Shown in pieces: positions 1 through 64,000 of a stretch of 64,000 bases of DNA. Numbering within the stretch: position 1 is the stretch's first letter; the number at the start of each line of letters is the position of its first letter. Origin of the DNA: a virus; IMG/VR virus record IMGVR_UViG_3300046820_001014, positions 24,420 to 88,419 of that record, one strand, 5' to 3'. The translations under genes were made by a program, and so were the position numbers. Under the pieces are notes generated by a model. That model saw only the letters and a program-made list of their open reading frames with translations, was not told where the DNA came from and searched no databases.

Positions 1-3000
1 CTTACTATTAGAGCTTACTCTAGATTTAATCAAAGTTCTATGGATATTAATAATCTTGATTTGATTAAGGGAGGACTTGTTAAAATGTATGAGGAAAATA
101 AAGATGCTATTCTTAAATATCCTTTTGGACAAATGCTTAAGCCTCTTGAACCTACAAGACAATATCCATTTGGAAGACTTGGTGTAGATTCTTTTAAGAA
201 ACTAGATCCAAGAAAGAAAGATGATATTATGGATAGTTTTGCAGGTATGCTTATTGATCCAGAAACTAAAGAGTTTGCAATTGGATTACTATCCTTTATA
301 GCTTCTCATGATAACTTTAGATTCTTAGGACAATCTGCAGTATCATTTATGAGACCAAGTATCTTTAATGCTCTTAATGAGATTGTTAAAGGAACAGATT
401 CTTTAGATGGTGTAGAAGAGTTCTTTGTACAAACAGATAAAGGTAAAGTTATAGATACACAGAAAGTAGCATCTAGTTTAACTGATGATGGAAACTTTGA
501 TAAACTGTTTAAAGATTATCTCTCATTCTGGTTCTCTGATAATAGAAATGCTAAGAAACTTGATAAACTTACAAGTAAATTACTTAAGAGTAAAGGTGGA
601 GAACTTTATATAGAAACTAAAGATATTAAGAATATTCCTTTAGTAACATTCTTTAGTACTGAAGATGGTAGAGTTCCTGTAATATTAGAAGGTAAGGCAG
701 GAGGTAAAGCTTACTATAAAGTTATTAGAAGACCTAAGAATGGAACTAGTTTAAAACTTTATCAACTTACTAATACTGATAGTGCAAACTTTATTGATAG
801 TGCTGCTAAAGCAACAACTCCTAGTCCTGAGGTTACTGCAAAAATCATTAGTATGATTAATAGCATAACTACTCTTCCAAGATTAGAAGGATATATAGAA
901 ACTCAGAAAACTCAGTTTGATGCTCTTAATGATGAGATTATAAATGCTCTTAATGCTAAAAGAGCTGCATTAGGAAATGTAACTACTACTCCAACATCTA
1001 CTCAACCAAATAATACAAATAAACCTGAATTTGATAAACTTCCAAGTAAGTCTGCAACACCTACTATGACTTATGCAGGTATAGGATCTAGACAATCTCC
1101 ACAAGATGTTCTTAATTTAATGACTGAAGCTGCTAAATATCTTGAAACTAAAGGTTACACACTTAATACAGGAGTAACTTTTAATGGAAAAGAAGAAGGA
1201 GCTGATGGAGCATTCTCTAAAGGAACTTCTAAAAAGAATTTATTTTCTCCAGAAAATCAAGGTTCTAGAACAAAAGAACAAACTATTGCTAAAGAAGTTC
1301 ATCCTAATCCAAATGCTTTATCAGCTGCTGCATTAAAACTTATGGCTAGAAATACTAATCAAGTATTTGGTGAGAATTTAGATACTCCTGTAGATTTTGT
1401 TTTATTCTATGCTAAAGAAAGTGGAGGTATCAGACCTGAAGGTGGTACTGGACAAGCTGTAGAAATGGCTAGAAGAAAAGGTATTCCTACTATTAATATG
1501 GCTGATGATAATTGGAGAGATCAATTAAAAACAGTTATTAGTAAAAAAACTACTAAACCATCTGAAGTTAAACCAGTAGTAACACAAACTAATATACCTC
1601 CTGTACCAACAGGAAAAGCGTCTTTTAGTTATAAAAATAAAGAAATTGCTACTGAGTTTCCTTTATCTCAAGATCAAAATACAGCTCTTGGTAAACTTGT
1701 AGATTTTGTAAATGCTCCTAGTAAAGATGTTATAACTCTTGAAGGTGCAGCTGGTACAGGTAAAACTACAATCATTGGATATTTGCAAAAGTATTTTAAA
1801 GACTCTTCAAGTTTTGTTTATATGGCTCCTACACATGCAGCCACTGCAGAACTTGCTTTTGCTACTGTTAAAACAGGTAATAACTCTCTTCCTGCAACAA
1901 TACAAAGTTCTATTACTACTGATAAAATAACTAAACAACCAACTTTTACTGTAAAAATTAGAAGACGATTGGGAATAAATCCAGTTATTGTTGTTGATGA
2001 AAGTTCAATGCTTGGAGAAAAAGAAATCAAAGATCTTTTGATTGCTTCTAAAAATAATGGAGTTAAAGTTATTTTTATGGGAGATGAGAAACAGATTCCT
2101 AAAGTAATGCCTTCGGCAAAAGATGTTAAAGCTCTTTCACCGGCATTTACTGATTTTGATAAAGTTAGTTTACAATATGTTCATAGAACTAGCAATCAAA
2201 ATATTTTATCTCTTCTTTCTGAAATGAGGAATAGTAAAACTTTTAATGTTCCTAGACCTGCAGAAAATACTAACTCTTTGCAATTCTTAGATAACTTTAT
2301 TGAGTTTAAACAAAAGTTTATTGATGATTTAATGGTAGATCCTGAGAATACAGTAATGATTACTTATACCAATAGAGCAGTTAAAGATTATAATACTGAT
2401 GCAAGAAAAGCTTTTGGTAGAGAAGGTGACCCAGTTGTTGGAGATGTTATTACTGGATACTTAGGGTATGCTAGTAAACAGATTGAGAAAAAAGATATTG
2501 CTAATAGTATTCAATATACTATTACAGGAATCTTAAATAATGGTTCAGCAAAAGTTATTCAAGCAGAATCTTCAAGGTTGAAAAAACTTGCAGAAAGTGG
2601 TATTGAAGTTCCTCATGAGGCAACTACAATTTATTATCAACTATCAAGAAATGATAGTTTTGCTTTTGATGATTTAACTCTTGATGATTATCAAAATAAT
2701 AATAAATATGTTTCTGGTATTTTTAGAGATTTACATAATATAACTCAAGCATTCTTAAATAAACAAGCTAGATATGAAGATTTACTAGCAGCTCAAGCTA
2801 GTGTTTCTGAGCAAATGAGAAAAATTTCTCTTGGTCAAAATTACATCTACAATCCTAAAACTGATAGAATGGAAATATTTGATCAGATGACTCATGAAAG
2901 TATTGATTCTAAATTAAAAGTTGAGAAGGATATAGATTATGGGCATGCTATAACTATACATAAATCTCAAGGTACAACTATTGGTAATGTATACTTTGAT

Positions 3001-3504
3001 TTAGCTTCTGTTAAAAGAATTAGTGATCTTAAAATTGTAGATAAAGCAGGTAACATTGTTACTACTGAAAAACAAGCTCTTGCTTATGTAGGTTTATCTA
3101 GAAGTAAGAATAAACTTATAGTATTTGATGGTGCTGGACAAGTAGGAATTAATTTTTTTAATGAAGATGAAGATGGTAATGTTCCTTCTAAAGAATCTTA
3201 TACACCTACTAAAGAAGAACTTACAAACCTAAAACCAGCATTTAATCCTTGGGGAAATATTCCACCAACAGGTAATGGAGGACCTATTATGGCAAAACTA
3301 AATAGAAGTCTATTTGGATTACCAGAACCTCAAGATGCTGGTCCTAAGCAAGTTAATGTTGATGCTGTTAATATTGTTATTGATAAAATAAAATCTAACT
3401 TTGCATTGTATAAAGATGTTCTAGGTGTTGAAAACGTAGAACAGTTAGATAACATGAATAGCTCTCAAGTAGCTACCTTAATTAAAAACTTTTGTAAGAT
3501 ATGA
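1..3504 (+). CDS. Large SLOG + SF1B (RecD/Dda-like) helicase protein, 5' end outside window
   Basis: The frame is open from base 1, so the ATG at 40 is probably internal and this is the C-terminal part of a larger protein. Two known folds are visible. The first is a DprA/SLOG-type Rossmann domain at about nt 1066-1550 (YAGIGSRQSP near its start, a late EGGTGQAVEMA loop). The second is an SF1B helicase core: P-loop GAAGTGKTT at nt 1744-1770, Walker B VVDESSML, GDEKQIP, VHRT, and C-terminal motifs HKSQGTT and YVGLSRSK. That set matches RecD2/Dda-like 5'-3' DNA helicases. The N-terminal 340 residues are unrecognised. It sits with virion genes, away from the replication genes, and its stop overlaps the ferritin start (ATGA), which suggests a large polyvalent protein that may be packaged and injected. 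That role is inference. Confidence 0.8.
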   Translation, partial: LTIRAYSRFNQSSMDINNLDLIKGGLVKMYEENKDAILKYPFGQMLKPLEPTRQYPFGRLGVDSFKKLDPRKKDDIMDSFAGMLIDPETKEFAIGLLSFIASHDNFRFLGQSAVSFMRPSIFNALNEIVKGTDSLDGVEEFFVQTDKGKVIDTQKVASSLTDDGNFDKLFKDYLSFWFSDNRNAKKLDKLTSKLLKSKGGELYIETKDIKNIPLVTFFSTEDGRVPVILEGKAGGKAYYKVIRRPKNGTSLKLYQLTNTDSANFIDSAAKATTPSPEVTAKIISMINSITTLPRLEGYIETQKTQFDALNDEIINALNAKRAALGNVTTTPTSTQPNNTNKPEFDKLPSKSATPTMTYAGIGSRQSPQDVLNLMTEAAKYLETKGYTLNTGVTFNGKEEGADGAFSKGTSKKNLFSPENQGSRTKEQTIAKEVHPNPNALSAAALKLMARNTNQVFGENLDTPVDFVLFYAKESGGIRPEGGTGQAVEMARRKGIPTINMADDNWRDQLKTVISKKTTKPSEVKPVVTQTNIPPVPTGKASFSYKNKEIATEFPLSQDQNTALGKLVDFVNAPSKDVITLEGAAGTGKTTIIGYLQKYFKDSSSFVYMAPTHAATAELAFATVKTGNNSLPATIQSSITTDKITKQPTFTVKIRRRLGINPVIVVDESSMLGEKEIKDLLIASKNNGVKVIFMGDEKQIPKVMPSAKDVKALSPAFTDFDKVSLQYVHRTSNQNILSLLSEMRNSKTFNVPRPAENTNSLQFLDNFIEFKQKFIDDLMVDPENTVMITYTNRAVKDYNTDARKAFGREGDPVVGDVITGYLGYASKQIEKKDIANSIQYTITGILNNGSAKVIQAESSRLKKLAESGIEVPHEATTIYYQLSRNDSFAFDDLTLDDYQNNNKYVSGIFRDLHNITQAFLNKQARYEDLLAAQASVSEQMRKISLGQNYIYNPKTDRMEIFDQMTHESIDSKLKVEKDIDYGHAITIHKSQGTTIGNVYFDLASVKRISDLKIVDKAGNIVTTEKQALAYVGLSRSKNKLIVFDGAGQVGINFFNEDEDGNVPSKESYTPTKEELTNLKPAFNPWGNIPPTGNGGPIMAKLNRSLFGLPEPQDAGPKQVNVDAVNIVIDKIKSNFALYKDVLGVENVEQLDNMNSSQVATLIKNFCKI

Positions 3505-3992
3505 AATTAAATAAAAAAATTATAGATCTTCTAAATTATAGAATTCAACAAGAAGAAGCATCAGCTAGAGTTTATGAACAATTTGCTTTATGGTTAGATG
3601 ATAAAGGTTTTAAAAACTTTGCAGCATTGTATTACAAGTATGCTCATGAAGAGTTGACTCATGCTAAATTTGCTAAAGATCATCTTCTTGCATTTGGTGT
3701 GCAACCGGAGTTAACAAAACTTCCTGCTCCTGATTATGAGTTTAATTCTTTAAAAGATATTCTAGAACTTACCTTAGAACATGAGCAAGAAATTACTAGG
3801 CAATGTAATGAGTTAACTAAGACTGCTGCTGCTTTAGATGATTTTCCAACTATGACTTTAGGTATGAAGTATTGTGCTGAGCAAGTAGAAGAACTTGATA
3901 AAGCTCAAACTTTTGTAGATCAAATGGAAACCTTTGGTGATTCTAAAGAAGTTATGATTACTCTTGAGCACAATGTTAAAGACATGCTATGA
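3501..3992 (+). CDS. Ferritin (non-haem, FtnA-like)
   Basis: This 163-aa protein aligns along its whole length with bacterial FtnA. All ferroxidase-centre residues are visible: E18, Y25, E51, H54, E95, Q128 and E131 (FtnA E17, Y24, E50, H53, E94, Q127, E130). Signature pieces include AHEELTHAKFAKDHL and LEHEQEITRQCNELT. Ferritins oxidise Fe(II) and store iron in a 24-subunit cage. The start overlaps the upstream helicase stop (ATGA) and its own stop overlaps the next gene (ATGA), so it is translationally coupled inside the virion/late block. Possible roles are protection from iron/oxygen radicals or a virion component; the sequence does not decide. A heme ligand of bacterioferritin type was not identified. 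Confidence 0.9.
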   Translation: MKLNKKIIDLLNYRIQQEEASARVYEQFALWLDDKGFKNFAALYYKYAHEELTHAKFAKDHLLAFGVQPELTKLPAPDYEFNSLKDILELTLEHEQEITRQCNELTKTAAALDDFPTMTLGMKYCAEQVEELDKAQTFVDQMETFGDSKEVMITLEHNVKDML

Positions 3993-6900
3993 TTAGTTGT
4001 CCAAATAAAAACTCTAAAGCTTGGAAATCTCTTGTAACTGCAAGAGGTGAGGAGATGTCTTATGTATTATGGAATGCTTATGATGGAGATGTTCCTGAAA
4101 GTGAGTATTTTGTTGAGGAAGAACCTTCTGTACCTAAGTTTAAATTAGAGAATAAACCTGTATATACCTTAGAAGAAAATCCTGAAAGGAAACAAAGATT
4201 TCTTGAACAACTTAAAGTAGGTAATGCTATCTCATTTGAGTATTGGAGTAATATTTCTAAAGAAAGAGCTAAAAGAAGAAGTATTACAGTAATGGATTAT
4301 GATCTGGATGCTGGATTTATTGTAGGATATGAGGATGGTGTTGAGAAGAAATTTTTAATTAATAATATAATTGATAGAACTAATCCTCTATCTAATAGAT
4401 TAAATAATGAAGAAGTTGTAGAGTTTACATCATCATTAGAAGTAGGTAAAGCAGTAAGTTTCTTTGATGACTTGAGTGGTAATGTTGCAGAAAGAATACT
4501 TCTTGTAGAATCTTTTGATGAAGATGGAGTTACAGGTATTGATGTAACTTCTGAAGAAAAAGTTACTATTCCTTATACTAGTATTGTACAAAGAGATACT
4601 ATTGAGAATGAGCAGAAAGTTTCTGATTATGTAAGAAAGATTAGAGGTGTAATCTCTACTCAGTTACAATATCTTAAACCTAGAATTAAAGATGCTGCTG
4701 ATCAAGATTTATATAACAGTATTCTTGAATCACAAGATGCACTTAATGATTATAAAGGTGTAGAACAATTAGAAAGCTTAATTACTTTTCTTAAGGAGAT
4801 TGATAATAACATTAAGAAGATTAAAGTCCTTATTGATAATATTGAGAATAAAGGTGGAGACATTCCATCTCAACTTAGAAGAATTGGATTACTAAAAGAT
4901 TTTATTGATGGGCATAAAGACATTGAGAAGATTCTAAATCCTCTTAAAGAGTCTAATCCTAATAGTCAAATGAATGAGGTGGTAAATAATATTATTGCTA
5001 ACATTCACTCAGCTGAAGTATATTACTTTAATACAGCTAGACCAAAGTTGGCTAAGTGGTTATATGATCATATGAGCCCTGAGTTAAATGATAACCTTAA
5101 GAAATATGGAATGGAGGTTATTACTATCTCTTCTCTTGAGAAGTTCTTAGCTAATCCTAATAATGACTTGACATGGATGGATACATTTCTTGTAGCATCT
5201 TCTAATGTTAATGATAGTGTAACTAGTTTATTCTCACTTGCTCTTAAGAGATTATATAATATGGCAAGAAAGATGAATATTGCTTATAAGACATATCTTA
5301 TGCCACTCTTTGATAGTTTTTCTAAACAAGGATATAAAGGTATGGTAGACTCTTATAGAAAAATGTTTTTCTATGAAGTTATACAAACTTCTAATGGTCC
5401 TATTGCTAAGAGAAGATGGGTTACTGAGTTTAATGATTATATCTATTATGGTAAACTAAATGAGTTTAAAAGAAAACTTACAGAATTAAATACAGCTTCA
5501 TTATCTGCAGAAAATCCTAGACAAGCTGAAGCACTTAAAAGACAAGCTGATTCTTTAAAGTTAGAAAGAGATGCTTATATTAAGAGATGTAACATTAAAC
5601 TTAACTTTAATCAAGCTAAAGAAATGATGGAAACTCTTCAAACTGAGGATCCTAATAAATTTAGAGATTTACTTAATAATAGATTTAACTTTAAATTAGC
5701 TGCAGTTACTGAGAAGAGTGTTAATGAGGATGGGTTTAAAGCTCCTGCTAACTCTCTTCTTGTAGATGGTAGATACTATGTATATACCGGTGGTATGCAA
5801 ATTCTAAATAAAGAACTATTTAGAAATACTCAATATGAGGCACTTAAGAATGATGCTACAGCATTCCCTATGTATGAGTATCTTAAGAAAGTATATGATG
5901 AGTGTGAGAAAAAACTTCCTATAAAACAAAGACTTGGAGGATATGTACCTGCACAAGGTAAGACTAGTACTAAAGAAGATATTAAAGAATTTATGTCTCT
6001 TGAGGAAAGTGCTAAGTACAGTAGTAATCTAGTAAAATTAGATGGAGATGTTTATAAAGAAATACCTTTATACTTTGAGAAACCTAGTGTTAAAGTACTT
6101 ACAGATAATGTAGATATTAATATGCTTGATGGTAATACAGACTTAATTGATGATAGTAATATTGATAATAATATGATTAAGGCAGTCCTTAATTATGCTG
6201 CACAAGCTAATATGTATAAATCATTAGATACTAGTATAGGTAGTATTACAGCATTTCTTGATACTGTTAAAACAAATGCTCCTAAGAATCCTGATGGTAG
6301 TAACATTGGTACTAATAGAAGATATGATAAATGTGTAAATCTTGCTAACCAACTTGTGTATGGTGAGAAAAAAGAAGCTCCTACGTTCTGGACAAGACTT
6401 GTAGATATTCTTGGAAAGATTACACAGTTTGTAAACTTAGGTTTTAGTCCTGCTGTTTATATCAATAACTTTATCATGGGTAATGTAGCTAATTTGTCTG
6501 AGGCTCAAGGTGGTAGAAACTTTAATAAGAAAGAATTAGCTCTTGCTAATAAGGAATTTTTTAAATTGATTCCAAACTTTATTAAAGATAAAGAGAACTC
6601 TAAGCTTTATAAGATAATTACTAGGTATGATGCTATTCAAGGAGAGTTTAATACAGAATTGGGTAAAGGATTTGGTAGTACTTGGAGTAACTTAAAAGAA
6701 GAAAGTTTCTATGCATTTACAGGTAGTAATTTGGGAGAACTTGAGATACAAGGAACTTCAATGATTGCCCTTATGATGGCTAGAGGTTTATGGAATAAGT
6801 TTGATGAGAATGGAAATCCTACTGAAGAAATAGGGGCTAGAGAAGAAGAAACTTTTATGAATGTTCTTCATGAGTTAAATAAAAGTAATCATGGTGTATA

Positions 6901-7618
6901 CAATGATTTTGATAGATTATATCTACAACCTAATGCAATCTTTAGATTGATGTTACAATATAGAAAATATGTTGTACCTACTTATAGAGCTAAATGGTAT
7001 GGACTATTTGGAGCTAGAGATCAAGCTAAAAGAATTGATATGGAGGCAGGTACAGTAGAACAAGGTTATTATGCTTCTTTTAGATTCTTCTTAGAAGATA
7101 ACTGGAGAAATGCACTTAAACTTCCAACACTTGTTGAGAATTATAATAATCTTTCTGATGTTGAAAGAGAAGGTGTTAGAAGAAGTTTACTAGATGTAAT
7201 ATACATATTTGCTGGAATGGTTCTCTTAAATGCTCTTCTACCAGATGAGGATGATGAAGATGCAGGATTTATTGCACAATGGGCAGCACTCTCTGTTAGA
7301 AAATCAGTCAGTGAGGTTTCAGCGTATATACCTTTATTTGGTACACAAGATCAATTAAGAACTGTAAGTACTCCATTTGTTGCTGCAAAAACAGTTAATA
7401 ACTTCTTAAAAGTTATATCTCAAACTTGCGGTTATGATTTTGAAGATGGAGAATGGAAGATGTTTGAACAGTATGATAGAAAGTATGGTATGTATGAGAA
7501 GGGTGATTATAAACTTGAAGCAGCTGTTAATAAAGTAGTTCCTATACATAATGTTGTTGAAGCTTATTACCCAGGAATACTTTTAGATAATTTTGAAAAA
7601 GCTAATAGAAGAGGTTAA
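3989..7618 (+). CDS. Large polyvalent-type virion-associated protein (1209 aa)
   Basis: The N-terminus (CPN, then W..L....GE..SYVLW) resembles the short opening module I associate with giant proteins of Bacteroidota phages. The middle is mostly helical and charged. Around residues 800-840 there is a segment TRLVDILGKITQFVNLGFSP followed by INNFIMG. A hydrophobic helix YIFAGMVLLNALLP lies near residue 1080 and is followed by an acidic stretch. This resembles the C-terminal LPD38-type region of large polyvalent proteins, but I cannot confirm it. No catalytic motif was recognised. It is coupled to ferritin (ATGA) and followed by the lysis genes, so a role as an ejected or internal virion protein is plausible but inferred. 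Confidence 0.55.
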   Translation: MISCPNKNSKAWKSLVTARGEEMSYVLWNAYDGDVPESEYFVEEEPSVPKFKLENKPVYTLEENPERKQRFLEQLKVGNAISFEYWSNISKERAKRRSITVMDYDLDAGFIVGYEDGVEKKFLINNIIDRTNPLSNRLNNEEVVEFTSSLEVGKAVSFFDDLSGNVAERILLVESFDEDGVTGIDVTSEEKVTIPYTSIVQRDTIENEQKVSDYVRKIRGVISTQLQYLKPRIKDAADQDLYNSILESQDALNDYKGVEQLESLITFLKEIDNNIKKIKVLIDNIENKGGDIPSQLRRIGLLKDFIDGHKDIEKILNPLKESNPNSQMNEVVNNIIANIHSAEVYYFNTARPKLAKWLYDHMSPELNDNLKKYGMEVITISSLEKFLANPNNDLTWMDTFLVASSNVNDSVTSLFSLALKRLYNMARKMNIAYKTYLMPLFDSFSKQGYKGMVDSYRKMFFYEVIQTSNGPIAKRRWVTEFNDYIYYGKLNEFKRKLTELNTASLSAENPRQAEALKRQADSLKLERDAYIKRCNIKLNFNQAKEMMETLQTEDPNKFRDLLNNRFNFKLAAVTEKSVNEDGFKAPANSLLVDGRYYVYTGGMQILNKELFRNTQYEALKNDATAFPMYEYLKKVYDECEKKLPIKQRLGGYVPAQGKTSTKEDIKEFMSLEESAKYSSNLVKLDGDVYKEIPLYFEKPSVKVLTDNVDINMLDGNTDLIDDSNIDNNMIKAVLNYAAQANMYKSLDTSIGSITAFLDTVKTNAPKNPDGSNIGTNRRYDKCVNLANQLVYGEKKEAPTFWTRLVDILGKITQFVNLGFSPAVYINNFIMGNVANLSEAQGGRNFNKKELALANKEFFKLIPNFIKDKENSKLYKIITRYDAIQGEFNTELGKGFGSTWSNLKEESFYAFTGSNLGELEIQGTSMIALMMARGLWNKFDENGNPTEEIGAREEETFMNVLHELNKSNHGVYNDFDRLYLQPNAIFRLMLQYRKYVVPTYRAKWYGLFGARDQAKRIDMEAGTVEQGYYASFRFFLEDNWRNALKLPTLVENYNNLSDVEREGVRRSLLDVIYIFAGMVLLNALLPDEDDEDAGFIAQWAALSVRKSVSEVSAYIPLFGTQDQLRTVSTPFVAAKTVNNFLKVISQTCGYDFEDGEWKMFEQYDRKYGMYEKGDYKLEAAVNKVVPIHNVVEAYYPGILLDNFEKANRRG

Positions 7619-7622
7619 TATT

Positions 7623-8081
7623 ATGAATGGTATAAAAGTAGTAGAGATTGCAGAACAAGAAGTAGGATATCAAGAATCTCCTAAAGGTTCTAATAAAACT
7701 AAATATGGTGAATGGTTTGGTATGGATGGTGTAGCTTGGTGTGGAATATTTGTAAGTTGGTGTTATGATAAAGCAGGTTTCCCCTTAGGTAATATTGGAT
7801 TTACTAAAGGGTTTGCTGGTACACAATATGCATTAGCTCACTTTAGAGAAACTAGAAGAACTACTTTTGTTCCTGCTATTGGAGATTTAGTATTCTTTGA
7901 TTGGAATCTAGATGGTAGAGTAGATCATGTAGGTATATTTGTCAAGTGGTTAGATAATGATTACTTTGAGAGTATAGAAGGTAATACCGGTACTACCTCA
8001 CAATCTAATGGAGGAGAGGTAATGACTAAGAAAAGACATAAGAAGTTTGCCAAGTTTGTACATCCTAAATCATTAGATTAA
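7623..8081 (+). CDS. Endolysin, CHAP-type amidase/peptidase
   Basis: This 152-aa single-domain cell-wall hydrolase has the catalytic Cys in GVAWCGIFVSWCYDKAG, the His in RVDHVGIFV and a downstream polar residue in EGNTG. That is the Cys-His-Asn arrangement of CHAP/NlpC-family peptidoglycan hydrolases. An upstream in-frame TTG at 7593 would overlap the preceding gene by 26 nt. The ATG at 7623, five bases after that gene's stop, is the better start. It has no signal peptide, so it needs the holin at 8661. Its stop overlaps the spanin start (TAATG). It is the first gene of an endolysin-spanin-holin cassette. Confidence 0.85.
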   Translation: MNGIKVVEIAEQEVGYQESPKGSNKTKYGEWFGMDGVAWCGIFVSWCYDKAGFPLGNIGFTKGFAGTQYALAHFRETRRTTFVPAIGDLVFFDWNLDGRVDHVGIFVKWLDNDYFESIEGNTGTTSQSNGGEVMTKKRHKKFAKFVHPKSLD

Positions 8082-8647
8082 TGAGTCAGATAAAAAAAAT
8101 AACACGGGTAATCTTTTTTATCTATCTTACTTCTTGTAGGATGTTAAGAAGTGATGAGCAAAATGCTATACACGATGTTGATAGGTATCAAAGAAAACTT
8201 AATAGAATTTATGCTGAGTTTCCTAAATTTAAGAAAGATACTATTAAAGGTGAAGTAGTTATACAAGTACCTATTAGAGTAGTAGATACTGTAGTACAGT
8301 ATAAAGACTCTATTACTCAAAGAATTATCTATAAAAAGATTATAGAGAAATGTAAAGATTCTATTCTTGCTAAAGAGATTATTAAGAAACTGGACAGGTA
8401 CAAGTGTATTAAGGACAGCATTGTTGTTAGGGATAGCTTATTTAAAGCAGTTATTACTCAAGATAGTCTTGGTATCCACATCAACATAATTCCAAGGGAC
8501 ACAGTTCTGAAAGCCAAATATGCAGTTGCCTGTCCACCAGTTATTTGTAAAGATGATATGTTCTGGGAACACTCAGAGTTCTGGTTTGTAAGTGGATTAT
8601 TCTTAGTAATGGTTTTAGGAATACTAATACACTTAAAGCTTAGTTAA
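8081..8647 (+). CDS. Unimolecular spanin (u-spanin)
   Basis: This 188-aa protein begins with a basic N-terminus, a short hydrophobic run and a lipobox-like LTSC at about residue 18, and ends with one strong transmembrane helix (FWFVSGLFLVMVLGILIHL, residues about 167-185). The region between is charged with coiled-coil character. An N-terminal outer-membrane lipid anchor joined to a C-terminal inner-membrane helix is the architecture of u-spanins (phage T1 gp11), which fuse the outer and inner membranes at the end of lysis. The position between endolysin and holin supports this. No sequence homology is claimed; the call rests on topology and context. Confidence 0.7.
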   Translation: MSQIKKITRVIFFIYLTSCRMLRSDEQNAIHDVDRYQRKLNRIYAEFPKFKKDTIKGEVVIQVPIRVVDTVVQYKDSITQRIIYKKIIEKCKDSILAKEIIKKLDRYKCIKDSIVVRDSLFKAVITQDSLGIHINIIPRDTVLKAKYAVACPPVICKDDMFWEHSEFWFVSGLFLVMVLGILIHLKLS

Positions 8648-8654
8648 CGTATAA
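8648..8654 (+). promoter_or_regulatory. CGTATAA site before the holin gene
   Basis: CGTATAA ending 7 bases before the ATG at 8661. One of eight such sites found just upstream of phage genes or small RNAs. Confidence 0.45.
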
Positions 8655-8660
8655 ACAAAT

Positions 8661-8966
8661 ATGTTAGATCTAGATAAAGTATCTCTTAAACAAATGTTAA
8701 ATAATTCTCAAGGAAAGAGTTCCTTAGGATTACTTATGGCTTTGCTTTGGGGAATTACTGGAGGTCTAATGATGATTACAGCAGTTGTAAGTGCTTTCTT
8801 TGGTATGAATTTTTACTCAGAAGTATTTACTTATGGAGGATTACTAGTAGGTGCATCTGCATCCTTATTGGGAGTACGCAGATTAACTGCTGATAAACAG
8901 ATACTTACAATAGATAAACAAGAAGAAGAAAATGGCGATAACATCAACAGCAACACAATCAACTAA
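8661..8966 (+). CDS. Holin-like small membrane protein
   Basis: This 101-aa protein has two hydrophobic helices (about residues 20-46 and 52-72), small residues at the helix turns and a charged, hydrophilic C-terminal tail (KQEEENGDN). Together with the endolysin and spanin immediately upstream this fits a class II-type holin that permeabilises the inner membrane. A CGTATAA sequence lies 7 bases before the ATG, so this gene may also have its own promoter. Its last 35 bases overlap the start of the next gene in another frame. Confidence 0.65.
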   Translation: MLDLDKVSLKQMLNNSQGKSSLGLLMALLWGITGGLMMITAVVSAFFGMNFYSEVFTYGGLLVGASASLLGVRRLTADKQILTIDKQEEENGDNINSNTIN

Positions 8967-10074
8967 TAGTTACACTGTAACTTTTAATGGTACTAGTGAT
9001 CTTTATACTACACAACCTATTAATATTGTTATTAAAAGAAATGGTATTGGTATTAAAGTATTTGATAATGTAACTCAAGGTTTAAATTATTCACATACAT
9101 TTGATGAAGCTTCAACAATAAATATAACTTATTCAGTTGAGTATACTGTATATTTTGATGAAACATTATTTGATGATGACTCATATAATTTTACAGTTAA
9201 TGAATATAAACCAGTATTTGAATTACCTACAGTAACTTGTGTTGAAAAAGGACAAGTAGCTACATTTAAACCAGCTACTTTATCTTTTGGAGATCAAGAT
9301 TACTGTAAAGCAAGTCCTAATTATGAAAGTATACATTATGAGTACTTTGAATTTAATCAAAATTCTGGAGTATGGGTATCTAAAAATACTTTTTCTGTTT
9401 CTAATACTGCATTACTAACACCAATAGATGTTGATGATGTTGATTTAGATGCATTAGCATATACTTGGACACCTAATGTACTAACTATGGTTAAGTTTAT
9501 AGTTACTGTAACTAATTGTAATACTTCAGTAATACATGAAACAATTTTTCCTGTTTGTGGAGCATGGAAATTAAGAAGATTATCTTGTGGTAATTATAGA
9601 CTTTATAACTATAAAAGCTCAACTATAACATATAATATATATGATGATATGTCTGTAGGAGCTGTTCCTTTTTTAAGTAATCAACAACTAGCATCTTTTA
9701 GTTATACAGATTTAAAGTTTAATGCTGAAGGTGTATATAAAATTTCAGCTGATGGAATTTCTCAATATTTATTTAATTTTTGTGAAATTGAAGCATGTGT
9801 TCTTTCTTTACAAAAGAAGATTCTTTTAGATGATAGTTTATGTGATGCTTGTAGAATGGATAAAGCTCTTTATCAAAAAGCTCTTCGTCTTATTCCTATT
9901 TATGAAACTTGGAAAAAATTACTAGATAAAGATTGGATATATGATATGCAATACTTAACTACAGATATTGATGATGAATTAGCTAGAATATATGATGCTC
10001 AAGAGTTATATACAGAAATTAAAAAACTGTGTGAAGATTGTGGAAACTCATCAACTAAAAAATGTAACTGTTAA
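8932..10074 (+). CDS. Structural protein, probable tail/fibre component
   Basis: This 380-aa protein is unrecognised by sequence. The N-terminal two thirds is rich in Thr/Ser/Asn and alternating hydrophobic residues, as in beta-sandwich (Ig-like) tail proteins. The C-terminal 110 residues are helical and contain Cys pairs (CDAC, CEDC, KCNC) that could bind metal or form disulfides. The start ATG lies inside the holin gene (35-nt overlap). It opens a run of six structural genes ending at 16888, so an adhesin or baseplate role is inferred from position and composition. Confidence 0.55.
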   Translation: MAITSTATQSTNSYTVTFNGTSDLYTTQPINIVIKRNGIGIKVFDNVTQGLNYSHTFDEASTINITYSVEYTVYFDETLFDDDSYNFTVNEYKPVFELPTVTCVEKGQVATFKPATLSFGDQDYCKASPNYESIHYEYFEFNQNSGVWVSKNTFSVSNTALLTPIDVDDVDLDALAYTWTPNVLTMVKFIVTVTNCNTSVIHETIFPVCGAWKLRRLSCGNYRLYNYKSSTITYNIYDDMSVGAVPFLSNQQLASFSYTDLKFNAEGVYKISADGISQYLFNFCEIEACVLSLQKKILLDDSLCDACRMDKALYQKALRLIPIYETWKKLLDKDWIYDMQYLTTDIDDELARIYDAQELYTEIKKLCEDCGNSSTKKCNC

Positions 10075-10076
10075 TC

Positions 10077-10083
10077 CGTATAA
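10077..10083 (+). promoter_or_regulatory. CGTATAA site before the first paralogue tail gene
   Basis: CGTATAA ends 7 bases before the ATG at 10090, directly after the previous stop. Confidence 0.45.
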
Positions 10084-10089
10084 GTAATT

Positions 10090-10992
10090 ATGGCTACTTT
10101 AAAAACTCCAAGTTCTGTAAAGTTTTTTCTTAAAAATCCTGCTACAACAGCAGCATTTAAGAATACAACTTTTAGTTCAACATATCCAAATAGTAACTTT
10201 AATAATAGTACTCCTGTTAATCTTGTAACATTAAGTAATGAGAATGAAATAAAGCCACCTACTTTACTTGGCACTGCTTTTTTTGGAGATGATGCTTCTG
10301 CTCTTAATAAAGTTGAAAGTACAACTGCTATTTTTAATACTTGTGCTATTGGTGATTACATTTTATTTAATAATGGTGGAGGTATAGATGATTTGCAAGT
10401 ATTAGGACAAATACTTACAATTGATACTACAGGAGATGATGCTTATGAAAATGTTACTTTAGTTAAAAATTCTCCTTTTGATTCTGGTGCAACTGCTGTT
10501 AATATTTATATTTTATCATTAGCATCAGTTGGAACTCCATTTAAAGTTAGTGAACCTTTTTATATGGTAGTTAAAAATCCAAATATGTCACTTTCCAGAC
10601 ATGATGGTATTTTAAGTATTGAGGCTTTAATAAATGCCCCAAATGTTGATTTGTTTGGATATGGAGGTATTAGAACAATTAATCCAACTTATTTTAAGTT
10701 TAGAAAAATTTCTAAAGTTCATTTAGCTGATGAAGGTTTAGATGATACTGAAATTGCTGCAGAAACTAATATTATGTGTACAGTTACTGGTGTAAGTACT
10801 TTATCTTATCAATTTCAACAACCAGAATTGGATATTCCAGATTCAGCTATTCCTTATTGGTCAGTTTATGAAATAAATCCTTATGGAGATTCTACAACAT
10901 ATATAGATAAAAGTACTATATATAGAATTGAAGTTGATAATTCATTACCATTTAAAGCAATATTAGTTTCAGGAACTACTAGCACAGAATAA
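10090..10992 (+). CDS. Tail structural protein, paralogue of the next gene
   Basis: This 300-aa beta-rich protein is unrecognised outside the window. It shares an internal pattern with the 384-aa product of the following gene: a GDYILF segment, a FRKISKVHLADE-like segment and a closing IPYWSVYEINPYG...IDKSTIYRIEV segment. The pair therefore arose by tandem duplication. A CGTATAA sequence sits 6 bases upstream of the ATG. The likely role is a tail, baseplate or fibre-attachment subunit, inferred from its neighbours. Confidence 0.6.
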   Translation: MATLKTPSSVKFFLKNPATTAAFKNTTFSSTYPNSNFNNSTPVNLVTLSNENEIKPPTLLGTAFFGDDASALNKVESTTAIFNTCAIGDYILFNNGGGIDDLQVLGQILTIDTTGDDAYENVTLVKNSPFDSGATAVNIYILSLASVGTPFKVSEPFYMVVKNPNMSLSRHDGILSIEALINAPNVDLFGYGGIRTINPTYFKFRKISKVHLADEGLDDTEIAAETNIMCTVTGVSTLSYQFQQPELDIPDSAIPYWSVYEINPYGDSTTYIDKSTIYRIEVDNSLPFKAILVSGTTSTE

Positions 10993-11019
10993 ATTCTTAA
11001 AAATTAAAAAATTACAAAT

Positions 11020-12174
11020 ATGTCTTTCTTACAAAATTTTTCTAAAATACTTATATTTAAAAATAGTCCGGAATCAAAATTTTATTTTGATACAGATGGT
11101 ACAACTGGACCAAAGATTTTTAATCAAACTTATCCATTACCTAATATAGCAGATGCTGGAGTACCTTGGCCAGATACTCTTCAACCTAATTTTGTTAGAG
11201 ATAATCTATTACATACAATAGGTGTAGAAGAAAGTCAAGCTTTAGGTTATGATAAATCTCCTACATCATTTGGTCAAGCTTATCTTGATGGTGATGAGAT
11301 AATTCTTAAAAATGATGATGTTGTTGCAACTATAGGAGATTTGCCTACTGCATCAACGCACTCTGGAGAAACTTATGTAGTTACAGCTAATGGTATTAAA
11401 TATCTTTCTGATGGTACAAATTGGATTAATAAAGGAGCTTATGATTTTATTGGTGGACTTAGTTCACCTTTAGTTGCAGGTGATTATATTTTTTATGGTC
11501 CTCCTGATGCTAGTGATCCTAATGATTTATTAATTGCTGGAAAAATAGATACAATTTCTACTACTGCATTTGGTACAGATTCATCTACTTTAAGAATTAC
11601 ACTTGAAAAAAGTTCAGGTGTATCTGATGATCTTGTAGATTTATATTACTATAGAAAATCTTGGAATGGTAAAAATATTCCAGTAGATGTTACTGAAGGT
11701 TTTTATATTCTTATTGGAGTAGAGCAAAATACTAATATAGGTGCAACTTCAAATAGAAGAACAGTATATCCTTGGTTAGATCCATTTGCACCTGCAACTA
11801 ATTCATCAAACAATCAGATTGTTAATACTTCTACTGGAAATAAAACTGCTTTTACAGATTTAATTAGAATTAGAAGAATTTCTAAAAAGTATATTTCTGA
11901 TGAGAATAGGACTACTGATGAGACTATTCCTTGTACTATTAAAAGAACTAATGTATTTGATCCAGGAACTGTAGCAGATTCATATTTTTCTAGTACAGAT
12001 GCTTTTCCATATTGGTGTGCATATTTTGTAAATCCTTATGGAGGTTCTAGTAGTAAATTAGATAAAGGCAGTACTTACATTATTGAAATTAATGAAATGC
12101 TACCTGCAATAAATTCTAGTGATACTGCAAATGATACAGCATTTTATACTTATGTTAAACAAGGAGTAGTTTAA
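11020..12174 (+). CDS. Tail structural protein, paralogue of the previous gene
   Basis: This 384-aa protein has a C-terminal half matching the 300-aa protein upstream: GDYIFY against GDYILF, IRRISKKYISDEN against FRKISKVHLADEG, and FPYWCAYFVNPYG against IPYWSVYEINPYG. It carries an extra N-terminal region of about 100 residues (GEDTYVV-type beta segments around 110-130), similar in style to short fibre-associated domains. Tandem duplication followed by N-terminal acquisition is the simplest reading. The exact virion role is unknown. Confidence 0.6.
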   Translation: MSFLQNFSKILIFKNSPESKFYFDTDGTTGPKIFNQTYPLPNIADAGVPWPDTLQPNFVRDNLLHTIGVEESQALGYDKSPTSFGQAYLDGDEIILKNDDVVATIGDLPTASTHSGETYVVTANGIKYLSDGTNWINKGAYDFIGGLSSPLVAGDYIFYGPPDASDPNDLLIAGKIDTISTTAFGTDSSTLRITLEKSSGVSDDLVDLYYYRKSWNGKNIPVDVTEGFYILIGVEQNTNIGATSNRRTVYPWLDPFAPATNSSNNQIVNTSTGNKTAFTDLIRIRRISKKYISDENRTTDETIPCTIKRTNVFDPGTVADSYFSSTDAFPYWCAYFVNPYGGSSSKLDKGSTYIIEINEMLPAINSSDTANDTAFYTYVKQGVV

Positions 12175-12187
12175 AAACTAATAACAT

Positions 12188-13150
12188 ATGGCATTTCCCT
12201 TATATCTTTTAACAGAGAGTTCTTATAGCGTATACCTTTTAACTCAGGAATTGCAGAAAAAAGCTGCATACTTCTTTACTCCTGATTATAAAGCTCGTTA
12301 TATTTTTTCTCAAGATTTAAAGTATATAGGAAAATATCTATTTACTCCTAACTTTAATAGTAAGTATATATTTACAAAAGAATTAAGTTTTTTTTCTAAA
12401 TATTTCTTTACTCCTAGTTCTAAATCAAAGTATTTTTTTACAAAAGATTTAGATGCAAATCCTGAAGATAATATTTGTATATATCCTAAAGAATTAGAAA
12501 AATTAAGAAATAAAGCAATTTTATTATATTTTAATGAAGTTATAAAATCTTTAAGAAACTCTATTTATAAAGAAGGTTATGGTAGAGTTTGTGAAGGAGG
12601 TTATAATAGAACAGGAATGTTAAGAATTCTTTTAGATTACTTATCTTCTATATGGCTTGAGAGAGATACTGATAGCCGTTCTGGATTAGCTAGAGTATCT
12701 GATTACTATTATACTAAATATTCAATTAATGATATTATAGTAAACTTTAGAAAATGTGATATTAATATTAAACCAATAATTGCTCTGTTTAACTTAAATT
12801 CGTATAGTATTATAGACAATGATTGGAACAATTATTATTTAATAACTAATATAATTAATCCTCCAACAGAAGAAGTTGTTAAAACATTGAAACAGTTTAC
12901 AGATATATTTACAACAGAATTTATTAATGTTGATGCTAATCAAAGGCAATATCCTATTTCTGATTCTCAATATATATTCCCTGTTACAAAAGGTATAAAA
13001 TATTTAACTTCTTTTTCTATAAATGGAAATGATTATACAGCTTTTACTGATTATAATTTATCTTCTGTAACTTACTCTCAATCAACGTTATTTGGATACA
13101 CAATCACAAGTTCTGATACTGTAACTATAACATACTGGTATGAAGAGTAA
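12188..13150 (+). CDS. Structural protein with N-terminal aromatic repeats
   Basis: This 320-aa protein opens with about seven short repeats of 11-14 residues over residues 1-95, each built around K/R-Y-(F/L/I)-F-(T/S) and followed by (P/K)(D/E/N)(Y/F/L): for example SKYIFTKEL, SKYFFTPSS and SKYFFTKDL. The rest is mixed helix, then beta strands near the C-terminus. The repeats look like a fibrous stalk or stacking module. No enzymatic motif was seen. The last 11 bases overlap the next gene. It lies among tail genes, so it is inferred to be a tail-fibre network protein. Confidence 0.55.
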   Translation: MAFPLYLLTESSYSVYLLTQELQKKAAYFFTPDYKARYIFSQDLKYIGKYLFTPNFNSKYIFTKELSFFSKYFFTPSSKSKYFFTKDLDANPEDNICIYPKELEKLRNKAILLYFNEVIKSLRNSIYKEGYGRVCEGGYNRTGMLRILLDYLSSIWLERDTDSRSGLARVSDYYYTKYSINDIIVNFRKCDINIKPIIALFNLNSYSIIDNDWNNYYLITNIINPPTEEVVKTLKQFTDIFTTEFINVDANQRQYPISDSQYIFPVTKGIKYLTSFSINGNDYTAFTDYNLSSVTYSQSTLFGYTITSSDTVTITYWYEE

Positions 13151-13892
13151 ACAAGCATTTTTTGAAGCATTAACAGCTGGAAGTACAGTAGGAGGAATAA
13201 CTGCAGGAACTAATTTAGAAGATATGAATCTTTATGAAGTATTTGATATGCTCTTAAATCCTTACCAACCACCTGCTTTTACCTCATTTGGTATTACTGG
13301 ACAATCTCAGACTTTAGAAATTGGAGATAGTATTGCTTCTGGAAGTAAATCATTTGCTTGGAGTATTAGTAACTCTTCTAATGTAACTGCTAATACTCTT
13401 AGTATTACAGGAGAACCTGGAACTATAGTAAGTGCTGGAAGTATTACTTCTCCTTATTCTTATACTTTAGTATCTCCAATAACTAAGACTACTGTAGGAA
13501 GTACTAGTACATTTAATATCTCTGCTACTAATACCAATTCTAGTACATTCTCAAGTAGTTTTACAGTTACTTGGAGAGCTTATTTTTATACAGGTAAAAA
13601 TACTTTAACAATTCTTACTGATGATGATGCAGTAGCTCTATCAACATCTTCCTTAGGAGGAGTTCCTACTGGAACTAAGAGTTACTCAGCAGGAGCAGGT
13701 TATATATATTATGTATATCCTTCTAGCTTTGCAAATATTAATACTATGAAAGATGTAGCTACTAACTTAGATGTACCTTATATACAACTTGCTAATATTA
13801 CTATTAGTAATAGTTTTAGTGTTGGTACAACTTATAAAGTATTTAGAACCCTCAATCAACTTAATGGAGCTATAACCTTAATAACTACATAA
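13140..13892 (+). CDS. Beta-sandwich (Ig-like) tail protein
   Basis: This 250-aa protein is very rich in Ser/Thr/Gly/Asn. After about 35 N-terminal residues (DMNLYEVFDMLLNPYQPP) it has strands typical of phage Ig-like or adhesin domains (TLEIGDSIASGSKSFAWSI, then an STFNISATN region). The opening phrase, ending in a proline-rich PYQPPAF, is a common N-terminus of small tail-associated proteins in Bacteroidota phages as far as I recall. It is unrecognised otherwise and probably decorates or tips a tail fibre. Confidence 0.5.
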   Translation: MKSKQAFFEALTAGSTVGGITAGTNLEDMNLYEVFDMLLNPYQPPAFTSFGITGQSQTLEIGDSIASGSKSFAWSISNSSNVTANTLSITGEPGTIVSAGSITSPYSYTLVSPITKTTVGSTSTFNISATNTNSSTFSSSFTVTWRAYFYTGKNTLTILTDDDAVALSTSSLGGVPTGTKSYSAGAGYIYYVYPSSFANINTMKDVATNLDVPYIQLANITISNSFSVGTTYKVFRTLNQLNGAITLITT

Positions 13893-13894
13893 AC

Positions 13895-16888
13895 ATGGCA
13901 ATACAAGGAACAGTACCAGTAGGAGGAAGTTTTGCTCCAACAGATCCAGCAGATAGTTTTGGAACTCACAATGATAAGTGGGGTATTGGTGGTTATAGAA
14001 TAGTTAAGAATCTTGAAGATAGAGCCCTCATTCCTGTTAATGAAAGTGGATTACTAAACTTAGATGATCCTTTAGCTTCTGGTAGAAAGAAATTAGGTAT
14101 GATGGTTTATGTCTCTGATGAGGCTAAATTTTATGTATTAACAATAGATACTGCTACTTGGGATGGTTATACAGAAGAAGAGAAAGTTACTGCACTTGCA
14201 GATGATACTAACTTTGTAGAGTTCTCAGGTGGAGGTGGTAGTGGTATTTTATATGGAACTACTACTTATGATGAAATTGAAACTTATACTGTTACTGTAG
14301 ATGGTATAGTATCTTCTTATGAAACAGGAGATTCTTATTTAATTAAGTTTAATGCTAATAATATTGGCAATACTAAACTAAATATTAACGGTGTTGGAGA
14401 AATAAGAATGTATAAAGATGGTTCAAATACTTTCTTAGAAGCTGATGATATTATTGCTGATAAAATTTATCTTATTACTTATGATGGTGAAAACTTTCAA
14501 TTAGTAACTAGTGGTGGAGGTGGTACTGCAAATACTGGAAATATTAGATTTCAAGGTTCTTGGATTAAGAATGTAAATACAGGTAATATTTTTATTAGTC
14601 CTCAAGATGGAACTACATGGTTAACATTACCTAGTGATACACAAGCTTCTGCAGGATCTTATGTACAATTAGCTTCCTCAGACCCTGATAGTGGAGGAGT
14701 TTATATAAGTACATTTGATACTTCTTGGCACAATTGGGAATTTAGACCTGATGGAACATTACATGCTCCAGGAAGAATAGCATTTGGAGATATAAATTAT
14801 CAGAGTATTGGTATAGGTAATGTTAATGCTCATGGAGGTTCTTATGGGATATCTTTATATTGCTCAATAGGCTATGAGTTAAATTGGCAAGGAGGTTTTC
14901 TTGCTGCTAGAGATCCTAATAGTCCTTATGATTTAAGACCTATATACTTAGACTCTTTACTTAAGTATACAACTCCAGAAGATTACCCTACATTCTATGC
15001 AACATTTGATAATGATACTTTAATTACTCAAGGTTATTTAAATGCACAAGGTTATCTTATCTCTTTTACAGAGAGTGATCCTATTTACACAGATTCTTCT
15101 TGGTATAGTACTACTAACAACGCAGGTAATTGGGATACCGCTTATGGATGGGGCAATCATGCTAGTGCTGGTTATCTTACTGATGCACCTAGTGACACCA
15201 AAACTTATGGTAGAAAAGATGGTGCATGGTCAGAGGTAATTTCTGGAGGAGGTTCTGGAGATATGCTTAAATCTACATATGATGTAGATAATGATGGAAT
15301 TGTAGATAAGGCTGAGAGAATAGAAATTATAGTTAGAAACAGTACAGGTTCTACCTTAACAAAAGGTCAGATTGTATACTTAAGTGGAGCTACTGGTAAT
15401 AGACCTAATGCTCTACTGGCAGATGCTAGTGATGAAGCAACTTCCTCTAAAACTATTGGAATGGTTGTAGCTGATATTTTAAATAATGCTGATGGTAATG
15501 TTGCTGTAAATGGAACTTTACATGATTTAGTTACTAACTCTTTTGCAGCTGGAGATACTCTTTGGTTAAGTACAACTGCAGGAGAAATGGTAGCTAATAC
15601 TCCACCTGCAGAACCTAATCATACAGTATTTATTGGATATGTAGCAAGAGCTCATCCTACTCAAGGAAGAATAGTATTAGCTATTCAAAATGGGTATGAG
15701 TTAAATGAGTTACATGGAGTAGATTTAGTTACTAGTGCTCCTGTAGATGGAGATGTACTTGCTTTTGTAGGAAGCCCTACAAACTTATGGAGAAATATTT
15801 CATCTACTTCCCTCAGTCTAAGTGCTTCTAATCTTAATACTGGTACAGTTCCTCTTGATAGGTTGGGTACTAATTCTCCTACAACTAATACATATTTAGC
15901 ATGGGATAATACTTGGAGAACAGCAACAGCTTCTGGAACTATTGCTTCCGGTACAGCAAGAAGACTTGCTATATACACAAGTACTACAGGATTAGATGAT
16001 ACTTTAGATGCTGGTAATACTGCTATTGTAGTTGCAGCACATGCTACAGGTAGAGTTTATACTATTGATAATGTTGGAGCTGCTGCTTCATTTGTAATGA
16101 CTCAAGGTACTCAAAGTATTGTAGGAACAAAATCATTTACTGGTAGTGCAGGTCCTTTACAATTTACTCAAATAGGAGTTGGTACATTTACTGCTCCTGC
16201 TATTGGAGCAACACCATCTGCTGGAACAAGAATAGTTATAGCTCCTGGAGATGCTTCTAATATAGCTCTCTCATTAGGTTGGACCACTAATTATGAGTAT
16301 TGGATAGCAGGAAGAAATATTATATCTTTTTATCCAAGAAATCAAACTTCATCTGTAGGTGCTTTTGAGTATGTTCTTAGTACAGCAGGTACAACAGGTC
16401 TTACTCTTACTACTGCATATGGTGTTGCCCCAGCATTGAGAACACTTGGTTGGTTACATGTAGCAGGAGCAACTACTGGAGCTGTACCTACTCTTACAAC
16501 TGCAAGAAGTGTTGGTACTAAAATTATTTTAAGAGATTCTTTCCTTGCTTCTACTAATTTAGATGCTGCTATAGGTACAGTTGATGAGCAAGTTGGATCA
16601 AGTTTTGCTACCTTATGGTTTACTGCTCCAAGAGATATTACTTTTTATACAAACAGTGGTACAACAGAAAGATTTAGAATTAATAGTACAGGTTTAAGTT
16701 ACAATACAACAAAGATTTTAGGTTCTAGAATTACAGGTTGGGGAACTCCAGGAGGTACATTAACAAGGGCAACTATAGCAGCAGATAGTGCATTAGCTAC
16801 ACCTACACAAGCTGAATTTAATGCATTAGCTCAAAATGTTAGAGCTTTAATAACAGATTTAAGAACTCATGGATTAATAGGAACATAA
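13895..16888 (+). CDS. Long tail fibre / receptor-binding protein
   Basis: This 997-aa protein is Gly/Ser/Thr/Asn-rich with low-complexity beta segments. Residues about 385-430 contain a known tail-fibre pattern, SDPIYTDSSWY followed by NWDTAYGWGNHASAGYL, seen repeatedly in phage fibres. Glycine linkers (SGGGGS-like) separate modules at about residues 110, 205 and 450. The extreme C-terminus is a short helical trimerisation-like segment (EFNALAQNVRALITDL). The N-terminus (DSFGTHNDKWGIGGYR) would attach to the tail. It is the largest structural gene of the block and the best candidate for host recognition. Confidence 0.7.
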   Translation: MAIQGTVPVGGSFAPTDPADSFGTHNDKWGIGGYRIVKNLEDRALIPVNESGLLNLDDPLASGRKKLGMMVYVSDEAKFYVLTIDTATWDGYTEEEKVTALADDTNFVEFSGGGGSGILYGTTTYDEIETYTVTVDGIVSSYETGDSYLIKFNANNIGNTKLNINGVGEIRMYKDGSNTFLEADDIIADKIYLITYDGENFQLVTSGGGGTANTGNIRFQGSWIKNVNTGNIFISPQDGTTWLTLPSDTQASAGSYVQLASSDPDSGGVYISTFDTSWHNWEFRPDGTLHAPGRIAFGDINYQSIGIGNVNAHGGSYGISLYCSIGYELNWQGGFLAARDPNSPYDLRPIYLDSLLKYTTPEDYPTFYATFDNDTLITQGYLNAQGYLISFTESDPIYTDSSWYSTTNNAGNWDTAYGWGNHASAGYLTDAPSDTKTYGRKDGAWSEVISGGGSGDMLKSTYDVDNDGIVDKAERIEIIVRNSTGSTLTKGQIVYLSGATGNRPNALLADASDEATSSKTIGMVVADILNNADGNVAVNGTLHDLVTNSFAAGDTLWLSTTAGEMVANTPPAEPNHTVFIGYVARAHPTQGRIVLAIQNGYELNELHGVDLVTSAPVDGDVLAFVGSPTNLWRNISSTSLSLSASNLNTGTVPLDRLGTNSPTTNTYLAWDNTWRTATASGTIASGTARRLAIYTSTTGLDDTLDAGNTAIVVAAHATGRVYTIDNVGAAASFVMTQGTQSIVGTKSFTGSAGPLQFTQIGVGTFTAPAIGATPSAGTRIVIAPGDASNIALSLGWTTNYEYWIAGRNIISFYPRNQTSSVGAFEYVLSTAGTTGLTLTTAYGVAPALRTLGWLHVAGATTGAVPTLTTARSVGTKIILRDSFLASTNLDAAIGTVDEQVGSSFATLWFTAPRDITFYTNSGTTERFRINSTGLSYNTTKILGSRITGWGTPGGTLTRATIAADSALATPTQAEFNALAQNVRALITDLRTHGLIGT

Positions 16889-16892
16889 AATT

Positions 16893-17252
16893 ATGATATA
16901 CAATATAAGTGATGAGCCTACATATGGCTTTAAAAGAAAAGTAGAATTATCTCAAATATATATAGGGTTTCAAGATTTTGTAGATAAATCTGTTAGTCTA
17001 GCTTTTGTGGTAAATTATTATGAAGAGGATGGAACTACCCTTATTACTCTTATTCCTAAAAAACAAGTGATTCTTAGAGCAGATGAAAGTACTTGGGTAA
17101 ATTCAAATGGAACTATTGTACCAGAAGGAGACCCTACTGCAGTAATGACTGAGTATGATTTCTTTATAATGTTAATGAATGTACCTATAGTAATCTCTGA
17201 TATTGTAGAGGCTAAGGTAGCTTGGGCAGATAACTTAGGTAGATTTAATTAG
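16893..17252 (+). CDS. Hypothetical late protein (119 aa)
   Basis: A soluble, acidic, mixed alpha/beta protein with no recognised motif. It follows the long fibre by four bases and precedes a papain-like hydrolase by one base, so it is co-transcribed with the fibre genes. The central segment FVVNYYEEDGTTLI...ILRADEST resembles a small beta barrel. It could be a fibre chaperone or tail accessory protein; this rests on position only. Confidence 0.5.
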   Translation: MIYNISDEPTYGFKRKVELSQIYIGFQDFVDKSVSLAFVVNYYEEDGTTLITLIPKKQVILRADESTWVNSNGTIVPEGDPTAVMTEYDFFIMLMNVPIVISDIVEAKVAWADNLGRFN

Positions 17253-17253
17253 T

Positions 17254-17721
17254 ATGAAAGATTGGAGCATTATATTAGTTAAGAATACTAAAGGTAATAT
17301 ACTACAAGTAGTATACTGGTGGCTTATAAGGTTATGTACAGGGGCTAATTATAATCATGCTCAATTAGTTAGAAAACTTAATGGTAGATTATATATCTGT
17401 GAGAGTGAGGTAACTGGTTTTAGAGTAACTAAACCTCTTGAGCAGTGGTACTTAGAACAAGAAACTAAACAAAGAGTTTACTTAGTTATAGATCTACCAA
17501 ACCCATCAATTACTAGATTTAATGAGGTACTTGGTAATAAGTATGATTTAGGTTATTGGATATATCTTACAAAAAGATTCTCAGATATGAAGAGTAGTAA
17601 TTGTTTTCAAAGTATTTCTTATATCTTTGGGCTTGAAAAGTATTGGATAGCAACAGCTAATACTCTATTAGACTCGTATAATAATTTAAATAATATACAA
17701 CATGACAACAAAGACATTTGA
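17254..17721 (+). CDS. Permuted papain-like (YiiX/NlpC-P60 superfamily) hydrolase
   Basis: This 155-aa protein shows the order His (YNHAQLVRKL, about residue 49), an acidic/aromatic segment (YICESEVTGF) and then Cys (SSNCFQSISYIFGL, about residue 115). That is the circularly permuted arrangement of YiiX-like members of the NlpC/P60 superfamily, in which the catalytic Cys follows the His. The family cleaves amide bonds in peptidoglycan, lipids or proteins. A second cell-envelope hydrolase besides the endolysin at 7623 could act at entry or lysis. The last 20 bases overlap the next gene. Confidence 0.6.
   Translation: MKDWSIILVKNTKGNILQVVYWWLIRLCTGANYNHAQLVRKLNGRLYICESEVTGFRVTKPLEQWYLEQETKQRVYLVIDLPNPSITRFNEVLGNKYDLGYWIYLTKRFSDMKSSNCFQSISYIFGLEKYWIATANTLLDSYNNLNNIQHDNKDI
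17675..17681 (+). promoter_or_regulatory. CGTATAA site before the 17702 gene
   Basis: CGTATAA inside the end of the previous coding region, 20 bases before the ATG at 17702. Confidence 0.35.
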
Positions 17722-18010
17722 TTTGACTAAGGGTGAAGCTTACATCCTGTTTACTGCAGTAATGGGTATTTCTGCTAGAAACAAACAAGAAACTTTTCTA
17801 ACCTATGATCTGAGTGTAAAGTTCCTCTCTATTAAGAAAGCTTTACAACTTACTATGGATGCTTTAGAGGAAGCTAAGGTTACAGTTAATGAAGTATTTT
17901 CTGATGAGACACTTACAGAGTATAGTTTACCTACATTCTCTGAAGATGAATTGAAAGTTTTTATCAAAGGGCCAGATGAGTTGGAAGCATTTGAGAAACT
18001 AGTCAGTTAA
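17702..18010 (+). CDS. Hypothetical small protein (102 aa)
   Basis: A soluble, largely helical, acidic protein with no recognised domain. The ATG overlaps the previous gene by 20 nt. A CGTATAA sequence lies 20 bases upstream, inside the previous coding region, and could be an internal promoter. It ends the enzymatic part of the late block and precedes two small membrane proteins. Confidence 0.5.
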   Translation: MTTKTFDLTKGEAYILFTAVMGISARNKQETFLTYDLSVKFLSIKKALQLTMDALEEAKVTVNEVFSDETLTEYSLPTFSEDELKVFIKGPDELEAFEKLVS

Positions 18011-18026
18011 AAAAAACTCCACGTCT

Positions 18027-18449
18027 ATGCAACTATTCCAAGATAATGATTTAGGACCTCTAGCTATACTAGCAACTACTTTAGTTTCTCTTGGAATAGT
18101 TACTAGTATATTCTTATCTCCTGTTGGACAAAAGGTTTACATTGATAAGAATCTAAATATCTCTAAAGATACTATAGTACAAGAGAGTAGTAGATGGTAT
18201 TATACTTCTGATTCTAGTAATAAAGAGATTAAAATTAGTGTATATAAAGATAAGACAGGTACTCCTTATGAGGAGGTATATATACAACCTGATGATTATG
18301 TAGATTTACATCTAAAAAATGGTGTAAATATTATGCATATAAGAACTTTAGGTAGCTATCCATTCGTATATAAGAGGTATAAAATCCTTCAATATAAAGA
18401 AGAAAAAGTACCCAACTCTTATAAATTAAAACACATAATAGACAAATGA
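18027..18449 (+). CDS. Small membrane-anchored protein (140 aa)
   Basis: One N-terminal hydrophobic helix (LAILATTLVSLGIVTSIFL, residues 12-30) is followed by an extracytoplasmic-looking beta-rich region of about 105 residues. No lipobox or enzymatic motif. The stop overlaps the start of the next, also membrane-anchored, gene by four bases (ATGA). The pair may form an envelope complex. Function unknown. Confidence 0.5.
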   Translation: MQLFQDNDLGPLAILATTLVSLGIVTSIFLSPVGQKVYIDKNLNISKDTIVQESSRWYYTSDSSNKEIKISVYKDKTGTPYEEVYIQPDDYVDLHLKNGVNIMHIRTLGSYPFVYKRYKILQYKEEKVPNSYKLKHIIDK

Positions 18450-18808
18450 CTGGTTTAGAATCATTAGTATTAATTGGTAAAATAATTACTCCACTTATAG
18501 TACTAGGACTTAGTACAGCTATTAAATTCCTCTGGGATATTAAAATAAACTCTAAACAAGTACAAGAAGAGTTTCATAACTTTAAGATACAATTTACATC
18601 AGAAATCTCTTCTATTAAGAATAAGATTGATGTGCTAGATAGCAAGACAAGAGATTCTTATACCAAGTCTGATAGTGATAACAGATTACTTCTATTAGAG
18701 AATAAGTTGATGAAGGAGATGACAGATCAATTTACCAAGCTTAGAGATTTGATTTATTCTACATTAAATAGAAGTAAACAAACCTCCAAACCTGATAAGG
18801 TTGATTAG
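18446..18808 (+). CDS. Membrane-anchored coiled-coil protein (120 aa)
   Basis: The N-terminal transmembrane helix (SLVLIGKIITPLIVLGLSTAI) is followed by a long heptad-patterned coiled coil (residues 35-110). This topology occurs in phage holin-accessory, spanin-like and tail-chaperone proteins, and no sequence family was recognised. It is the last gene of the + block. Its TAG stop (18806-18808) overlaps the TAA stop of the convergent thyX gene, so no separate terminator lies between the two blocks. Confidence 0.5.
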   Translation: MTGLESLVLIGKIITPLIVLGLSTAIKFLWDIKINSKQVQEEFHNFKIQFTSEISSIKNKIDVLDSKTRDSYTKSDSDNRLLLLENKLMKEMTDQFTKLRDLIYSTLNRSKQTSKPDKVD

Positions 18809-19497
18809 TTATTCCAAGCTTCTAAAGTATATTGAAAAGGGTTCCCCTCAATAAACTTAACTAAGTTTAACATTTCTTGTGCTATCTCTCTAATTTCTAA
18901 TTGAGCATGCTCACTATTCCTAAGTTTTAAGAAGTTAGCAAAGCTTCTCATATTAAATTGCACATCAGCTTGTATTTGAGAGTTATAAGTTTTAAAGTAT
19001 CTAGCAGATTCTTTAGCTCTCTTTCTACCAATAATTGGAGTAAGATCTTCTAATGCTTTATGATATAAAGAATTACCAATTCTAGTATAGTTATCTAGTA
19101 ACTCCATCCAACTAACACTTCCCCAATTAGCATCTACTTGAGTACCAATATAATTCATATTATGATGTTTTTCATCTACAAGAACATCTTTCCAATCTTC
19201 AGGTAAATAATACTTATCTTCCTTCAACTCTTTATACCTAGCACTTTCAGCGTTAATAGAGGCTATTCTATGCTTTAGTAAATGAATATGAGATGCAATA
19301 TCACAATTAACTAAGAAGTGTACAGAACCTTTTTCAAAAGGTGTTTCATGACCATTACTCCACAGTGAGTTAATTAATGCTGGTATTCTAGCTTTCTTAT
19401 CTTCTGTAAGTTCTCTACTAGTACTTGTCCAAGCTGAGCAAGCTATTGTAGTGTCATCCCCGTAGTAACCTAACAAAATTACTGTATTTTTATTCAT
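18805..19497 (-). CDS. thyX: FAD-dependent thymidylate synthase ThyX
   Basis: This 230-aa protein carries the ThyX signature in a slightly altered form: KHRIASINAES instead of RHRxxSxNExS (Lys replaces the first Arg), followed by ARYKEL. It has the family's C-terminal QADVQFNMRSFANFLKLR segment with the conserved arginines. ThyX makes dTMP from dUMP using methylene-tetrahydrofolate, FAD and NADPH. Its first eight bases overlap the HNH gene just upstream. A separate severed copy of a thyX 5' end lies beyond that HNH gene (20091-20153), so the present start was regenerated during homing-endonuclease insertion. Confidence 0.92.
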   Translation of the reverse strand: MNKNTVILLGYYGDDTTIACSAWTSTSRELTEDKKARIPALINSLWSNGHETPFEKGSVHFLVNCDIASHIHLLKHRIASINAESARYKELKEDKYYLPEDWKDVLVDEKHHNMNYIGTQVDANWGSVSWMELLDNYTRIGNSLYHKALEDLTPIIGRKRAKESARYFKTYNSQIQADVQFNMRSFANFLKLRNSEHAQLEIREIAQEMLNLVKFIEGNPFQYTLEAWNN

Positions 19498-20053
19498 TGA
19501 TATAATATTTTTTATTTGTTTTATTAAATTTAATTACACCTAACTCAATAAGTTTAAATGCAATTTCTTGTAATTGGTTGTGTAAATTTTTATGTTCTAT
19601 TTCATTATTATATAATAATAAATTATCTAAATCATTATTTAATTTATTACCATCAATATGGTGAATACCTTCTCCAGAACCTTTAGAATTTCTATTTAAT
19701 TTTCTACCTAAAAATTCTTCCATAATATATACATGTTCTAATTTATAACAAGACCAACCACTAGTATTGCTAGATATATCACCTGTTTGTATATATTTAT
19801 AACCTCTTCCAGAAATGTATTCTCCTTTACCAGTTCTAAATATATGTTTAGGCTTATAAGAATGCTTTAATCCTTTAGCAAAAGAATTTCCAAAATGCTT
19901 TTTAAAACTTTCTCTATTTAAATAGAAAGTTCTTTTTGCTCTTAATTGTATTGCATCCCAAGTTCTGTTTGGTAATAAATCTAAAAGCTCTTCTTTACTT
20001 AAAGTTTCGTAATTTAATTTTAAAATATTATCTTCTATCGTTGTCCATTTCAT
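19490..20053 (-). CDS. HNH homing endonuclease with N-terminal DNA-binding domain
   Basis: This 187-aa protein has an N-terminal helix-turn-helix-like segment (WTTIEDNILKLNYETLSKEELLDLLPNRTWDAIQLRAKR, a SANT/Myb-like homing-endonuclease module). It is followed by an HNH nuclease core: EHVYIMEEFLGR, then GIHHIDGNKLNNDLDNLLL, then a final HKNLH. It has invaded the thyX locus: a thyX 5' remnant lies upstream and the intact thyX starts inside its last codons. A TGTATAA box lies about 20 bases before its ATG. Confidence 0.88.
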   Translation of the reverse strand: MKWTTIEDNILKLNYETLSKEELLDLLPNRTWDAIQLRAKRTFYLNRESFKKHFGNSFAKGLKHSYKPKHIFRTGKGEYISGRGYKYIQTGDISSNTSGWSCYKLEHVYIMEEFLGRKLNRNSKGSGEGIHHIDGNKLNNDLDNLLLYNNEIEHKNLHNQLQEIAFKLIELGVIKFNKTNKKYYINE

Positions 20054-20090
20054 ATATTTGATTTTTATACAAATATATGAAAATTATGGT

Positions 20091-20153
20091 TCAAATAAAA
20101 GCTATAACCTCATCAGAACCATAATATCCTAATAACTCTACTTTATTTCTCAT
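20091..20153 (-). pseudogene. thyX: Severed 5' end of thyX (20 codons)
   Basis: The translation is MRNKVELLGYYGSDEVIAFI then stop. It matches the beginning of the intact ThyX (MNKNTVILLGYYGDDTTIACS) at the shared LLGYYG.D...IA. Its ATG overlaps the stop of the upstream gene (ATGA), the normal gene junction in this operon. This marks the original thyX start. The frame runs off into HNH flanking sequence after IA. The two copies differ at many silent positions, so the intact start came from a different thyX allele with the endonuclease and is not a simple local duplication. Confidence 0.75.
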
Positions 20154-20425
20154 AATTTAGTTTGATAAACAATTATTGTTTTTTCTACAGGTTCTACTTC
20201 AGTTAAATCAGAATCAATATCATCTTCTTTTAATCCAGCACCTATCCATTGATCATAACCAAAGTTATAGAATTTACCTTCTATACTTTTAATAATTACT
20301 ACATGTGGATTAAAATCTCCATCATCTATATAATCATTAACTAAAGTATCTTGAATTATTTCAAATCCTTCAATTTCTCTTTCATCTATAAATTGTTCTA
20401 TTTGTTCTTTTGTTAATTTTCTCAT
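20150..20425 (-). CDS. Hypothetical acidic protein (91 aa)
   Basis: A soluble protein with a helical, acidic N-terminus (LTKEQIEQFIDEREIEGFEIIQD) and a beta-rich C-terminus. No domain recognised. It is coupled on both sides: its start overlaps the dNMP kinase stop and its stop overlaps the old thyX start (20153). It is part of the nucleotide-metabolism operon. Confidence 0.5.
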   Translation of the reverse strand: MRKLTKEQIEQFIDEREIEGFEIIQDTLVNDYIDDGDFNPHVVIIKSIEGKFYNFGYDQWIGAGLKEDDIDSDLTEVEPVEKTIIVYQTKL

Positions 20426-21219
20426 TCTATTATTTTAAAGTGTTGTAACATCTTTTTTACTTCTTCAATTAATTCTTCAAGTGATCCGTTATTTTCAATG
20501 ACATAATCAAAAGCATAATCATCTAATTCATTTTCACTAGGATGAACAGGAATTCCATCAGGGAAAGAAATGTTTGAGTTGTAAAAAGTTTGTGTTTCAA
20601 AATGTCTATTAACTCTAACACAAATACCTCCTCTATCCTTAATAGCTTGATACTCATTAGGAAATCTAAGATCTGTTATAATCCATCTACTAGGATTACG
20701 CTCACTCATCTTCTGAGGTTTCCAATCAGCAAATAGAGCATTAACCCACACATTAGGATGAAGATTATTTCTCATTGCTTCTGTACCTACTTTTTGAAGA
20801 AGTTCTCTTATTGTAATATTAACTTCTCTAGTTATGTCTGCATAATAATCAGCATATCTATCACAAGCATCTTTATTTGAGAATACTACTTCTTGTAAAT
20901 TAGAGTTACGTGTTTTCCATAACCTCCATTCTTCACCAAGATTAGTCATTTTAAACTCTTGGTCTTCAAACTTCTCAATAGAAATGCCTGTAAGAATAGA
21001 TGCTATTTGTTTTAATTTACCTGCAAACTTTTTGATCTGCCACCTATTATTTATATCTAATCCTCCAACTTCTAACCAATCATTATACTCATTTAAAATG
21101 GTACTATTAGTATCATATTTATTTTTAATAGTTTCAAATTCAATAAGAAAATCAATTATCTTACCAACCGTATCTTTACCACTACCCATCTTCCCTGAGA
21201 TGCCTATTAAGTTATTCAT
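20422..21219 (-). CDS. Deoxynucleoside monophosphate kinase (T4 gp1-like)
   Basis: This 265-aa protein starts with a P-loop, GISGKMGSGKDTVGKII (residues 5-21), the form typical of phage dNMP kinases. Later segments match the same family: a helical region with IRELLQKVGTEAMR, then WIITDLRFPNEYQAI near residue 180 (the Walker B-like DxRxxNE segment). It would phosphorylate dNMPs to dNDPs, feeding the phage's own synthesis together with NrdAB and ThyX. The start overlaps the upstream stop. Confidence 0.8.
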   Translation of the reverse strand: MNNLIGISGKMGSGKDTVGKIIDFLIEFETIKNKYDTNSTILNEYNDWLEVGGLDINNRWQIKKFAGKLKQIASILTGISIEKFEDQEFKMTNLGEEWRLWKTRNSNLQEVVFSNKDACDRYADYYADITREVNITIRELLQKVGTEAMRNNLHPNVWVNALFADWKPQKMSERNPSRWIITDLRFPNEYQAIKDRGGICVRVNRHFETQTFYNSNISFPDGIPVHPSENELDDYAFDYVIENNGSLEELIEEVKKMLQHFKIIE

Positions 21220-21460
21220 CTTTTAATTTTTCAATTTTATAAGTACTATATGTAGTCTTAAATATACCTTCTTCATTTAAAGGTTCTGTAACTATAGATG
21301 TATCTAATATATCCCACATTCTTTTACCGTAAACTACAAATCTTTCCCCTACTGTAGGTGGAGTTTTGTATTCTCCAATAAAAGTATATCCTTCATTTAC
21401 ACCATTAGGGTGATTATTATTAAATACATCATCTGTTATTTTAGTTACTTTTACTTTCAT
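21212..21460 (-). CDS. Hypothetical protein (82 aa)
   Basis: A small, probably beta-barrel protein (VKVTKITDDV...GERFVVYGKRMWDILDTSIV). No motif recognised. It sits between ligase and dNMP kinase, two bases after the ligase stop and overlapping the kinase start. The repeated short strands resemble small phage OB/SH3-like accessory proteins, but that is only a guess. Confidence 0.45.
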   Translation of the reverse strand: MKVKVTKITDDVFNNNHPNGVNEGYTFIGEYKTPPTVGERFVVYGKRMWDILDTSIVTEPLNEEGIFKTTYSTYKIEKLKDE

Positions 21461-21462
21461 AA

Positions 21463-22098
21463 TTATTTATCATATCTAATTCTTACAAATCTAGGATGTC
21501 TAAATTTACCATCTGGTGTTAATTGCATACATTCTACTTCTAAAGTTTCTCCTATTATATCTTTATTAAAATATAAAACTCTTTCTTCATCATTTAATCC
21601 TGTACCTACATTACCCATTTCAGTAATAAACCCTCCTAGTTTACCTGCTAATCTACCTTTACCTTCAAATATATTTAGTATCTTAACATCATAAGTTTCT
21701 TCATTCTTAACTTTTAATCTTTTATCTCCTTGTCTAAGAATTAATCCTTCATGTCCTAAGTTATGATATTTATTAAATAGTGAAGTTATAAACTCTTTAG
21801 ATGGATTTATATACTCTCCTATTAATAATCTATCATCTATTTCTGGAGAAAGAGTATAAACATGTTCTGATAATATAGTTTTTTCTTTAGTAAAAGTTCT
21901 AACATTTTCTATTGTAGTTTTAAAACTACCACAAAATATTTCAGCTACTTCAAAATCTAAATCTGGTATATTATATAAAGGTTTATTTTTTCTACTAATA
22001 TATTGACCATCTATTTTATGACATCTTACACCATCTATCTTAATAGATATTTCCCAACTACCTTTTAAATCTTCTTTTTCCCAAAGTTTAAATTTCAT
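21463..22098 (-). CDS. ATP-dependent DNA ligase (minimal)
   Basis: This 211-aa protein has the nucleotidyltransferase core of ATP-dependent ligases. The adenylation motif is KIDGVR (motif I, KxDG, residues 23-28), with motif III-like segments after it, HEGLILRQGDKRLKVKN (motif IV region) and TYDVKILNIFEGKGR (motif V). The C-terminal portion ends in an OB-type segment, LEVECMQLTPDGKFRHPRFVRIR. It is shorter than T7 ligase (359 aa), so it is a minimal enzyme. It would seal nicks during replication and lies in the metabolism operon. Confidence 0.82.
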   Translation of the reverse strand: MKFKLWEKEDLKGSWEISIKIDGVRCHKIDGQYISRKNKPLYNIPDLDFEVAEIFCGSFKTTIENVRTFTKEKTILSEHVYTLSPEIDDRLLIGEYINPSKEFITSLFNKYHNLGHEGLILRQGDKRLKVKNEETYDVKILNIFEGKGRLAGKLGGFITEMGNVGTGLNDEERVLYFNKDIIGETLEVECMQLTPDGKFRHPRFVRIRYDK

Positions 22099-22116
22099 TT
22101 ATTTTAATTTTATAAC

Positions 22117-22434
22117 TTAAGTATAGCGTTTATTAGTGCCTTCTACATTTCTAGCAACTCCATCAGCAGTCCTTTTATTTAACCACAATAAAGCTTCGTC
22201 TAATTTAGTAATAGCAATACTATTTTCTCTACAAGGAAACTTACCATTTAAATAATTAAGTCTATTAATAAGAACTGCTAAGAGTTCTTCATTAGTAGTA
22301 CCATCATTTACAGTAATAAGTTCTGTAGAACCTTCTTGTTTAGGTTGTTTTTCAATAAATTGAATTGTTTGTCCATTACTAGAATTTTCAAAATTCTTGG
22401 CAATATATTTATGCCCTTCTGTTAGTATAATCAT
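22117..22434 (-). CDS. Hypothetical protein (105 aa)
   Basis: The N-terminal 45 residues are beta-rich. The C-terminal half (NEELLAVLINRLNYLNGKFPCRENSIAITKLDEALLWLNKRTADR-like) resembles the short helical hairpin often called Acb2/Tad1-like or 'DUF7681-like' in phages: it has the recurrent pattern NR...C.EN..A...L.EAL.WL..R. Small Acb2-like proteins bind cyclic nucleotides to block CBASS or Thoeris defence. The pattern match is real to my eye, but the assignment is an inference. Confidence 0.5.
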   Translation of the reverse strand: MIILTEGHKYIAKNFENSSNGQTIQFIEKQPKQEGSTELITVNDGTTNEELLAVLINRLNYLNGKFPCRENSIAITKLDEALLWLNKRTADGVARNVEGTNKRYT

Positions 22435-22438
22435 AATT

Positions 22439-22921
22439 TTATTGTTTTAAATCATTCCAATTAGGTTCAAAGAAGTTAATACCTTTAAGTACCTTATTAT
22501 CTACAGTTCTTTTAATAATAAACTTACCATCAGGTAACTGAGTATAGTAAGTAGATATTTCTTTATCTGTATAAGCTTTAACACTCCTTACAGCTTCTTC
22601 TTCAGTAAGACAAAGCTTACTCATATTACTAGTATACACTCTATCTATAAGCATCTCTGGATCTAATCCATGAATCATAGCTGCTTGAGTAACTACAAAG
22701 TATAAATCTCCTATAGCATCAGCAATTCCTGCTAAATTAGGTTTATATATTTGATCAGTATTATTAGAAGCTGTATATAATTCATCTAAAAGCTCATTAG
22801 TTTCTTCTTGAATTAATCTCCAAGCTAATTCTGCTTCTTCTTCAGTAGTTACTTGTGGAGTATTTCTATTTGGCAATCCAAAACAAGAACGCCAATTTTT
22901 TATCTTATTTATTCCAGTCAT
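22439..22921 (-). CDS. MazG-like NTP pyrophosphohydrolase
   Basis: This 160-aa all-alpha protein has the MazG/dUTPase-superfamily metal-binding pattern: LIQEETNELLDEL (EExxE, residues 36-48), then ADAIGDLYFVVTQAA (ExxD-like, D at about 68-72). These enzymes hydrolyse NTPs/dNTPs to NMPs and pyrophosphate. In a phage they can supply dNMPs to the kinase or lower ppGpp-type alarms. It lies between RNR and ligase. The last 17 bases of its neighbour overlap its start. Confidence 0.78.
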   Translation of the reverse strand: MTGINKIKNWRSCFGLPNRNTPQVTTEEEAELAWRLIQEETNELLDELYTASNNTDQIYKPNLAGIADAIGDLYFVVTQAAMIHGLDPEMLIDRVYTSNMSKLCLTEEEAVRSVKAYTDKEISTYYTQLPDGKFIIKRTVDNKVLKGINFFEPNWNDLKQ

Positions 22922-23312
22922 TTTTTAATCTGTTTTCTAATTCATAAATAAATATTAAATGATAAGCTACCCATTGATTACTTGCAGTAGCTTTATTCTC
23001 TGCAAGATTTTCAGTAAAGTATCTAAGGATACCTGCAATGTGAGGAGTAGTAAGATCTTTAAGAGGTTTATAAACAGTCTCAGGAAGCCTATTATTAAAC
23101 TCATCATAGTTCTGTCCCCATATAAAGACTTCTCTTATCTCAGGCATCAAGTCATAAATAGTACTTTCCTTTAAGTTACCTACAACTCTAGTATAATCAA
23201 AACCTCCATCTATTAAGATAAAGTTACCTTCATCATCAGTATCTTCTTTAAAATCATGTCTATGGAAAGAAAATAACTTTCCATTTTTATTCTCTACATA
23301 TCCTATTCTCAT
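22905..23312 (-). CDS. Hypothetical protein (135 aa)
   Basis: This opens with beta strands (GYVENKNGKLFSFHRHDF), followed by acidic loops and a helical C-terminus ending NRLKNDWNK. It resembles a conserved class of unknown phage proteins in which a segment about 'FSFHRHDF...D..G..IDGG.DY.R' recurs. No biochemical role is known to me. It is coupled to the HNH gene upstream (ATGA) and to the MazG-like gene downstream. Confidence 0.5.
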   Translation of the reverse strand: MRIGYVENKNGKLFSFHRHDFKEDTDDEGNFILIDGGFDYTRVVGNLKESTIYDLMPEIREVFIWGQNYDEFNNRLPETVYKPLKDLTTPHIAGILRYFTENLAENKATASNQWVAYHLIFIYELENRLKNDWNK

Positions 23313-23821
23313 TTTGTTATTTCTTTACTTATTCTTATTTCTTTTAGTGCTGGTGCTAATTTCATAAAATCTTCATAACTAAATATATCTGATTTAAGTC
23401 TATTACATGTCCAACAACAAGGGGCAACATTATCTATTGTGTAACCTTTTAAGTTATCTTTTCTATCTAATTGATGTGCTCTAGAGAAATTTTTACCCCA
23501 ATTTTTAGAATATTTATTATAAACTAGCTCTTTACCACAGTAAGTACATTCATTATGTAAAATTATTTCTTTAAATTCCTCAAAACTTAAAGTAAATTCT
23601 ACTTTTCTGTTTCTGTGATTTTTTAATTCATTATAAATAAATAAATATTCCTCTCCTTTTTGAGTACAACTTCTACATTTACAACTGTGAGTTTTTAAAC
23701 TTCCAGCCTGTAAAGATAATTCTTTACCACAACCTAAACAATTATAGATGTAGATTTTATATCTAACTCCTTTTCCAGTTACTCTTGTTTCTTTTCTTAA
23801 ACAATTTTCTTTTAATAACAT
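23309..23821 (-). CDS. HNH endonuclease (zinc-finger type), free-standing
   Basis: This 170-aa protein has an N-terminal Cys zinc ribbon (CLGCGKEL...CKCRSC), then an HNH core with CTYCGKELVYN, HQLDRKDNLKGYTIDNVAPCCWTCNRLK. The Cx2C-H-D..N..PCCW.CN layout matches phage HNH mobile nucleases. It is inserted directly after nrdA and shares four bases with the next gene (ATGA). A CGTATAA box lies at 23850-23856, about 29 bases before its ATG, so it probably has its own promoter. Confidence 0.87.
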   Translation of the reverse strand: MLLKENCLRKETRVTGKGVRYKIYIYNCLGCGKELSLQAGSLKTHSCKCRSCTQKGEEYLFIYNELKNHRNRKVEFTLSFEEFKEIILHNECTYCGKELVYNKYSKNWGKNFSRAHQLDRKDNLKGYTIDNVAPCCWTCNRLKSDIFSYEDFMKLAPALKEIRISKEITK

Positions 23822-23849
23822 ATTTGCAGTGTTTTATTATACACTACAA

Positions 23850-23856
23850 TTATACG
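23850..23856 (-). promoter_or_regulatory. CGTATAA site before an HNH gene
   Basis: Minus-strand CGTATAA 29 bases upstream of the HNH gene starting at 23821. Located in the 43-base gap after nrdA. Confidence 0.55.
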
Positions 23857-23864
23857 AAAAATAT

Positions 23865-25580
23865 TTAACCTTCACAAAACACACACTCTTCAAATGTGCT
23901 ACCTTTCATATCTCTAGACAAAATAGATTCTGTCCTTACATAGTATAAACTCTTAAGTCCTTCTTCCCAAGCTGTGTAATGTACTTTATTAAACCACTTA
24001 GGTTCTACATCAGCAGGAAAGAATAAGTTTAAGGATATACCTTGATCTATAAACTTTTGCCAAATAGCAGCTTGTTTAACTAACTCTAACTGATTAATCT
24101 CATAAGCTGTAAGGAAAACCTCTTTTTCTTCATCTGTAAGAAACTCACACCATTGACAAGAACCTTTATGCTCTACTGCTAACTTATTCCAAAATTCAAA
24201 TGTATTATGTTCTGAGTATTTCTTAGATATAAGTCTTTCAAAGTTATAATTTCTTCTGATAAAAGTTCCTTTAGCAGATTGTTGAGTCCAAGCATTAGCT
24301 ACAATAGGTTCTAATCCTTGAGATACTCCACTACTAACTAATGAGTTTGTTGTAGTTGGAGCAATAGCAAAGAGTGCTAAGTTTCTATTCTCATCACACC
24401 ACTCAGGTTTACTTAATAGATTACCATACTTCTTATTATAAGATTCTCCCTGCTCCTTCATCCAAGATCCTATCTTATAAGATAGCCCTCTTGTTTGTAG
24501 AGATATAAATGGAATTTTCTTCTTTTGTAAATATGTATGCCAACCAAGTATTCCTAATCCTAGTAATCTACTCTTCTCAGCAAATCTTACAGCATTCTCA
24601 AATCCAGGTTTACCCTTAGCTTGAGATATAAAGTAAGACATATTAGTATCTAAGAATAATAGAGCTAACTCTATAAACTCAGGATCTTTCATTATATCAT
24701 CTATATAAATAGCATTAATAGATGCTAAGTCACAAACTACAGTATGAAGCTTATCATGAGGAGCCATAATTTCAGTACAGATATTAGTACCATCAATCTT
24801 TAAGTTTCTCTTAACCATATCTGCAGGTTTAAACTTATTAGCATTATGATAGTACATAATATAAGGCTGACCAGTCTTCATTCTAGCAGATAATGTTTCT
24901 GCCCATAGCTCTAAGTTCTCGGAGTTAGTTTTTAAGGATTCCATAAAGTAATCATCAATAGTAAAACAGTGATTTAAGTTTAAACACTGTCTATTAACAT
25001 CACCCTTAGGTTGTCTCATCTTTAAGAACTCCTTAGCATCCTTATGTCTAATAGGTAGATTAATAGATGCCGCACCTCTCCTAACAGAACCTTGATTAGC
25101 TGCTATAATAGCACTATCATATACCTTTAAGAAAGGTATTACACCTTCACTAAATCCTCCTACACTAATTGGTTCACCTCTACCTCTAATCTTATCTACT
25201 GTAATACCAACACCACCTCCCATCTTAGTAAGAAGAGCTAACTCATGAGCTTTTAAGTAAATATTATCTAAGGAGTCTTCTACTCTTTCTATAAAACAAG
25301 AAATTGTAAATCCTCTTGTAGTACCAGTATTCGCAAGTATAGGTGTGGCTGGGCATAACCAACCTTTCCACATATATTCAAACCATTTATCTTTAATTTT
25401 ACCTCTATCTAAATTAGTAAAAACCTCATGATCTAAATATTGAGATAAAGTAGTAGCAATTCTCCCATACATTTCTCTAGGAGTCTCATTATCTAAAAGA
25501 TGTTGTCTTTTTAAGGTTTTTAAACCTTCCTCTTTCATCCATTCAGGATAATCTACACCTTCTTTCCAGTTATCTATCAT
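23865..25580 (-). CDS. nrdA: Ribonucleotide reductase class I, alpha (catalytic) subunit
   Basis: This 571-aa protein reduces NDPs to dNDPs. Visible motifs: SCFIERVEDSLDNIY (first redox cysteine), KMGGGVGITVDKIRGRG, the NxCxE radical/active-site triad in TNICTEI, and a C-terminal CVFCEG (CxxC that regenerates the active site). At 571 aa it lacks the N-terminal ATP-cone of the E. coli enzyme (761 aa), so the usual dATP feedback inhibition is probably absent, a common phage adaptation. Five bases separate it from nrdB. Confidence 0.92.
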   Translation of the reverse strand: MIDNWKEGVDYPEWMKEEGLKTLKRQHLLDNETPREMYGRIATTLSQYLDHEVFTNLDRGKIKDKWFEYMWKGWLCPATPILANTGTTRGFTISCFIERVEDSLDNIYLKAHELALLTKMGGGVGITVDKIRGRGEPISVGGFSEGVIPFLKVYDSAIIAANQGSVRRGAASINLPIRHKDAKEFLKMRQPKGDVNRQCLNLNHCFTIDDYFMESLKTNSENLELWAETLSARMKTGQPYIMYYHNANKFKPADMVKRNLKIDGTNICTEIMAPHDKLHTVVCDLASINAIYIDDIMKDPEFIELALLFLDTNMSYFISQAKGKPGFENAVRFAEKSRLLGLGILGWHTYLQKKKIPFISLQTRGLSYKIGSWMKEQGESYNKKYGNLLSKPEWCDENRNLALFAIAPTTTNSLVSSGVSQGLEPIVANAWTQQSAKGTFIRRNYNFERLISKKYSEHNTFEFWNKLAVEHKGSCQWCEFLTDEEKEVFLTAYEINQLELVKQAAIWQKFIDQGISLNLFFPADVEPKWFNKVHYTAWEEGLKSLYYVRTESILSRDMKGSTFEECVFCEG

Positions 25581-25584
25581 ATTC

Positions 25585-26529
25585 TTAAAATAAATCTGTT
25601 CCTTTAAAAGTTACATCTGTATAATCACTTACTCTAACAGCAAAGAAATCTCCAAACTTTTGACCAGAACTTAACTCATCAAACCAACTCATCTCTTGTA
25701 AAAGAGTAGGATCTACATAGAACTGAGGATCGTAACCTAATTCCTTAGTCTTCATATTAATTCTATGAGTAATAAAGTTTTTAAGTTGTTCTTTAGTAAG
25801 AGTTCTAATAGAATCTTCAGCAAATAATTGATCTATAAAAGCAAATTCTAAATCTTTAGTTACTTTAGCAGCTTCATAAATATCTTCTCTAACCCAGCCT
25901 CTAGTAGAAGGACCTTCTTTACATAAAGTATTAAAGAGATATATACCTCCAATAGAGTGTAAATTTTCATCTCTAATAGAATAGTTAACTATTTGAGATA
26001 CACCCTTAAGTAAGTTTTCTTTCTGAAAAGATAAGAGTACTGCAAAACTAGAGAATAGTACACAACCTTCAGCAAATGCTGAGAAGATAGCTAAACTTGC
26101 TGCTACATCATGTGTGTCATAAGTGTTAGGTACTTCTAAGAAATAATCTAATTTATTCTTAGTTTTTTCATCATGTAAAAAAGCTTTAAAATCATCCAAT
26201 CCTAATTCCTCATTAATCATGGCATAGTTATCCATGTGTATTGATTCAAAGTAAGAGAATGCACTAGCCATCATAGCTACTTCTGGTTTAGGGAACCATT
26301 CAGCTACTCTTCTCCAGTAATCTCCTACTAAAATTTCCATTTGAGTAAATCCTTTTAAGATTCCTCCAATAACATTTTTTTCTCCTTGAGAGAGTGTATT
26401 CCAATCTTGAATATCTTGAGAAAGTTTAATCTCATCTTTAGTCCAGTGAACTAATTGCTGCTTGCGATAAAAATCATAAGCTTCTGGATATTCAAATGGT
26501 CTATAATAAGACCTATTATCTGTTAACAT
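25585..26529 (-). CDS. nrdB: Ribonucleotide reductase class I, beta (radical) subunit
   Basis: This 314-aa ferritin-fold protein has the di-iron ligands in ESIHMDNYAMINEELG (E..H then radical Tyr, matching E115, H118 and Y122 of E. coli), EGCVLFSSFA (E204-like) and RDENLHSIGG (E..H). The radical Tyr is present, so a standard diferric-tyrosyl or manganese enzyme is expected, not a Tyr-less class Ic. The C-terminal tail (VTFKGTDLF) would bind the alpha subunit. It forms a pair with nrdA. Confidence 0.92.
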   Translation of the reverse strand: MLTDNRSYYRPFEYPEAYDFYRKQQLVHWTKDEIKLSQDIQDWNTLSQGEKNVIGGILKGFTQMEILVGDYWRRVAEWFPKPEVAMMASAFSYFESIHMDNYAMINEELGLDDFKAFLHDEKTKNKLDYFLEVPNTYDTHDVAASLAIFSAFAEGCVLFSSFAVLLSFQKENLLKGVSQIVNYSIRDENLHSIGGIYLFNTLCKEGPSTRGWVREDIYEAAKVTKDLEFAFIDQLFAEDSIRTLTKEQLKNFITHRINMKTKELGYDPQFYVDPTLLQEMSWFDELSSGQKFGDFFAVRVSDYTDVTFKGTDLF

Positions 26530-26532
26530 ATT

Positions 26533-26760
26533 CTAACTTATTAAATTTTCAAAACTTAAATCATACTTCTCTAAAAGATCATTAAACTCTGTTCTAAGAG
26601 CTTCTATACTAATATCAGGACTCTCAGAGTAAGAATCTTTATTTATTATAAACCTATTTAAATCCCATAAGCATAAAGCCATATCTAAAGCTTTAACACA
26701 TCTAAAATGAGCCTGAATATCATCAGACTCATCTAGATTAAACTTTAATTCTGCTTGCAT
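26533..26760 (-). CDS. Hypothetical protein (75 aa)
   Basis: A short helical acidic protein. I place the start at the ATG 26760, one base after the upstream stop. A longer reading needs a non-ATG start inside the previous gene. The content (DIQAHFRCVKALDMALCLWDLNRF) has the look of small phage RNR-neighbour proteins of unknown function that often precede nrdB. It lies three bases before nrdB. Confidence 0.5.
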   Translation of the reverse strand: MQAELKFNLDESDDIQAHFRCVKALDMALCLWDLNRFIINKDSYSESPDISIEALRTEFNDLLEKYDLSFENLIS

Positions 26761-26761
26761 A

Positions 26762-27091
26762 TTAAAATATCCACTTCTTAAACCAAGTAGCAAAGAATCC
26801 TGGAGTCTTAATAGGTTGTTCTTCTACTACTTCTTCTTCAATACTATGTATATTATATTCTTCCATATGCTTCTCAAAAGCTGCTACTCTTTCCTTGTAA
26901 GCATCTAAATCAAAATCTGATCCTACCTCAACTATTTCTATAACTACCTGTTCTTGTGGAGCATTAAGTTCTGCAGTTTGAGTATGCTTCCTTCTTCTAC
27001 TGTTATTCATAATTATCTTATTTTCTTTAGGCTGCAAAGATAACCATTCCTCTTTAGAAATAAATTTTCCTTTAGAATTTCTGTAACTCAT
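26762..27091 (-). CDS. Hypothetical protein (109 aa)
   Basis: A hydrophilic protein with a basic N-terminus, acidic middle and an aromatic tail TPGFFATWFKKWIF that could be an amphipathic membrane-binding helix. No family recognised. It is coupled to the upstream gene by ATGA. Confidence 0.45.
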   Translation of the reverse strand: MSYRNSKGKFISKEEWLSLQPKENKIIMNNSRRRKHTQTAELNAPQEQVVIEIVEVGSDFDLDAYKERVAAFEKHMEEYNIHSIEEEVVEEQPIKTPGFFATWFKKWIF

Positions 27092-27501
27092 TCTACAGTG
27101 TATTTAGTGTTGTTAACAATTAAATATTGTATTTTCCTATTATTAACATTCTTAATAGTCTTACTATCTAAATCAAATACTTTAGAGTATCCAAAATCCT
27201 CATCAGCAGATACAAAATAACCTCTGATAGTTCTTTCCTCTTTGTTAATCTTTAAAAAGTTAACCTCAAATACATTCTTAGTATGTTGTAACACATTAAT
27301 TATAGTACCTAAAGTTGTCTTTATTTCTTGATTAAAAGTACTAGAGTTAGTACAGTAATTTGTAAACATAGAAGAGTCTTCTATATAGAACTCTCTACCC
27401 TCAGTATCTATACACTTAAATACCTCTACATCTTCCTTCCTTTGCTTAGCAATAACTTTAAATAAAAGTCTACTGCTATTCCATCCACTCATGCTAATCA
27501 T
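27088..27501 (-). CDS. Hypothetical protein (137 aa)
   Basis: A beta-rich protein with no recognised motif. The alternative start ATG at 27492 (MSGWNSSRLLFK) is equally possible. ATGA junctions link it to both neighbours. Segments such as LLFKVIAKQRKEDVEVFKCIDTEGREFYIED suggest a small OB or SH3-like barrel. Confidence 0.45.
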   Translation of the reverse strand: MISMSGWNSSRLLFKVIAKQRKEDVEVFKCIDTEGREFYIEDSSMFTNYCTNSSTFNQEIKTTLGTIINVLQHTKNVFEVNFLKINKEERTIRGYFVSADEDFGYSKVFDLDSKTIKNVNNRKIQYLIVNNTKYTVE

Positions 27502-27728
27502 AACTTATTTCCAATTTTGTTCTCAATTTCCTTTTTAACTTTTACCCAATAAGGTAGTAACATATTTGCATCATGATATTCTATATTACTTACAAGTTCT
27601 AATATCTCATTTACTGCCTCTAGTGCACATTGTTTAGCTGTATACTCATCAATGTTTCCTTGATAGCAATACAACATTATATTTATTAAAAGCTTTGCTT
27701 TGTCTTCAGGACTAATCTCCATACTCAT
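27498..27728 (-). CDS. Hypothetical protein (76 aa)
   Basis: A small, all-helical, acidic protein. Its start overlaps the phoH stop by 17 bases, and a second ATG at 27722 is possible. It has the look of a phage accessory protein translated together with phoH. Function unknown. Confidence 0.45.
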   Translation of the reverse strand: MSMEISPEDKAKLLINIMLYCYQGNIDEYTAKQCALEAVNEILELVSNIEYHDANMLLPYWVKVKKEIENKIGNKL

Positions 27729-28362
27729 TAGCTAAAATTTTACCTACCAAATCACTTCTGTGGTTATGTTTAAGTTTTACCCATTCTATACCATCAATTT
27801 TTTTAGACAACTCAATAACATAAGCCAATCCATTAAAGGTTTCTCTAATATCTTGTTGTTCTAAATCACCATTAATAATAATCTTACCTGTCTTACCAAG
27901 TCTAGTAAGAATAGCAAGCATCTCATGTTTAGTTAAGTTTTGAGCTTCCTCAACAACAAGTACATCATCAATAGTCTTACCTCTAATAAACTGTACAGGA
28001 TAAGCTGCAATCTTCTTATCTTTTACAAGATCACTAATCTTAAGCTTATCATAACACTTTTCTAGATTCTCTCTAAAAGCTTCCAAATAGGGATTAAATT
28101 TTTCTTCTAAATCTCCAGGAAGAAATCCTAATGAGTTTCCAACCTCAATTGCTGCTCTAGTAACATAAATGTAATCACATTGTTTCTTCATTAAGAAGTC
28201 TAATGCTACTTGTGCACATATTAGTGATTTACCACTACCTGCTCTACCTGTTACTATAACAATTTGATTGTTAATAATAAGTTGTTTAGCAAGTTTTTGT
28301 TCTTCATTAAGAGTTACATTATACTTAATGTCATTCTTTCTTTCCCTATTTGGTTCTTTCAT
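27712..28362 (-). CDS. phoH: PhoH-like ATPase
   Basis: This 216-aa P-loop protein is typical of phage PhoH: Walker A VTGRAGSGKSLICA (residues about 37-50), then IYVTRAAIEVGNSLGFLPGDLEEK (the family-typical VTRP/GxLPGD segment), Walker B VLVVEEAQNLTKHEM, and sensor IINGDLEQQDIRE with the (G/S)D..Q.D element. PhoH is an ATPase and RNA-helicase-like protein of uncertain cellular role that is very common in phages. It sits between the PD-(D/E)XK nuclease and a small gene. Confidence 0.9.
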   Translation of the reverse strand: MKEPNRERKNDIKYNVTLNEEQKLAKQLIINNQIVIVTGRAGSGKSLICAQVALDFLMKKQCDYIYVTRAAIEVGNSLGFLPGDLEEKFNPYLEAFRENLEKCYDKLKISDLVKDKKIAAYPVQFIRGKTIDDVLVVEEAQNLTKHEMLAILTRLGKTGKIIINGDLEQQDIRETFNGLAYVIELSKKIDGIEWVKLKHNHRSDLVGKILANEYGD

Positions 28363-28368
28363 ATTTTT

Positions 28369-29307
28369 TTAAATATTAATTAAATAACTATTATTATACT
28401 CCTCAAGAGTATAATTCCACTCATTTTTCTCCATATGCCACTTAATTCTTTTTAAAAGATTGTTATATTCTATCTCTCCTCTATCAATTTGAGTATCAGA
28501 AATCTTATAACAATGTCTTGTAAAGAATTGAGTATCAACTACCGGCATATAACAAGAGAAAGAATAATCTGGAAATACTGTAGATAATGCAAGTTTATAG
28601 AAAGCCATTTGTCTGTAATACTTCCAGAACTCAAAACTCTCTGGAAAGAACTGTGCTCTCTTAGATGTAGTCTTTAGATCTACAAGTACACAATACTTCT
28701 CCTTATGGTTTATAATAACTCTATCAAGTCTACTTTTACAAGGTATATCTAAGTACTCAAAGTATATCTCATACTCATTAAATATCTCACAATTACTCCA
28801 ATCTTGAAAGAGATACTTAGTACAAGCAGCATGAGATCTTAGAGCATTAACACATCCTTCTATAACTCCTTTCTGCTCTCTAGTCATAAACTGCTTACCT
28901 TGATTAAGTTCCAGTTCTGCTATATACTCATAAATATTACTTTTCTTAAGTGTATTTAAAAGAGTCTCATCTTTATAGTTATTATAATAAGATGCTAATC
29001 TTGCAGCTTTAATAAGAACTTCATCCTGAGTCTCAACAAGATGAGAATCTTTAATCTGAAAGTATTGTGTAACTACATTACACAAACTCTCATTAGGTTT
29101 AGCTACCTCTGATACAACAAACTCTTCAGGACTCTCACAATACAGATGTAGGAGGCTTCCGTTTTCTAGACTTGGGCTTGGAGCTAACTTTTGTATTGTT
29201 CCCTCCAGATACATCTGAAACAGCTTTGGACTTCCTCCTTGCTCTGGGTTTATCAGGGATAGAGTGCTGTTGGCTATCTCCCTCCTCTCGTAATAATTGG
29301 TTATCAT
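28369..29307 (-). CDS. RecB/Cas4-type PD-(D/E)XK exonuclease
   Basis: This 312-aa protein begins with the recognition segment ANSTLSLINPEQGGSPKLFQ and then LLHLYCESPEEF, the N-terminal pattern of the phage PDDEXK exonuclease group (putative exodeoxyribonuclease VIII-like). The catalytic core is CVLVDLKTTSKRAQFFP (D..(E/D)xK-like DLKTT) followed by YYRQMAFYKLAL. It would resect DNA for recombination with the SSB and Sak4-like ATPase. Its first 173 bases are read in another frame by the upstream nuclease gene, and the conserved N-terminus argues that this overlap is genuine. Confidence 0.75.
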   Translation of the reverse strand: MITNYYERREIANSTLSLINPEQGGSPKLFQMYLEGTIQKLAPSPSLENGSLLHLYCESPEEFVVSEVAKPNESLCNVVTQYFQIKDSHLVETQDEVLIKAARLASYYNNYKDETLLNTLKKSNIYEYIAELELNQGKQFMTREQKGVIEGCVNALRSHAACTKYLFQDWSNCEIFNEYEIYFEYLDIPCKSRLDRVIINHKEKYCVLVDLKTTSKRAQFFPESFEFWKYYRQMAFYKLALSTVFPDYSFSCYMPVVDTQFFTRHCYKISDTQIDRGEIEYNNLLKRIKWHMEKNEWNYTLEEYNNSYLINI

Positions 29308-29668
29308 ATATTTTTTTAATTTGTTCTAATACTTCCCTACATTGTTCTTGATTTCTAGGCATAAAGAATAAGTGGTCAGAATACTTAAATTTGAACATCT
29401 TATGCTTAATCTTAGCTTTCTCCTCAAGAAGTCCCTTTGTCTCAATAACTATCTTACTATCTGTAAGATAAAAATCAGACACATACTCTATCTTTCTAAT
29501 AGTTTTACCTTCATACTTAAAACTAGGTTGAATCTCAAAAGGTTCTTGTAGTTTTAAGCATGTAAGTAAATTATTACTTTCTAAGAGTTTGTAAAAATAC
29601 AACTCTAATCCACTATCAAAGATTAAGTTGTTATACTTAATCTTCTTAGTGGCATAATATTTCCTCAT
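29135..29668 (-). CDS. DUF1064-like PD-(D/E)XK nuclease with basic tail
   Basis: This 177-aa protein has a core (residues 1-115) that matches the DUF1064 / phage Holliday-junction-nuclease-like pattern: FDSGLELYFYKLL, FEIQPSFKYEGKTIRKIEYVSDFYLTD (the DF of the active site), then VIETKGLLEEKAKIKHKMFK (the ETKG lysine). The remaining 60 residues are Ser/Lys/Arg-rich and disordered-looking (RARRKSK, KSRKRKPP). This tail is encoded entirely within the 173-nt overlap with the exonuclease gene. It may bind DNA. Whether it is selected or tolerated is unknown. Confidence 0.65.
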   Translation of the reverse strand: MRKYYATKKIKYNNLIFDSGLELYFYKLLESNNLLTCLKLQEPFEIQPSFKYEGKTIRKIEYVSDFYLTDSKIVIETKGLLEEKAKIKHKMFKFKYSDHLFFMPRNQEQCREVLEQIKKIYDNQLLREEGDSQQHSIPDKPRARRKSKAVSDVSGGNNTKVSSKPKSRKRKPPTSVL

Positions 29669-29679
29669 AATATTTTATA

Positions 29680-30270
29680 CTAAAATGGTAGCTCAACATG
29701 ATTTATAAACTTAGTTCTTTCCTTAACTAAGTTCTCAACAAATCCAGCTAATAATTCTTCTTTAAAGCCTTTTACATCTTTAATACTATCAAACTCATAT
29801 ACTTTATGAAAGATATCATAAAGATTAGTAAATTCCTCATGTATAACCAACTCAGGTGTATAATCCGGATTTCTACCTTCTACTCTACCTCCTATACTAG
29901 TATAAAATCTTTCTACATGCTCAGAATATGTATTATAAAATGCTTTAGTTACATGTATAACATTTTTTGTATAATAACCAATATCTACTTTCTTTTTACA
30001 CAAAAGAAATACTATGTTACCATCTAAATCATAAATACTATCATAGAATACATAATATGGAAAGAAAGACTTTAAGTACTTTCTATTATGAGTGCTTTTT
30101 GTATTACAAAGTAATTTTGCAAAACAATCAAATAGAGTAGTTCTAGTCTTCTTAATTGAGAATGGTTCATAATTAAAAAGATTTACTTTCCACTTATTTA
30201 TGTGAGGTATTTTAGTGGAAGCATAATACTGTCTTACTAAAGCTCTTAATTCATCTGTTGTTACTGCCAT
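29680..30270 (-). CDS. Unknown fifth member of the ubiquitin-like cassette (196 aa)
   Basis: No family was recognised. The N-terminus is helical (TDELRALVRQYYAS). The middle is beta-rich and aromatic with Cys residues (DCFAKLLCN, LLCKKKVDIGYY), and the C-terminus is helical. It overlaps the E1-like gene by 10 bases and so is translated with the cassette. In known PRTRC-type and related loci an extra small protein of unclear role also accompanies E1/JAB. It could be an adaptor, substrate or ligase-like partner. All functional statements are inference from position. Confidence 0.5.
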   Translation of the reverse strand: MAVTTDELRALVRQYYASTKIPHINKWKVNLFNYEPFSIKKTRTTLFDCFAKLLCNTKSTHNRKYLKSFFPYYVFYDSIYDLDGNIVFLLCKKKVDIGYYTKNVIHVTKAFYNTYSEHVERFYTSIGGRVEGRNPDYTPELVIHEEFTNLYDIFHKVYEFDSIKDVKGFKEELLAGFVENLVKERTKFINHVELPF

Positions 30271-30932
30271 GTCAAACCATTAAAAGTATGAAAGAAAGGT
30301 ACTTCTCTAATCTCTTCACCAATATCTTCAATATGTTTCTGATTAGCAAGATAATTACATAAGAGTGCTACAGCTTGAGTTGCTACCATAGCTGCATAAT
30401 GTCCTGTCTGCTTGTAGCTACAAGGTAAATCAGGTATCTCATCATCTCTTCTCAAAGAATCAAGATACATCTGTACATGTTCTTCCTTATGTACACAGAA
30501 TATTTGAAACTCTTCTGCTTGCAATCTGGTATCTATAAAGATTTTTCTATCTTCTGTCTTACACCACTCCTCAAACATAAGTTTTCTAGCTTCCATATTG
30601 TCAAACATAGCAAAGCAGTAAGGAGTTACCTCACAACCTTCTTCATATTTACCAAGATCATCTAAGATACCATTAGAATATTCTTTAATCATAACAGCAA
30701 CTGCTGCAGCTTTAGGTTTACCTAAATCATCATACCTAAAGAATTGACAATCTAAATTTACATCCTCTACAGTATCCATCTCATAAGCAATTAAATGATG
30801 CCTAAGTCTGGATAGAAAGAAAGCTACATAAGCACCTACACCACCAAGTCCCCCTAGAATAATTTCTAGGGGTTTTTCTGTTACAAATGGTGCTGCTGAG
30901 AATCTACTAAATTCTAAACGATTATACCTCAT
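30261..30932 (-). CDS. E1/ThiF-like adenylating enzyme
   Basis: This 223-aa Rossmann-fold protein of the ThiF/MoeB/E1 family has the nucleotide loop LGGLGGVGAYVAFFLSRL (residues about 26-43), YEMDTVEDVNLDCQFF (the conserved D..(E/N)..N.(N/D)RQ-like strand) and CFAMFDNMEARK (the D..D/N...R strand). The candidate catalytic Cys is Cys171 in LPCSYKQTGHYAA. Such enzymes activate the C-terminus of a ubiquitin-like protein as an acyl-adenylate. It lies directly downstream of the JAB gene (11-nt overlap). Confidence 0.85.
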   Translation of the reverse strand: MRYNRLEFSRFSAAPFVTEKPLEIILGGLGGVGAYVAFFLSRLRHHLIAYEMDTVEDVNLDCQFFRYDDLGKPKAAAVAVMIKEYSNGILDDLGKYEEGCEVTPYCFAMFDNMEARKLMFEEWCKTEDRKIFIDTRLQAEEFQIFCVHKEEHVQMYLDSLRRDDEIPDLPCSYKQTGHYAAMVATQAVALLCNYLANQKHIEDIGEEIREVPFFHTFNGLTWQ

Positions 30933-31950
30933 TGCTTAAAAGATATTCTTGCCACTCCTTATCAGTCATTCTGGAAATATCTTTAACAGGTTTACTACTT
31001 CCAAAGGTAACTTCCTCAAAATCATCTTTAAGATCATCTAGAAGAGAATAGATAGCACCTAAACCATCAACAATAAGAGTCTTATGTTTATGTTTACTAT
31101 CAACATCATCAATAAAGTTAATTAATTGAAAGAGAGAAGCTTTAGTAGCAATATCTTTACCTTGCTCTACATGATCTATGCAAAGTTTTTCTACCTGATC
31201 TAGGTATACCTCAACATCTTCTGGAGTTCTAATCTCATCCAGAGCTTCTTTTAAAGACCTAAACTTAAAATTAATAGTACCAATAGAGTACTTAGTAATA
31301 GGAGAAACTTTATAGTGGGGAGTATAAAAAGGTAAATGAGTTTGGGCATTAACAACTTTAGTAGCTTCTTTAGCTTTAAAGATTGTATCAAACTCTTCTT
31401 GAAAATCACTACCATTTGCACCAGAGATACTTACAGGTAAAGAAAACTCCATAATAATTTTACCATCAGTAATATCTTTAGATGTATAGTTACTATCCAT
31501 ACCTCTAACACCTACAGTTTGAATAATCATATCAGTAGCAATCCTAGCATTAAAATCTAATTTATTATTAACAATAACAGATAGATGAAAAGGAAAGTTA
31601 CTTATATTATCATATAGATGTTTATCATCTACACCTGATGGGCTTACACCCATATTATGATGAGAGTGAATACTGAAAAACATTACAGGCCACTTCTCTG
31701 AGTTATCCTCAAAATAATCAGCTAATGTTGATCCCCAATCATATTCTGTGTAACCAGAAGTACCTACATCTTTAAGTATCAAATCTATTACATGTAGTTG
31801 TAGAGTATCATCATAGATATCTCCCTCAACCTTCATGACACCTACTCCACTCCACTCTATATTAGAGCACCTGGAATTGAAATACTTGATTTTCTCCAAC
31901 ACTCTGTTCTCCAGAGTTATTGGATTCTTTAGATTTTTTTTTATAATCAT
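30922..31950 (-). CDS. JAB/JAMM metallopeptidase (deubiquitinase-like)
   Basis: This 342-aa protein has a complete JAMM zinc site: Glu32 in EWSGVGVM, and H95-S-H97, then seven residues, S105, and D108 in HSHHNMGVSPSGVD. JAMM proteins cleave isopeptide bonds or process ubiquitin-like precursors. The JAB domain occupies roughly residues 10-150. The remaining C-terminal 190 residues are helical, acidic and unrecognised. The start lies inside the E2-like gene (89-nt overlap); no later Met is usable because Glu32 would be lost. The operon order E2-JAB-E1 supports a dedicated pathway. Confidence 0.88.
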   Translation of the reverse strand: MIIKKNLKNPITLENRVLEKIKYFNSRCSNIEWSGVGVMKVEGDIYDDTLQLHVIDLILKDVGTSGYTEYDWGSTLADYFEDNSEKWPVMFFSIHSHHNMGVSPSGVDDKHLYDNISNFPFHLSVIVNNKLDFNARIATDMIIQTVGVRGMDSNYTSKDITDGKIIMEFSLPVSISGANGSDFQEEFDTIFKAKEATKVVNAQTHLPFYTPHYKVSPITKYSIGTINFKFRSLKEALDEIRTPEDVEVYLDQVEKLCIDHVEQGKDIATKASLFQLINFIDDVDSKHKHKTLIVDGLGAIYSLLDDLKDDFEEVTFGSSKPVKDISRMTDKEWQEYLLSNEV

Positions 31951-32992
31951 TGTAAATTTTATTTATTAAGTCTTCTTTAGCATAATTATTCATAAAATAC
32001 TGCAACCAATCATCAATATCAGTGTAAAGTACTCTTGAGTTTTTATATATTGTAGTATGTTTTTTATGTTTAATGTGTCTACAATCAAACATTACATGAC
32101 TTGAGAGTTTCTCTAATTTATCTTGTTTAATAGTATTATCCTCAGAAAACAAATGAAAATAATCTTTCTTAAGATCAGAACTATTAAGGTTAAGTTTAAC
32201 TTCATTCTTAAGTACAGAAATAGAGATATACTTATGAATATTATTTAATAGTTCTTCATTATTAAAGATAATACTCTGAAATTCTGATTTTGATAAATTT
32301 TTACCTTTATTTAACTTATCTAAAGCATAATAATGATCACCATGTTCTGTCTTTTGAGAAACAGTTCTATAGAAATTTACCCAAAATATATCAGCATCAT
32401 TCTCATCAAATGTATCATGATCATAATGCAAATTAGTAAGAGACATTGATAGTGGAGAAGATCCCATACAAAAAGAACTAAAATCACTACTTAAGTGAGG
32501 ATGTATAAATTTAGGATTATTAATATCTACAGTAGTTCTAAAACCTCTTAGAGAAACAGTATCTATATAAAAATACATATCTCTAAGCTCAATAGGATTT
32601 CTACCAGTATTAACTTCTTGTAACATTATTTTTGGAAAATGAAATCCTAGATAATAATTTCCACTAACAGTAATTAATCCTATTTTACAAACACTCTCAT
32701 CATATAACTCAGAAGCTTTAAGCTTTCTATATTTCTGTATAAGACTAAGTTGAGTGTGATCTAGAGCATTTTTATTAAAGTTACTTAAGTTTGTAAAAAA
32801 ACTAGTATCTCTACCATTAATTTTCTCATTAAGACTTGTAAAACCTAATGAGTAATACTCATAAATCCTCCACTTATTATATTGTTTGGTATACTCCTCA
32901 ACATCAATATCTAAACTGAAAATAGGTCTAAGAGCTCGGGGCCTCCTAAGAAGCCCCTTAATCTCTTTAAACTTATTACTTCTGAGTTGCAT
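31862..32992 (-). CDS. E2-like conjugating protein (HPH...C type)
   Basis: This 376-aa protein has a central beta-rich segment (YFYIDTVSLRGFRTTVD) followed by NPKFIHPHLSSDFSSFCMG: H164-P-H166 and Cys175. That arrangement (strands, P-x-x-HPH, a short flap, then a Cys) is the bacterial E2-fold pattern known from PRTRC-type and other bacterial ubiquitin-like loci. The N- and C-terminal regions are unrecognised; the C-terminus is polar and lies in the overlap with the JAB gene. It would accept the Ubl on Cys175 from the E1. Function is inferred from motif plus operon. No RING-like partner was seen. Confidence 0.65.
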   Translation of the reverse strand: MQLRSNKFKEIKGLLRRPRALRPIFSLDIDVEEYTKQYNKWRIYEYYSLGFTSLNEKINGRDTSFFTNLSNFNKNALDHTQLSLIQKYRKLKASELYDESVCKIGLITVSGNYYLGFHFPKIMLQEVNTGRNPIELRDMYFYIDTVSLRGFRTTVDINNPKFIHPHLSSDFSSFCMGSSPLSMSLTNLHYDHDTFDENDADIFWVNFYRTVSQKTEHGDHYYALDKLNKGKNLSKSEFQSIIFNNEELLNNIHKYISISVLKNEVKLNLNSSDLKKDYFHLFSEDNTIKQDKLEKLSSHVMFDCRHIKHKKHTTIYKNSRVLYTDIDDWLQYFMNNYAKEDLINKIYNDYKKKSKESNNSGEQSVGENQVFQFQVL

Positions 32993-33509
32993 ATTTAGCC
33001 TCAGCTAAAACTCTCTCATTGAATTGTGTAGCATTAGAAGTATTTCTAATACCTAGTGCATACTCAACCTCAAATAGTCTTGCCTCAAGAACAGAACTAT
33101 CAAATTGTCCTGTTGTTCTCCTTTGTAGTGTTTGCAAAACATCCTCAAGTTTTGCCTTCATTTGAGCTAGAGAATCATGAGTATAATTACCAATAATATC
33201 AATGATTACCTCATCATCATTGGTTACAGCATCAAGTCTGTACTGCTTAAGAGCAGCTCTAACTTCATGATACTCAGCCATTGCAGCCTTCATATCCTTA
33301 GGAGAGATAAATACTTTAAGGTTACCTTCTGGAAGAGCAGCATCAGCATGCTCTAGAGAGTAAAGAGCCTTACCAACAGTAACTGTCTTGTTACTGAAAT
33401 CTACTGCAGGAAGAGCAGCTACTAGTTGAGAGAAGGTAGATACACCAGCTTCTACCTCAAATTGATTAACCTGTGAATTGTTTGTTGTTACAACAGTTAC
33501 TTTACGCAT
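32976..33509 (-). CDS. Ubiquitin-like (beta-grasp) protein with C-terminal extension
   Basis: This 177-aa protein has residues 1-72 that read as a beta-grasp domain: strand KVTVVT, strand NQFEVEAG, helix TFSQLVAAL, strand TVTVGKALYSL, then DAALPEGNLKVFISPKD (the D..LP.G..(V/L)F final strand typical of Ubl and phage beta-grasp proteins). The next 105 residues form helices of unknown role. There is no C-terminal Gly-Gly; if activated, either JAB processing exposes a new terminus or another acceptor is used. The stop overlaps the E2-like start by 17 bases. It is the first gene of the cassette. Confidence 0.65.
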   Translation of the reverse strand: MRKVTVVTTNNSQVNQFEVEAGVSTFSQLVAALPAVDFSNKTVTVGKALYSLEHADAALPEGNLKVFISPKDMKAAMAEYHEVRAALKQYRLDAVTNDDEVIIDIIGNYTHDSLAQMKAKLEDVLQTLQRRTTGQFDSSVLEARLFEVEYALGIRNTSNATQFNERVLAEAKYATQK

Positions 33510-33520
33510 AACTTTAAGTT

Positions 33521-34477
33521 TTATAAAATTGAATTTAACAAATCCTCTATATATTCATGCCCGAGGATCTTATAGGCATCAGAGAAATCTTTAATCCCCA
33601 TTTCTCTGTATTCTTTAGGGAATAATAATACTGGAATATTGAATTTCTTTCTTATAAGTATAGCAGCTTTTTTACCAGCATTATCATTGTCTGCAAGATA
33701 CAAACAATTATACTTATTTACAAGCCATGCTGGAGGGAGAACACTCTCCCCCTGCATAGCTACAGCTTGTATACCAAATAATGATAAACATACTACATCC
33801 TTATAACTCTTAGTTATTACTAATAGTTTAGGATCATTAATATATTCTATACCTTGTATACTTTTACTATTACTTATAAATCTATACTGTTTTCTCTCAG
33901 GAAAATAAGCTTTAACAGATGTGTCTGAGAATATGTATAAGAAACACATTTCCTCACCTCTAATGCAATTGACAAAGTTTCCTTCATTGTTTTTTACATA
34001 TAAATGCTTGCATGAGTGTATATTGAATTTCTGTAAAACCTCTAAGCCTATACCATATTGTTGCCAGTATTCTAACTCCTTATTAGAGAACTCTTTAAAG
34101 TTAACTCTTATTTCTGCACTTTTCTTCTTATCCACAAAGCTCAATCTTGCAATCTGTGTTTTATTATTTTTGTTATTTAATAAATGATAAGGAATAGTGC
34201 TCTTTAAAGTATTATAAATATCCAACAGTGCTTCTTGGTAACTAAGTTTCTTTAGATACATAACAAAAGATATTGCGTCTCCACAAAACTCTCCTGGTCT
34301 GTTATCATAATAACGTAGTATGTTACCATAATATTGAAATGCACATGTTGGAGACTTATCTCTCCTCAAAGGACTTATAAAGTTACCTTTAACTACTGGA
34401 ACGCCATAAGCTTCAAATATACTTTCCTGTGAAAAGGTTTTATAAACATAGTCCCTACTTAAATTAGAGACATACAT
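33521..34477 (-). CDS. DnaG-like primase
   Basis: This 318-aa protein has an N-terminal region with SPLRRDKSPTCAFQYYGN and FCGDAISFVMYLKKLSYQEAL, the CHC2-type zinc-binding/primase domain pattern. It then has a Toprim-like region: LVITKSYKDVVCLSLFGIQAVAMQGE (the Glu of the usual EG.D is replaced, as in several Bacteroidota-phage primases) and LADNDNAGKKAA (DxD). It would synthesise RNA primers together with the DnaB-like helicase at 38131. It lies next to SSB, 11 bases before the Ubl gene. Confidence 0.82.
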   Translation of the reverse strand: MYVSNLSRDYVYKTFSQESIFEAYGVPVVKGNFISPLRRDKSPTCAFQYYGNILRYYDNRPGEFCGDAISFVMYLKKLSYQEALLDIYNTLKSTIPYHLLNNKNNKTQIARLSFVDKKKSAEIRVNFKEFSNKELEYWQQYGIGLEVLQKFNIHSCKHLYVKNNEGNFVNCIRGEEMCFLYIFSDTSVKAYFPERKQYRFISNSKSIQGIEYINDPKLLVITKSYKDVVCLSLFGIQAVAMQGESVLPPAWLVNKYNCLYLADNDNAGKKAAILIRKKFNIPVLLFPKEYREMGIKDFSDAYKILGHEYIEDLLNSIL

Positions 34478-34480
34478 TTA

Positions 34481-35065
34481 TTAAAATGGCAAGTCGTCTG
34501 CTCCAGTAGGAGCACTAGTAAAGTCAGCACTTACTTCAGGCTTAACTACTACATCAGTAGGAGTAACATTTAGCTTATCACTATTAGGAGCAGCAATGTA
34601 ACCACTCTTTGCAAATTCCAGATATCCAGATTTGCCATAGACAAGCTTAACATCAGCAGTCTTATCACTACCTACTGCAGTCACAAAGTTCTTGCAGAAC
34701 TCATTGTAGTTTTTACCCTCTACTACTACATCACCAATAACAGCAGTCAATACTGTTTTGGTATCTCTAATAAAGCCCATCATCTCAAGTGCATTAGAAA
34801 CTTCATCAGTCATTTCTACACCTTTCTGACCTTTAACACCATTAAACTCAAAGTTAAATGGACAAGCTCTACCCATTGGGTTACCAGCTTGTTTAGGTTC
34901 CCACATAATTTTCTTAATGTTGCTATCAACAATTCTAAGAGACAAGACAGGATCACCAGAACCATCTTTTCTAAGAGGTTCAAAAATAGCTTCTACAGGT
35001 ACATTAACATTGATACCTGGTTTTACTGAAGCAGCAGGGGCTTTTACACTATTAGTATTAAACAT
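34481..35065 (-). CDS. ssb: Single-stranded DNA-binding protein (SSB-like)
   Basis: This 194-aa protein ends in DDLPF, the acidic-aromatic C-terminal tip that SSB proteins use to recruit partners. The central 110 residues form a beta-rich region compatible with an OB fold, though no OB-fold residue set is diagnostic by eye. Its position just upstream of the primase and near the ATPase and helicase fits. The last 40 residues are a flexible linker (Pro/Val/Ser/Asp). The SSB call rests on the tail, size and context. Confidence 0.6.
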   Translation of the reverse strand: MFNTNSVKAPAASVKPGINVNVPVEAIFEPLRKDGSGDPVLSLRIVDSNIKKIMWEPKQAGNPMGRACPFNFEFNGVKGQKGVEMTDEVSNALEMMGFIRDTKTVLTAVIGDVVVEGKNYNEFCKNFVTAVGSDKTADVKLVYGKSGYLEFAKSGYIAAPNSDKLNVTPTDVVVKPEVSADFTSAPTGADDLPF

Positions 35066-35082
35066 ATTTTTTATTTATTTTA

Positions 35083-35514
35083 TTAAAAGTTAACTTGATA
35101 AGCATTTTCTGCAATAGGACCTTCTGTATGAGGCTCTAGTACTTCTACTTCTTCCTCTACTTCCTCTTCTTGAGGAGTAATGGCTACAAATTTATAGAAT
35201 TTACCACTCTCATTATTCTCAAATACCTCTAACTTAAAGGTATTTCCTACAGATGTAAGATACTGACAAAGAGTAGGATTAGAGAAAGTTTTACTCTTAT
35301 TTTCTCCTCTAGCAGTCTTCTTATAGAACTGACCATTAGGAGAGATTAATAGCAGATATGTATCATTACTCTTACCAAAGGTAAGTTCATTGTTCTGCAT
35401 ATTATTTAATCCAAAGAATGTTTGAGAGAACTCAAGTCTATCATTCTTAATGCGAAGATCCCAATTCTGTGTGGTATTCCTCTTTCTTGTTGTGGTTGCA
35501 ATTACTTGAAACAT
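35083..35514 (-). CDS. Hypothetical replication-operon protein (143 aa)
   Basis: The N-terminal 110 residues are beta-rich with Arg/Lys/aromatic residues. The C-terminus is strongly acidic (EEEVEEEVEVLEP). A basic beta domain plus acidic tail is compatible with a nucleic-acid binding accessory, and it lies between SSB and the ATPase. No family recognised. Confidence 0.5.
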   Translation of the reverse strand: MFQVIATTTRKRNTTQNWDLRIKNDRLEFSQTFFGLNNMQNNELTFGKSNDTYLLLISPNGQFYKKTARGENKSKTFSNPTLCQYLTSVGNTFKLEVFENNESGKFYKFVAITPQEEEVEEEVEVLEPHTEGPIAENAYQVNF

Positions 35515-35534
35515 AAGTTTTTTGTTTTTAAATT

Positions 35535-36218
35535 TTACTTGTTATAAATTTCTATTTGTTTAATGATTTCATTTAAATCATTAGGGATTTCAATAGTATT
35601 GAAAAGTCCCATCGGAGATTTAGCAGTATTGTTGCCATCATTTTGAGTAACAAAAACATATTCTAAACTTCCATCATCTTTTTTGTACACTTTTGTATAC
35701 AGAACAATAGAATATAAACCTTCTAAAGTTACATACTGAGTAAACATTTTACCGATAGTTTTAGCTTGAACTACCTGTTTACCAAATTCATCTTTATCTA
35801 CTTCTATATGATTGTTAACAACAACATATAAATCATCTCTTAGATTTTTAAGAGAATCTGCTAATTTAAAAGCATTCTGAGAAATATCCAGAAATTTTTG
35901 AAAACCTGTTTCTTTAGCTCTCTTCATATACTCATTAGCCATAAGATATTGATTATCATCTATAATAATAACCTTTATCTCAGGTCTTTTAGTATTAATA
36001 TGCTCTAAAATATTCATTATAGTAGCATAATTATCAGATGATAACATATTACCTGTAGGGTTTTCTTTACTTATCTCAGTATAAACACTCTTCCAACCCT
36101 TAAAAGGAAGAGGTTTTTTAGCTACATTTATTATAAATGTAGATTTAGGACTTAAGTTCCTAGCAGCAGTACTTTTACCTGTACCACTTTGTCCTAATAT
36201 TAGCATTCCTATTGCCAT
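35535..36218 (-). CDS. RecA-like P-loop ATPase (Sak4/AAA_24-type)
   Basis: This 227-aa protein has Walker A LILGQSGTGKSTAARNL (residues 6-22) and Walker B VIIIDDNQYLM (about 90-100). It matches the single-domain Sak4-like ATPases that stimulate phage strand annealing and recombination with SSB. The start is at MAIGM, but the 27-base ORF 36904-36930 upstream of the GIY-YIG gene (MKLPKSKI, stop) may be the original 5' end, cut by the insertion. Confidence 0.78.
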   Translation of the reverse strand: MAIGMLILGQSGTGKSTAARNLSPKSTFIINVAKKPLPFKGWKSVYTEISKENPTGNMLSSDNYATIMNILEHINTKRPEIKVIIIDDNQYLMANEYMKRAKETGFQKFLDISQNAFKLADSLKNLRDDLYVVVNNHIEVDKDEFGKQVVQAKTIGKMFTQYVTLEGLYSIVLYTKVYKKDDGSLEYVFVTQNDGNNTAKSPMGLFNTIEIPNDLNEIIKQIEIYNK

Positions 36219-36848
36219 TTATTCTTTATATTTAAAAATCCATTTGTTTTCATAATTACTTTTAACTCTTTTTTCTAATCTTGGTTTAATTTTATTTAAA
36301 CTGATATTTAATTTTAAAGAACATTCTTTAATAGAGTCAAACTCATAAATAATATTATCTTCTAGATCTGTAACAATAATAGCTCTTTTATTATTTTCAG
36401 CCATTACCTTACATCTTTCAGATATAATATTTATAAATTCAATATTTTCTTTCAAAGATTTAGATTGAGCTTTTCTATGAGATTCTGGTTTATTAGCTAA
36501 ATATACCTCTAGCTTTTTTCTTCTATCTGCTCCCCAAGTTACTCCTAAAGTATTACCTGCTGTTTTGCAAATATCATAACCAAAATTATCATCATAAGAC
36601 TTCCATAAATCTTTATAATATTGTTCTCTTATTAAACAATCCTCTGAGTTGCAAAACTCTACTATTTCAAACTTAAAATTACTTTCACCATATTTGTTAA
36701 AAGCATTTTGTAAATGAGTACTAGTATGTTTGTTTAATCTTAATCTATAAAGATGTTCCCACAATCTTCTTTTAATAGTCCTTGTTGAACTTCCAACATA
36801 AACTTTACCATCTAGCAAATTTAATATTTTATAAACTCCTGACAACAT
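36219..36848 (-). CDS. GIY-YIG homing endonuclease
   Basis: This 209-aa protein opens with GVYKILNLLDGKVYVGSSTRTIKRR: the GIY/YIG signature appears as GVYKI...VYVGSS followed by the catalytic Arg. The Glu and Asn regions follow (EQYYKDLWKSYDD). The C-terminal part (VTDLEDNIIYEFDSIKECSLKLNISLNKI) is a DNA-binding intron-encoded-nuclease repeat. It is inserted between the ATPase gene and a small gene and abuts the ATPase start. CGTATAA at 36882-36888 lies about 34 bases before its ATG. Confidence 0.9.
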   Translation of the reverse strand: MLSGVYKILNLLDGKVYVGSSTRTIKRRLWEHLYRLRLNKHTSTHLQNAFNKYGESNFKFEIVEFCNSEDCLIREQYYKDLWKSYDDNFGYDICKTAGNTLGVTWGADRRKKLEVYLANKPESHRKAQSKSLKENIEFINIISERCKVMAENNKRAIIVTDLEDNIIYEFDSIKECSLKLNISLNKIKPRLEKRVKSNYENKWIFKYKE

Positions 36849-36881
36849 ATTTTTAATACATTCTTGAATATAATGTACTTA

Positions 36882-36888
36882 TTATACG
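36882..36888 (-). promoter_or_regulatory. CGTATAA site before a GIY-YIG gene
   Basis: Minus-strand CGTATAA 34 bases upstream of the GIY-YIG gene starting at 36848. Confidence 0.55.
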
Positions 36889-36903
36889 TTTAAACAGGTA
36901 AGA

Positions 36904-36930
36904 TTAAATTTTACTTTTTGGAAGTTTCAT
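36904..36930 (-). pseudogene. Possible severed 5' end of the ATPase gene (8 codons)
   Basis: MKLPKSKI then stop. The ATG follows the upstream gene's stop with no gap, which is the normal spacing for a real gene here. It is followed by the GIY-YIG insertion. Joining it to MAIGM (minus the Met) would give a continuous first strand and P-loop (KSKI-AIGMLILGQSG). This parallels the thyX remnant, but the segment is too short for certainty. Confidence 0.35.
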
Positions 36931-37170
36931 TTATAACTTTAATTTTAAAATACTTTCTTTATTTACTTGTGCAGCTACATCATCGTCCCTCATAACATCT
37001 GTATAATCAAATATTTCATCAGAAGTTAAATCAACATATTCTACATAAGCATTATCAGCAGCATCTTGTATACCTGTATTATAAGCTCGTTTAAGCAAAT
37101 CAAGAATTAATGCATGTTCCCAAAAATCATGCTTACCAAGTTCTTCTATTATTTTTTTTATTTCTCTCAT
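36931..37170 (-). CDS. Hypothetical protein (79 aa)
   Basis: A small, acidic, mostly helical protein (REIKKIIEELGKHDFWEHALILDLLKRAY). Its start overlaps the upstream stop (ATGA). No recognised domain. The stop is followed directly by the 8-codon remnant discussed at 36904. Confidence 0.45.
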   Translation of the reverse strand: MREIKKIIEELGKHDFWEHALILDLLKRAYNTGIQDAADNAYVEYVDLTSDEIFDYTDVMRDDDVAAQVNKESILKLKL

Positions 37171-37427
37171 AATGAAGCTAATAAATCTTCTTTAGTTTTA
37201 AATAAAGCAATTGGTAAAACTGTGACTTGTTGTTGGCCTACTATTTGTACACAATATTCTATTTTATTACCCCAATCACATAAATTATTAGATCTACATA
37301 TTCTAACTCCATTAATATCACCAACATTAGGTTTATTATTATACATAAACCAAACTCTATCATCTATATTATATTTTGTTTCTATTGTCATAAGTTGTTG
37401 TAAATTACTTGCATTATTGTTTTTCAT
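37167..37427 (-). CDS. Hypothetical protein (86 aa)
   Basis: A beta-rich small protein containing DRVWFMYNNKPNVGDINGVRI, a pattern typical of small phage SH3/KOW-like accessory domains. Two starts are possible: ATG 37427 (overlapping the GIY-YIG gene by 14 bases) or ATG 37391, which begins at MTIETKYN and keeps the whole domain. The second looks older, and the 12 extra residues may be due to the insertion. Confidence 0.5.
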   Translation of the reverse strand: MKNNNASNLQQLMTIETKYNIDDRVWFMYNNKPNVGDINGVRICRSNNLCDWGNKIEYCVQIVGQQQVTVLPIALFKTKEDLLASL

Positions 37428-38091
37428 AATACCATTTAAAATTTTTACACGTTTGTCTGTTATTTACATTCTTACAACATCTCGAAATATTAGTTGAATC
37501 TATGTTAAAAAATCTAGCTGCTTCTCTGGTGCTTTCCCATTCTTTAATAAAGTTACCTTCTAAATCATATTGATAAACTTTTTTACTCTTTACTTCTGCT
37601 AATCTTTGCATAGTAAATTCAGAAGGTTTATTTCCTTTATTAGCTTTAGATATTTTATCCTTAGTTTCTTGAGATTTACGTCTACCAGATTTTATAAAAC
37701 CACAAGCAATTAATTCTTCTGTAGTTCTTGTTTTTCTAGGAGAAGTAATATGTGACATACTAATTTTCTTCTTTGTTTCCTCTGACACTTTTAAACCACT
37801 GTTATTCTCAGCTATTTTTCTAATGTTATATTGAGGATTCAAAGAGTCTAAATAATATTGTTCTCTCTCAATTAATATTTCTTTGCTACACTCTTCAATT
37901 ATCTCAAAAATAAAACTTTCTTCTTTATGTTTATTCCAAGATACTTGAATATGTTTATTCCGATGTTTGTTATTTCTTAACAAATGTTTATGAAGTGTTA
38001 CTCTTTTTCTATAATTAAAAGCACTTCCTATGTAAATTTTATTATTTACAGTATTTGTTATTTTATAAATAACAGTAATATTTAAATTCAT
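37414..38091 (-). CDS. GIY-YIG homing endonuclease
   Basis: This 225-aa protein has ITVIYKITNTVNNKIYIGSAFNYRKR (GIY-YIG and catalytic Arg), EREQYYLDSLNPQYNIRKIAENNSG, then NUMOD-type repeats with SEETKKKIS...ATKDKISKANKG-like segments and a C-terminal DLEGNFIKEWESTREAARFFNIDSTNISRCC helix-turn-helix. This is a classic segF-like mobile nuclease architecture. It is inserted between the DnaB-like helicase and a small gene. CGTATAA at 38110-38116 is 19 bases before the ATG. Confidence 0.92.
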   Translation of the reverse strand: MNLNITVIYKITNTVNNKIYIGSAFNYRKRVTLHKHLLRNNKHRNKHIQVSWNKHKEESFIFEIIEECSKEILIEREQYYLDSLNPQYNIRKIAENNSGLKVSEETKKKISMSHITSPRKTRTTEELIACGFIKSGRRKSQETKDKISKANKGNKPSEFTMQRLAEVKSKKVYQYDLEGNFIKEWESTREAARFFNIDSTNISRCCKNVNNRQTCKNFKWYYEKQ

Positions 38092-38109
38092 ATAATCATT
38101 TTTACTGAT

Positions 38110-38116
38110 TTATACG
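38110..38116 (-). promoter_or_regulatory. CGTATAA site before the second GIY-YIG gene
   Basis: Minus-strand CGTATAA 19 bases upstream of the GIY-YIG gene starting at 38091, in the gap after the DnaB-like helicase. Confidence 0.55.
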
Positions 38117-38130
38117 ATTTAAATAGAAAC

Positions 38131-39192
38131 TCAATTGCAGACTGTTATAGGAGGCAACTCATAAAAATGATTAACAGCACCATTGAAAAACAAATTAACA
38201 TTCTTAAAACCTGATCCTTGTCTATTCAAAGAAATAGAGAGTTCTCTATGATTATCTTTTAGTTTTGTTAAATCATAACCAGACCAACTTTTAATCTCAT
38301 GTCTATATGGAGCAAAGAGACCAATTAAATAGTTAACATCTCTACCAGTAAGTTTGCTATCTCCTAAACCATCTGGTGATGGTCTAAGTTTTTGTTCTAT
38401 TAAACCACCTCCTTTAGTAAATTCTAAGTTTTCTTTAGCAGCAGCTTGTTGCTGTACTCCTACTATATGTGCTTTAAATTTATCTCTAAGAGTAAGTGCA
38501 TAATCAGAACTAAACTTTTCCATAGCATCCTTCAATGTTCCTCCTTTTTCTGGAGTAAGAAGATTATAGTTATCTATAATAATAATTGTATAAAGATCAG
38601 GATCAGTAGGTTCATAAAAATCCATAATCTTATGTTCCTCATTTCCAATCATTATAGTTTTATAATGAATAGTACCATTCTTCTCAAACCAATCTCTGCA
38701 ATATTTATAAATTCCAAAAGGATTCCTAATAGAGTCAATAATAGTAACAGTATCTTCAAACACTTCTATCTTTTCTTTAATCTCTTTAACTTTACCTAAC
38801 ACTTCATCTGTTAAAATATAGCTTTGAAATTTACTTTCAAGATTTTGAGAGTCTATGACTATACCATAATCTGTAAATAATCTATTAGAAATAATACTTA
38901 AGAGTTTTGCACTTTTAGATATTTCTAAACTAAAGTACAATATTTTAATTTTAATATTACTTTCATTTTGCGAAATAAACTTATAAGGTTGATACATATA
39001 CATAAAATCAGCTATCTGAGTTTTACCAACTTTACTAGAAGCTGTTACTATAGTGTATCTTTCTTTCTCTATTCCAGGAATAACTGTACTAAACTTTGGT
39101 AAATCTACCCAAGGAATACATGTATAAAGACCATTTTCTCTTAGAAGTTTATTTTTCTCAATATCTACATAAACTCTTTCAAAAATACTCAT
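38131..39192 (-). CDS. DnaB-like replicative helicase
   Basis: This 353-aa RecA-fold helicase C-terminal domain lacks the DnaB N-terminal domain. Walker A is TASSKVGKTQIAD (SSKVGKT replaces the usual GxxxxGKT, conserving the Lys-Thr), Walker B is TIIIIDNYNLL, and later segments GVQQQ and KLKDNHRELS follow. It unwinds DNA at the fork and works with the primase at 33521. The replisome genes (primase, SSB, helicase, PolA) are all on this strand. Its neighbour upstream starts at the same base as its last codons. Confidence 0.85.
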   Translation of the reverse strand: MSIFERVYVDIEKNKLLRENGLYTCIPWVDLPKFSTVIPGIEKERYTIVTASSKVGKTQIADFMYMYQPYKFISQNESNIKIKILYFSLEISKSAKLLSIISNRLFTDYGIVIDSQNLESKFQSYILTDEVLGKVKEIKEKIEVFEDTVTIIDSIRNPFGIYKYCRDWFEKNGTIHYKTIMIGNEEHKIMDFYEPTDPDLYTIIIIDNYNLLTPEKGGTLKDAMEKFSSDYALTLRDKFKAHIVGVQQQAAAKENLEFTKGGGLIEQKLRPSPDGLGDSKLTGRDVNYLIGLFAPYRHEIKSWSGYDLTKLKDNHRELSISLNRQGSGFKNVNLFFNGAVNHFYELPPITVCN

Positions 39193-39851
39193 TATAAAGT
39201 TTCTGATAAATTTGATTTTAACTCAGTCATTTCTAACTTTTCCCACAATTTAGCTTTGATGAAGTTTTCTATCTTCATATTAATGTTACTATAATTAGCT
39301 TTAAGTTTGGCAATTACCTCATTATGAAGATTAATATCCCTCTTAATATTCTTAGCATACAAGATAGACATTAGATTTCTATCTGCAGCAGTAAGAAATG
39401 CTTGTTTACCATCAATAATAATAAAAGCTGGATAAGCCTCATATAACTCATCAATGTGCTTATCTACCTCAAAGAAAAGTTCTTTAGCAAGTTTCTCAGT
39501 AACCTCAAAGTAATCCAATTGGAATGTACTCTTAGTACTAGGAATTACTTGCTCAATAAGACCTCTCTCTGCAAGGGAAATTACCATCTCAGCATTAATG
39601 GCTCTCTTAGCTCTATTACCATTAACAAGTACATTCTCCTTAACACCATACTTAGAAGTTAAGGTTACTTTTTGACCAATTAAATTATCAGTAGATGAGG
39701 TAGGTCTAACCTCATTCTCCTTTGGTGTAAAGTTACTGTACTTGTACACCAAATCAAATCTCTTATTATAAATTAATAAGAGATACATTAATTCTTCGCC
39801 AGATACATCATATCTAACAAGAATATCAACCCACTTTTCTAAATCTAGCAT
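39192..39851 (-). CDS. Hypothetical replication protein (219 aa)
   Basis: A mainly helical protein. Residues about 50-110 look winged-helix-like (TLTSKYGVKENVLVNGNRAKRAINAEMVISLAERGLI), and the C-terminus is a long helical region. It overlaps the helicase start by one base, so the two are made together. A helicase-loader or initiator role is a reasonable hypothesis from position; no motif proves it. Confidence 0.5.
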   Translation of the reverse strand: MLDLEKWVDILVRYDVSGEELMYLLLIYNKRFDLVYKYSNFTPKENEVRPTSSTDNLIGQKVTLTSKYGVKENVLVNGNRAKRAINAEMVISLAERGLIEQVIPSTKSTFQLDYFEVTEKLAKELFFEVDKHIDELYEAYPAFIIIDGKQAFLTAADRNLMSILYAKNIKRDINLHNEVIAKLKANYSNINMKIENFIKAKLWEKLEMTELKSNLSETL

Positions 39852-39900
39852 GTCTTTTATTTATGTTTTAAAACTCTTTCCCCTCTATCTATAAAAGACT

Positions 39901-41079
39901 CTATATAACTATTGCAGCTCTTGTTTCCTTTTGTTTACTTTTTAACCAACTTTCCTCTTGAGAGCCTCTTATTACTAGATTGTATAAGTATGAGAGTTTA
40001 TCTTTCTCATACCTTGTTACCCTATATAGACGTTGTCTATGCTGGGTACTGCTTGAAGTACTACTTGCTATAATACCAAGTGTAACTGAGCTATCATCAA
40101 ATCCCTGATCAACTGATTTTGCACCAATAAGGTATTGAAAATCCTTATTTAGAAATGCCGCCAAGTTATCTTTCTTTTTCTTGGTAGTAATCTTGGAGTG
40201 ATAAAGCACACTATTGGGTAACATAGTGTGAAGAACATCACAAAAAGAAGTACTCTCACTAAAAATAATACACCTATCATCAGGATGTTCAGCAATAATA
40301 GTAAGTATTTCTTGATACTTGTTATAAGCATTGTATATAATATCTTTTCTCTTCCTAAGCCATCTATTAAACTGTACAGCATGCATAGCTGCTTTACTAG
40401 CATCTAGAAATGCTGGAGCAGTTGGATGCAATCCTTGATTTCTTCTATACAAATAAGCATCTCTACCTGCAGGACTTAAGCAAGCCATTACATCATCAAA
40501 TCTATTATAAAATGTCTTAAAATAAAACTCATACATCTTATTAGCATCAGCATACTGCTTAGCTTCTATCTCTGTAAAGTCCAACATCTTATTATATTCT
40601 ATGACTGGTGCTACCCATTGGTTGCTTAATGCCTCTTTCATAGAGATAGTACAAATTTCTGTAATACCTCTCTTAGATAGAGTTTCTATATGTACTTCTG
40701 ATACAGTTGCAGATAAACCTAGAAAATAATTCCAGCTACTATTTAAGACAGCTTGATTGAAGACTACAGCCTCATCATTACTATACATATGTATCTCATC
40801 TTGTATTAGGAACTCACATTGCATAGATGTCTTAATGTAACTATTAACAACAAATACTTCTGCTTGTACTCCCCACTCTTTCAAGATCTTAACCCACTGC
40901 TCTTGCAAAATTTGTCTAGGTACAACAACATGTATAATAGTATTCTCTGGTAGTGCTTTACAACACTTAATAGCAGTAATGGTTTTACCAAAGCTACCCA
41001 CTGCAGTAAGAAGACCTACTCTATTATTATCTTCCCAAGTCTTTACAATCTCAGCTTGTTTTTGATCTTTAGTTACCAT
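39901..41079 (-). CDS. SF2 helicase (UvsW/RadB-like, DEAD-type)
   Basis: This 392-aa protein contains motif I LTAVGSFGKTITAI (Walker A with unusual SFGKT), motif Ia VVPRQILQEQW, motif II FLIQDEIHMY (DExH variant), motif III LGLSATVSE, and C-terminal motifs CIIFSES...IGAKSVDQGFD and QHRQRLYRV (motif VI). It probably handles branch migration or recombination-dependent replication. It overlaps the HNH gene start by 11 bases and lacks extra domains. Confidence 0.85.
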   Translation of the reverse strand: MVTKDQKQAEIVKTWEDNNRVGLLTAVGSFGKTITAIKCCKALPENTIIHVVVPRQILQEQWVKILKEWGVQAEVFVVNSYIKTSMQCEFLIQDEIHMYSNDEAVVFNQAVLNSSWNYFLGLSATVSEVHIETLSKRGITEICTISMKEALSNQWVAPVIEYNKMLDFTEIEAKQYADANKMYEFYFKTFYNRFDDVMACLSPAGRDAYLYRRNQGLHPTAPAFLDASKAAMHAVQFNRWLRKRKDIIYNAYNKYQEILTIIAEHPDDRCIIFSESTSFCDVLHTMLPNSVLYHSKITTKKKKDNLAAFLNKDFQYLIGAKSVDQGFDDSSVTLGIIASSTSSSTQHRQRLYRVTRYEKDKLSYLYNLVIRGSQEESWLKSKQKETRAAIVI

Positions 41080-41500
41080 TCATAATCTCATTTATCTCAT
41101 CTAAACTTGGAAGTTGTGGTAATTCCTCAACTTCTATTTCTTGATATAAATCCATGTACTTTTTAATGTTTTTAGCAAAAATTAATAATTCTTTTAGAGT
41201 AGCATTAGCCTTCATGCTATTAGCTAAGGTGCTAATAACAGCTATGTTACCTTTAACATATCCCTTATTAGGAAACACTCTATCAATGGATGGGGAGTAT
41301 CTAGTACTACATACTAAGGGAACTTTAAGAATAGGACACTTTTCAGGTATCCTTATATCTTTAAGTTCAATGTTGAATTCTAATCCTTTCTTCAATGCTC
41401 TTTTCTTAGCACTTCTAAAAAGACTTTGCTTTAACTCATGTAAGTGTTTATACTTACTTTTAGCTAAAAGCTTAATATTGAATTTATTACTCTTTCTCAC
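41069..41500 (-). CDS. HNH/endonuclease-VII-like nuclease
   Basis: This 143-aa protein has KCPILKVPLVCSTRYSPSIDRVFPNKGYVKGNIAVISTLANSMK, the phage HNH variant with SPSIDRIxPxKGYVxGN. The start is a GTG (41498-41500) because no in-frame ATG precedes the conserved part. It overlaps the SF2 helicase start. The catalytic His of a classical HNH is not obvious, and metal ligands probably come from the CP..(D)...N residues. No CGTATAA box lies upstream, unlike the other five endonuclease genes here. Confidence 0.75.
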   Translation of the reverse strand: MRKSNKFNIKLLAKSKYKHLHELKQSLFRSAKKRALKKGLEFNIELKDIRIPEKCPILKVPLVCSTRYSPSIDRVFPNKGYVKGNIAVISTLANSMKANATLKELLIFAKNIKKYMDLYQEIEVEELPQLPSLDEINEIMNGN

Positions 41501-41523
41501 ATATTGTATTATTTAGAAGTACT

Positions 41524-41793
41524 CTAAATAGGAAGCTGCCTAATTTCCCTTAATGCTGCTTCTTTTTGAGTAATAAATAACTCATTTCTATTTAACAACT
41601 CAGCAATTCTATCTGCCTCTTGAAATAGATCTTCATTACTTCCCATATTCTTATCAATTGTACATAACAATTTAAAGGTATTAGAAGATTCTTCATCAAA
41701 TATACCCACCCCAATAATTCCTTCTACCTTACCTGATTTACCATCAGAGTTAGAATAGAATGTTGAGGTTGTATTTACTGCTTTATAAATCAT
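41524..41793 (-). CDS. Hypothetical protein (89 aa)
   Basis: A small soluble alpha/beta protein (YKAVNTTSTFYSNSDGKSGKVEGIIGVGIFDEES). It shares its end region with the HNH gene's upstream gap and is four bases from polA. No recognised domain. Confidence 0.45.
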   Translation of the reverse strand: MIYKAVNTTSTFYSNSDGKSGKVEGIIGVGIFDEESSNTFKLLCTIDKNMGSNEDLFQEADRIAELLNRNELFITQKEAALREIRQLPI

Positions 41794-41797
41794 AATC

Positions 41798-43654
41798 TTA
41801 TTTTGTCCATTCTTTAGTTATTGTTGTATCTACTTCTATAGGTATAGACTTTATAATAGTACCTCCAGCTCTAATCATAGCAGCTTCTTGAATCTCTTTC
41901 CATTCTTCTGCCTTATCTTCTGGAACCTCATACACTAAACAATCATGAATCTGTAGAACAAATTTAGGATACTTAAGTTTTTTAGCAGAGTACTCACAAT
42001 TTAAGATAGCTTGTTTTGCCATATCTGCAGCACTACCTTGAATAGGAGTATTCTTACCTGCTCTCTCTATTTCTCCATTTCTTTTACTCCACTCTCTCCA
42101 ATCTTGCTCCTTTAAGTAAGAGATATCATCAAAAAATCTAATCCTTCCTAAGTAAGTTTTTATAAATCCTCTACTAGATGCTAGATAAGATAAAGTTTTT
42201 AAGAATACTTCTACAGATGGTACTACTGAAAAATACTTATCAATAAACTTTTTAGCATCCTCTACAGGTATATCCAGTGTCTTAGACAACTTAAACTCAG
42301 TCATACCAAAAGCTAAACCAAAGTTAATAGTTTTCTGAACATCTCTATAACTTTTACCTCTAAGAAATTCTGGTTTATTTTTTACCTCCTCTATTGGTAC
42401 TCCAAATGTAAGAGCTGCTAGTTCACCATGCAAGTCTTTACCTTCTCTAAAAGCATTTACCCAAATAGGGTCTTGAGAAAACTCAGCTATTAGACGTAAT
42501 TCTTGAGCAGAGTAATCTGAGGCTACTAATACTTTACCTTCTCCTGCTTTAAAACAATTGAGATACTCATTTTTAGCTGGGATATTTTGCATATTAGGAG
42601 ACTCATGACCTCCGGTAGAAATTCTACCAGTCTCAAGAATTTGCCATACACTTGTGTGTACTTTCTTAGATACAGGATTAATGTTATTTAGAAACTTCTT
42701 ACCATAAGTAGTTACTAATTTAGATTTTTTCTTGTACTCTATAAACTTATTTACCAGAGGATACTGCTTAGAATATTTATTAATATCTTTCTCTGAGGTA
42801 CTTTCTATGTCATCAATACCTAATTCTTTAAAAACCTCCTTAATTTGTAAAGGACTACTCCACTTAATAGAGGAGTATTTCTCAAATTCTGTTGAGAATA
42901 AATCCATTTGATAGGATTGACAATACTTCTTTAAAGAAGGTATTTGTAATACTTCTGCATCTAATTCTCTCTCATACTTCTTCATATCTAAAGCTGCTTT
43001 CTCAGCTAACTTTAACCATTCTTCCTTATCAAGATATAGACCATTATATTCCATTCTAGCAAAAGCTATACTAACTTGATTTTCCAAATCTACTATTCTA
43101 TGTAGCTTTAGTTTCTCAACTTCTTGTAATTGCTTTTCTCTAATCTCATGTAAACATACTACATCTTCTGCAGCATACTTAATTACTCTCTCTGTTAGAC
43201 CTTTGTAATTTATCTCTCCTCTAACACTTTTATCTAAGAACTTACCACAATACTTCATAGCTAGTGCATCCAAACCTAAAGACCTATTACTAAGTCCTGT
43301 AGTTAAGATGCACTCTACTAAGAAGGTATCATAAATATTCTCTACTTCTATCCCTTTATGTAGTAGAAATCTAATATCAAATTTTAAATTTTGACCTAGC
43401 TTTAACCACTCAGGACTAGTAAAAACTTCTTTAATTAGTTCTAAAGTTTCACCAGATGAGATATCAATTATAAATTGTTCTTCAGCATTACCTATCTGCC
43501 AACAAACATCTTTACAAGTATAAGGATCAAATCCCTCAGTCTCAGAGTCTATACCTATGATTTTATTCTTGTCTAACCAATCTATTAAAGTATTAAAAGT
43601 AACATAATTAAAAGGAGTAAACAGTTGTTTTTGTTTACTAATAATATTTATCAT
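41798..43654 (-). CDS. Family A DNA polymerase with 3'-5' exonuclease
   Basis: This 618-aa protein has exonuclease motifs DSETEG (D36, E38), NLKFDIRFL (D93) and YAAEDVVCL (Tyr160/Asp164), and polymerase motif A ASDYSAQELRLIAEF (Asp380), motif B RGKSYRDVQKTINFGLAFG and motif C LQIHDCLVYEV (HD). All catalytic aspartates are present. It has no 5'-3' exonuclease domain, as expected for a phage replicase. It is the replicative polymerase of this genome, located with the helicases. ATGA links it to the next gene. Confidence 0.95.
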   Translation of the reverse strand: MINIISKQKQLFTPFNYVTFNTLIDWLDKNKIIGIDSETEGFDPYTCKDVCWQIGNAEEQFIIDISSGETLELIKEVFTSPEWLKLGQNLKFDIRFLLHKGIEVENIYDTFLVECILTTGLSNRSLGLDALAMKYCGKFLDKSVRGEINYKGLTERVIKYAAEDVVCLHEIREKQLQEVEKLKLHRIVDLENQVSIAFARMEYNGLYLDKEEWLKLAEKAALDMKKYERELDAEVLQIPSLKKYCQSYQMDLFSTEFEKYSSIKWSSPLQIKEVFKELGIDDIESTSEKDINKYSKQYPLVNKFIEYKKKSKLVTTYGKKFLNNINPVSKKVHTSVWQILETGRISTGGHESPNMQNIPAKNEYLNCFKAGEGKVLVASDYSAQELRLIAEFSQDPIWVNAFREGKDLHGELAALTFGVPIEEVKNKPEFLRGKSYRDVQKTINFGLAFGMTEFKLSKTLDIPVEDAKKFIDKYFSVVPSVEVFLKTLSYLASSRGFIKTYLGRIRFFDDISYLKEQDWREWSKRNGEIERAGKNTPIQGSAADMAKQAILNCEYSAKKLKYPKFVLQIHDCLVYEVPEDKAEEWKEIQEAAMIRAGGTIIKSIPIEVDTTITKEWTK

Positions 43655-43899
43655 CTTCTACATAATTCTGTAATCTTATCTTCTACCTCATCTACTGCTT
43701 CTCTAGGTAACCCTTCACAATAAAATCTGCCCATACCAAATTTCTCCTTAATTTGAGAATAGCTAAACCCATGTGCATTTATAAATGATTGAAACTTCTC
43801 ATCTAACCATTCTATAAAGTTAGAATCATCTATATCTAAACCATAATGTCCTTCTTCTAAGAAGTCTTTGTATTTCTTATTAAACTCTTCACTTGTCAT
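43651..43899 (-). CDS. Hypothetical protein (82 aa)
   Basis: A soluble, acidic, helical protein (FIEWLDEKFQSFINAHGFSYSQIKEKFGMGRFYCEGLPREAVDEVEDKI). Upstream of polA and coupled to it. No recognised motif. Confidence 0.45.
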   Translation of the reverse strand: MTSEEFNKKYKDFLEEGHYGLDIDDSNFIEWLDEKFQSFINAHGFSYSQIKEKFGMGRFYCEGLPREAVDEVEDKITELCRR

Positions 43900-44215
43900 A
43901 ACTTTCTAACATTTTAATTCTACTCTTAATATATTGTATATCTTTCCAATATTCAGGATCATCAGAGCGATCTCCATAAGGATCTAAGATAGATTGTAAA
44001 TACTCTATCTCTTCCTCAACAGAAGCTTTACATACTTGATAAGTTATTCCTCTCTCACCTACAAAAGTAGTTGACCATTCTTCTTTTAAATCCCATACTT
44101 CTGAGGATAATAAAAATATTAAATTAAAACATCCAATATATTGATTAAGTCTAGGAGGTAATAGTTCTTTAACTACTTCCTCTATTTCTTGTAAATTGTT
44201 ATATACTTTTTGCAT
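43889..44215 (-). CDS. Hypothetical protein (108 aa)
   Basis: A helical, acidic protein with no motif recognised. Its first 17 bases overlap the gene upstream (44199) and its last 11 the gene downstream, so it is co-translated with polA's leader genes. Confidence 0.45.
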   Translation of the reverse strand: MQKVYNNLQEIEEVVKELLPPRLNQYIGCFNLIFLLSSEVWDLKEEWSTTFVGERGITYQVCKASVEEEIEYLQSILDPYGDRSDDPEYWKDIQYIKSRIKMLESYDK

Positions 44216-44438
44216 TTTCTTCTATTTGTAATATTTCATAACTGTGTAAAATTTCTTGCAAATATCTAAATAGATATCCATTTTGTCTATTTAGATTACT
44301 CATAATAAACATAAAAAATATTTCCTTGTTTAGGTGCAATACTGTAGATTCACCAATCTTAATTTCTCTGTACCCAGAGAAAGTATCTTTAAACTTCTCT
44401 AGTGAGGGTACTTGTAGTATGTAAATTGACATATGCAT
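44199..44438 (-). CDS. Hypothetical protein (79 aa)
   Basis: A small alpha/beta protein (SIYILQVPSLEKFKDTFSGYREIKIGES). The alternative start ATG at 44432 drops two residues. It is the first gene of the polA run, and a terminator hairpin at 44447-44470 separates it from the metalloprotease gene. Confidence 0.45.
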   Translation of the reverse strand: MHMSIYILQVPSLEKFKDTFSGYREIKIGESTVLHLNKEIFFMFIMSNLNRQNGYLFRYLQEILHSYEILQIEENAKSI

Positions 44439-44446
44439 AAATAAAA

Positions 44447-44470
44447 AAGCCTAGTATTTCTACTAGGCTT
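44447..44470 (-). terminator. Intrinsic terminator after the metalloprotease gene
   Basis: A 10-bp perfect stem (AAGCCTAGTA / TACTAGGCTT) with a four-base loop, followed on the minus strand by a T-rich run. It lies 24 bases after the metalloprotease stop and would isolate that gene from the polA genes. Confidence 0.85.
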
Positions 44471-44493
44471 ATAATTAGTTTGTATTTATTTAC

Positions 44494-45735
44494 TTAGTTA
44501 GTTATATAAGATGCTGTCCAATAAGCTACATTATTACAAGTTACAGAAGTTCTATAGCACGAATTAAGATTAGCAGGTTGTGGAGATAAAACTCTATCCA
44601 CAATACCTGTAGCTTTCTCAGTAGTAGTTAAAGATGTAATAGTACCTCTACTTCCACAAGCTTGTGTGACAGTACAAGCAGCATCATATCTACATACATT
44701 TAAGGAGTAAGTAGGATAAGTTATTTGATTAATAGGGACTGTAAACTTAATTCTCCATTTACCATCAGTTCCTTTGTAGGTAGTCTGTAAAGATACTGGA
44801 TTAGTAACTACTGGTGGTGGAGGTTGAGTTGTAGGAGTATAATTAGGTAAAGAACTATAATACAAAGACTTATGTAATACTGCTAACTCTGGAGCTTTAA
44901 GCATAACTTCAGCAGTTCCATAAATATGGCAATAAGACATAAAATCTCCAGCCATTCTCTTAGTTGTTCCTACACATTTAATTGTGGGAGGACAAGCTTT
45001 ATTGTTCTCACAAGCATAACAACTATCCAATGGTCCAAGTCTGTTACCATTCTTATCTAACCAAGCACAATCATTATGTGAGTGTTGAAGTCCTAAGTTG
45101 TGATGCAATTCATGATTAAAAGATAGTAATGCATAGTTTCTATCTCTTGAATTTAAAGGTCTATTTCTAGCTAATGAGACAAATGCCCATTTAGCAGATG
45201 TAACTGATCCTGCAGAAATATAAGCACATCCTCCAATATTAGCATCTGTTAAAAATACTTTAAAAGGTTGTGCTGTTATATTGATAGTATTATTACCAAA
45301 TAAATATAATCCTGATACAGCATCTCTTACATTAACATAAGGATCTGGTGTTGTATGAATAAACATATTTCCAACAACATACTTAACTCCATCTATTCTC
45401 TCAGATGCTTCTGAGCATAAGTTAATAAAGCTTCTCATTTTAGCTTCTGCATTAGAAGCATTCATTCCCTCATTTACATATATATTGTATGCAACTTCTA
45501 CATACAAAGTACATACTTTGTAAGAACGATAATTTGGGTTCCAAAAGTCAGGTTCTGCAGCAGTCATTCTAGCATTAGTAACCTTTTTTTCTGCTGTAGT
45601 ATCAACTGGTTTACACCCTACAGTATAATGTGCAGTATCTGTGTGAGTAGTATCACTACTATTCACTGGAATTTCATAATCAGGATTACAACTAAATAAG
45701 ATAATAGTTAATAAACCAAAGAGTTTTAATTTCAT
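44494..45735 (-). CDS. Lipoprotein zinc metalloprotease (metzincin)
   Basis: This 413-aa protein has an N-terminal lipoprotein signal with lipobox LFSC (Cys16), so it is predicted to be a surface or periplasm-facing lipoprotein. The active site HELHHNLGLQH (H208, E209, H212, H218) is the HExxHxxGxxH zinc motif, and DFMSYCH near residue 266 is the Met-turn, together defining a metzincin. Paired Cys residues follow. The C-terminal 110 residues look like a beta-sandwich domain. The gene is monocistronic: its own promoter-like TATATTTG lies at 45754-45761 (20 bases upstream) and a terminator follows. It may alter the host surface; targets are unknown. Confidence 0.85.
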   Translation of the reverse strand: MKLKLFGLLTIILFSCNPDYEIPVNSSDTTHTDTAHYTVGCKPVDTTAEKKVTNARMTAAEPDFWNPNYRSYKVCTLYVEVAYNIYVNEGMNASNAEAKMRSFINLCSEASERIDGVKYVVGNMFIHTTPDPYVNVRDAVSGLYLFGNNTINITAQPFKVFLTDANIGGCAYISAGSVTSAKWAFVSLARNRPLNSRDRNYALLSFNHELHHNLGLQHSHNDCAWLDKNGNRLGPLDSCYACENNKACPPTIKCVGTTKRMAGDFMSYCHIYGTAEVMLKAPELAVLHKSLYYSSLPNYTPTTQPPPPVVTNPVSLQTTYKGTDGKWRIKFTVPINQITYPTYSLNVCRYDAACTVTQACGSRGTITSLTTTEKATGIVDRVLSPQPANLNSCYRTSVTCNNVAYWTASYITN

Positions 45736-45753
45736 ATATTTTATATTTTACTT

Positions 45754-45763
45754 CAAATATACG
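45754..45763 (-). promoter_or_regulatory. Promoter-like -7 box before the metalloprotease gene
   Basis: The minus strand reads CGTATATTTG. It holds both the Bacteroidota -7 pattern TAnnTTTG and the CGTATA core seen before other genes of this phage. It lies 19 bases before the start codon of the metalloprotease gene. Confidence 0.55.
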
Positions 45764-45771
45764 AATAATAA

Positions 45772-45800
45772 AATTACAGGGGAGAATATCCCCTGTAATT
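45772..45800 (-). terminator. Intrinsic terminator hairpin
   Basis: An 11-12 bp stem (AATTACAGGGG / CCCCTGTAATT) with a GAATA-type loop, followed on the minus strand by TTTTATT. It probably ends the small operon whose last gene ends at 45935. The same core GGGAGAATATCCCC occurs in the hairpin at 47678. Confidence 0.75.
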
Positions 45801-45934
45801 ATTAAAGTTCTTACTAAAGTTTTTAAATATTTGCCTAGACGTGGTTTGTCATAGTTTTTTTGTTTTAGGCCCCTGCGTTGGCAGAGGCTTACAATTTTAC
45901 TTTAATTGCGCATATTTACAAGTTAGCAGTAATA

Positions 45935-46138
45935 CTACGTTAATCGTATAATATTACCATTCCACCTCCAAAAACCTTGCATACTATCAAACCAAATTTC
46001 TATATCGGTAACAAAGAAACCTTTTTTTGCTCCATGTTCCATAATTTCATTTTCGGTCGGTTTAAAGTCTGCCGTTCCTTCAACTAACATTTCGTGTTGT
46101 TGGCTTCTGTATTCAACGCAATTATCTTCTATTTTCAT
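45935..46138 (-). CDS. Hypothetical protein (67 aa)
   Basis: A small soluble protein ending in IEIWFDSMQGFWRWNGNIIRLT. The N-terminal acidic region and Trp-rich C-terminus are unlike any family I know. Base composition here is higher in GC than the phage average. It lies at the end of the operon started by the sigma-like gene. Confidence 0.45.
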   Translation of the reverse strand: MKIEDNCVEYRSQQHEMLVEGTADFKPTENEIMEHGAKKGFFVTDIEIWFDSMQGFWRWNGNIIRLT

Positions 46139-46261
46139 AATTAAATTTGTTTTAAATTATCCGTACTACTGCTAACAGCACATAAGCAAAAGCCCAAATT
46201 CCACCGCACAATGCCAACGCTATTTGTGCCTTCGCTTATCTGCAAAACGTTATCTGCAAGG
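46139..46261. other. Non-coding patch with host-like base composition
   Basis: About 120 bases with higher GC and an unusual word content (GTGCTGTTAGCAGT and TTTTGCAGATAAGCG on the minus strand). No open frame is convincing. It looks like an imported, possibly host-derived segment. The longer reading frame across this patch overlaps a better-supported gene at 46262-46423 and was discarded. Confidence 0.4.
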
Positions 46262-46423
46262 CTACCTGACAAGCTCCGATTCAAGTAATCCTTTGTCGTG
46301 GGCCTCAATAATCTGTTGCTTCTCCATTTCTTTGGCTTGCTCAAATTGTTTGCTATAAATTTGATGTATGTACATATCATCAATTTGTTCCAATAACCAT
46401 TCTACTGCTGTCTGCTTGCTCAT
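46262..46423 (-). CDS. Small hypothetical protein (53 aa)
   Basis: The translation begins MSKQTAVEWLLEQID and continues with EQAKEMEKQQII. This is the layout of a very common small unknown protein in Bacteroidota phages and prophages (QTAVEWL...AKEMEK.QI). It is shorter than usual listing cut-offs, but the pattern makes it a real gene. Stop TAG at 46262-46264. It is one base from its upstream neighbour. Confidence 0.7.
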   Translation of the reverse strand: MSKQTAVEWLLEQIDDMYIHQIYSKQFEQAKEMEKQQIIEAHDKGLLESELVR

Positions 46424-46424
46424 A

Positions 46425-46601
46425 TTATTCTATTGATTTTAATCTTTCTTTACCTACAAAACCATATTCTCCTTTTCTATTTCCCTCAAGGAATTGAATT
46501 CTTACACTATTAATATTCTTTTTACTTTGAAATCCATCATATATAACATACTCAGATTCTCCTTTGAATCTTTTATAAATGACTTTTTCTCCTTTATTCA
46601 T
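46425..46601 (-). CDS. Small hypothetical protein (58 aa)
   Basis: A basic beta-rich protein (MNKGEKVIYKRFKGESEYVIYDG...). It resembles a small SH3-like barrel. Its ATG overlaps the stop of the 3D-domain gene (ATGA), which supports translation. Unknown function. Confidence 0.6.
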   Translation of the reverse strand: MNKGEKVIYKRFKGESEYVIYDGFQSKKNINSVRIQFLEGNRKGEYGFVGKERLKSIE

Positions 46602-47137
46602 AATATTTTAACAGAGTCAACATCTACTTTACCATAAGCTAAGAAATCTATTCTATTACTAAATCTCTTATTCATAGTATCTTCTACTCTCCAACAACCT
46701 CTAAGATGTACAGGTTGATGTACATATATTTCAGAGTTATAAGGATATTCTTTTAATAGATCTCTAGAAACTGCTACTACTCTAATCTCTTGTTTCTTAA
46801 GTTTTCTAAGATTAATTCTATATCCTGTTGCAGTAATGAGTGGGTTTCCATCACATTGAGCCTGTACTGGATTATAGTATGTAGCCTTGAGTTTCTTGTA
46901 AGGAATTTCCTTAGTCTGAAGGGTATCTTGTTTAAGATATTGAGGTTTAGTATCTGCTTCAATTATTAATGTGTCTAAGTATAAGAAAAATAACCCTACT
47001 GCTGCTGCAGCACATATTAAATTAGCAACAGTCTTAAGAAAAGAATGTTGTTTTCTGAACAGGATATATAACTCTATTCCTGTAATAGTAAAATTTAAGC
47101 CTGCTAAGGCTATTAGCAATTTATAAATTATAATCAT
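46598..47137 (-). CDS. Membrane-anchored 3D-domain (DPBB-like) protein
   Basis: This 179-aa protein has two N-terminal hydrophobic helices (residues about 4-26 and 36-56), then a C-terminal domain with ATYYNPVQAQCDGNPLITATGYRI, AVSRDLLKEYPYNSEIYV and CWRVEDTMNKRFSNRIDFL. This is the 3D/RlpA-like double-psi beta-barrel pattern with its closing V.DTM...IDf. The fold occurs in lytic transglycosylase-like and peptidoglycan-associated proteins. Its place behind a sigma-like gene is unusual. The start overlaps the sigma gene's stop. Confidence 0.7.
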   Translation of the reverse strand: MIIIYKLLIALAGLNFTITGIELYILFRKQHSFLKTVANLICAAAAVGLFFLYLDTLIIEADTKPQYLKQDTLQTKEIPYKKLKATYYNPVQAQCDGNPLITATGYRINLRKLKKQEIRVVAVSRDLLKEYPYNSEIYVHQPVHLRGCWRVEDTMNKRFSNRIDFLAYGKVDVDSVKIL

Positions 47138-47570
47138 TCCATTTGTTTTTTAGTTCTTGAGCTAGTATTTTATATTCTTTAACAGATATCTGGAGCTCAT
47201 TACAGATATCTTCTACTGATGTATCCTCACTTCTTAAGAGAAAGAACATATATAATGTACTTCCTATTAAATACTCTTTAAAGCTATTTAGATCTATACT
47301 ATCATTAGATGTTTCTTCTAATCTTTCTGGTATAGTATCTACATATTCAGGATGTTTCTTCCTAATATATTTGTCTATATAGTGGTTTCTAGCAATATTA
47401 TTAACCCATGTAACAGGTGCACTTTTACTGCTATCAAATAGATGCTGTTTAAGAGTAGCTTTAAGTAGTACATCTTCTACAAAATCATCTAAATCTTCAT
47501 CTTTAAGTTTAAACTTGCTCTTAGCAAATCTTTTAACTTCTTTTTTATACTTGTAAAATTGAAATTCCAT
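47121..47570 (-). CDS. Sigma-70 family (ECF-like) factor
   Basis: This 149-aa protein has a region-2-like segment (residues about 20-80) with LDDFVEDVLLKATLK, then WVNNIARNHYIDKYIRKK, the TW.-.IARN...D..R core that contacts core RNA polymerase and the -10 DNA. A short C-terminal helix-turn-helix-like part (EDICNELQISVKEYKILAQEL) could be region 4. It is a candidate to redirect host polymerase to the CGTATAA sites in this genome. Its ATG is 4 bases from a TATATTTG sequence (47575-47582), so it may be nearly leaderless. Confidence 0.7.
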   Translation of the reverse strand: MEFQFYKYKKEVKRFAKSKFKLKDEDLDDFVEDVLLKATLKQHLFDSSKSAPVTWVNNIARNHYIDKYIRKKHPEYVDTIPERLEETSNDSIDLNSFKEYLIGSTLYMFFLLRSEDTSVEDICNELQISVKEYKILAQELKNKWNDYNL

Positions 47571-47589
47571 TTGGCAAATATAGTAGAAA

Positions 47590-47620
47590 AATAAGTTAGG
47601 ATAATGTATCCTAACTTATT
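47590..47620. terminator. Strong hairpin (14-bp stem) upstream of the sigma gene
   Basis: A perfect 14-bp stem, AATAAGTTAGGATA / TATCCTAACTTATT, with a three-base loop. It would stop transcripts coming from the tRNA region on the minus strand before the sigma-like gene's own promoter. Confidence 0.65.
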
Positions 47621-47677
47621 ACCATATTAAACACCAATTAATCAAAAAAATTCTTATAGTTAATAGTAAAATAAAAG

Positions 47678-47706
47678 AAAGTAAGGGAGAATATCCCCCT
47701 TACTTT
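47678..47706. terminator. Hairpin with GGGAGAATATCCCC core
   Basis: A 10-bp stem (AAAGTAAGGG / CCCTTACTTT) around a mostly AT loop. It shares the central GGGAGAATATCCCC word with the terminator at 45772-45800, suggesting a repeated regulatory hairpin. It lies 35 bases after the tRNA-like element at 47741-47807. Confidence 0.6.
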
Positions 47707-47740
47707 ACAACACTATTTATTCACAATTAACCAAAATATG

Positions 47741-47807
47741 TAGTCAGGACAAGTTTCACTCTTGTAACCATAGGTATCCCCATTGCTTTATTTTAAGCTA
47801 CCTGCCT
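47741..47807 (-). ncRNA. tRNA-like element, degenerate
   Basis: 67 bases. The 3' end CCTGACTA and the following bases match the 3' end of the tRNA at 47976-48071 (shared TGTCCTGACTACA). The T-stem pairs (ACAAG/CTTGT) but the T-loop is AGTGAAA, not TTCRANY. The D-stem GCTT/AAGC pairs. The acceptor AGGCAGG/CCTGACT has one mismatch. No anticodon arm is convincing. It may be a decayed tRNA copy or part of a larger RNA. Confidence 0.45.
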
Positions 47808-47813
47808 AAATTT

Positions 47814-47974
47814 AAATAACATAATTCTTTGTAGTTCTTTGCCAAGAACCCTTTTACTTTTTCACTCAATTTTCATGCCTGAAAATCTAATTTTCTGTTT
47901 TACTCCTACTAAAGACTTGCAATTCTTATTTGGTAGTTCAAGCCGATTTTCAAAGTTAAAGAACTATGTTATTT
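47814..47974. ncRNA. Structured RNA domain between two tRNA-like ends
   Basis: The ends 47814-47830 and 47958-47974 are complementary over 17 bp (one G-U pair): AAATAACATAGTTCTTT against AAAGAATTATGTTATTT on the minus strand. An inner 8-bp stem, TGAAAATC / GATTTTCA, is also visible. No long open frame lies inside. The domain touches the tRNA at 47976 and the tRNA-like element at 47807, so the three may form one transcript on the minus strand. Confidence 0.55.
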
Positions 47975-47975
47975 G

Positions 47976-48071
47976 TAGTCAGGACAGGAATTGAACCTGT
48001 ACGTAAAGGATTAGCGCTTAGCCCTTACCCATCTTATTTCTGGAGTGCGTCTACCATTCCGCCACCTGACT
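47976..48071 (-). tRNA. tRNA-Leu-like (class II), anticodon loop abnormal
   Basis: The 96-nt minus-strand RNA has acceptor AGTCAGG / CCTGACT, D-arm GCG-GAATGGTAGA-CGC (typical tRNA-Leu), T-arm ACAGG-TTCAATT-CCTGT and discriminator A, with no encoded CCA. Between D- and T-arms lie 45 bases. The anticodon stem is best read as TCCA/TGGG with a 9-base loop holding TAA in the middle, and the rest is a long variable arm (GTAAGG / CCTTTAC). Leu(UAA) is therefore the best guess, but the loop is two bases too long and U33 is missing. Confidence 0.6.
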
Positions 48072-48075
48072 AAAT

Positions 48076-48675
48076 TTATTTTTTGCTAGCAAGATATCTT
48101 TCTTTTCTAGCAGAATTTTTATTTTTAGATTTATATGTATCTAACTGAGAATCACAATTGTGACATATTAATCTTAAGTTGCTTCTTAAATTATTTGCAG
48201 CATTACCATCAATATGATCTAACACAAAAATCATTTCTTTGTTATTCCATATATTTTCAATATTACAAATAGCACATTTATAATCTTGTTCTTGTAATAT
48301 TTTAGGTTTAAATGTTTTAGGAGAATAATTTGCTCTTTGATAAAAATTGTCTCCTTCTAAAAATTTTTTATATTTTTCATCACTTTGGTATTTTTGATGA
48401 CATTTAATAGAACAAAAAATATGAGTAGATCCAGAATATTTTATAAATTCTTGATTACAACATTTACATGTTGCTGTTTCTCTTTGAATTCTATAAGTAC
48501 CTTTATTAAAAGTTTCTTTTTCACTTATTTTTCTTCTTTCAGGTAATTCTATACCAAACCTTCTAGCTTTTTTCCTAATTGCGGAACCAGAAACATTATA
48601 TAATTCTCCTATTTTATCATAAGTTAATTTATCAATAAATATTAATTTTTCAAGTTCTTCTTTTACATATTTCAT
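48076..48675 (-). CDS. HNH homing endonuclease with HTH and zinc fingers
   Basis: This 199-aa protein has an N-terminal HTH (LTYDKIGELYNVSGSAIRKKARRFGI) and a Cys cluster (CKCCNQEFIKYSG, then FCSIKCHQKY) forming a zinc ribbon. An HNH core follows: CAICNIENIWNNKEMIFVLDHIDGNAANNLRSNLRLICHNCDSQLDT. It is inserted between the two tRNA genes, five bases from the 5' end of the tRNA-Leu-like gene. CGTATAA at 48693-48699 lies 18 bases before its ATG. Confidence 0.92.
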   Translation of the reverse strand: MKYVKEELEKLIFIDKLTYDKIGELYNVSGSAIRKKARRFGIELPERRKISEKETFNKGTYRIQRETATCKCCNQEFIKYSGSTHIFCSIKCHQKYQSDEKYKKFLEGDNFYQRANYSPKTFKPKILQEQDYKCAICNIENIWNNKEMIFVLDHIDGNAANNLRSNLRLICHNCDSQLDTYKSKNKNSARKERYLASKK

Positions 48676-48692
48676 AACTATACTTTATATAG

Positions 48693-48699
48693 TTATACG
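48693..48699 (-). promoter_or_regulatory. CGTATAA site before an HNH gene
   Basis: Minus-strand CGTATAA 18 bases upstream of the HNH gene starting at 48675, between the tRNA and the gene. Confidence 0.55.
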
Positions 48700-48730
48700 T
48701 AATTCGAACTAAAATCTTATATTTATTTAG

Positions 48731-48805
48731 TACCCCAGGTAGGGTTCGAACCTACATCATCCAATTATACGCTAACAGTTTAGAAGACTGTGCTAATACT
48801 GGGGC
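48731..48805 (-). tRNA. tRNA-Arg(UCU)-like gene with abnormal arm order
   Basis: 75 nt on the minus strand. The acceptor (GCCCCAG / CTGGGGT, closed by one G-U pair) and the T-arm GTAGG-TTCGAAC-CCTAC are standard. A perfect anticodon arm, ACAGT-CTTCTAA-ACTGT, carries UCU with the usual C32/U33 and purine 37, fitting the very frequent AGA codons. But this arm follows the acceptor by only seven bases, and the D-arm-like AATTGGAT comes after it. A TTAGC direct repeat flanks the anticodon arm. CGTATAA (48765-48771) lies within the gene. Confidence 0.6.
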
Positions 48806-48860
48806 TTAAAAGAAATAATCTGTATTTTTAAAGAATACTGATTAGTATAAACTTAATTTG

Positions 48861-49028
48861 TTAATGCAACTCAACTATAGATAGTATTAATTCTTCAATA
48901 TTTTCTATAGTTTTATTAAGGACTTTTAAATCCCATCTCCACAAAACCTTTAGTAATGAAAGTATTACAATTGGTAAACAATACACATATATAAGTATTG
49001 CTACTATGAATTTAAATACCTCCTTCAT
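48861..49028 (-). CDS. Small membrane protein (55 aa)
   Basis: A hydrophobic N-terminal helix (FIVAILIYVYCLPIVILSLL) is followed by a charged amphipathic helix. The ATG follows the upstream stop by one base. Predicted single-pass inner-membrane protein, not in a known family. Confidence 0.55.
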   Translation of the reverse strand: MKEVFKFIVAILIYVYCLPIVILSLLKVLWRWDLKVLNKTIENIEELILSIVELH

Positions 49029-49029
49029 A

Positions 49030-49380
49030 CTAATTATGTTTATTAACTCTCAATCTTTCTGCTTCTAACATCTCCTCTAGAGCTTGTTCTACAACCTCTA
49101 CTGGAAACTTCTTGATAGCATTAACAATAGCATCATTAATAGTATCTTGTTGAGTAAGAATACCCCTACTAACAAGTACTTCGTTGCAAACTTGCAACTT
49201 TTCTTGGAAAAGAGCAACTGATGCTCTCTTCTCATCAAGTCTTTTTTGTATCTCAGGTAAAATAATACCTGTCAACTTTTTGGTTGGCATTGTGGAAATA
49301 AGTTCCATTGAGCCATCTTTGTGCTTCCAGAGTTGTTTCTCTGAGAAGTTAACTGTGTGTGAAGAATCTTTGATTTTCAT
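49030..49380 (-). CDS. Hypothetical coiled-coil protein (116 aa)
   Basis: The N-terminal 30 residues are polar, followed by a long helical stretch (IILPEIQKRLDEKRASVALFQEKLQVCNEVL) and a second helical region. Overlaps its upstream neighbour by four bases (ATGA). No domain recognised; may oligomerise. Confidence 0.5.
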   Translation of the reverse strand: MKIKDSSHTVNFSEKQLWKHKDGSMELISTMPTKKLTGIILPEIQKRLDEKRASVALFQEKLQVCNEVLVSRGILTQQDTINDAIVNAIKKFPVEVVEQALEEMLEAERLRVNKHN

Positions 49381-49697
49381 GATACTAGAATTTGAACAGT
49401 TTTAGAAATGTTTGTAAATTTTAAATTATGTAATGGACCTTTCATAAGAAAGGTTGTTTTGTTGCCAAATGTAGAAGAAGTATTAATTCTTCCATTAAAT
49501 TTGACATAGTCTTTTTTAGGATAACTACTGAATGATAACTTAATACCACTTGTAGTAATTCTGAATTTGTAATAACAAACTCCTGATAACCTCTTAAGAG
49601 CATAAGCATTAAAGTATGCTTGAGTTTTAAAAGGTAAGAATGTTAATGTAGATTCATTCTTAACAAATCTACTTGCTCTCCAATGTTCTATTAGCAT
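49377..49697 (-). CDS. Hypothetical basic beta-rich protein (106 aa)
   Basis: A beta-rich, basic protein (FRITTSGIKLSFSSYPKKDYVKFNGRINTSS). No known motif. A strong terminator lies directly upstream at 49712-49737, so this gene probably begins a new transcript. Confidence 0.45.
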   Translation of the reverse strand: MLIEHWRASRFVKNESTLTFLPFKTQAYFNAYALKRLSGVCYYKFRITTSGIKLSFSSYPKKDYVKFNGRINTSSTFGNKTTFLMKGPLHNLKFTNISKTVQILVS

Positions 49698-49711
49698 AAA
49701 AAAGTAAATAA

Positions 49712-49737
49712 ATAGGGAGAGATTTCTCTCTCCCTAT
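49712..49737 (-). terminator. Intrinsic terminator after the 49745 gene
   Basis: An 11-bp perfect stem (ATAGGGAGAGA / TCTCTCCCTAT) with a four-base loop, followed by TTTATTTAC on the minus strand. It ends the transcript of 49745-50134. Confidence 0.85.
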
Positions 49738-49744
49738 AATGTTA

Positions 49745-50134
49745 TTATGCTAATACTAATGGATTAGCATTAACTACTGGAGCTTTGCTTGTTGCAGCCA
49801 TATCTCCAAACCCAAAGTCATCAGAAGATGCCCTTGCAGAACCTACTAAATGAGAACATACTAGTAGTACAGTATCTGAACCATCTTTAATGATAGCAGA
49901 AGCTAGGTAAGTATTACCAGCACTCATACCTTTGGTATAGTTTGCCTCATTAATAATACAGCTTCTCTGTACTTTCTGTCCTGAGTTATTTACAAACTCA
50001 AGAGTACCTACTCTGTATAATTTACCAGAAGGAAACTGTCCTACTGTTTCTGGAGAAATATCCAGAAGTTTAGCTTGAAACTGTGCTACATTCTGACCTC
50101 TTTCTGAATCGTAAATAAATTGAAAATTTGCCAT
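49745..50134 (-). CDS. Hypothetical beta-rich protein (129 aa)
   Basis: Beta strands throughout (NFQFIYDSERGQNVAQFQAKLLD, YRVGTLEFVNNSG, VQRSCIINEANY), a possible OB-like barrel, with a low-complexity C-terminus. Its size and folding pattern are reminiscent of a small SSB-like or single-stranded-nucleic-acid binder, unproven. Followed by a strong terminator. Confidence 0.45.
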   Translation of the reverse strand: MANFQFIYDSERGQNVAQFQAKLLDISPETVGQFPSGKLYRVGTLEFVNNSGQKVQRSCIINEANYTKGMSAGNTYLASAIIKDGSDTVLLVCSHLVGSARASSDDFGFGDMAATSKAPVVNANPLVLA

Positions 50135-50191
50135 GTTTTTGTTTTAAAAAAGAAATTTGTAAATTGTTAAATAGTAAAAAGAATATTGAAT

Positions 50192-50440
50192 TTAGTTCTC
50201 TAATGCTTGTAACTCATATTGAGCCTCAAGTGCATCAGGATGAGGTAGAATAAATCTATCTACCTTATAACCTCCATATGGTAATGGAGGTTGTATTTCT
50301 TGAAGTATAAAGTAATCTTCATTAGTAAGTTTATTCTTACCTACTCTAAGTACAGTATACTCTCCCTTTTCTTTAGGCCAAGCAGATGTTGGTATATCTG
50401 CTGGCCTACAATTTGCGTCAATACAAATAACTTTCATCAT
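50192..50440 (-). CDS. Conserved small phage protein (82 aa)
   Basis: MMKVICIDANCRPADIPTSAWPKEKGEYTVL is a start typical of a widespread small unknown protein of Bacteroidota phages (MKVICI...P....EG..Y.V). Likely an SH3-like barrel. The ATGA junction couples it to its upstream neighbour. Confidence 0.55.
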   Translation of the reverse strand: MMKVICIDANCRPADIPTSAWPKEKGEYTVLRVGKNKLTNEDYFILQEIQPPLPYGGYKVDRFILPHPDALEAQYELQALEN

Positions 50441-50583
50441 TTGATAGATAAATAAGTGTTCTCACTTTGTTTACCAATAATGACTTTTAAAGACATACTA
50501 TCCCACTCTGGAGAGTGTTTTAGTATCTCATTTACTAAACTAAATGAAGTTGTTTTGTTGTTTTTCACTCTGATTTTTTTCAT
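50437..50583 (-). CDS. Small basic protein (48 aa)
   Basis: The start is the ATG at 50583; a longer reading needs a non-ATG codon. Lys/Asn-rich N-terminus, then a compact alpha/beta segment (LVNEILKHSPEWDSMSLKVII). No recognised family. Its 5' end overlaps the membrane-protein gene at 50540. Confidence 0.45.
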   Translation of the reverse strand: MKKIRVKNNKTTSFSLVNEILKHSPEWDSMSLKVIIGKQSENTYLSIK

Positions 50584-50839
50584 TTTTAGGAACTTTAAAA
50601 TAAACACATATAAACCCAAATACTCCCCATGCTACTATTAATCCTACTGGACCAGCTAGTATATTAAATGGTACAAGTAATAAAGTATTTCTGATATAAG
50701 GAAAATCAATTTCCCTACAATGATCTCTATAATCTTTTCCAAACCTCTTATACCAATAATGTATAGGAGTATAGTATAAACTCATAGCACTTAATATTCC
50801 TACTATTAAGTGTAGAATGATAAAAATTGTTAATAACAT
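50540..50839 (-). CDS. Small multi-pass membrane protein (99 aa)
   Basis: Two hydrophobic stretches separated by charged loops: MLLTIFIILHLIVGILSAMSL and TLLLVPFNILAGPVGLIVAWGVFGFICVYF. Start chosen at ATG 50839, which lies five bases from the upstream stop; the upstream alternatives run into that gene. Function unknown, perhaps a superinfection-exclusion or envelope protein. Confidence 0.5.
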   Translation of the reverse strand: MLLTIFIILHLIVGILSAMSLYYTPIHYWYKRFGKDYRDHCREIDFPYIRNTLLLVPFNILAGPVGLIVAWGVFGFICVYFKVPKNEKNQSEKQQNNFI

Positions 50840-50843
50840 AAGT

Positions 50844-51194
50844 TTAAAGTTTACCCCCATTAATATCAATGATACTTGCAAGAGTATTGTAAAGAATAGT
50901 TTCTTTGTTAATAACAAAGGGAGATTCATTTACAAGTTTTTGCACTTTATGTGCAAACAACAATTTGTTTAAGGAAACAATAGCATTACTAACTTCATGC
51001 ACATCTAAAGTAACTAAGTTGAAGTTAATTTTGCTAATGCTATTTATCATACTTGTAGTATGTCTAGTTTTCCAGAACTCATCATTTAAGACTTGATCTA
51101 GAATAATTACACTACTATTAATTCTTACATTAATAGCATAAACAGAAAGACCATTAATGTTAATAGTCTTGTATCCAAAACTTTTGATTCTCAT
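50844..51194 (-). CDS. Hypothetical protein (116 aa)
   Basis: Mixed alpha/beta, basic N-terminus, no motif. The ATG overlaps the stop of the gene at 51191 (ATGA). Part of the minus-strand tract of tiny genes. Confidence 0.45.
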   Translation of the reverse strand: MRIKSFGYKTININGLSVYAINVRINSSVIILDQVLNDEFWKTRHTTSMINSISKINFNLVTLDVHEVSNAIVSLNKLLFAHKVQKLVNESPFVINKETILYNTLASIIDINGGKL

Positions 51195-51340
51195 TTTGTT
51201 TTTTCTTTGTTGTAAATGTCAGTAATCATTTCATCAGTAAGCCACTCCCAGTTTGTAGCTGGATAGTGTCTACGCTGATAGAGCTGTTTAGTGTAAGATC
51301 CTAGACCTTTCCACCATTCTTGTGCTGTTTTTTCTTTCAT
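51191..51340 (-). CDS. Small protein (49 aa), Trp-rich
   Basis: A short open frame, MKEKTAQEWWKGL and on, ending in TGA that overlaps the next start (ATGA). The tight junction and the aromatic pattern (WW, TNWEWLTDEM) support translation. No known family. Confidence 0.55.
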   Translation of the reverse strand: MKEKTAQEWWKGLGSYTKQLYQRRHYPATNWEWLTDEMITDIYNKEKTK

Positions 51341-51367
51341 TTGATTAATGTTAAATGTTAAAAAATA

Positions 51368-51568
51368 AACAATTAAGTGTGCTACTATGTTTCAAGCTTT
51401 ACACTAGCTATCCTTCTTAATTGTTATACTTATCTCAGTACTTCTTCATCTCTCCACAATTGTTAGGAATGGATGTTCTAACCTGAGATGCATTAGAAAG
51501 AAGATCTTAATCTCTAAGTTTACACAGAGTGCATAAACCTAGAAAGCATGTGAAGATAATGAATGTTG
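51368..51568 (-). ncRNA. Candidate non-coding RNA with intrinsic terminator
   Basis: A 200-base stretch without a plausible gene contains stacked hairpins on the minus strand. They are TCTAGGTTTA/TAAACTTAGA (one mismatch), ATCTCAG/CTGAGAT enclosing the arm GTTAGAA/TTCCTAAC, and a final AACAATTAAG/CTTAATTGTT followed by TATTTTTT. The last is an intrinsic terminator (51368-51425). The first two hairpins, with a 7-bp outer stem directly next to a 7-bp inner stem with a 7-nt loop, look tRNA-like in layout. A leader for the gene at 51340 is also possible. Confidence 0.5.
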
Positions 51569-51727
51569 TCATCTTCTAATTGAGTTTACATAGTTTCCCA
51601 TTGTTTTACCACATCTGTGACCTTTACTACTTCCTCTTTTATTAGGATTCTTCTGAGCCACATAACCTTGTGATGCACAACTACTAGCAATGACTGCTAG
51701 TAGTGTACAAATTAGTAACATCCTCAT
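51569..51727 (-). CDS. Small lipoprotein (52 aa)
   Basis: A hydrophobic N-terminus with lipobox IASSC (Cys17) precedes a polar, basic tail (KNPNKRGSSKGHRCGK). The start is ATG at 51727, one base before the frameshifted gene's end. Probably exported and lipidated. The KRGSSKG...C arrangement resembles short 'KRG/CxxK' tails of Bacteroidota lipoproteins, unproven. Confidence 0.65.
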   Translation of the reverse strand: MRMLLICTLLAVIASSCASQGYVAQKNPNKRGSSKGHRCGKTMGNYVNSIRR

Positions 51728-51728
51728 A

Positions 51729-51961
51729 TTAAAGATAGTTTGTATGAGACTCTACATCCCAATAATCACCTTCAGTTAATTCCAGTTCAGCTTCTTTGAA
51801 CTTGTTAGTAATACTACAGTCATTCTTAACTGTAATAGGAACATTTCTCAATTGAGCTTCATAGTAATCTATGATTTGAGATACAGAAGCTCTTGGTATA
51901 ATACCACCATCAGTAGGTTAGTAAACCTACTGATGGTAGTTTGTTTTGCATTACTACTCAT
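51729..51961 (-). pseudogene. Small gene broken by a palindromic insertion
   Basis: The frame starting at ATG 51961 (MSSNAKQTTIS) ends at a TAG after about 30 codons. The downstream frame, GGIIPRASVSQIIDYYEAQLRN and on to TAA at 51729, has no start. Deleting 20 bases (ATCAGTAGGTTTACTAACCT) rejoins them as QTT-TDGGIIPRAS. These 20 bases, with their surroundings, form a perfect 13-bp hairpin (CCATCAGTAGGTT / AACCTACTGATGG). So the frame was interrupted by a quasi-palindrome, or a sequencing artefact mimics it. Function unknown. Confidence 0.65.
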
Positions 51962-52077
51962 TTTGCAAGTATTAAAAGTTTAAGAGTGACCATGAAGAGT
52001 GCAAGAATAAATCCTATGATGCAAATAGCATCATAAAAAAAGTTTAATTTCTTATGTTGTTTTAGAAAGTTTTCCAT
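51958..52077 (-). CDS. Small membrane protein (39 aa)
   Basis: MENFLKQHKKLNFF precedes a single hydrophobic helix (AICIIGFILALFMVTLKLLIL). The stop TGA overlaps the start of the gene at 51961 (ATGA), supporting it as real. Function unknown; single-pass inner-membrane protein. Confidence 0.55.
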   Translation of the reverse strand: MENFLKQHKKLNFFYDAICIIGFILALFMVTLKLLILAK

Positions 52078-52113
52078 TTGTTTTTGTTTGTTAAATGTGA
52101 ATTAAGAATATCT

Positions 52114-52175
52114 CTTGTGTTAGTTGTAAGCCTTGATTAATATTAAGGTATATTCACTTACAACTATTACACAAG
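52114..52175. ncRNA. Long hairpin RNA element
   Basis: A stem of 17 paired bases (10 + 7 with a two-base bulge), TAGTTGTAAG/CTTACAACTA plus CTTGTGT/ACACAAG, and an inner CCTT/AAGG. It lies upstream of the 52077 gene on the minus strand and could be its leader. Confidence 0.5.
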
Positions 52176-52197
52176 AAATAATTTGCCCATCTGCACT

Positions 52198-52276
52198 CAG
52201 TTGTAATAGAAAACATGGATAATACGGAAGATAATTCATTCCATTATTATTTAGTATTTTACATCTATTACAACTG
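52198..52276. ncRNA. 13-bp inverted repeat enclosing a 53-base AT-rich loop
   Basis: CAGTTGTAATAGA (52198-52210) pairs perfectly with TCTATTACAACTG (52264-52276). A possible short plus-strand frame here is not believable. Adjacent to the long hairpin at 52114 and a terminator at 52316, which suggests a compact non-coding RNA unit. Confidence 0.45.
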
Positions 52277-52315
52277 CTCACCCTTTGGAAGTGAGTTGTG
52301 GTGCATTAACAAAAA

Positions 52316-52343
52316 GGAATACAAGTATTGCTACTTGTATTCC
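52316..52343 (-). terminator. Intrinsic terminator (12-bp stem)
   Basis: GGAATACAAGTA / TACTTGTATTCC with a four-base loop, followed on the minus strand by TTTTTG. It sits 140 bases after the lipoprotein gene at 52481. The stretch between (52344-52480) has no gene I can support. Confidence 0.8.
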
Positions 52344-52480
52344 TGTAATTTATCCTACAAACTTAACTCTACAGGAATAGAATCCCATAGAGTAAGATAA
52401 TGAATAAATTCTGTGCTTACTTGTCATAATCTGTGAAAATCTTTTCCACTGAGAATGAGATAAAGTTAAACTATGCATAA

Positions 52481-52723
52481 TTACTTTACAATTACATACA
52501 TTGAGTTGTTATGTAATAATGTATCATTAACTTGATACATTGTATCTACCTCTATAATAGAGGTAATCCTGCTGACAATAATTCTGTCTCCAACTCTTGC
52601 CATAAGATTGGCTTTAACTCTCTTAAGAGAACTTTTGTTAATAACAGAACTAGTATTTCTCTTGTGTTCTACACAAGAAGATAGTGCAGCTATTGCTGCA
52701 ATAAGAACTAATATTTTTTTCAT
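52481..52723 (-). CDS. Small lipoprotein (80 aa)
   Basis: MKKILVLIAAIAALSSC: Lys-rich N-terminus, hydrophobic core and lipobox LSSC (Cys17). The mature part is a beta-rich basic domain (VGDRIIVSRITSIIEVDTMYQVND). Start chosen at ATG 52723; an upstream non-ATG start is unlikely. Outer-membrane or periplasmic lipoprotein of unknown function. Confidence 0.7.
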   Translation of the reverse strand: MKKILVLIAAIAALSSCVEHKRNTSSVINKSSLKRVKANLMARVGDRIIVSRITSIIEVDTMYQVNDTLLHNNSMYVIVK

Positions 52724-53001
52724 TTTGTTTAATTGTTTTTGTGAATAAAAGAAAGGGAATTTCACCCTTTAGTGATTTGATTACAATTAAGTTTACACTG
52801 TTACAGTACTCACAACTCTAGCAGTTTGTATTTTGAGAGTTCAATAGGTAGACTTTTTGTTTTCCATAACCAATTGCAATTGGTATGTAATCAAAGAAAA
52901 TTTATTCTCAGAGTTAATAGCCATAGTAACCTAAACTTGTATGTAATAATACAGTTGATGATTACTTTGCTTCCAGAGAATAAATAAGAGAAAAGGGAAT
53001 T
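52724..53001. other. Intergenic stretch with paired repeats
   Basis: No gene is supportable. It contains two near-identical hairpin words AAAGGGAATTTYACCCTTTAG (52752-52772 and 52992-53012, each a 6-bp AAAGGG/CCCTTT hairpin) and a palindrome CCAATTGCAATTGG (52870-52883). The repeated word is perhaps a processing or attenuation signal for the two flanking genes. Confidence 0.5.
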
Positions 53002-53301
53002 TTACCCTTTAGATTCTAAATACTTATTAATCTGTTTAACAACAGAACCTTTTAAAGTTCCATCTCTATTAATTACTGCTGTAGTAAGAATAGAAGAATG
53101 TAATTTAGTAAAGTCTGTATCAGAATTAATAACAGCTATACAATTTTCTTTTGTAGCTGTACCAATAAAGAATAGAATTCCCCATCTTTTAGATTCAGGA
53201 TTAGTTTCATGAATTATTAAAGAAGGATCTTCAGTTGTTACAGGAATAATACAACCATCAAAATGTTTACCTGTATATAAAATTTCTTGTGCAATCATCA
53301 T
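53002..53301 (-). CDS. Hypothetical beta-rich protein (99 aa)
   Basis: The start is taken as ATG 53301 (MMIAQEIL); an upstream non-ATG reading is weaker. Mixed alpha/beta, with a central strand WGILFFIGTATKENCIAVI. No domain recognised. Its stop lies within the hairpin word AAAGGGAATTTTACCCTTT. Confidence 0.5.
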   Translation of the reverse strand: MMIAQEILYTGKHFDGCIIPVTTEDPSLIIHETNPESKRWGILFFIGTATKENCIAVINSDTDFTKLHSSILTTAVINRDGTLKGSVVKQINKYLESKG

Positions 53302-53506
53302 TGGAATTGTGAATAAAGAATAAAACAAACTTTGGCTATAATTATTGATTGAAACAACAGCTAAGGAATAGCCTTAACTTAGATGTTGAGTGATATATGA
53401 TTAGAGTGATTATCAACCACTTACACAATCAGAGAGTGTACTTTCTTCCACTAATCTTAAAAAAGAATTAGTTAGAGAGTGCAACATCTTCCACCATTTA
53501 AAAAAA
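53302..53506. other. Intergenic structured stretch
   Basis: No gene is convincing. It contains several short stems (GGCTAT/ATAGCC, TAAGG/CCTTA) and an imperfect direct repeat AGAGAGTGYA....TCTTCCAC spaced about 55 bases apart (near 53430 and 53475). Confidence 0.4.
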
Positions 53507-53533
53507 GGTTGGAGTCCCGAAGGACTCCTAACC
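53507..53533 (-). terminator. Strong intrinsic terminator with a TTCG loop
   Basis: The minus strand reads GGTTAGGAGTCC-TTCG-GGACTCCAACC followed by TTTTTTT. The stable tetraloop hairpin lies directly after the stop of the 53536 gene and is the clearest textbook terminator of the window. Confidence 0.92.
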
Positions 53534-53535
53534 AA

Positions 53536-53835
53536 CTATCCCCAAAGGTCAGCAACTGACAGACGAAGGGAACCTCCCTTCCTGCCAATCTTGATCCTCT
53601 CTTCACCGTCAACAGCATATATGCTGATGATGTGGTTTTCCAGGAATTCTCTGTTTACCACAGTTTCAGGTGTTAACAATGCTGCAGCACCTACTGAGAA
53701 GTAGATGTTGGTGGCAATGTTATCCCCATTCATAAATGTGATAAATGCATATGTATTAGCATTCCTTCTAATTTGAGGAATGATAGATACAAATGAAAAT
53801 TCAGACATAAATTCCTGACAAGATAAAGTTCTCAT
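53536..53835 (-). CDS. Hypothetical protein with unusual GC content (99 aa)
   Basis: Start at ATG 53835 (MRTLSCQEFM); a longer frame to 53925 needs a GTG. Beta-rich (TYAFITFMNGDNIATNIYFSVGAAALL, then IISIYAVDGEERIKIGRKGG). Its codons and base content are much richer in GC than the neighbours, consistent with recent acquisition. No family known. The ATG lies 25 bases from the GC hairpin at 53861-53892. Confidence 0.55.
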   Translation of the reverse strand: MRTLSCQEFMSEFSFVSIIPQIRRNANTYAFITFMNGDNIATNIYFSVGAAALLTPETVVNREFLENHIISIYAVDGEERIKIGRKGGSLRLSVADLWG

Positions 53836-53860
53836 ATTGGTAATTGTGTTTAATGACAGG

Positions 53861-53892
53861 AACCCCCTGCCGGCAAAGCTATGAGATAGGGG
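53861..53892. promoter_or_regulatory. GC-rich leader hairpin
   Basis: CCCCCT / AGGGGG pair 6 bp, enclosing a loop that contains GCCGGC, unusual in this AT-rich DNA. It lies upstream of the likely start at 53835 and could act as an attenuator. If the GTG start at 53925 is used it is coding. Confidence 0.45.
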
Positions 53893-53960
53893 GACTGTTG
53901 ATTGGAATATCCAAACACCATACACTTGAAAATAAAAAAATTATAAAAAATTATAAAAAA

Positions 53961-53989
53961 ATACCTCTTGAGTATGACTTAAGAGGTAT
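53961..53989 (-). terminator. Intrinsic terminator of a small RNA
   Basis: ATACCTCTT / AAGAGGTAT (9 bp, extended by AGT/ACT inside), followed on the minus strand by TTTTTTTATAATTTTTT. A short RNA probably starts near the TATCTTTG box at 54049-54056. Confidence 0.8.
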
Positions 53990-54043
53990 CTATGATTAAA
54001 AAAGCAAAAACATGAAAATCTCCTATTGCTAGGATTATTTATG
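53961..54043 (-). ncRNA. Candidate small RNA B
   Basis: Downstream of a TATCTTTG box at 54049-54056 (minus strand) lie a CCTA-type hairpin (CCTAGCAATAGG), a mini frame MFLLF and the terminator at 53961-53989. An RNA of about 80-90 nt is predicted. No protein-coding gene is plausible. Confidence 0.45.
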
Positions 54044-54048
54044 CAGTA

Positions 54049-54056
54049 CAAAGATA
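54049..54056 (-). promoter_or_regulatory. TAnnTTTG promoter box for small RNA B
   Basis: Minus-strand TATCTTTG matches the Bacteroidota -7 box. A TTTG lies about 14 bases upstream, shorter than the usual spacing of 19-21, so the -33 element is uncertain. Confidence 0.4.
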
Positions 54057-54120
54057 TAAAATATACTTTACAAAAAATTATAAAATTAAAATTTGTAAGT
54101 TATACTTTATAAAAAGAAAA

Positions 54121-54139
54121 ACCCTAGCTTAACTAGGGT
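54121..54139 (-). terminator. Intrinsic terminator of candidate small RNA A
   Basis: ACCCTAG / CTAGGGT with a five-base loop, followed on the minus strand by TTTTTCTTTTT. Lies 100 bases downstream of a CGTATAA box. Confidence 0.8.
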
Positions 54140-54225
54140 ATCTTGCTCTGTATGTTACAGAGTCAATCTTAATTCTTAAGAATAGGAATATGCTTAATAC
54201 TTAAATTTATAATTAAGTTATTTAA
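54121..54225 (-). ncRNA. Candidate small RNA A
   Basis: A CGTATAA box (54230-54236, minus) is followed by about 100 bases without an open frame. They contain a perfect 7-bp hairpin, CTCTGTA / TACAGAG (54146-54162), and then the terminator at 54121-54139. Promoter, hairpins and terminator fit a small RNA of about 105 nt. Confidence 0.55.
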
Positions 54226-54229
54226 TTAA

Positions 54230-54236
54230 TTATACG
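54230..54236 (-). promoter_or_regulatory. CGTATAA promoter-like site for small RNA A
   Basis: Minus-strand CGTATAA, the same 7-mer found upstream of several phage genes, here upstream of a non-coding unit with a terminator. Confidence 0.5.
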
Positions 54237-54277
54237 AGGAATTCTTGACATTAGTTCTACTTTTTAAGAAATATTTT

Positions 54278-54433
54278 TCACTCATAATCTTCTCTATTAC
54301 TTACCTTACTGTAACCTAGAGCTTTATACTTCTCTTCCTTGATTAAGTTTTTTATTTCTTTATGCTCCAATTCTTTCTTGATCTTCTTGGAGAGCTTCTT
54401 GTCCTCCTTCCAAGGTCTGTTCTTGTTTCCCAT
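54278..54433 (-). CDS. Small basic protein (51 aa), overlaps the next gene
   Basis: ATG 54431-54433, MGNKNRPWKEDKKLSKKIKKEL and on to TGA at 54278. Highly basic and helical. Its first 74 bases are read in another frame by the 54360 gene. Both frames have good composition, so true dual coding or a ribosomal frameshift is possible. Confidence 0.5.
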   Translation of the reverse strand: MGNKNRPWKEDKKLSKKIKKELEHKEIKNLIKEEKYKALGYSKVSNREDYE

Positions 54434-54584
54434 AATTGTCTAATAATGCCTTAATTTTTTGCATAGTTTGTTGTGTTCCCTCTTCTCCTTTAATACTATC
54501 TAAGAAGTCTTTATTCTTCTTAAGAAATAGTTTATACTCCTTCTCTCTTTCTTTTTCTAATTTTCTTCTGTATTGTCTATTCAT
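54360..54584 (-). CDS. Small charged helical protein (74 aa)
   Basis: An almost entirely charged, helical protein (YRRKLEKEREKEYKLFLKKNKDFLDS, then QTMQKIKALLDNYG). Starts 14 bases from the divergent palindromic promoter. Its C-terminal 25 codons overlap another gene in a different frame. First gene of the minus block; regulator-like size, function unknown. Confidence 0.5.
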   Translation of the reverse strand: MNRQYRRKLEKEREKEYKLFLKKNKDFLDSIKGEEGTQQTMQKIKALLDNYGKQEQTLEGGQEALQEDQERIGA

Positions 54585-54597
54585 AAATTTTATTCTC

Positions 54598-54615
54598 TTA
54601 TATTTGCAAATATAA
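54598..54615. promoter_or_regulatory. Divergent palindromic promoter TTATATTTGCAAATATAA
   Basis: A perfect 18-base palindrome. Each half supplies TATATTTG, the Bacteroidota -7 box TAnnTTTG, on both strands. It separates the leftward replication block from the rightward packaging block. A dimeric regulator could bind the palindrome and control both. Confidence 0.65.
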
Positions 54616-54628
54616 ATTGTACTTAAAT

Positions 54629-55027
54629 ATGAAACAAATAAAATTAAAGTTATTAGTATTTGAAGATTCTCTTAAAGATTCTAAAGGCAAAGCTATTACA
54701 CATGATATTGCTGATATGTTAAGAGAAGCTGGAGAAGATGTTATTGAGGGTGAAAGCTTATCTTATAAGGATATAATCTTTGCTTTTAATACCTTACCTC
54801 CTTTTATTCTTATAGGAGATCAGACATCTCCTCTTATTTCTCATAAGTTTACTATTATGCAAGGCTTAACTGAGGATATTATGTTTAACTTCTTAGAAAC
54901 TCCTGAGGAGATAATGCTTCTTATTAATGATGCTGAAGATAAACAACTTAGTAAAGAACTTAACTCCCTTCAATTAGAAATCCCCTTTAGTAATGGAAAA
55001 ACAGAGATTAATAGCAGTGAAGGGTGA
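54629..55027 (+). CDS. Hypothetical protein (132 aa)
   Basis: First gene of the right-hand + block. Start taken at ATG 54629; a longer reading needs a TTG. Mixed alpha/beta, acidic C-terminus. Its last 35 bases overlap the next gene in another frame. No domain recognised. Confidence 0.5.
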   Translation: MKQIKLKLLVFEDSLKDSKGKAITHDIADMLREAGEDVIEGESLSYKDIIFAFNTLPPFILIGDQTSPLISHKFTIMQGLTEDIMFNFLETPEEIMLLINDAEDKQLSKELNSLQLEIPFSNGKTEINSSEG

Positions 55028-55331
55028 TACCTATCACAACTATATGAAGGTTATGTCTCTTAATTTTAACCTTACTGAGACAGAGATAAAGGTAGCTGCT
55101 GAGTTATTAAGGGAGTATGAGGGTTTTCTTATTCAAAGTACACCTGAGATTGCATGGGAACTACTTAACTCTCCTAAGACTAATAAGAGAATTAAGGATA
55201 AACTCTTCTTAAAAGATGCTTCTTATAATAATATCAAGACTTCTTTAAAAAAGAAAGGACTCCTTACTACCTCAGGCTTTAAGAATGGTATTTACTTAGC
55301 AGATATTAAATTTATCTTTAGTGAAGCTTAA
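54993..55331 (+). CDS. Winged-helix-like DNA-binding protein (112 aa)
   Basis: The central region (LTETEIKVAAELLREYEGFLIQ...LLNSPKTNKRIKDKLFLKDASYNNIKTSLKKKGLL) has the helix-helix-wing pattern of small DNA-binding proteins found before the terminase genes in crAss-like phages. Overlaps both neighbours. A role in packaging or late-gene control is inferred. Confidence 0.55.
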   Translation: MEKQRLIAVKGDTYHNYMKVMSLNFNLTETEIKVAAELLREYEGFLIQSTPEIAWELLNSPKTNKRIKDKLFLKDASYNNIKTSLKKKGLLTTSGFKNGIYLADIKFIFSEA

Positions 55332-55548
55332 CCTTATTATTAAGGAAGTTGCTGATAATCTACAACTTCCGTACAAGGATGTTAATACTGTAATTAAGTT
55401 TGTTTTTTTAGCTACCTCTAAACAAATGAGGGATAAAAGTCCTAAGATAACTGTAAGATATCTTGGTACTTTTATTAGAAAACTCTCTAAAAGAGATACT
55501 TACAAGAAATATTTACAACTAAAAGATGAAATTAATAGAGATAAATAG
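55321..55548 (+). CDS. HU/IHF-like DNA-bending protein (75 aa)
   Basis: The N-terminal helix-turn-helix (LIIKEVADNLQLPYKDVNTVIKFVFLATSKQM) followed by two strands (KITVRYLGTFIRK) matches the core of the IHF/HU fold, without the long DNA-bending arm. Its size equals a truncated HU. It may help bring pac/cos DNA to the terminase. Overlaps its neighbours by 10 and 23 bases. Confidence 0.6.
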   Translation: MKLNLIIKEVADNLQLPYKDVNTVIKFVFLATSKQMRDKSPKITVRYLGTFIRKLSKRDTYKKYLQLKDEINRDK

Positions 55549-56044
55549 TGCTACTGTAACACTTCATGAGGCTTGCCTCTTAGTTCCAGAGTTTAAAGCA
55601 TTGTATGAGAAAAATAAGAAGGATAATGGTATACAAGCCTTTAAGTATGTATATCTTTTTGCTGATTATAACTCTCCTTATAGAGCTTATGATGAGGAAC
55701 AAAAGATAGCAGCCTTAAATAAGGATTTAGGTGTAACCTTAACTCAAGAACTTAAGAATGCTATTGAGAAATATAAAGATTTGAATTACACATTTAACAT
55801 GAGGTATCTACAAGATGCTATTCATGCTGCCAATCAAACTAGAGCTTACTTTAGAAATGTAGATTATACACTCTTAGATGCTAAAGGTAACCCTGTTTAT
55901 AGAGTTAAGGAGGTTACTGATGCACTTAAGAACACCCTTCAAGTAATTACTACATTAGAGGGCTTAAAAGAGAAAGTAGAATCTGAGAATGTAGCACAAA
56001 ATAAGGTTAGAGCAGGAGCTAAAATTAATAAATGGGAACAATAA
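55526..56044 (+). CDS. Probable terminase small subunit (172 aa)
   Basis: A helical protein ending in a basic tail (NKVRAGAKINKWEQ). It lies immediately before terL, the usual place for the small subunit, and contains an LFADYNSPYRAYDEEQKIAALNKDLG region that resembles the conserved pre-TerL protein of crAss-like phages. No classical HTH is visible, so the small-terminase call is contextual. Confidence 0.55.
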   Translation: MKLIEINSATVTLHEACLLVPEFKALYEKNKKDNGIQAFKYVYLFADYNSPYRAYDEEQKIAALNKDLGVTLTQELKNAIEKYKDLNYTFNMRYLQDAIHAANQTRAYFRNVDYTLLDAKGNPVYRVKEVTDALKNTLQVITTLEGLKEKVESENVAQNKVRAGAKINKWEQ

Positions 56045-58080
56045 GGAATACCGGAGGTCTTTGGATAAACACTGAACCTTTTAGAGAGGCAGGTAATAAC
56101 TTTATTACTACTGGTAGATATACTGATGCTCTTCCTGGGACATTAGAATTTGATAGATTCTGGGATCAAGAGTTTACTAGGTGTATAGAGGGTTATGAAG
56201 TCTCTGGTGCTAAGATAACTGGTAAACATTACTTCTATCTAAACTATTGCCTCATTAATAAGGTAAACTTAACTGATGATAACAGAGGTAAGAGAAAGGT
56301 ATCTAAAGGTTTCTTACTTCCTGACTTTTGGGATGGTGATTATGAGTACTTCTGGTTCTTAGAAATAGCAGAGAATGGTATAGATCCAGCTCTTCTTCCT
56401 AAGTTGCATCTAAATAATAAAGTACTTTGGACAGAAGGAGGAAAATCTATGATAGTAGGTAAAGCTAGGAGAAGAGGATTCTCTTATAAGAATGCTGCTA
56501 CTATTGCATGGGAATATACCTTCATTAAAAAGTCCCTTACTCTAGTTGCTGCTTATGATAAGAAATATCTATTCTCAGAGATTGGTATCTTTACTAAGGT
56601 TATAGATATGCTCAATCACCTCAACACTAATTGTCCTGCTTTTAAGAGAAGCAGGCTTGTTAATAAAGTAGCTGATGGTAGAATTAAGAGTGGTTATATA
56701 GAGTATACTGATGATGGTACAGAGTTAGCTAAAGGGCATCAAAGTTCTATTACTTGTGTATCCTTTATGAATAATCCTGATGCTGCAAGGGGTGCTGATG
56801 CTAGTAAAATTATTGTAGAAGAAGCAGGTACTTTCATTAATTGGAATGAGAGTTATTATGCTATGGAACCTTCTATTAAGGCTGGGGATTATTATACAGG
56901 TATGATGATTGTTTTTGGTACTGGTGGTGATATGGAAGCTGGTACTATTGATTTTGCTGAGATGTATTATAATCCTGATAATTATAATATGATGCCTTTT
57001 GAGAATGTATGGGATGAGGATGGATTAAGAGATAAGAGTGCAGGTTTCTTCTTTCCTATGTATCAGAACTATGAGGGAGCTTATGATAAGAATGGTAACT
57101 CAGATATACCTAAAGCTAAAGAACTCTTATCTAAACTTAGGGAGAATAAGAAAGCTAAAGCAAAGAGCCCTGATGAGTATCTTAGACATACTACTGAGTA
57201 TGCTTGGTCCCCCTCTGAAGCTTTTCAAATTATCTCTAATAATGTATTTCCTACAGAAGATCTGCGTAGACAGCTAGGCTTATGTATGACTAAAGATGAG
57301 TATAAAGGTATCTGTGGTAAGATGGCTTATGATAGTAATGGTAATCCAGAGTTTGTACCAGACCTGTCTCTCAGACCTTTAGAGTATAGAGATAAAACCT
57401 TAGATAAGAGTGGTTGTATACAGATATGGGAAAAACCAACTCCAGGAATATCGTATAATTTGTATACTGGAGGACTAGATCCATATGCTACTGATGAAGC
57501 TAATTATAGTGATTCTTTAGGCTCACTATTTATCTTTAAGAGGTATGCTATAGGTGAGGAAACTCATGATTTACCAGTTGCTGAGTATACAGGTAGACCA
57601 CAGAACTTTAAAGAGTTTTATGATCAATGTATACTCTTAATAGAGTACTATAATGCAAGCTGTCTATATGAAAATAACATCAACAACTTTAAAACCCACT
57701 GTGAGAATAAACATAAATTGCATTTATTGTCCAGAACCCCAAGTATTGTTAAGGCTGCATCTAACCAACACACAAATACCTATGGGATCAGAGTTGTCGG
57801 CAATTCATATTCCTCTGTTAAGAATGAACTTATCACTTATGTAAATAACTGGTTAAGAGAGGAGTATGAAGATGGTAAGAGCAATGTTTATAAGATTAAA
57901 AGTATAGGTCTCTTACAAGAACTTATAACTTATAATAGTAGAGGTAACTTTGATAGATTTATATCCTTCTCATTAGCTCTTATTAGAAATATAGAATTAA
58001 CTAAAATACAACCTGCTTTTAAAGACTCGTATAAGAGGAATGGCAGAGATTTCTTTTCTTCCAAATTATTTAGTAACTAA
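56032..58080 (+). CDS. terL: Terminase large subunit (ATPase-nuclease)
   Basis: This 682-aa protein has a Walker-A-like VGKARRRGFSYKNA (residues 142-155; the RRRGFSYK form is typical of Bacteroidota phages), Walker B KIIVEEAGTF (residues 259-268, catalytic Glu) and an RNase-H-like nuclease region beginning GGLDPYATDEANYSD (about residue 481, first Asp) with a later metal site around YENNINNFK. It packages DNA into the procapsid by ATP hydrolysis and cuts it. One base overlaps the portal start. Confidence 0.93.
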   Translation: MGTIRNTGGLWINTEPFREAGNNFITTGRYTDALPGTLEFDRFWDQEFTRCIEGYEVSGAKITGKHYFYLNYCLINKVNLTDDNRGKRKVSKGFLLPDFWDGDYEYFWFLEIAENGIDPALLPKLHLNNKVLWTEGGKSMIVGKARRRGFSYKNAATIAWEYTFIKKSLTLVAAYDKKYLFSEIGIFTKVIDMLNHLNTNCPAFKRSRLVNKVADGRIKSGYIEYTDDGTELAKGHQSSITCVSFMNNPDAARGADASKIIVEEAGTFINWNESYYAMEPSIKAGDYYTGMMIVFGTGGDMEAGTIDFAEMYYNPDNYNMMPFENVWDEDGLRDKSAGFFFPMYQNYEGAYDKNGNSDIPKAKELLSKLRENKKAKAKSPDEYLRHTTEYAWSPSEAFQIISNNVFPTEDLRRQLGLCMTKDEYKGICGKMAYDSNGNPEFVPDLSLRPLEYRDKTLDKSGCIQIWEKPTPGISYNLYTGGLDPYATDEANYSDSLGSLFIFKRYAIGEETHDLPVAEYTGRPQNFKEFYDQCILLIEYYNASCLYENNINNFKTHCENKHKLHLLSRTPSIVKAASNQHTNTYGIRVVGNSYSSVKNELITYVNNWLREEYEDGKSNVYKIKSIGLLQELITYNSRGNFDRFISFSLALIRNIELTKIQPAFKDSYKRNGRDFFSSKLFSN

Positions 58081-60476
58081 TGATTCCACCTCTCCCAGAA
58101 CAAAGGGTTCCCCAAGCAACTAAGAATACCTTAGATTGGCAAAAGAAATGTATTATAGCACTTGTAGGTAGAGCATACTCTAATCTTTCAGGAAGTAGAA
58201 CTTCTAGAGAAGCTAAACAAATTAACTATGACCTCTTTAATTCAATTGTTAATATTGAAGATTTTTCTTATGTTACTAAGCCTTATGGTGTTGATATACA
58301 TGATAGTATTGGTAACCTGCCAGCTAATTTCCAAGACTATAATATTGTGCGCTCTTCTGTTCTACAACTGGTTGGTGAAGAACTTAAGAGACCCTTTACA
58401 TACAAAGTTGTCTCTACTGCAGGAGAAGGTTTTAATCAGTATCTTGAGGAGAAGAAGGAAGCCTTAGAGTATTCCTACATGGCTATACTTAAGAATGCTC
58501 TTGGAGAAGAGACTGAAGCAGAAACTCCTGAGGAGGTAGAAAAATACTTTACTAATACTTATACCAATAATGTAGAAATAACTGCTAATAAGCTACTTAA
58601 CCATTTAGAGAAAGCTCTTAAACTTAAGAATCATTTTGTTAGAGGTTTTCAGAATGCACTTACTTGTGCAGAAGAAGTATACTATGCAGGTATCTTTAAT
58701 AATGAACCTACCTTAATTCCTTGGAATCCTATTCACTTTGAGTGTGATAAAAATCAAGACTCACTCTTTATTGAGGATTGTGATTGGGCAGTAGGTAGAA
58801 TGTGGTTAGATAGAGGACAAATACTAGATTGGTTTGGAGATCGTCTTACTGATAAGGATAAGGAGAACTTAAGAAGTGCAGAAATCTTTAATGCTACTGC
58901 ATCTTATGGACAATCTCCAGAAGTTATTACTACTACTTATCCACATTATAACTATACTGGTACTAAGATTCTTATGCAACTTGTTACATGGAAAAGTGAG
59001 AAGAAGATTGGAACTCTTACATATGTTGATGAAAAAGGACAACCTCAAACAAAAGTAGTTGATGAAAGTTTTAAGATTCCTGCAGACTTAAAGGGGCAAA
59101 TGAAGGTAGAGTGGAACTGGATTCCTAGAACATGGATTGGAGTACAAGTTGGGCCTACAATATTCTTTGCTTATGAGAGTCCTTATCAGTTTAATACTGT
59201 AGATAATCCTTATAAGTGTAAACTCCCATTCATTGGTAGAATCTTTAATAACATTAATAGTAAGCCTACATCTCTTGTAGATCTTATTAAACCTTATCAA
59301 TATTTATATAACATTATTTGGTATAGACTAGAGTTAGAATTTGCTAAAGCAAAGGGTAAGAAGTTTGTAATGGACATTGCTCAAATACCAAAATCTAAAG
59401 GATGGACAGTAGAGCAATGGATGTATTACTTTGATACTCTGGGTATTGCATTTGTAAACTCAGCAGAAGAAGGTAGAGAAGGAGATCCAAGCTCTGTATC
59501 CAAATTTAATCAGTTTACTGGTATAGATATGACCTTAAGTAACTCTATACAAGGTTACTTCTCAATGCTAAATAAGATTGAGGAAGCAGTAGAGAGTATT
59601 ACTGGTATCTCTAGACAAAGAAAAGGACAAATTAATTCTTCTGAGACAGTAGGAGGTGTAGAAAGATCTGTAGTACAAAGTAATGCCTTAACTGAGATAT
59701 ACTTTCATGAGCACTCTATGGTTAAAGAGAAAGTCTTAGAACATTTACTTGAGATAGCTAAGATTGCATACTCTACTAATGAGCAGGGAAAACTTGTTTT
59801 TGATGAGTTTTCTAGAACATTACTAAATACTAAATCTCTCTTAAATACTGATTTTGGTTTATATGTATCTGATAGTATTAAAGATAACTCTGTTCTTGAA
59901 CAACTTAAGGGACTTGCTAAAGAGGGTATATCTTCTGGTACTTTACAGTTCTCTAACTTTGTTACTCTTCTTAAGAGCAACTCTATATCTGAAGTAGAAT
60001 CTTCTATTAAAACTTCTGAGGAAAGAAAGATGAAAATGCAGGAACAACAATCTGCTAACCAACAACAACAGATTGAGAGTAATGAAAGAATTGCTAGAGA
60101 AAAAATGGATAGGGAAGAAGCTCAGAAACAACTTGATAGAGAAGCTAGACTTAGAGAAGCTGAGATTAGAGCACTTGGTAACATTGGTATGAGTAATCCT
60201 GATGTAAATCAAAATGCTATTCCTGATGTAATGGAACAAACCAAATTATCTCTACAACAATCTAAACAACAGTTTGAGCAAGTTGAGAAACAACAAAAAA
60301 TGGAACTTGAGAAAACTAAAATGCAAGTTCAACAAGAAATGCAAGATAGAGAAAACTCTCAACAGAATAAAGTTCATGCTGATAAGATGAGACTTGAGCA
60401 ACAAAAATTAGCTCTTAAGAAAGAAGAGATAGCTATTAAGAAAAAAGCTCTTAAGTATAAGCCTAAAAGTAAATAA
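58080..60476 (+). CDS. Portal protein (crAss-like, long)
   Basis: This 798-aa protein fits the long crAss-like portal family: N-terminal helical region, a central beta-rich stem and crown (about residues 200-520), and a C-terminal coiled coil with Gln/Lys/Glu-rich helices (residues about 650-790) containing QQQQIESNERIAREK-like repeats. It forms the ring through which terminase translocates DNA. Encoded right after terL (TAATGA junction) and before scaffold-type genes, as expected. Confidence 0.85.
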   Translation: MIPPLPEQRVPQATKNTLDWQKKCIIALVGRAYSNLSGSRTSREAKQINYDLFNSIVNIEDFSYVTKPYGVDIHDSIGNLPANFQDYNIVRSSVLQLVGEELKRPFTYKVVSTAGEGFNQYLEEKKEALEYSYMAILKNALGEETEAETPEEVEKYFTNTYTNNVEITANKLLNHLEKALKLKNHFVRGFQNALTCAEEVYYAGIFNNEPTLIPWNPIHFECDKNQDSLFIEDCDWAVGRMWLDRGQILDWFGDRLTDKDKENLRSAEIFNATASYGQSPEVITTTYPHYNYTGTKILMQLVTWKSEKKIGTLTYVDEKGQPQTKVVDESFKIPADLKGQMKVEWNWIPRTWIGVQVGPTIFFAYESPYQFNTVDNPYKCKLPFIGRIFNNINSKPTSLVDLIKPYQYLYNIIWYRLELEFAKAKGKKFVMDIAQIPKSKGWTVEQWMYYFDTLGIAFVNSAEEGREGDPSSVSKFNQFTGIDMTLSNSIQGYFSMLNKIEEAVESITGISRQRKGQINSSETVGGVERSVVQSNALTEIYFHEHSMVKEKVLEHLLEIAKIAYSTNEQGKLVFDEFSRTLLNTKSLLNTDFGLYVSDSIKDNSVLEQLKGLAKEGISSGTLQFSNFVTLLKSNSISEVESSIKTSEERKMKMQEQQSANQQQQIESNERIAREKMDREEAQKQLDREARLREAEIRALGNIGMSNPDVNQNAIPDVMEQTKLSLQQSKQQFEQVEKQQKMELEKTKMQVQQEMQDRENSQQNKVHADKMRLEQQKLALKKEEIAIKKKALKYKPKSK

Positions 60477-60483
60477 CGTATAA
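60477..60483 (+). promoter_or_regulatory. CGTATAA site after the portal gene
   Basis: CGTATAA begins directly after the portal stop and lies 17 bases before the ATG at 60501. Confidence 0.5.
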
Positions 60484-60500
60484 AATTAAAAACATAAAAT

Positions 60501-60743
60501 ATGCCTAACTCAGTAAAGAAAGAAGAAGAAGTACAAGTAGTAGAAACTGTAACTCCTGTAGTAGAAGAAGTAGTAGTACCTGTAGAAGTTAAACCTTCTT
60601 TTAATAAAGAAGAAATTGTAGCTAAACTTGCAGAGTTAGCTTCTATCTTTAGAACTATGTACGGAGAACAATTGAATCCTGTATTTGCAGAGATTCATAA
60701 ATCTCTCTCTAATGCACAGTATAAAATTATGCAAAACCTTTAA
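60501..60743 (+). CDS. Small acidic head-associated protein (80 aa)
   Basis: Val/Glu/Pro-rich N-terminus (VQVVETVTPVVEEVVVPVEV) followed by a helical C-terminus (LAELASIFRTMYGEQLNPVFAEIHKSL). Typical of linker or scaffold-like proteins near the portal. Unknown otherwise. CGTATAA lies 17 bases upstream (60477-60483). Confidence 0.55.
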   Translation: MPNSVKKEEEVQVVETVTPVVEEVVVPVEVKPSFNKEEIVAKLAELASIFRTMYGEQLNPVFAEIHKSLSNAQYKIMQNL

Positions 60744-60748
60744 TAGAT

Positions 60749-63700
60749 ATGAATAAGAAAGGTATTAAAAAATATTTACCAGGAGCAGAATCATTAGCAA
60801 CATCTTTTGGAGATAAAGCAGGGGCTGCTATGGGAACTTATGGAGGTGCTATAGGTTCTGCAGCAAGTTCTTTAATGCCTTTGCTTATGAAAAAACCTGA
60901 TCCTAATGCTAAACCTTATAAGAAAGGTAGCAAACTAATTAAGTATGAGGAAGGTACTAAAAAAACTATTGTATCTGATCCAAATGATCCTGAAAATTTT
61001 AAAAGAAGAGCTAAACAATCACAAATTACAGAAGATGCTAACTCTGCCAGAAATACTTATGAAGCAAGACTTGCTGGAGAATCAAGCAGAGATGCTTATG
61101 AAAAACAACAAGCTGCAGGACTTAATTTGTTAAACACAACTGGACCAAGAGTTACTGAAAATAATAATACTAATATGGATAATAGTAGATTTGAAAAAAT
61201 GATGTCTAGCGACATTAGAAAAAGTAGTACAGGATTAACTCCTTCTCCTGCTTATGGTACAACTTCTTCTGCAGCAAAAAAGCCTGCAATGAGACAAAAA
61301 CCTGTAATGACTGCTGAAATGAAAAGAGTAGCAGCACTTCAACAAAAAATGAAAGCTGCTGGTTATAATATTAAAGTAGATGGTGCTTGGGGTAATGAAA
61401 CTCAAAAAATTTATAATGCTTATAATAAAGATAGAGCATCTGATAATTCCAGAAAAAATACTGTAAATACTGGACAAGGACCTACAATACAATCTCAAAG
61501 AAACTTAACTCCTGCAATGCAAGGTAAAGTTCTTCCTGAAGTTACAGTTACTGCTCCTGCTAAAAATACTTATAATCCTCTTGATAGTCCTGTATTAAGA
61601 CAAGCTGCTAAAGATACTCAAGTTAGAATGAGTAAAGAACAAGCTATTGTAGATGCTAAAGCAAAAGCTAAACAAGCTAAGATTACTAGAAATGAAAAAT
61701 CTCTTCCTTCTGCTACAGAATCTAATAGACTTACTTTTAATGCTAGTGATAAAGGACAAGGTCAAGACTTTACTACAGCTCAAGATAATGCTCTTAAACA
61801 AAACAAACTTGTTGGAGATGGTGCAACTAGTAAAAACTCAACAAGAGTAGAAACATTTGATTTTGGTACATCAGCTATTAAAGCTATTAAATTTTTTGGA
61901 GGTAATACTAGTAATGCTGTACCTAAAATGCCAAGTAAAATAGGAAAAAGTATGTCTGGAGCAAGTATGGTTGCTAAAAACAAATCTATTGCAAACAACT
62001 TTAAACCACCAACTCCTATTAAACCTGCAATGCCTGTAGATAATAGACCTGGAATGGAAGCTATAAGAAATTATAGATCTAAAATGCCTGGAATAGGACT
62101 TCCTAATATGCCAAAACCAATAAGAGGTTTAGAAGCTCCAATAAAAGCTACTCCAAAAAAACTTGGTGGAATGTCTGCAATAAAACCTGTTATTAGAAAA
62201 GGAACAATGCCTCTTAATATACCATCTCCTACTATGCCAAAAGCATTTGCAAATGGTACTAAGAAACTTTCAGGATATAGTAAACTAGATAGTAAACTAG
62301 GAGGATTACTTCCTGGAGGTGTAACTAGGGCTGAAGCTAAAACTTTAAAAACTGAAAGACAAAATGAAAAAAAACTAATTACTCTTAGAGAAGATGCAGA
62401 AGGAGCTAGAAAAAATTATGAAACTAGACTAGATGCTGAAGATGCAAGAAAAACCTATGAAGCTAGATTAGCAGGAGAAAGTGCTAGAGATGCTTATGAA
62501 GCTCAACAAAAACAAGCTCCTAGTAAATCTCTTAAAACTCAATATGAGGAAAATAAAGGAGGTTATAGTAGAGCACTTAAGAGTGGTAAGAAAGATTCTT
62601 CTGGTAATCTTGTAGATCCTAGTACCGGACTTGCTTATAAACAACTTCCTGCTAGAACTGGAGGAGGTGCTGGTGGATCTGGAAAAGGTGGTTCTAAACC
62701 TGCTACTACTGCTCCTAAAGGAAATAGTCTATTTAAGAATGGTGTAGCTGTTAAAAATTTTAAAGATAAAAATACAGGTATTACTTACTATACTAATGGT
62801 AGAGCATTTAATGAGAAGACTGGTAAAATGGCTAAGTATGCTCATAATCCTAAAAGTAATAAAATAGGTCTTCAATTTGATAAAGCTAAAGCTGCTCCTG
62901 TTAAGAAAAGAAAAGGTGATGATACTTACATGGATGAAGTAATTGATACTGGTTCAAGAATTGCAGGTTCTATTGGTGGTGGTTTATTAGCAGGAGGAAC
63001 AACATTGGGTGTAGGTTCTGTTGCAGGAGCTGTTGCAGGAGATTATGCAGGTAAAAGATTTGGTAACTGGTTGAATAAGAAACTAGGTTATAGAGAAGAA
63101 GATGATATTTCTCAAGAAGGATACTCACTTAAAGAAGGAGCATTAGCAGGTGTTGGTGGTGCTGCTGGTAAACTTATTAAATTTGCTGCTCCTGTAGTAG
63201 GAAAAGTTGGTGGTGCAATAGTTAGTAGAGGGGGTAAAGAACTTGCAAAAGTATCTGGTGCTCCATTAGGTAGAGCATTATCTTCTGTTGCTAAATCTAA
63301 AGCTGGACAAGTTGTAGGTAATGTTGCTAGTAAAGCTAAGAATCTTGTAAGTAGAGGTGGTGGAAGTAATACTGCTGCTGCTCAAACTACTAGTAAAGTT
63401 GCTTCTAAAGTTAATGCTCCAGGTGCTATAAGTAAAGTTGCTCCAACTGCACAATCTTCTAGAGCTGTAGGTAAAATAGGACCTCTTCCAACTAAAGCAG
63501 TTAGAGGTACTAGAGGAAGGTTTACAAAGAATCCAGCAAAAGCTCCACTTAAAGCTAATTCTACTGTTAATCCTAAACAACTACTTACTAAAAGAGGAGC
63601 TACTAGTTCTGTTAATGCTAAACCTACTGTTACAGCACAAGGTGCAGTACAAGGTCCTGCAAAAGCTAACTTAAGTCAAGGTATATCTAATAAAGCTAAA

Positions 63701-63847
63701 ACTGCTGGAAGAAAAACAAAGGAAGTTGGTAAGAAAGCTATCAATTTTGTTAAAAATAACAAGAAGAAAACTGCTGTTGGTGCAGTAGGAGGAGCAGGTT
63801 TAGTAGGTGGAGGATATGCACTTTCTAAAACAAGAACTGGTGAATAA
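60749..63847 (+). CDS. Large internal virion protein with peptidoglycan-binding domain (1032 aa)
   Basis: The N-terminus carries a GxxxG-rich amphipathic segment (AGAAMGTYGGAIGSAASSLMPLL). A peptidoglycan-binding (PG_binding_1) module lies at about residues 195-225 (LQQKMKAAGYNIKVDGAWGNETQK). A repeated motif ARxxYExRL...SxxDAYExQ occurs near residues 97 and 550-580. Low-complexity Ala/Lys/Thr regions and two glycine-zipper membrane segments follow (about 740-780 and near the C-terminus). It probably forms part of an ejection apparatus that crosses the envelope. Ejection-protein function is inferred from layout and position after the portal. Confidence 0.65.
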   Translation: MNKKGIKKYLPGAESLATSFGDKAGAAMGTYGGAIGSAASSLMPLLMKKPDPNAKPYKKGSKLIKYEEGTKKTIVSDPNDPENFKRRAKQSQITEDANSARNTYEARLAGESSRDAYEKQQAAGLNLLNTTGPRVTENNNTNMDNSRFEKMMSSDIRKSSTGLTPSPAYGTTSSAAKKPAMRQKPVMTAEMKRVAALQQKMKAAGYNIKVDGAWGNETQKIYNAYNKDRASDNSRKNTVNTGQGPTIQSQRNLTPAMQGKVLPEVTVTAPAKNTYNPLDSPVLRQAAKDTQVRMSKEQAIVDAKAKAKQAKITRNEKSLPSATESNRLTFNASDKGQGQDFTTAQDNALKQNKLVGDGATSKNSTRVETFDFGTSAIKAIKFFGGNTSNAVPKMPSKIGKSMSGASMVAKNKSIANNFKPPTPIKPAMPVDNRPGMEAIRNYRSKMPGIGLPNMPKPIRGLEAPIKATPKKLGGMSAIKPVIRKGTMPLNIPSPTMPKAFANGTKKLSGYSKLDSKLGGLLPGGVTRAEAKTLKTERQNEKKLITLREDAEGARKNYETRLDAEDARKTYEARLAGESARDAYEAQQKQAPSKSLKTQYEENKGGYSRALKSGKKDSSGNLVDPSTGLAYKQLPARTGGGAGGSGKGGSKPATTAPKGNSLFKNGVAVKNFKDKNTGITYYTNGRAFNEKTGKMAKYAHNPKSNKIGLQFDKAKAAPVKKRKGDDTYMDEVIDTGSRIAGSIGGGLLAGGTTLGVGSVAGAVAGDYAGKRFGNWLNKKLGYREEDDISQEGYSLKEGALAGVGGAAGKLIKFAAPVVGKVGGAIVSRGGKELAKVSGAPLGRALSSVAKSKAGQVVGNVASKAKNLVSRGGGSNTAAAQTTSKVASKVNAPGAISKVAPTAQSSRAVGKIGPLPTKAVRGTRGRFTKNPAKAPLKANSTVNPKQLLTKRGATSSVNAKPTVTAQGAVQGPAKANLSQGISNKAKTAGRKTKEVGKKAINFVKNNKKKTAVGAVGGAGLVGGGYALSKTRTGE

Positions 63848-63887
63848 TAAAAAACTAATAAAAAATATTAGAGAGTATAATAAACAA

Positions 63888-63894
63888 CGTATAA
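63888..63894 (+). promoter_or_regulatory. CGTATAA site before the last head gene
   Basis: CGTATAA 20 bases before the ATG at 63915, after the 1032-aa virion gene. Confidence 0.5.
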
Positions 63895-63914
63895 CAATTT
63901 AAAATTAAAACAAC

Positions 63915-64000
63915 ATGTTTGGAGATTTTGTAGATGAAGAACTAGAAAACAGAAAAAATACATCTGAAGAGACAGATGTAGATGAAGAATACTTTGAAGA
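63915..64000 (+). CDS. Start of the next head gene (partial)
   Basis: Only 28 codons are in the window (MFGDFVDEELENRKNTSEETDVDEEYFE). Strongly acidic, like a scaffold or prohead-protease-fused N-terminus. The position after the virion protein makes a scaffold or capsid-maturation protein likely. CGTATAA lies at 63888-63894, 21 bases before the ATG. Confidence 0.5.
   Translation, partial: MFGDFVDEELENRKNTSEETDVDEEYFE

Follow-up and report, generated by a model that had tools for sequence, protein, structure and literature searches.

A Putative Ubiquitin-Like Conjugation Cassette Related to PRTRC in the Replication Region of crAss-Like Phages

Gene Content and Genomic Setting

The window, a 64,000-nt stretch of DNA that forms part of an 88.4-kb virus record, contains five overlapping genes on its minus strand between positions 29680 and 33509. 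From 5′ to 3′ these encode a ubiquitin-like protein (Ubl; 177 aa, 32976..33509), an E2-like protein (376 aa, 31862..32992), a JAMM/JAB metallopeptidase (342 aa, 30922..31950), an E1/ThiF-like adenylating enzyme (223 aa, 30261..30932) and a fast-evolving partner protein, X (196 aa, 29680..30270). Counted from X towards the Ubl, the same-strand overlaps measure 10, 11, 89 and 17 nt, the largest being that between the E2-like and JAB genes (31862..31950), which also overlap in relatives. An ORF check places all five genes at the coordinates proposed in a first-pass annotation made from the sequence alone. Residues in all cassette proteins are numbered with Met as 1.

The terminase and portal of the record match phage families, and a search with the terminase returned 158 phage records, most of them from crAss-like, Bacteroides and Flavobacterium phages; the carrier of the cassette is a crAss-like phage. 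The upstream neighbor of the cassette is a DNA primase (33521..34477, minus strand; phrog_12622, 6.2e-34), and downstream on the same strand lie an endonuclease resembling Holliday junction resolvases (29135..29668; DUF1064, 3.3e-18; phrog_190, 1.8e-20) and a PD-(D/E)XK exonuclease VIII-like protein (28369..29307; phrog_412, 1.4e-24). The gene at 34481-35065, previously called SSB, has an SSB-like C-terminus of the DDLPF type but no match in Pfam or phrog library scans.

Distribution and Conservation of the Locus

The E1 was found by tblastn in 78 of 50,697 phage records, belonging to Flavobacterium phages, Bacteroides crAss-like phages and a few others, and an IMG/VR profile search with the E1 likewise returned 78 loci. 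Hidden Markov models of all five cassette proteins were run across every locus, and conservation was scored over 70 loci that are nonredundant at 90% E1 identity. The Ubl, E2-like, JAB and E1 genes are all present in 63 of the 70, in identical order in every case (63/63), and most of the remaining seven loci stop at a contig edge. On the 3′ side of the E1 gene, 69/70 loci have an ORF of 90 aa or more, its start usually overlapping or adjoining, and the E2-like and JAB genes overlap by at least 30 nt in 56 of 63 loci (median 68 nt). Primase is encoded upstream in all loci with enough flank and an exonuclease downstream in nearly all, with a uracil-DNA glycosylase close by in many. The earlier proposal of a Ubl-E2-JAB-E1 conjugation cassette within a phage replication operon is supported.

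Among cultured phages, PhiCrAss001 carries the cassette as gp79 (Ubl), gp78 (E2-like), gp77 (JAB), gp76 (E1) and gp75 (X). Flavobacterium phages such as Fpv3 also carry it, and at least the E1 is present in DAC15 and DAC17. Deposited records annotate the cassette E1 as “thiamine biosynthesis protein”. A pattern-limited search of 84,980 species genomes for a cellular source of the phage-type E1 yielded only three short MAG contigs.

The E1-Like Enzyme and the JAMM Peptidase

Of the cassette proteins, only the E1-like enzyme can be placed clearly in a Pfam family (ThiF, 8.1e-8); it also matches phrog_15670 (3.2e-41). It carries a GGLGGVG loop and a candidate catalytic Cys171, and in the alignment C171, D134, K74, D111, R116 and W123 are each present in 70/70 phage loci. 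The catalytic residues are thus invariant though most relatives are only ∼30–37% identical to the window E1.

The peptidase has a complete JAMM zinc site of the form E...HxH...S..D (E32, H95, H97, S105, and D108). E32 is conserved in 59/59 ungapped rows, H97, S105 and D108 in 61/61, and H95 in 59. Seven loci have a JAB gene that is interrupted at, or a few codons from, the HSH motif (HSH...S..D, H95 to D108; 31627..31668 in the window), and group I introns were detected with Rfam in three of these. In loci L049, L065 and L027, exon 1 ends in ...ATCCAT or ...GTGCAT, coding the first zinc-site His. Homing introns prefer sites that cannot change, for example in essential genes, and their position at the JAMM codons fits strong constraint on this site.

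The residues singled out in the first-pass annotation (the E1 loop and Cys171, the five JAMM residues, and the HPH...C of the E2-like protein) were all found as described and are kept across relatives. Because the catalytic residues and the gene order are preserved among nonredundant phage relatives, the cassette motifs are, as judged from these alignments, not due to chance.

The Ubiquitin-Like Protein and Its Modifier End

An AlphaFold2 model of the Ubl (mean pLDDT 80) has a bb-a-bb topology followed by helices. Its Foldseek matches in the PDB are mostly ubiquitin-like, comprising MoaD, TtuB, DIX, UBX, ubiquitin, SUMO and a bacterial Ubl-deubiquitinase complex. The lowest E value is 2.6e-3, and the highest target TM-score among the matches listed is 0.67. 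Predicted topology and structural matches together bear out the beta-grasp fold suggested for the N-terminus, which is followed by a helical C-terminal extension. The family is divergent, with a mean column identity of 19%; Pfam scans of the window Ubl and of all Ubl members gave no Prok_Ub match and pointed to no consistent family, and a sequence-profile search of the PDB with the Ubl alignment gave no match.

Position 76, immediately after the last strand, is Gly in 56 of 61 aligned Ubls (55 Ser-Gly and one His-Gly), and between 53 and 217 further residues come after it as an extension. A Gly placed like the C-terminus of ubiquitin and then an extension is the pattern that would be expected of a precursor processed by the JAMM peptidase. 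The five Ubls without Gly76 are those of the window and its close relatives, all of which have Ala-Ala, so that the modifier unit (residues 1–76; 33282..33509) ends in ...SPKDMKAA in the window clade and in ...KKIKSG in most relatives. The first-pass annotation was therefore right that the window Ubl lacks a Gly-Gly, but the lack is peculiar to the window clade and Gly76 is found in the other 56/56. Within this clade, mean identity falls from 97.1% over residues 1–76 to 59.3% over residues 77–177, and from this sharp drop we conclude that residue 76 remains the end of the unit.

Loss of the Ser-Gly invites the reading that the clade is altered, its Ubl having become a permanently joined two-domain protein that does not undergo conjugation, while the enzymes act on something else. 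The replacement by Ala-Ala in all aligned clade members and the model, in which helix 73–96 runs on unbroken and almost straight from strand 5, are in its favor. Processing and conjugation are, for these two reasons, less certain in the window clade than in its relatives. We nevertheless consider an altered clade quite unlikely, given that identity still drops exactly at residue 76 and that the E1, E2-like and JAMM sites are intact.

The presence of MoaD and TtuB among the Foldseek matches raises another alternative, namely that the Ubl carries sulfur as a thiocarboxylate, in the manner of MoaD, ThiS or TtuB, for thiolation of nucleotides, tRNA or DNA; the E1 would then be its adenylyltransferase, and the JAMM peptidase would mature it. 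Such pathways do use E1-like enzymes and a terminal Gly. However, no sulfurtransferase, rhodanese or thiolase was recognized among the cassette genes and scanned neighbors, one of the cassette proteins is E2-like and has an invariant Cys, and for the nearest relative, PRTRC, the published prediction is a conjugation system (PMC1779556). We regard a sulfur carrier as very improbable.

The E2-Like Protein

In the 376-aa protein, C175, H166, G177 and G218 are present in 61/61 relatives and H164 in 59/61. The active-site segment from H164 to C175 (32468..32503) reads HPH-x8-C-x-G in the window clade (H164-P-H166...C175-x-G) and HSH...C-x-G-x-G-P in most other relatives. The hallmark of UBC-type enzymes, an invariant Cys after an HPN-like motif, thus has its counterpart in H164-x-H166 and C175. 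The model (core pLDDT ∼84–96) comprises a helix (79–92), four strands (103–152), the HPH/C175 segment and two further helices (181–190 and 197–212). This order of elements, a-bbbb-[HxH...C]-a-a, is that of the UBC fold.

Similarity searches gave a different picture. Foldseek found no UBC-like structure in the PDB for the model, and its matches among viral models are mainly crAss-like relatives with some unnamed phage proteins. None of the 61 members has a Pfam Prok-E2 match, Pfam scans place them in no consistent family, and a PDB sequence-profile search with the alignment gave no match. Profile comparison by hhalign, with 29 PRTRC members for each protein, gave nonsignificant scores for the E2-like protein versus PRTRC-B (P 0.074, with the best alignment at the C-x-G site) and for the Ubl versus PRTRC-C (P 0.7); because off-diagonal pairs of mismatched proteins, the background for this comparison, score alike (0.07–0.9), neither is evidence of a relationship.

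These negative results would fit a protein that is an unrelated Cys/His enzyme or a scaffold, the Ubl passing directly from E1 to target or acting noncovalently. We find this unlikely in view of the predicted order of elements, the parallels of HxH...C-x-G with the C-x-G of PRTRC-B and with the HPH...C-L-G of a jumbo-phage protein whose gene adjoins those of an E1 and a possible Ubl, and an operon slot that is the same as that of PRTRC-B. The pattern at the active site, the topology of the model and the place in the operon lead us to infer that the 376-aa protein is an E2, an identity that stays at this level because Foldseek found no UBC structure. The E2 claim of the first-pass annotation accordingly stands as to the conserved HPH...C and the predicted UBC element order, but drew no corroboration from PDB matches or from the PRTRC-B profile.

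Partner X and Unequal Rates of Change

X has no recognizable domain and no Pfam family that is consistent across members. Identity with PRTRC-F was considered and rejected, as profile comparison shows no relation.

Mean identities within the window clade differ widely between parts of the cassette. The E1 (88.1%), the catalytic part of the JAB protein (90.5%) and the Ubl core (97.1%) change slowly, and the E2-like protein (56.3%), X (51.8%) and JAB residues 151–320 (45.9%) change fast. This suggests that the chemistry is kept constant and that the parts likely to face targets are quick to change.

Such a distribution is also what would be expected of conflict or of host-matched surfaces, with X, the E2-like protein and the C-terminal half of JAB changing far faster than the E1 and Ubl core. 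It therefore speaks for the main rival to tagging in the replication phase, an anti-defense device that would supply a rival Ubl, E1 and JAMM peptidase to interfere with a host Ubl or CBASS-type defense, or would tag defense proteins. Against this, a full set with intact E1, E2-like and JAMM sites exceeds the needs of an inhibitor. Movable anti-defense genes are common in phages; the cassette, in contrast, keeps its place next to primase wherever a locus has enough flank. We regard an anti-defense role as unlikely, and because of that fixed linkage we favor a role in the replication phase over an accessory anti-defense one.

Relation to Known Systems

The closest known system is PRTRC, described by Iyer et al. 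(2006) as the type 6d operon with Ubl, alpha-helical protein, E2-like, JAB and E1 components (PMC1779556). The plasmid PRTRC operons that we examined have the order C (Ubl)-F-B (E2)-A (JAB)-ThiF, so that Ubl-(F)-E2-JAB-E1 is common to PRTRC and the phage cassette. Profile comparison supports homology of the E1 (hhalign P 5.3e-17 against PRTRC ThiF) and of the JAB protein (prob 91.6, P 8.4e-7 against PRTRC-A, with a common HSH...FFS.TD), and the best full-length plasmid matches obtained with a phage E1 are PRTRC ThiF proteins. Both systems also have a small Ubl with a conserved C-terminal Gly (Ala-Ala in the window clade) and are found on mobile elements, close to genes for replication or maintenance.

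In contrast to PRTRC, the phage cassette lacks a ParB-related gene and a recognizable protein E or F among the ten proteins scanned, its E2-like protein is larger and has an upstream HxH, its Ubl has a long C-terminal extension, and it has its own partner X. The window E1 scores 22.3 bits against NCBIfam PRTRC_ThiF, far below the cut-off of 144.75. In a tree of 50 E1 domains, all 28 crAss-type phage E1s group together (97/98) with the E1 of a Xanthomonas jumbo phage as sister (97/90), and the PRTRC clade is separate (99/96; one long-branched PRTRC row falls outside). Because the phage E1s group apart, the cassette is, on comparison of its sequences, a relative of PRTRC and not a member. The PRTRC link proposed previously thus holds as to E1 and JAB homology and gene order but not as to membership, and PRTRC proper was ruled out by the separate clade and the score below the cut-off.

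BilABCD, an antiviral bacterial system of the ISG15-like kind that had been put forward as related, similarly has Ubl, E2, JAB and E1 functions within one operon. In that system BilA comprises two Ubl domains, a C-E-H-H motif marks BilB, and BilD pairs an active adenylation domain with an inactive one (PMC11354881), whereas the phage cassette has one Ubl domain, no downstream motif of the C-E-H-H type and a single-domain E1 of 223 aa. PADLOC gave no Bil match, and with the E1, Ubl and E2 make-up also different, membership was not borne out and the assignment was rejected. Type II CBASS shares E1/E2 chemistry and a JAB peptidase (Cap2/Cap3), but Cap2 fuses E2 and E1 and lies beside a nucleotidyltransferase. 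A CBASS assignment was excluded by the separate E1 and E2-like genes and by the lack of CBASS partners in the cassette. The lambda-type tail-assembly genes TAPI/TAPK provide a phage precedent (PMC1779556) in which a JAB peptidase accompanies a Ubl whose Gly is followed by a C-terminal extension. They resemble the phage cassette in both features, but lie in a tail-assembly setting and lack E1 and E2.

Proposed Function

We propose that the cassette is probably a phage-owned, PRTRC-like cascade for ubiquitin-like conjugation and deconjugation that operates in the replication phase, with E2 activity and conjugation as its inferred parts. The occurrence of the complete set always beside DNA replication genes suggests tagging during infection. 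In PhiCrAss001 the middle genes as a class, described as serving replication, recombination and the metabolism of nucleotides, begin at 10–30 min, when host transcription is falling (PMC8375218), and we predict that the cassette is made together with these replication genes. The E1 would adenylate the 76-residue beta-grasp unit at its C-terminus and load it onto Cys171. The E2-like protein would then take the modifier on Cys175 and transfer it to amino groups of target proteins. The JAMM peptidase would cut off the C-terminal extension to release the modifier, and would also strip the modifier from targets. X would most likely serve as an E3-like target adaptor or be a preferred substrate. In the window clade, the modifier would end in ...KAA rather than ...KSG.

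Since linkage to primase and repair nucleases is invariable, we tentatively name proteins of the phage replisome, or host proteins that these encounter, as the likeliest targets, an assignment that could well prove wrong. We lean somewhat towards the broader view that a sizeable share of crAss-like phages, including PhiCrAss001, run their own reversible Ubl modification that is core to genome replication, is kept beside primase in many divergent phages and has a history separate from the bacterial defense versions.

Significance

In the human gut, crAss-like phages rank with the most abundant viruses. Searches of an open-access library yielded no paper treating the cassette as a ubiquitin-like system, and an earlier mention may exist in subscription journals. 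If the proposal is true, lytic phages would own a complete pathway for Ubl conjugation and deconjugation that is tied to DNA replication. The cassette is directly testable in cultured phages, namely PhiCrAss001 (gp75–gp79) and Flavobacterium Fpv3, and the finding bears on the role of the widespread PRTRC cassettes to which no function has been assigned.

Overlap and interruption of the JAB gene

The junction between the E2-like and JAB (JAMM peptidase) genes of the cassette is a conserved dual-coding stretch in the window and its relatives. In the window the two minus-strand genes overlap in different frames at 31862-31950, and an overlap of at least 30 nt, again in different frames, is found in 56 of the 63 nonredundant phage loci carrying Ubl, E2-like, JAB and E1 genes (median 68 nt). 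The JAB gene is also split at or near its JAMM motif in seven of the collected phage loci (L027, L049, L065, L024, L063, L068, and L070). Rfam group I introns occur in three of these split genes (L027, L049, and L065). In two others, L068 and L070, there are ORFs that, judged by eye, resemble LAGLIDADG-type endonucleases. Close to the replication genes of the window itself lie two minus-strand ORFs (36219-36848 and 37414-38091) which by sequence alone resemble GIY-YIG-type homing endonucleases.

Variants among relatives and deposited annotation

The window E1 (223 aa) lacks the N-terminal extension of 100-200 residues found on the crAss-type E1s of many relatives, such as gp76 of PhiCrAss001 (L123, 8542-9693). 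One phage Ubl in alignment A7 has a match to the ribosomal L7/L12 C-terminal domain in its tail (Pfam 3.1e-10).

In the jumbo Xanthomonas phage PhiXhv-15 (L122; PV764602), positions 2736-6615 hold an E1 that forms the sister branch of the crAss-type E1s, together with its neighbors. A 141-aa protein of this locus ends in AKASGG and is possibly a Ubl whose C-terminus is a genuine Gly-Gly. Another protein, of 892 aa, has an HPH...CLG motif and is Cys-rich at both ends; the JAB profile detected no JAB among the genes tested.

Bacillus phage vB_BauM_KLEB27-3 (L124; OM634661) carries a polyubiquitin-like gene (718-1425) in which a Prok_Ub unit (Pfam 5e-27) is repeated head to tail four times, almost unchanged; every copy closes with GVKG ahead of the next Met. 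Downstream are genes for a protein resembling Prok-E2_D, for a JAB and for a ThiF protein.

In many deposited records of crAss-like and Flavobacterium phages the cassette E1 is named "thiamine biosynthesis protein," a label that hides the cassette from view.
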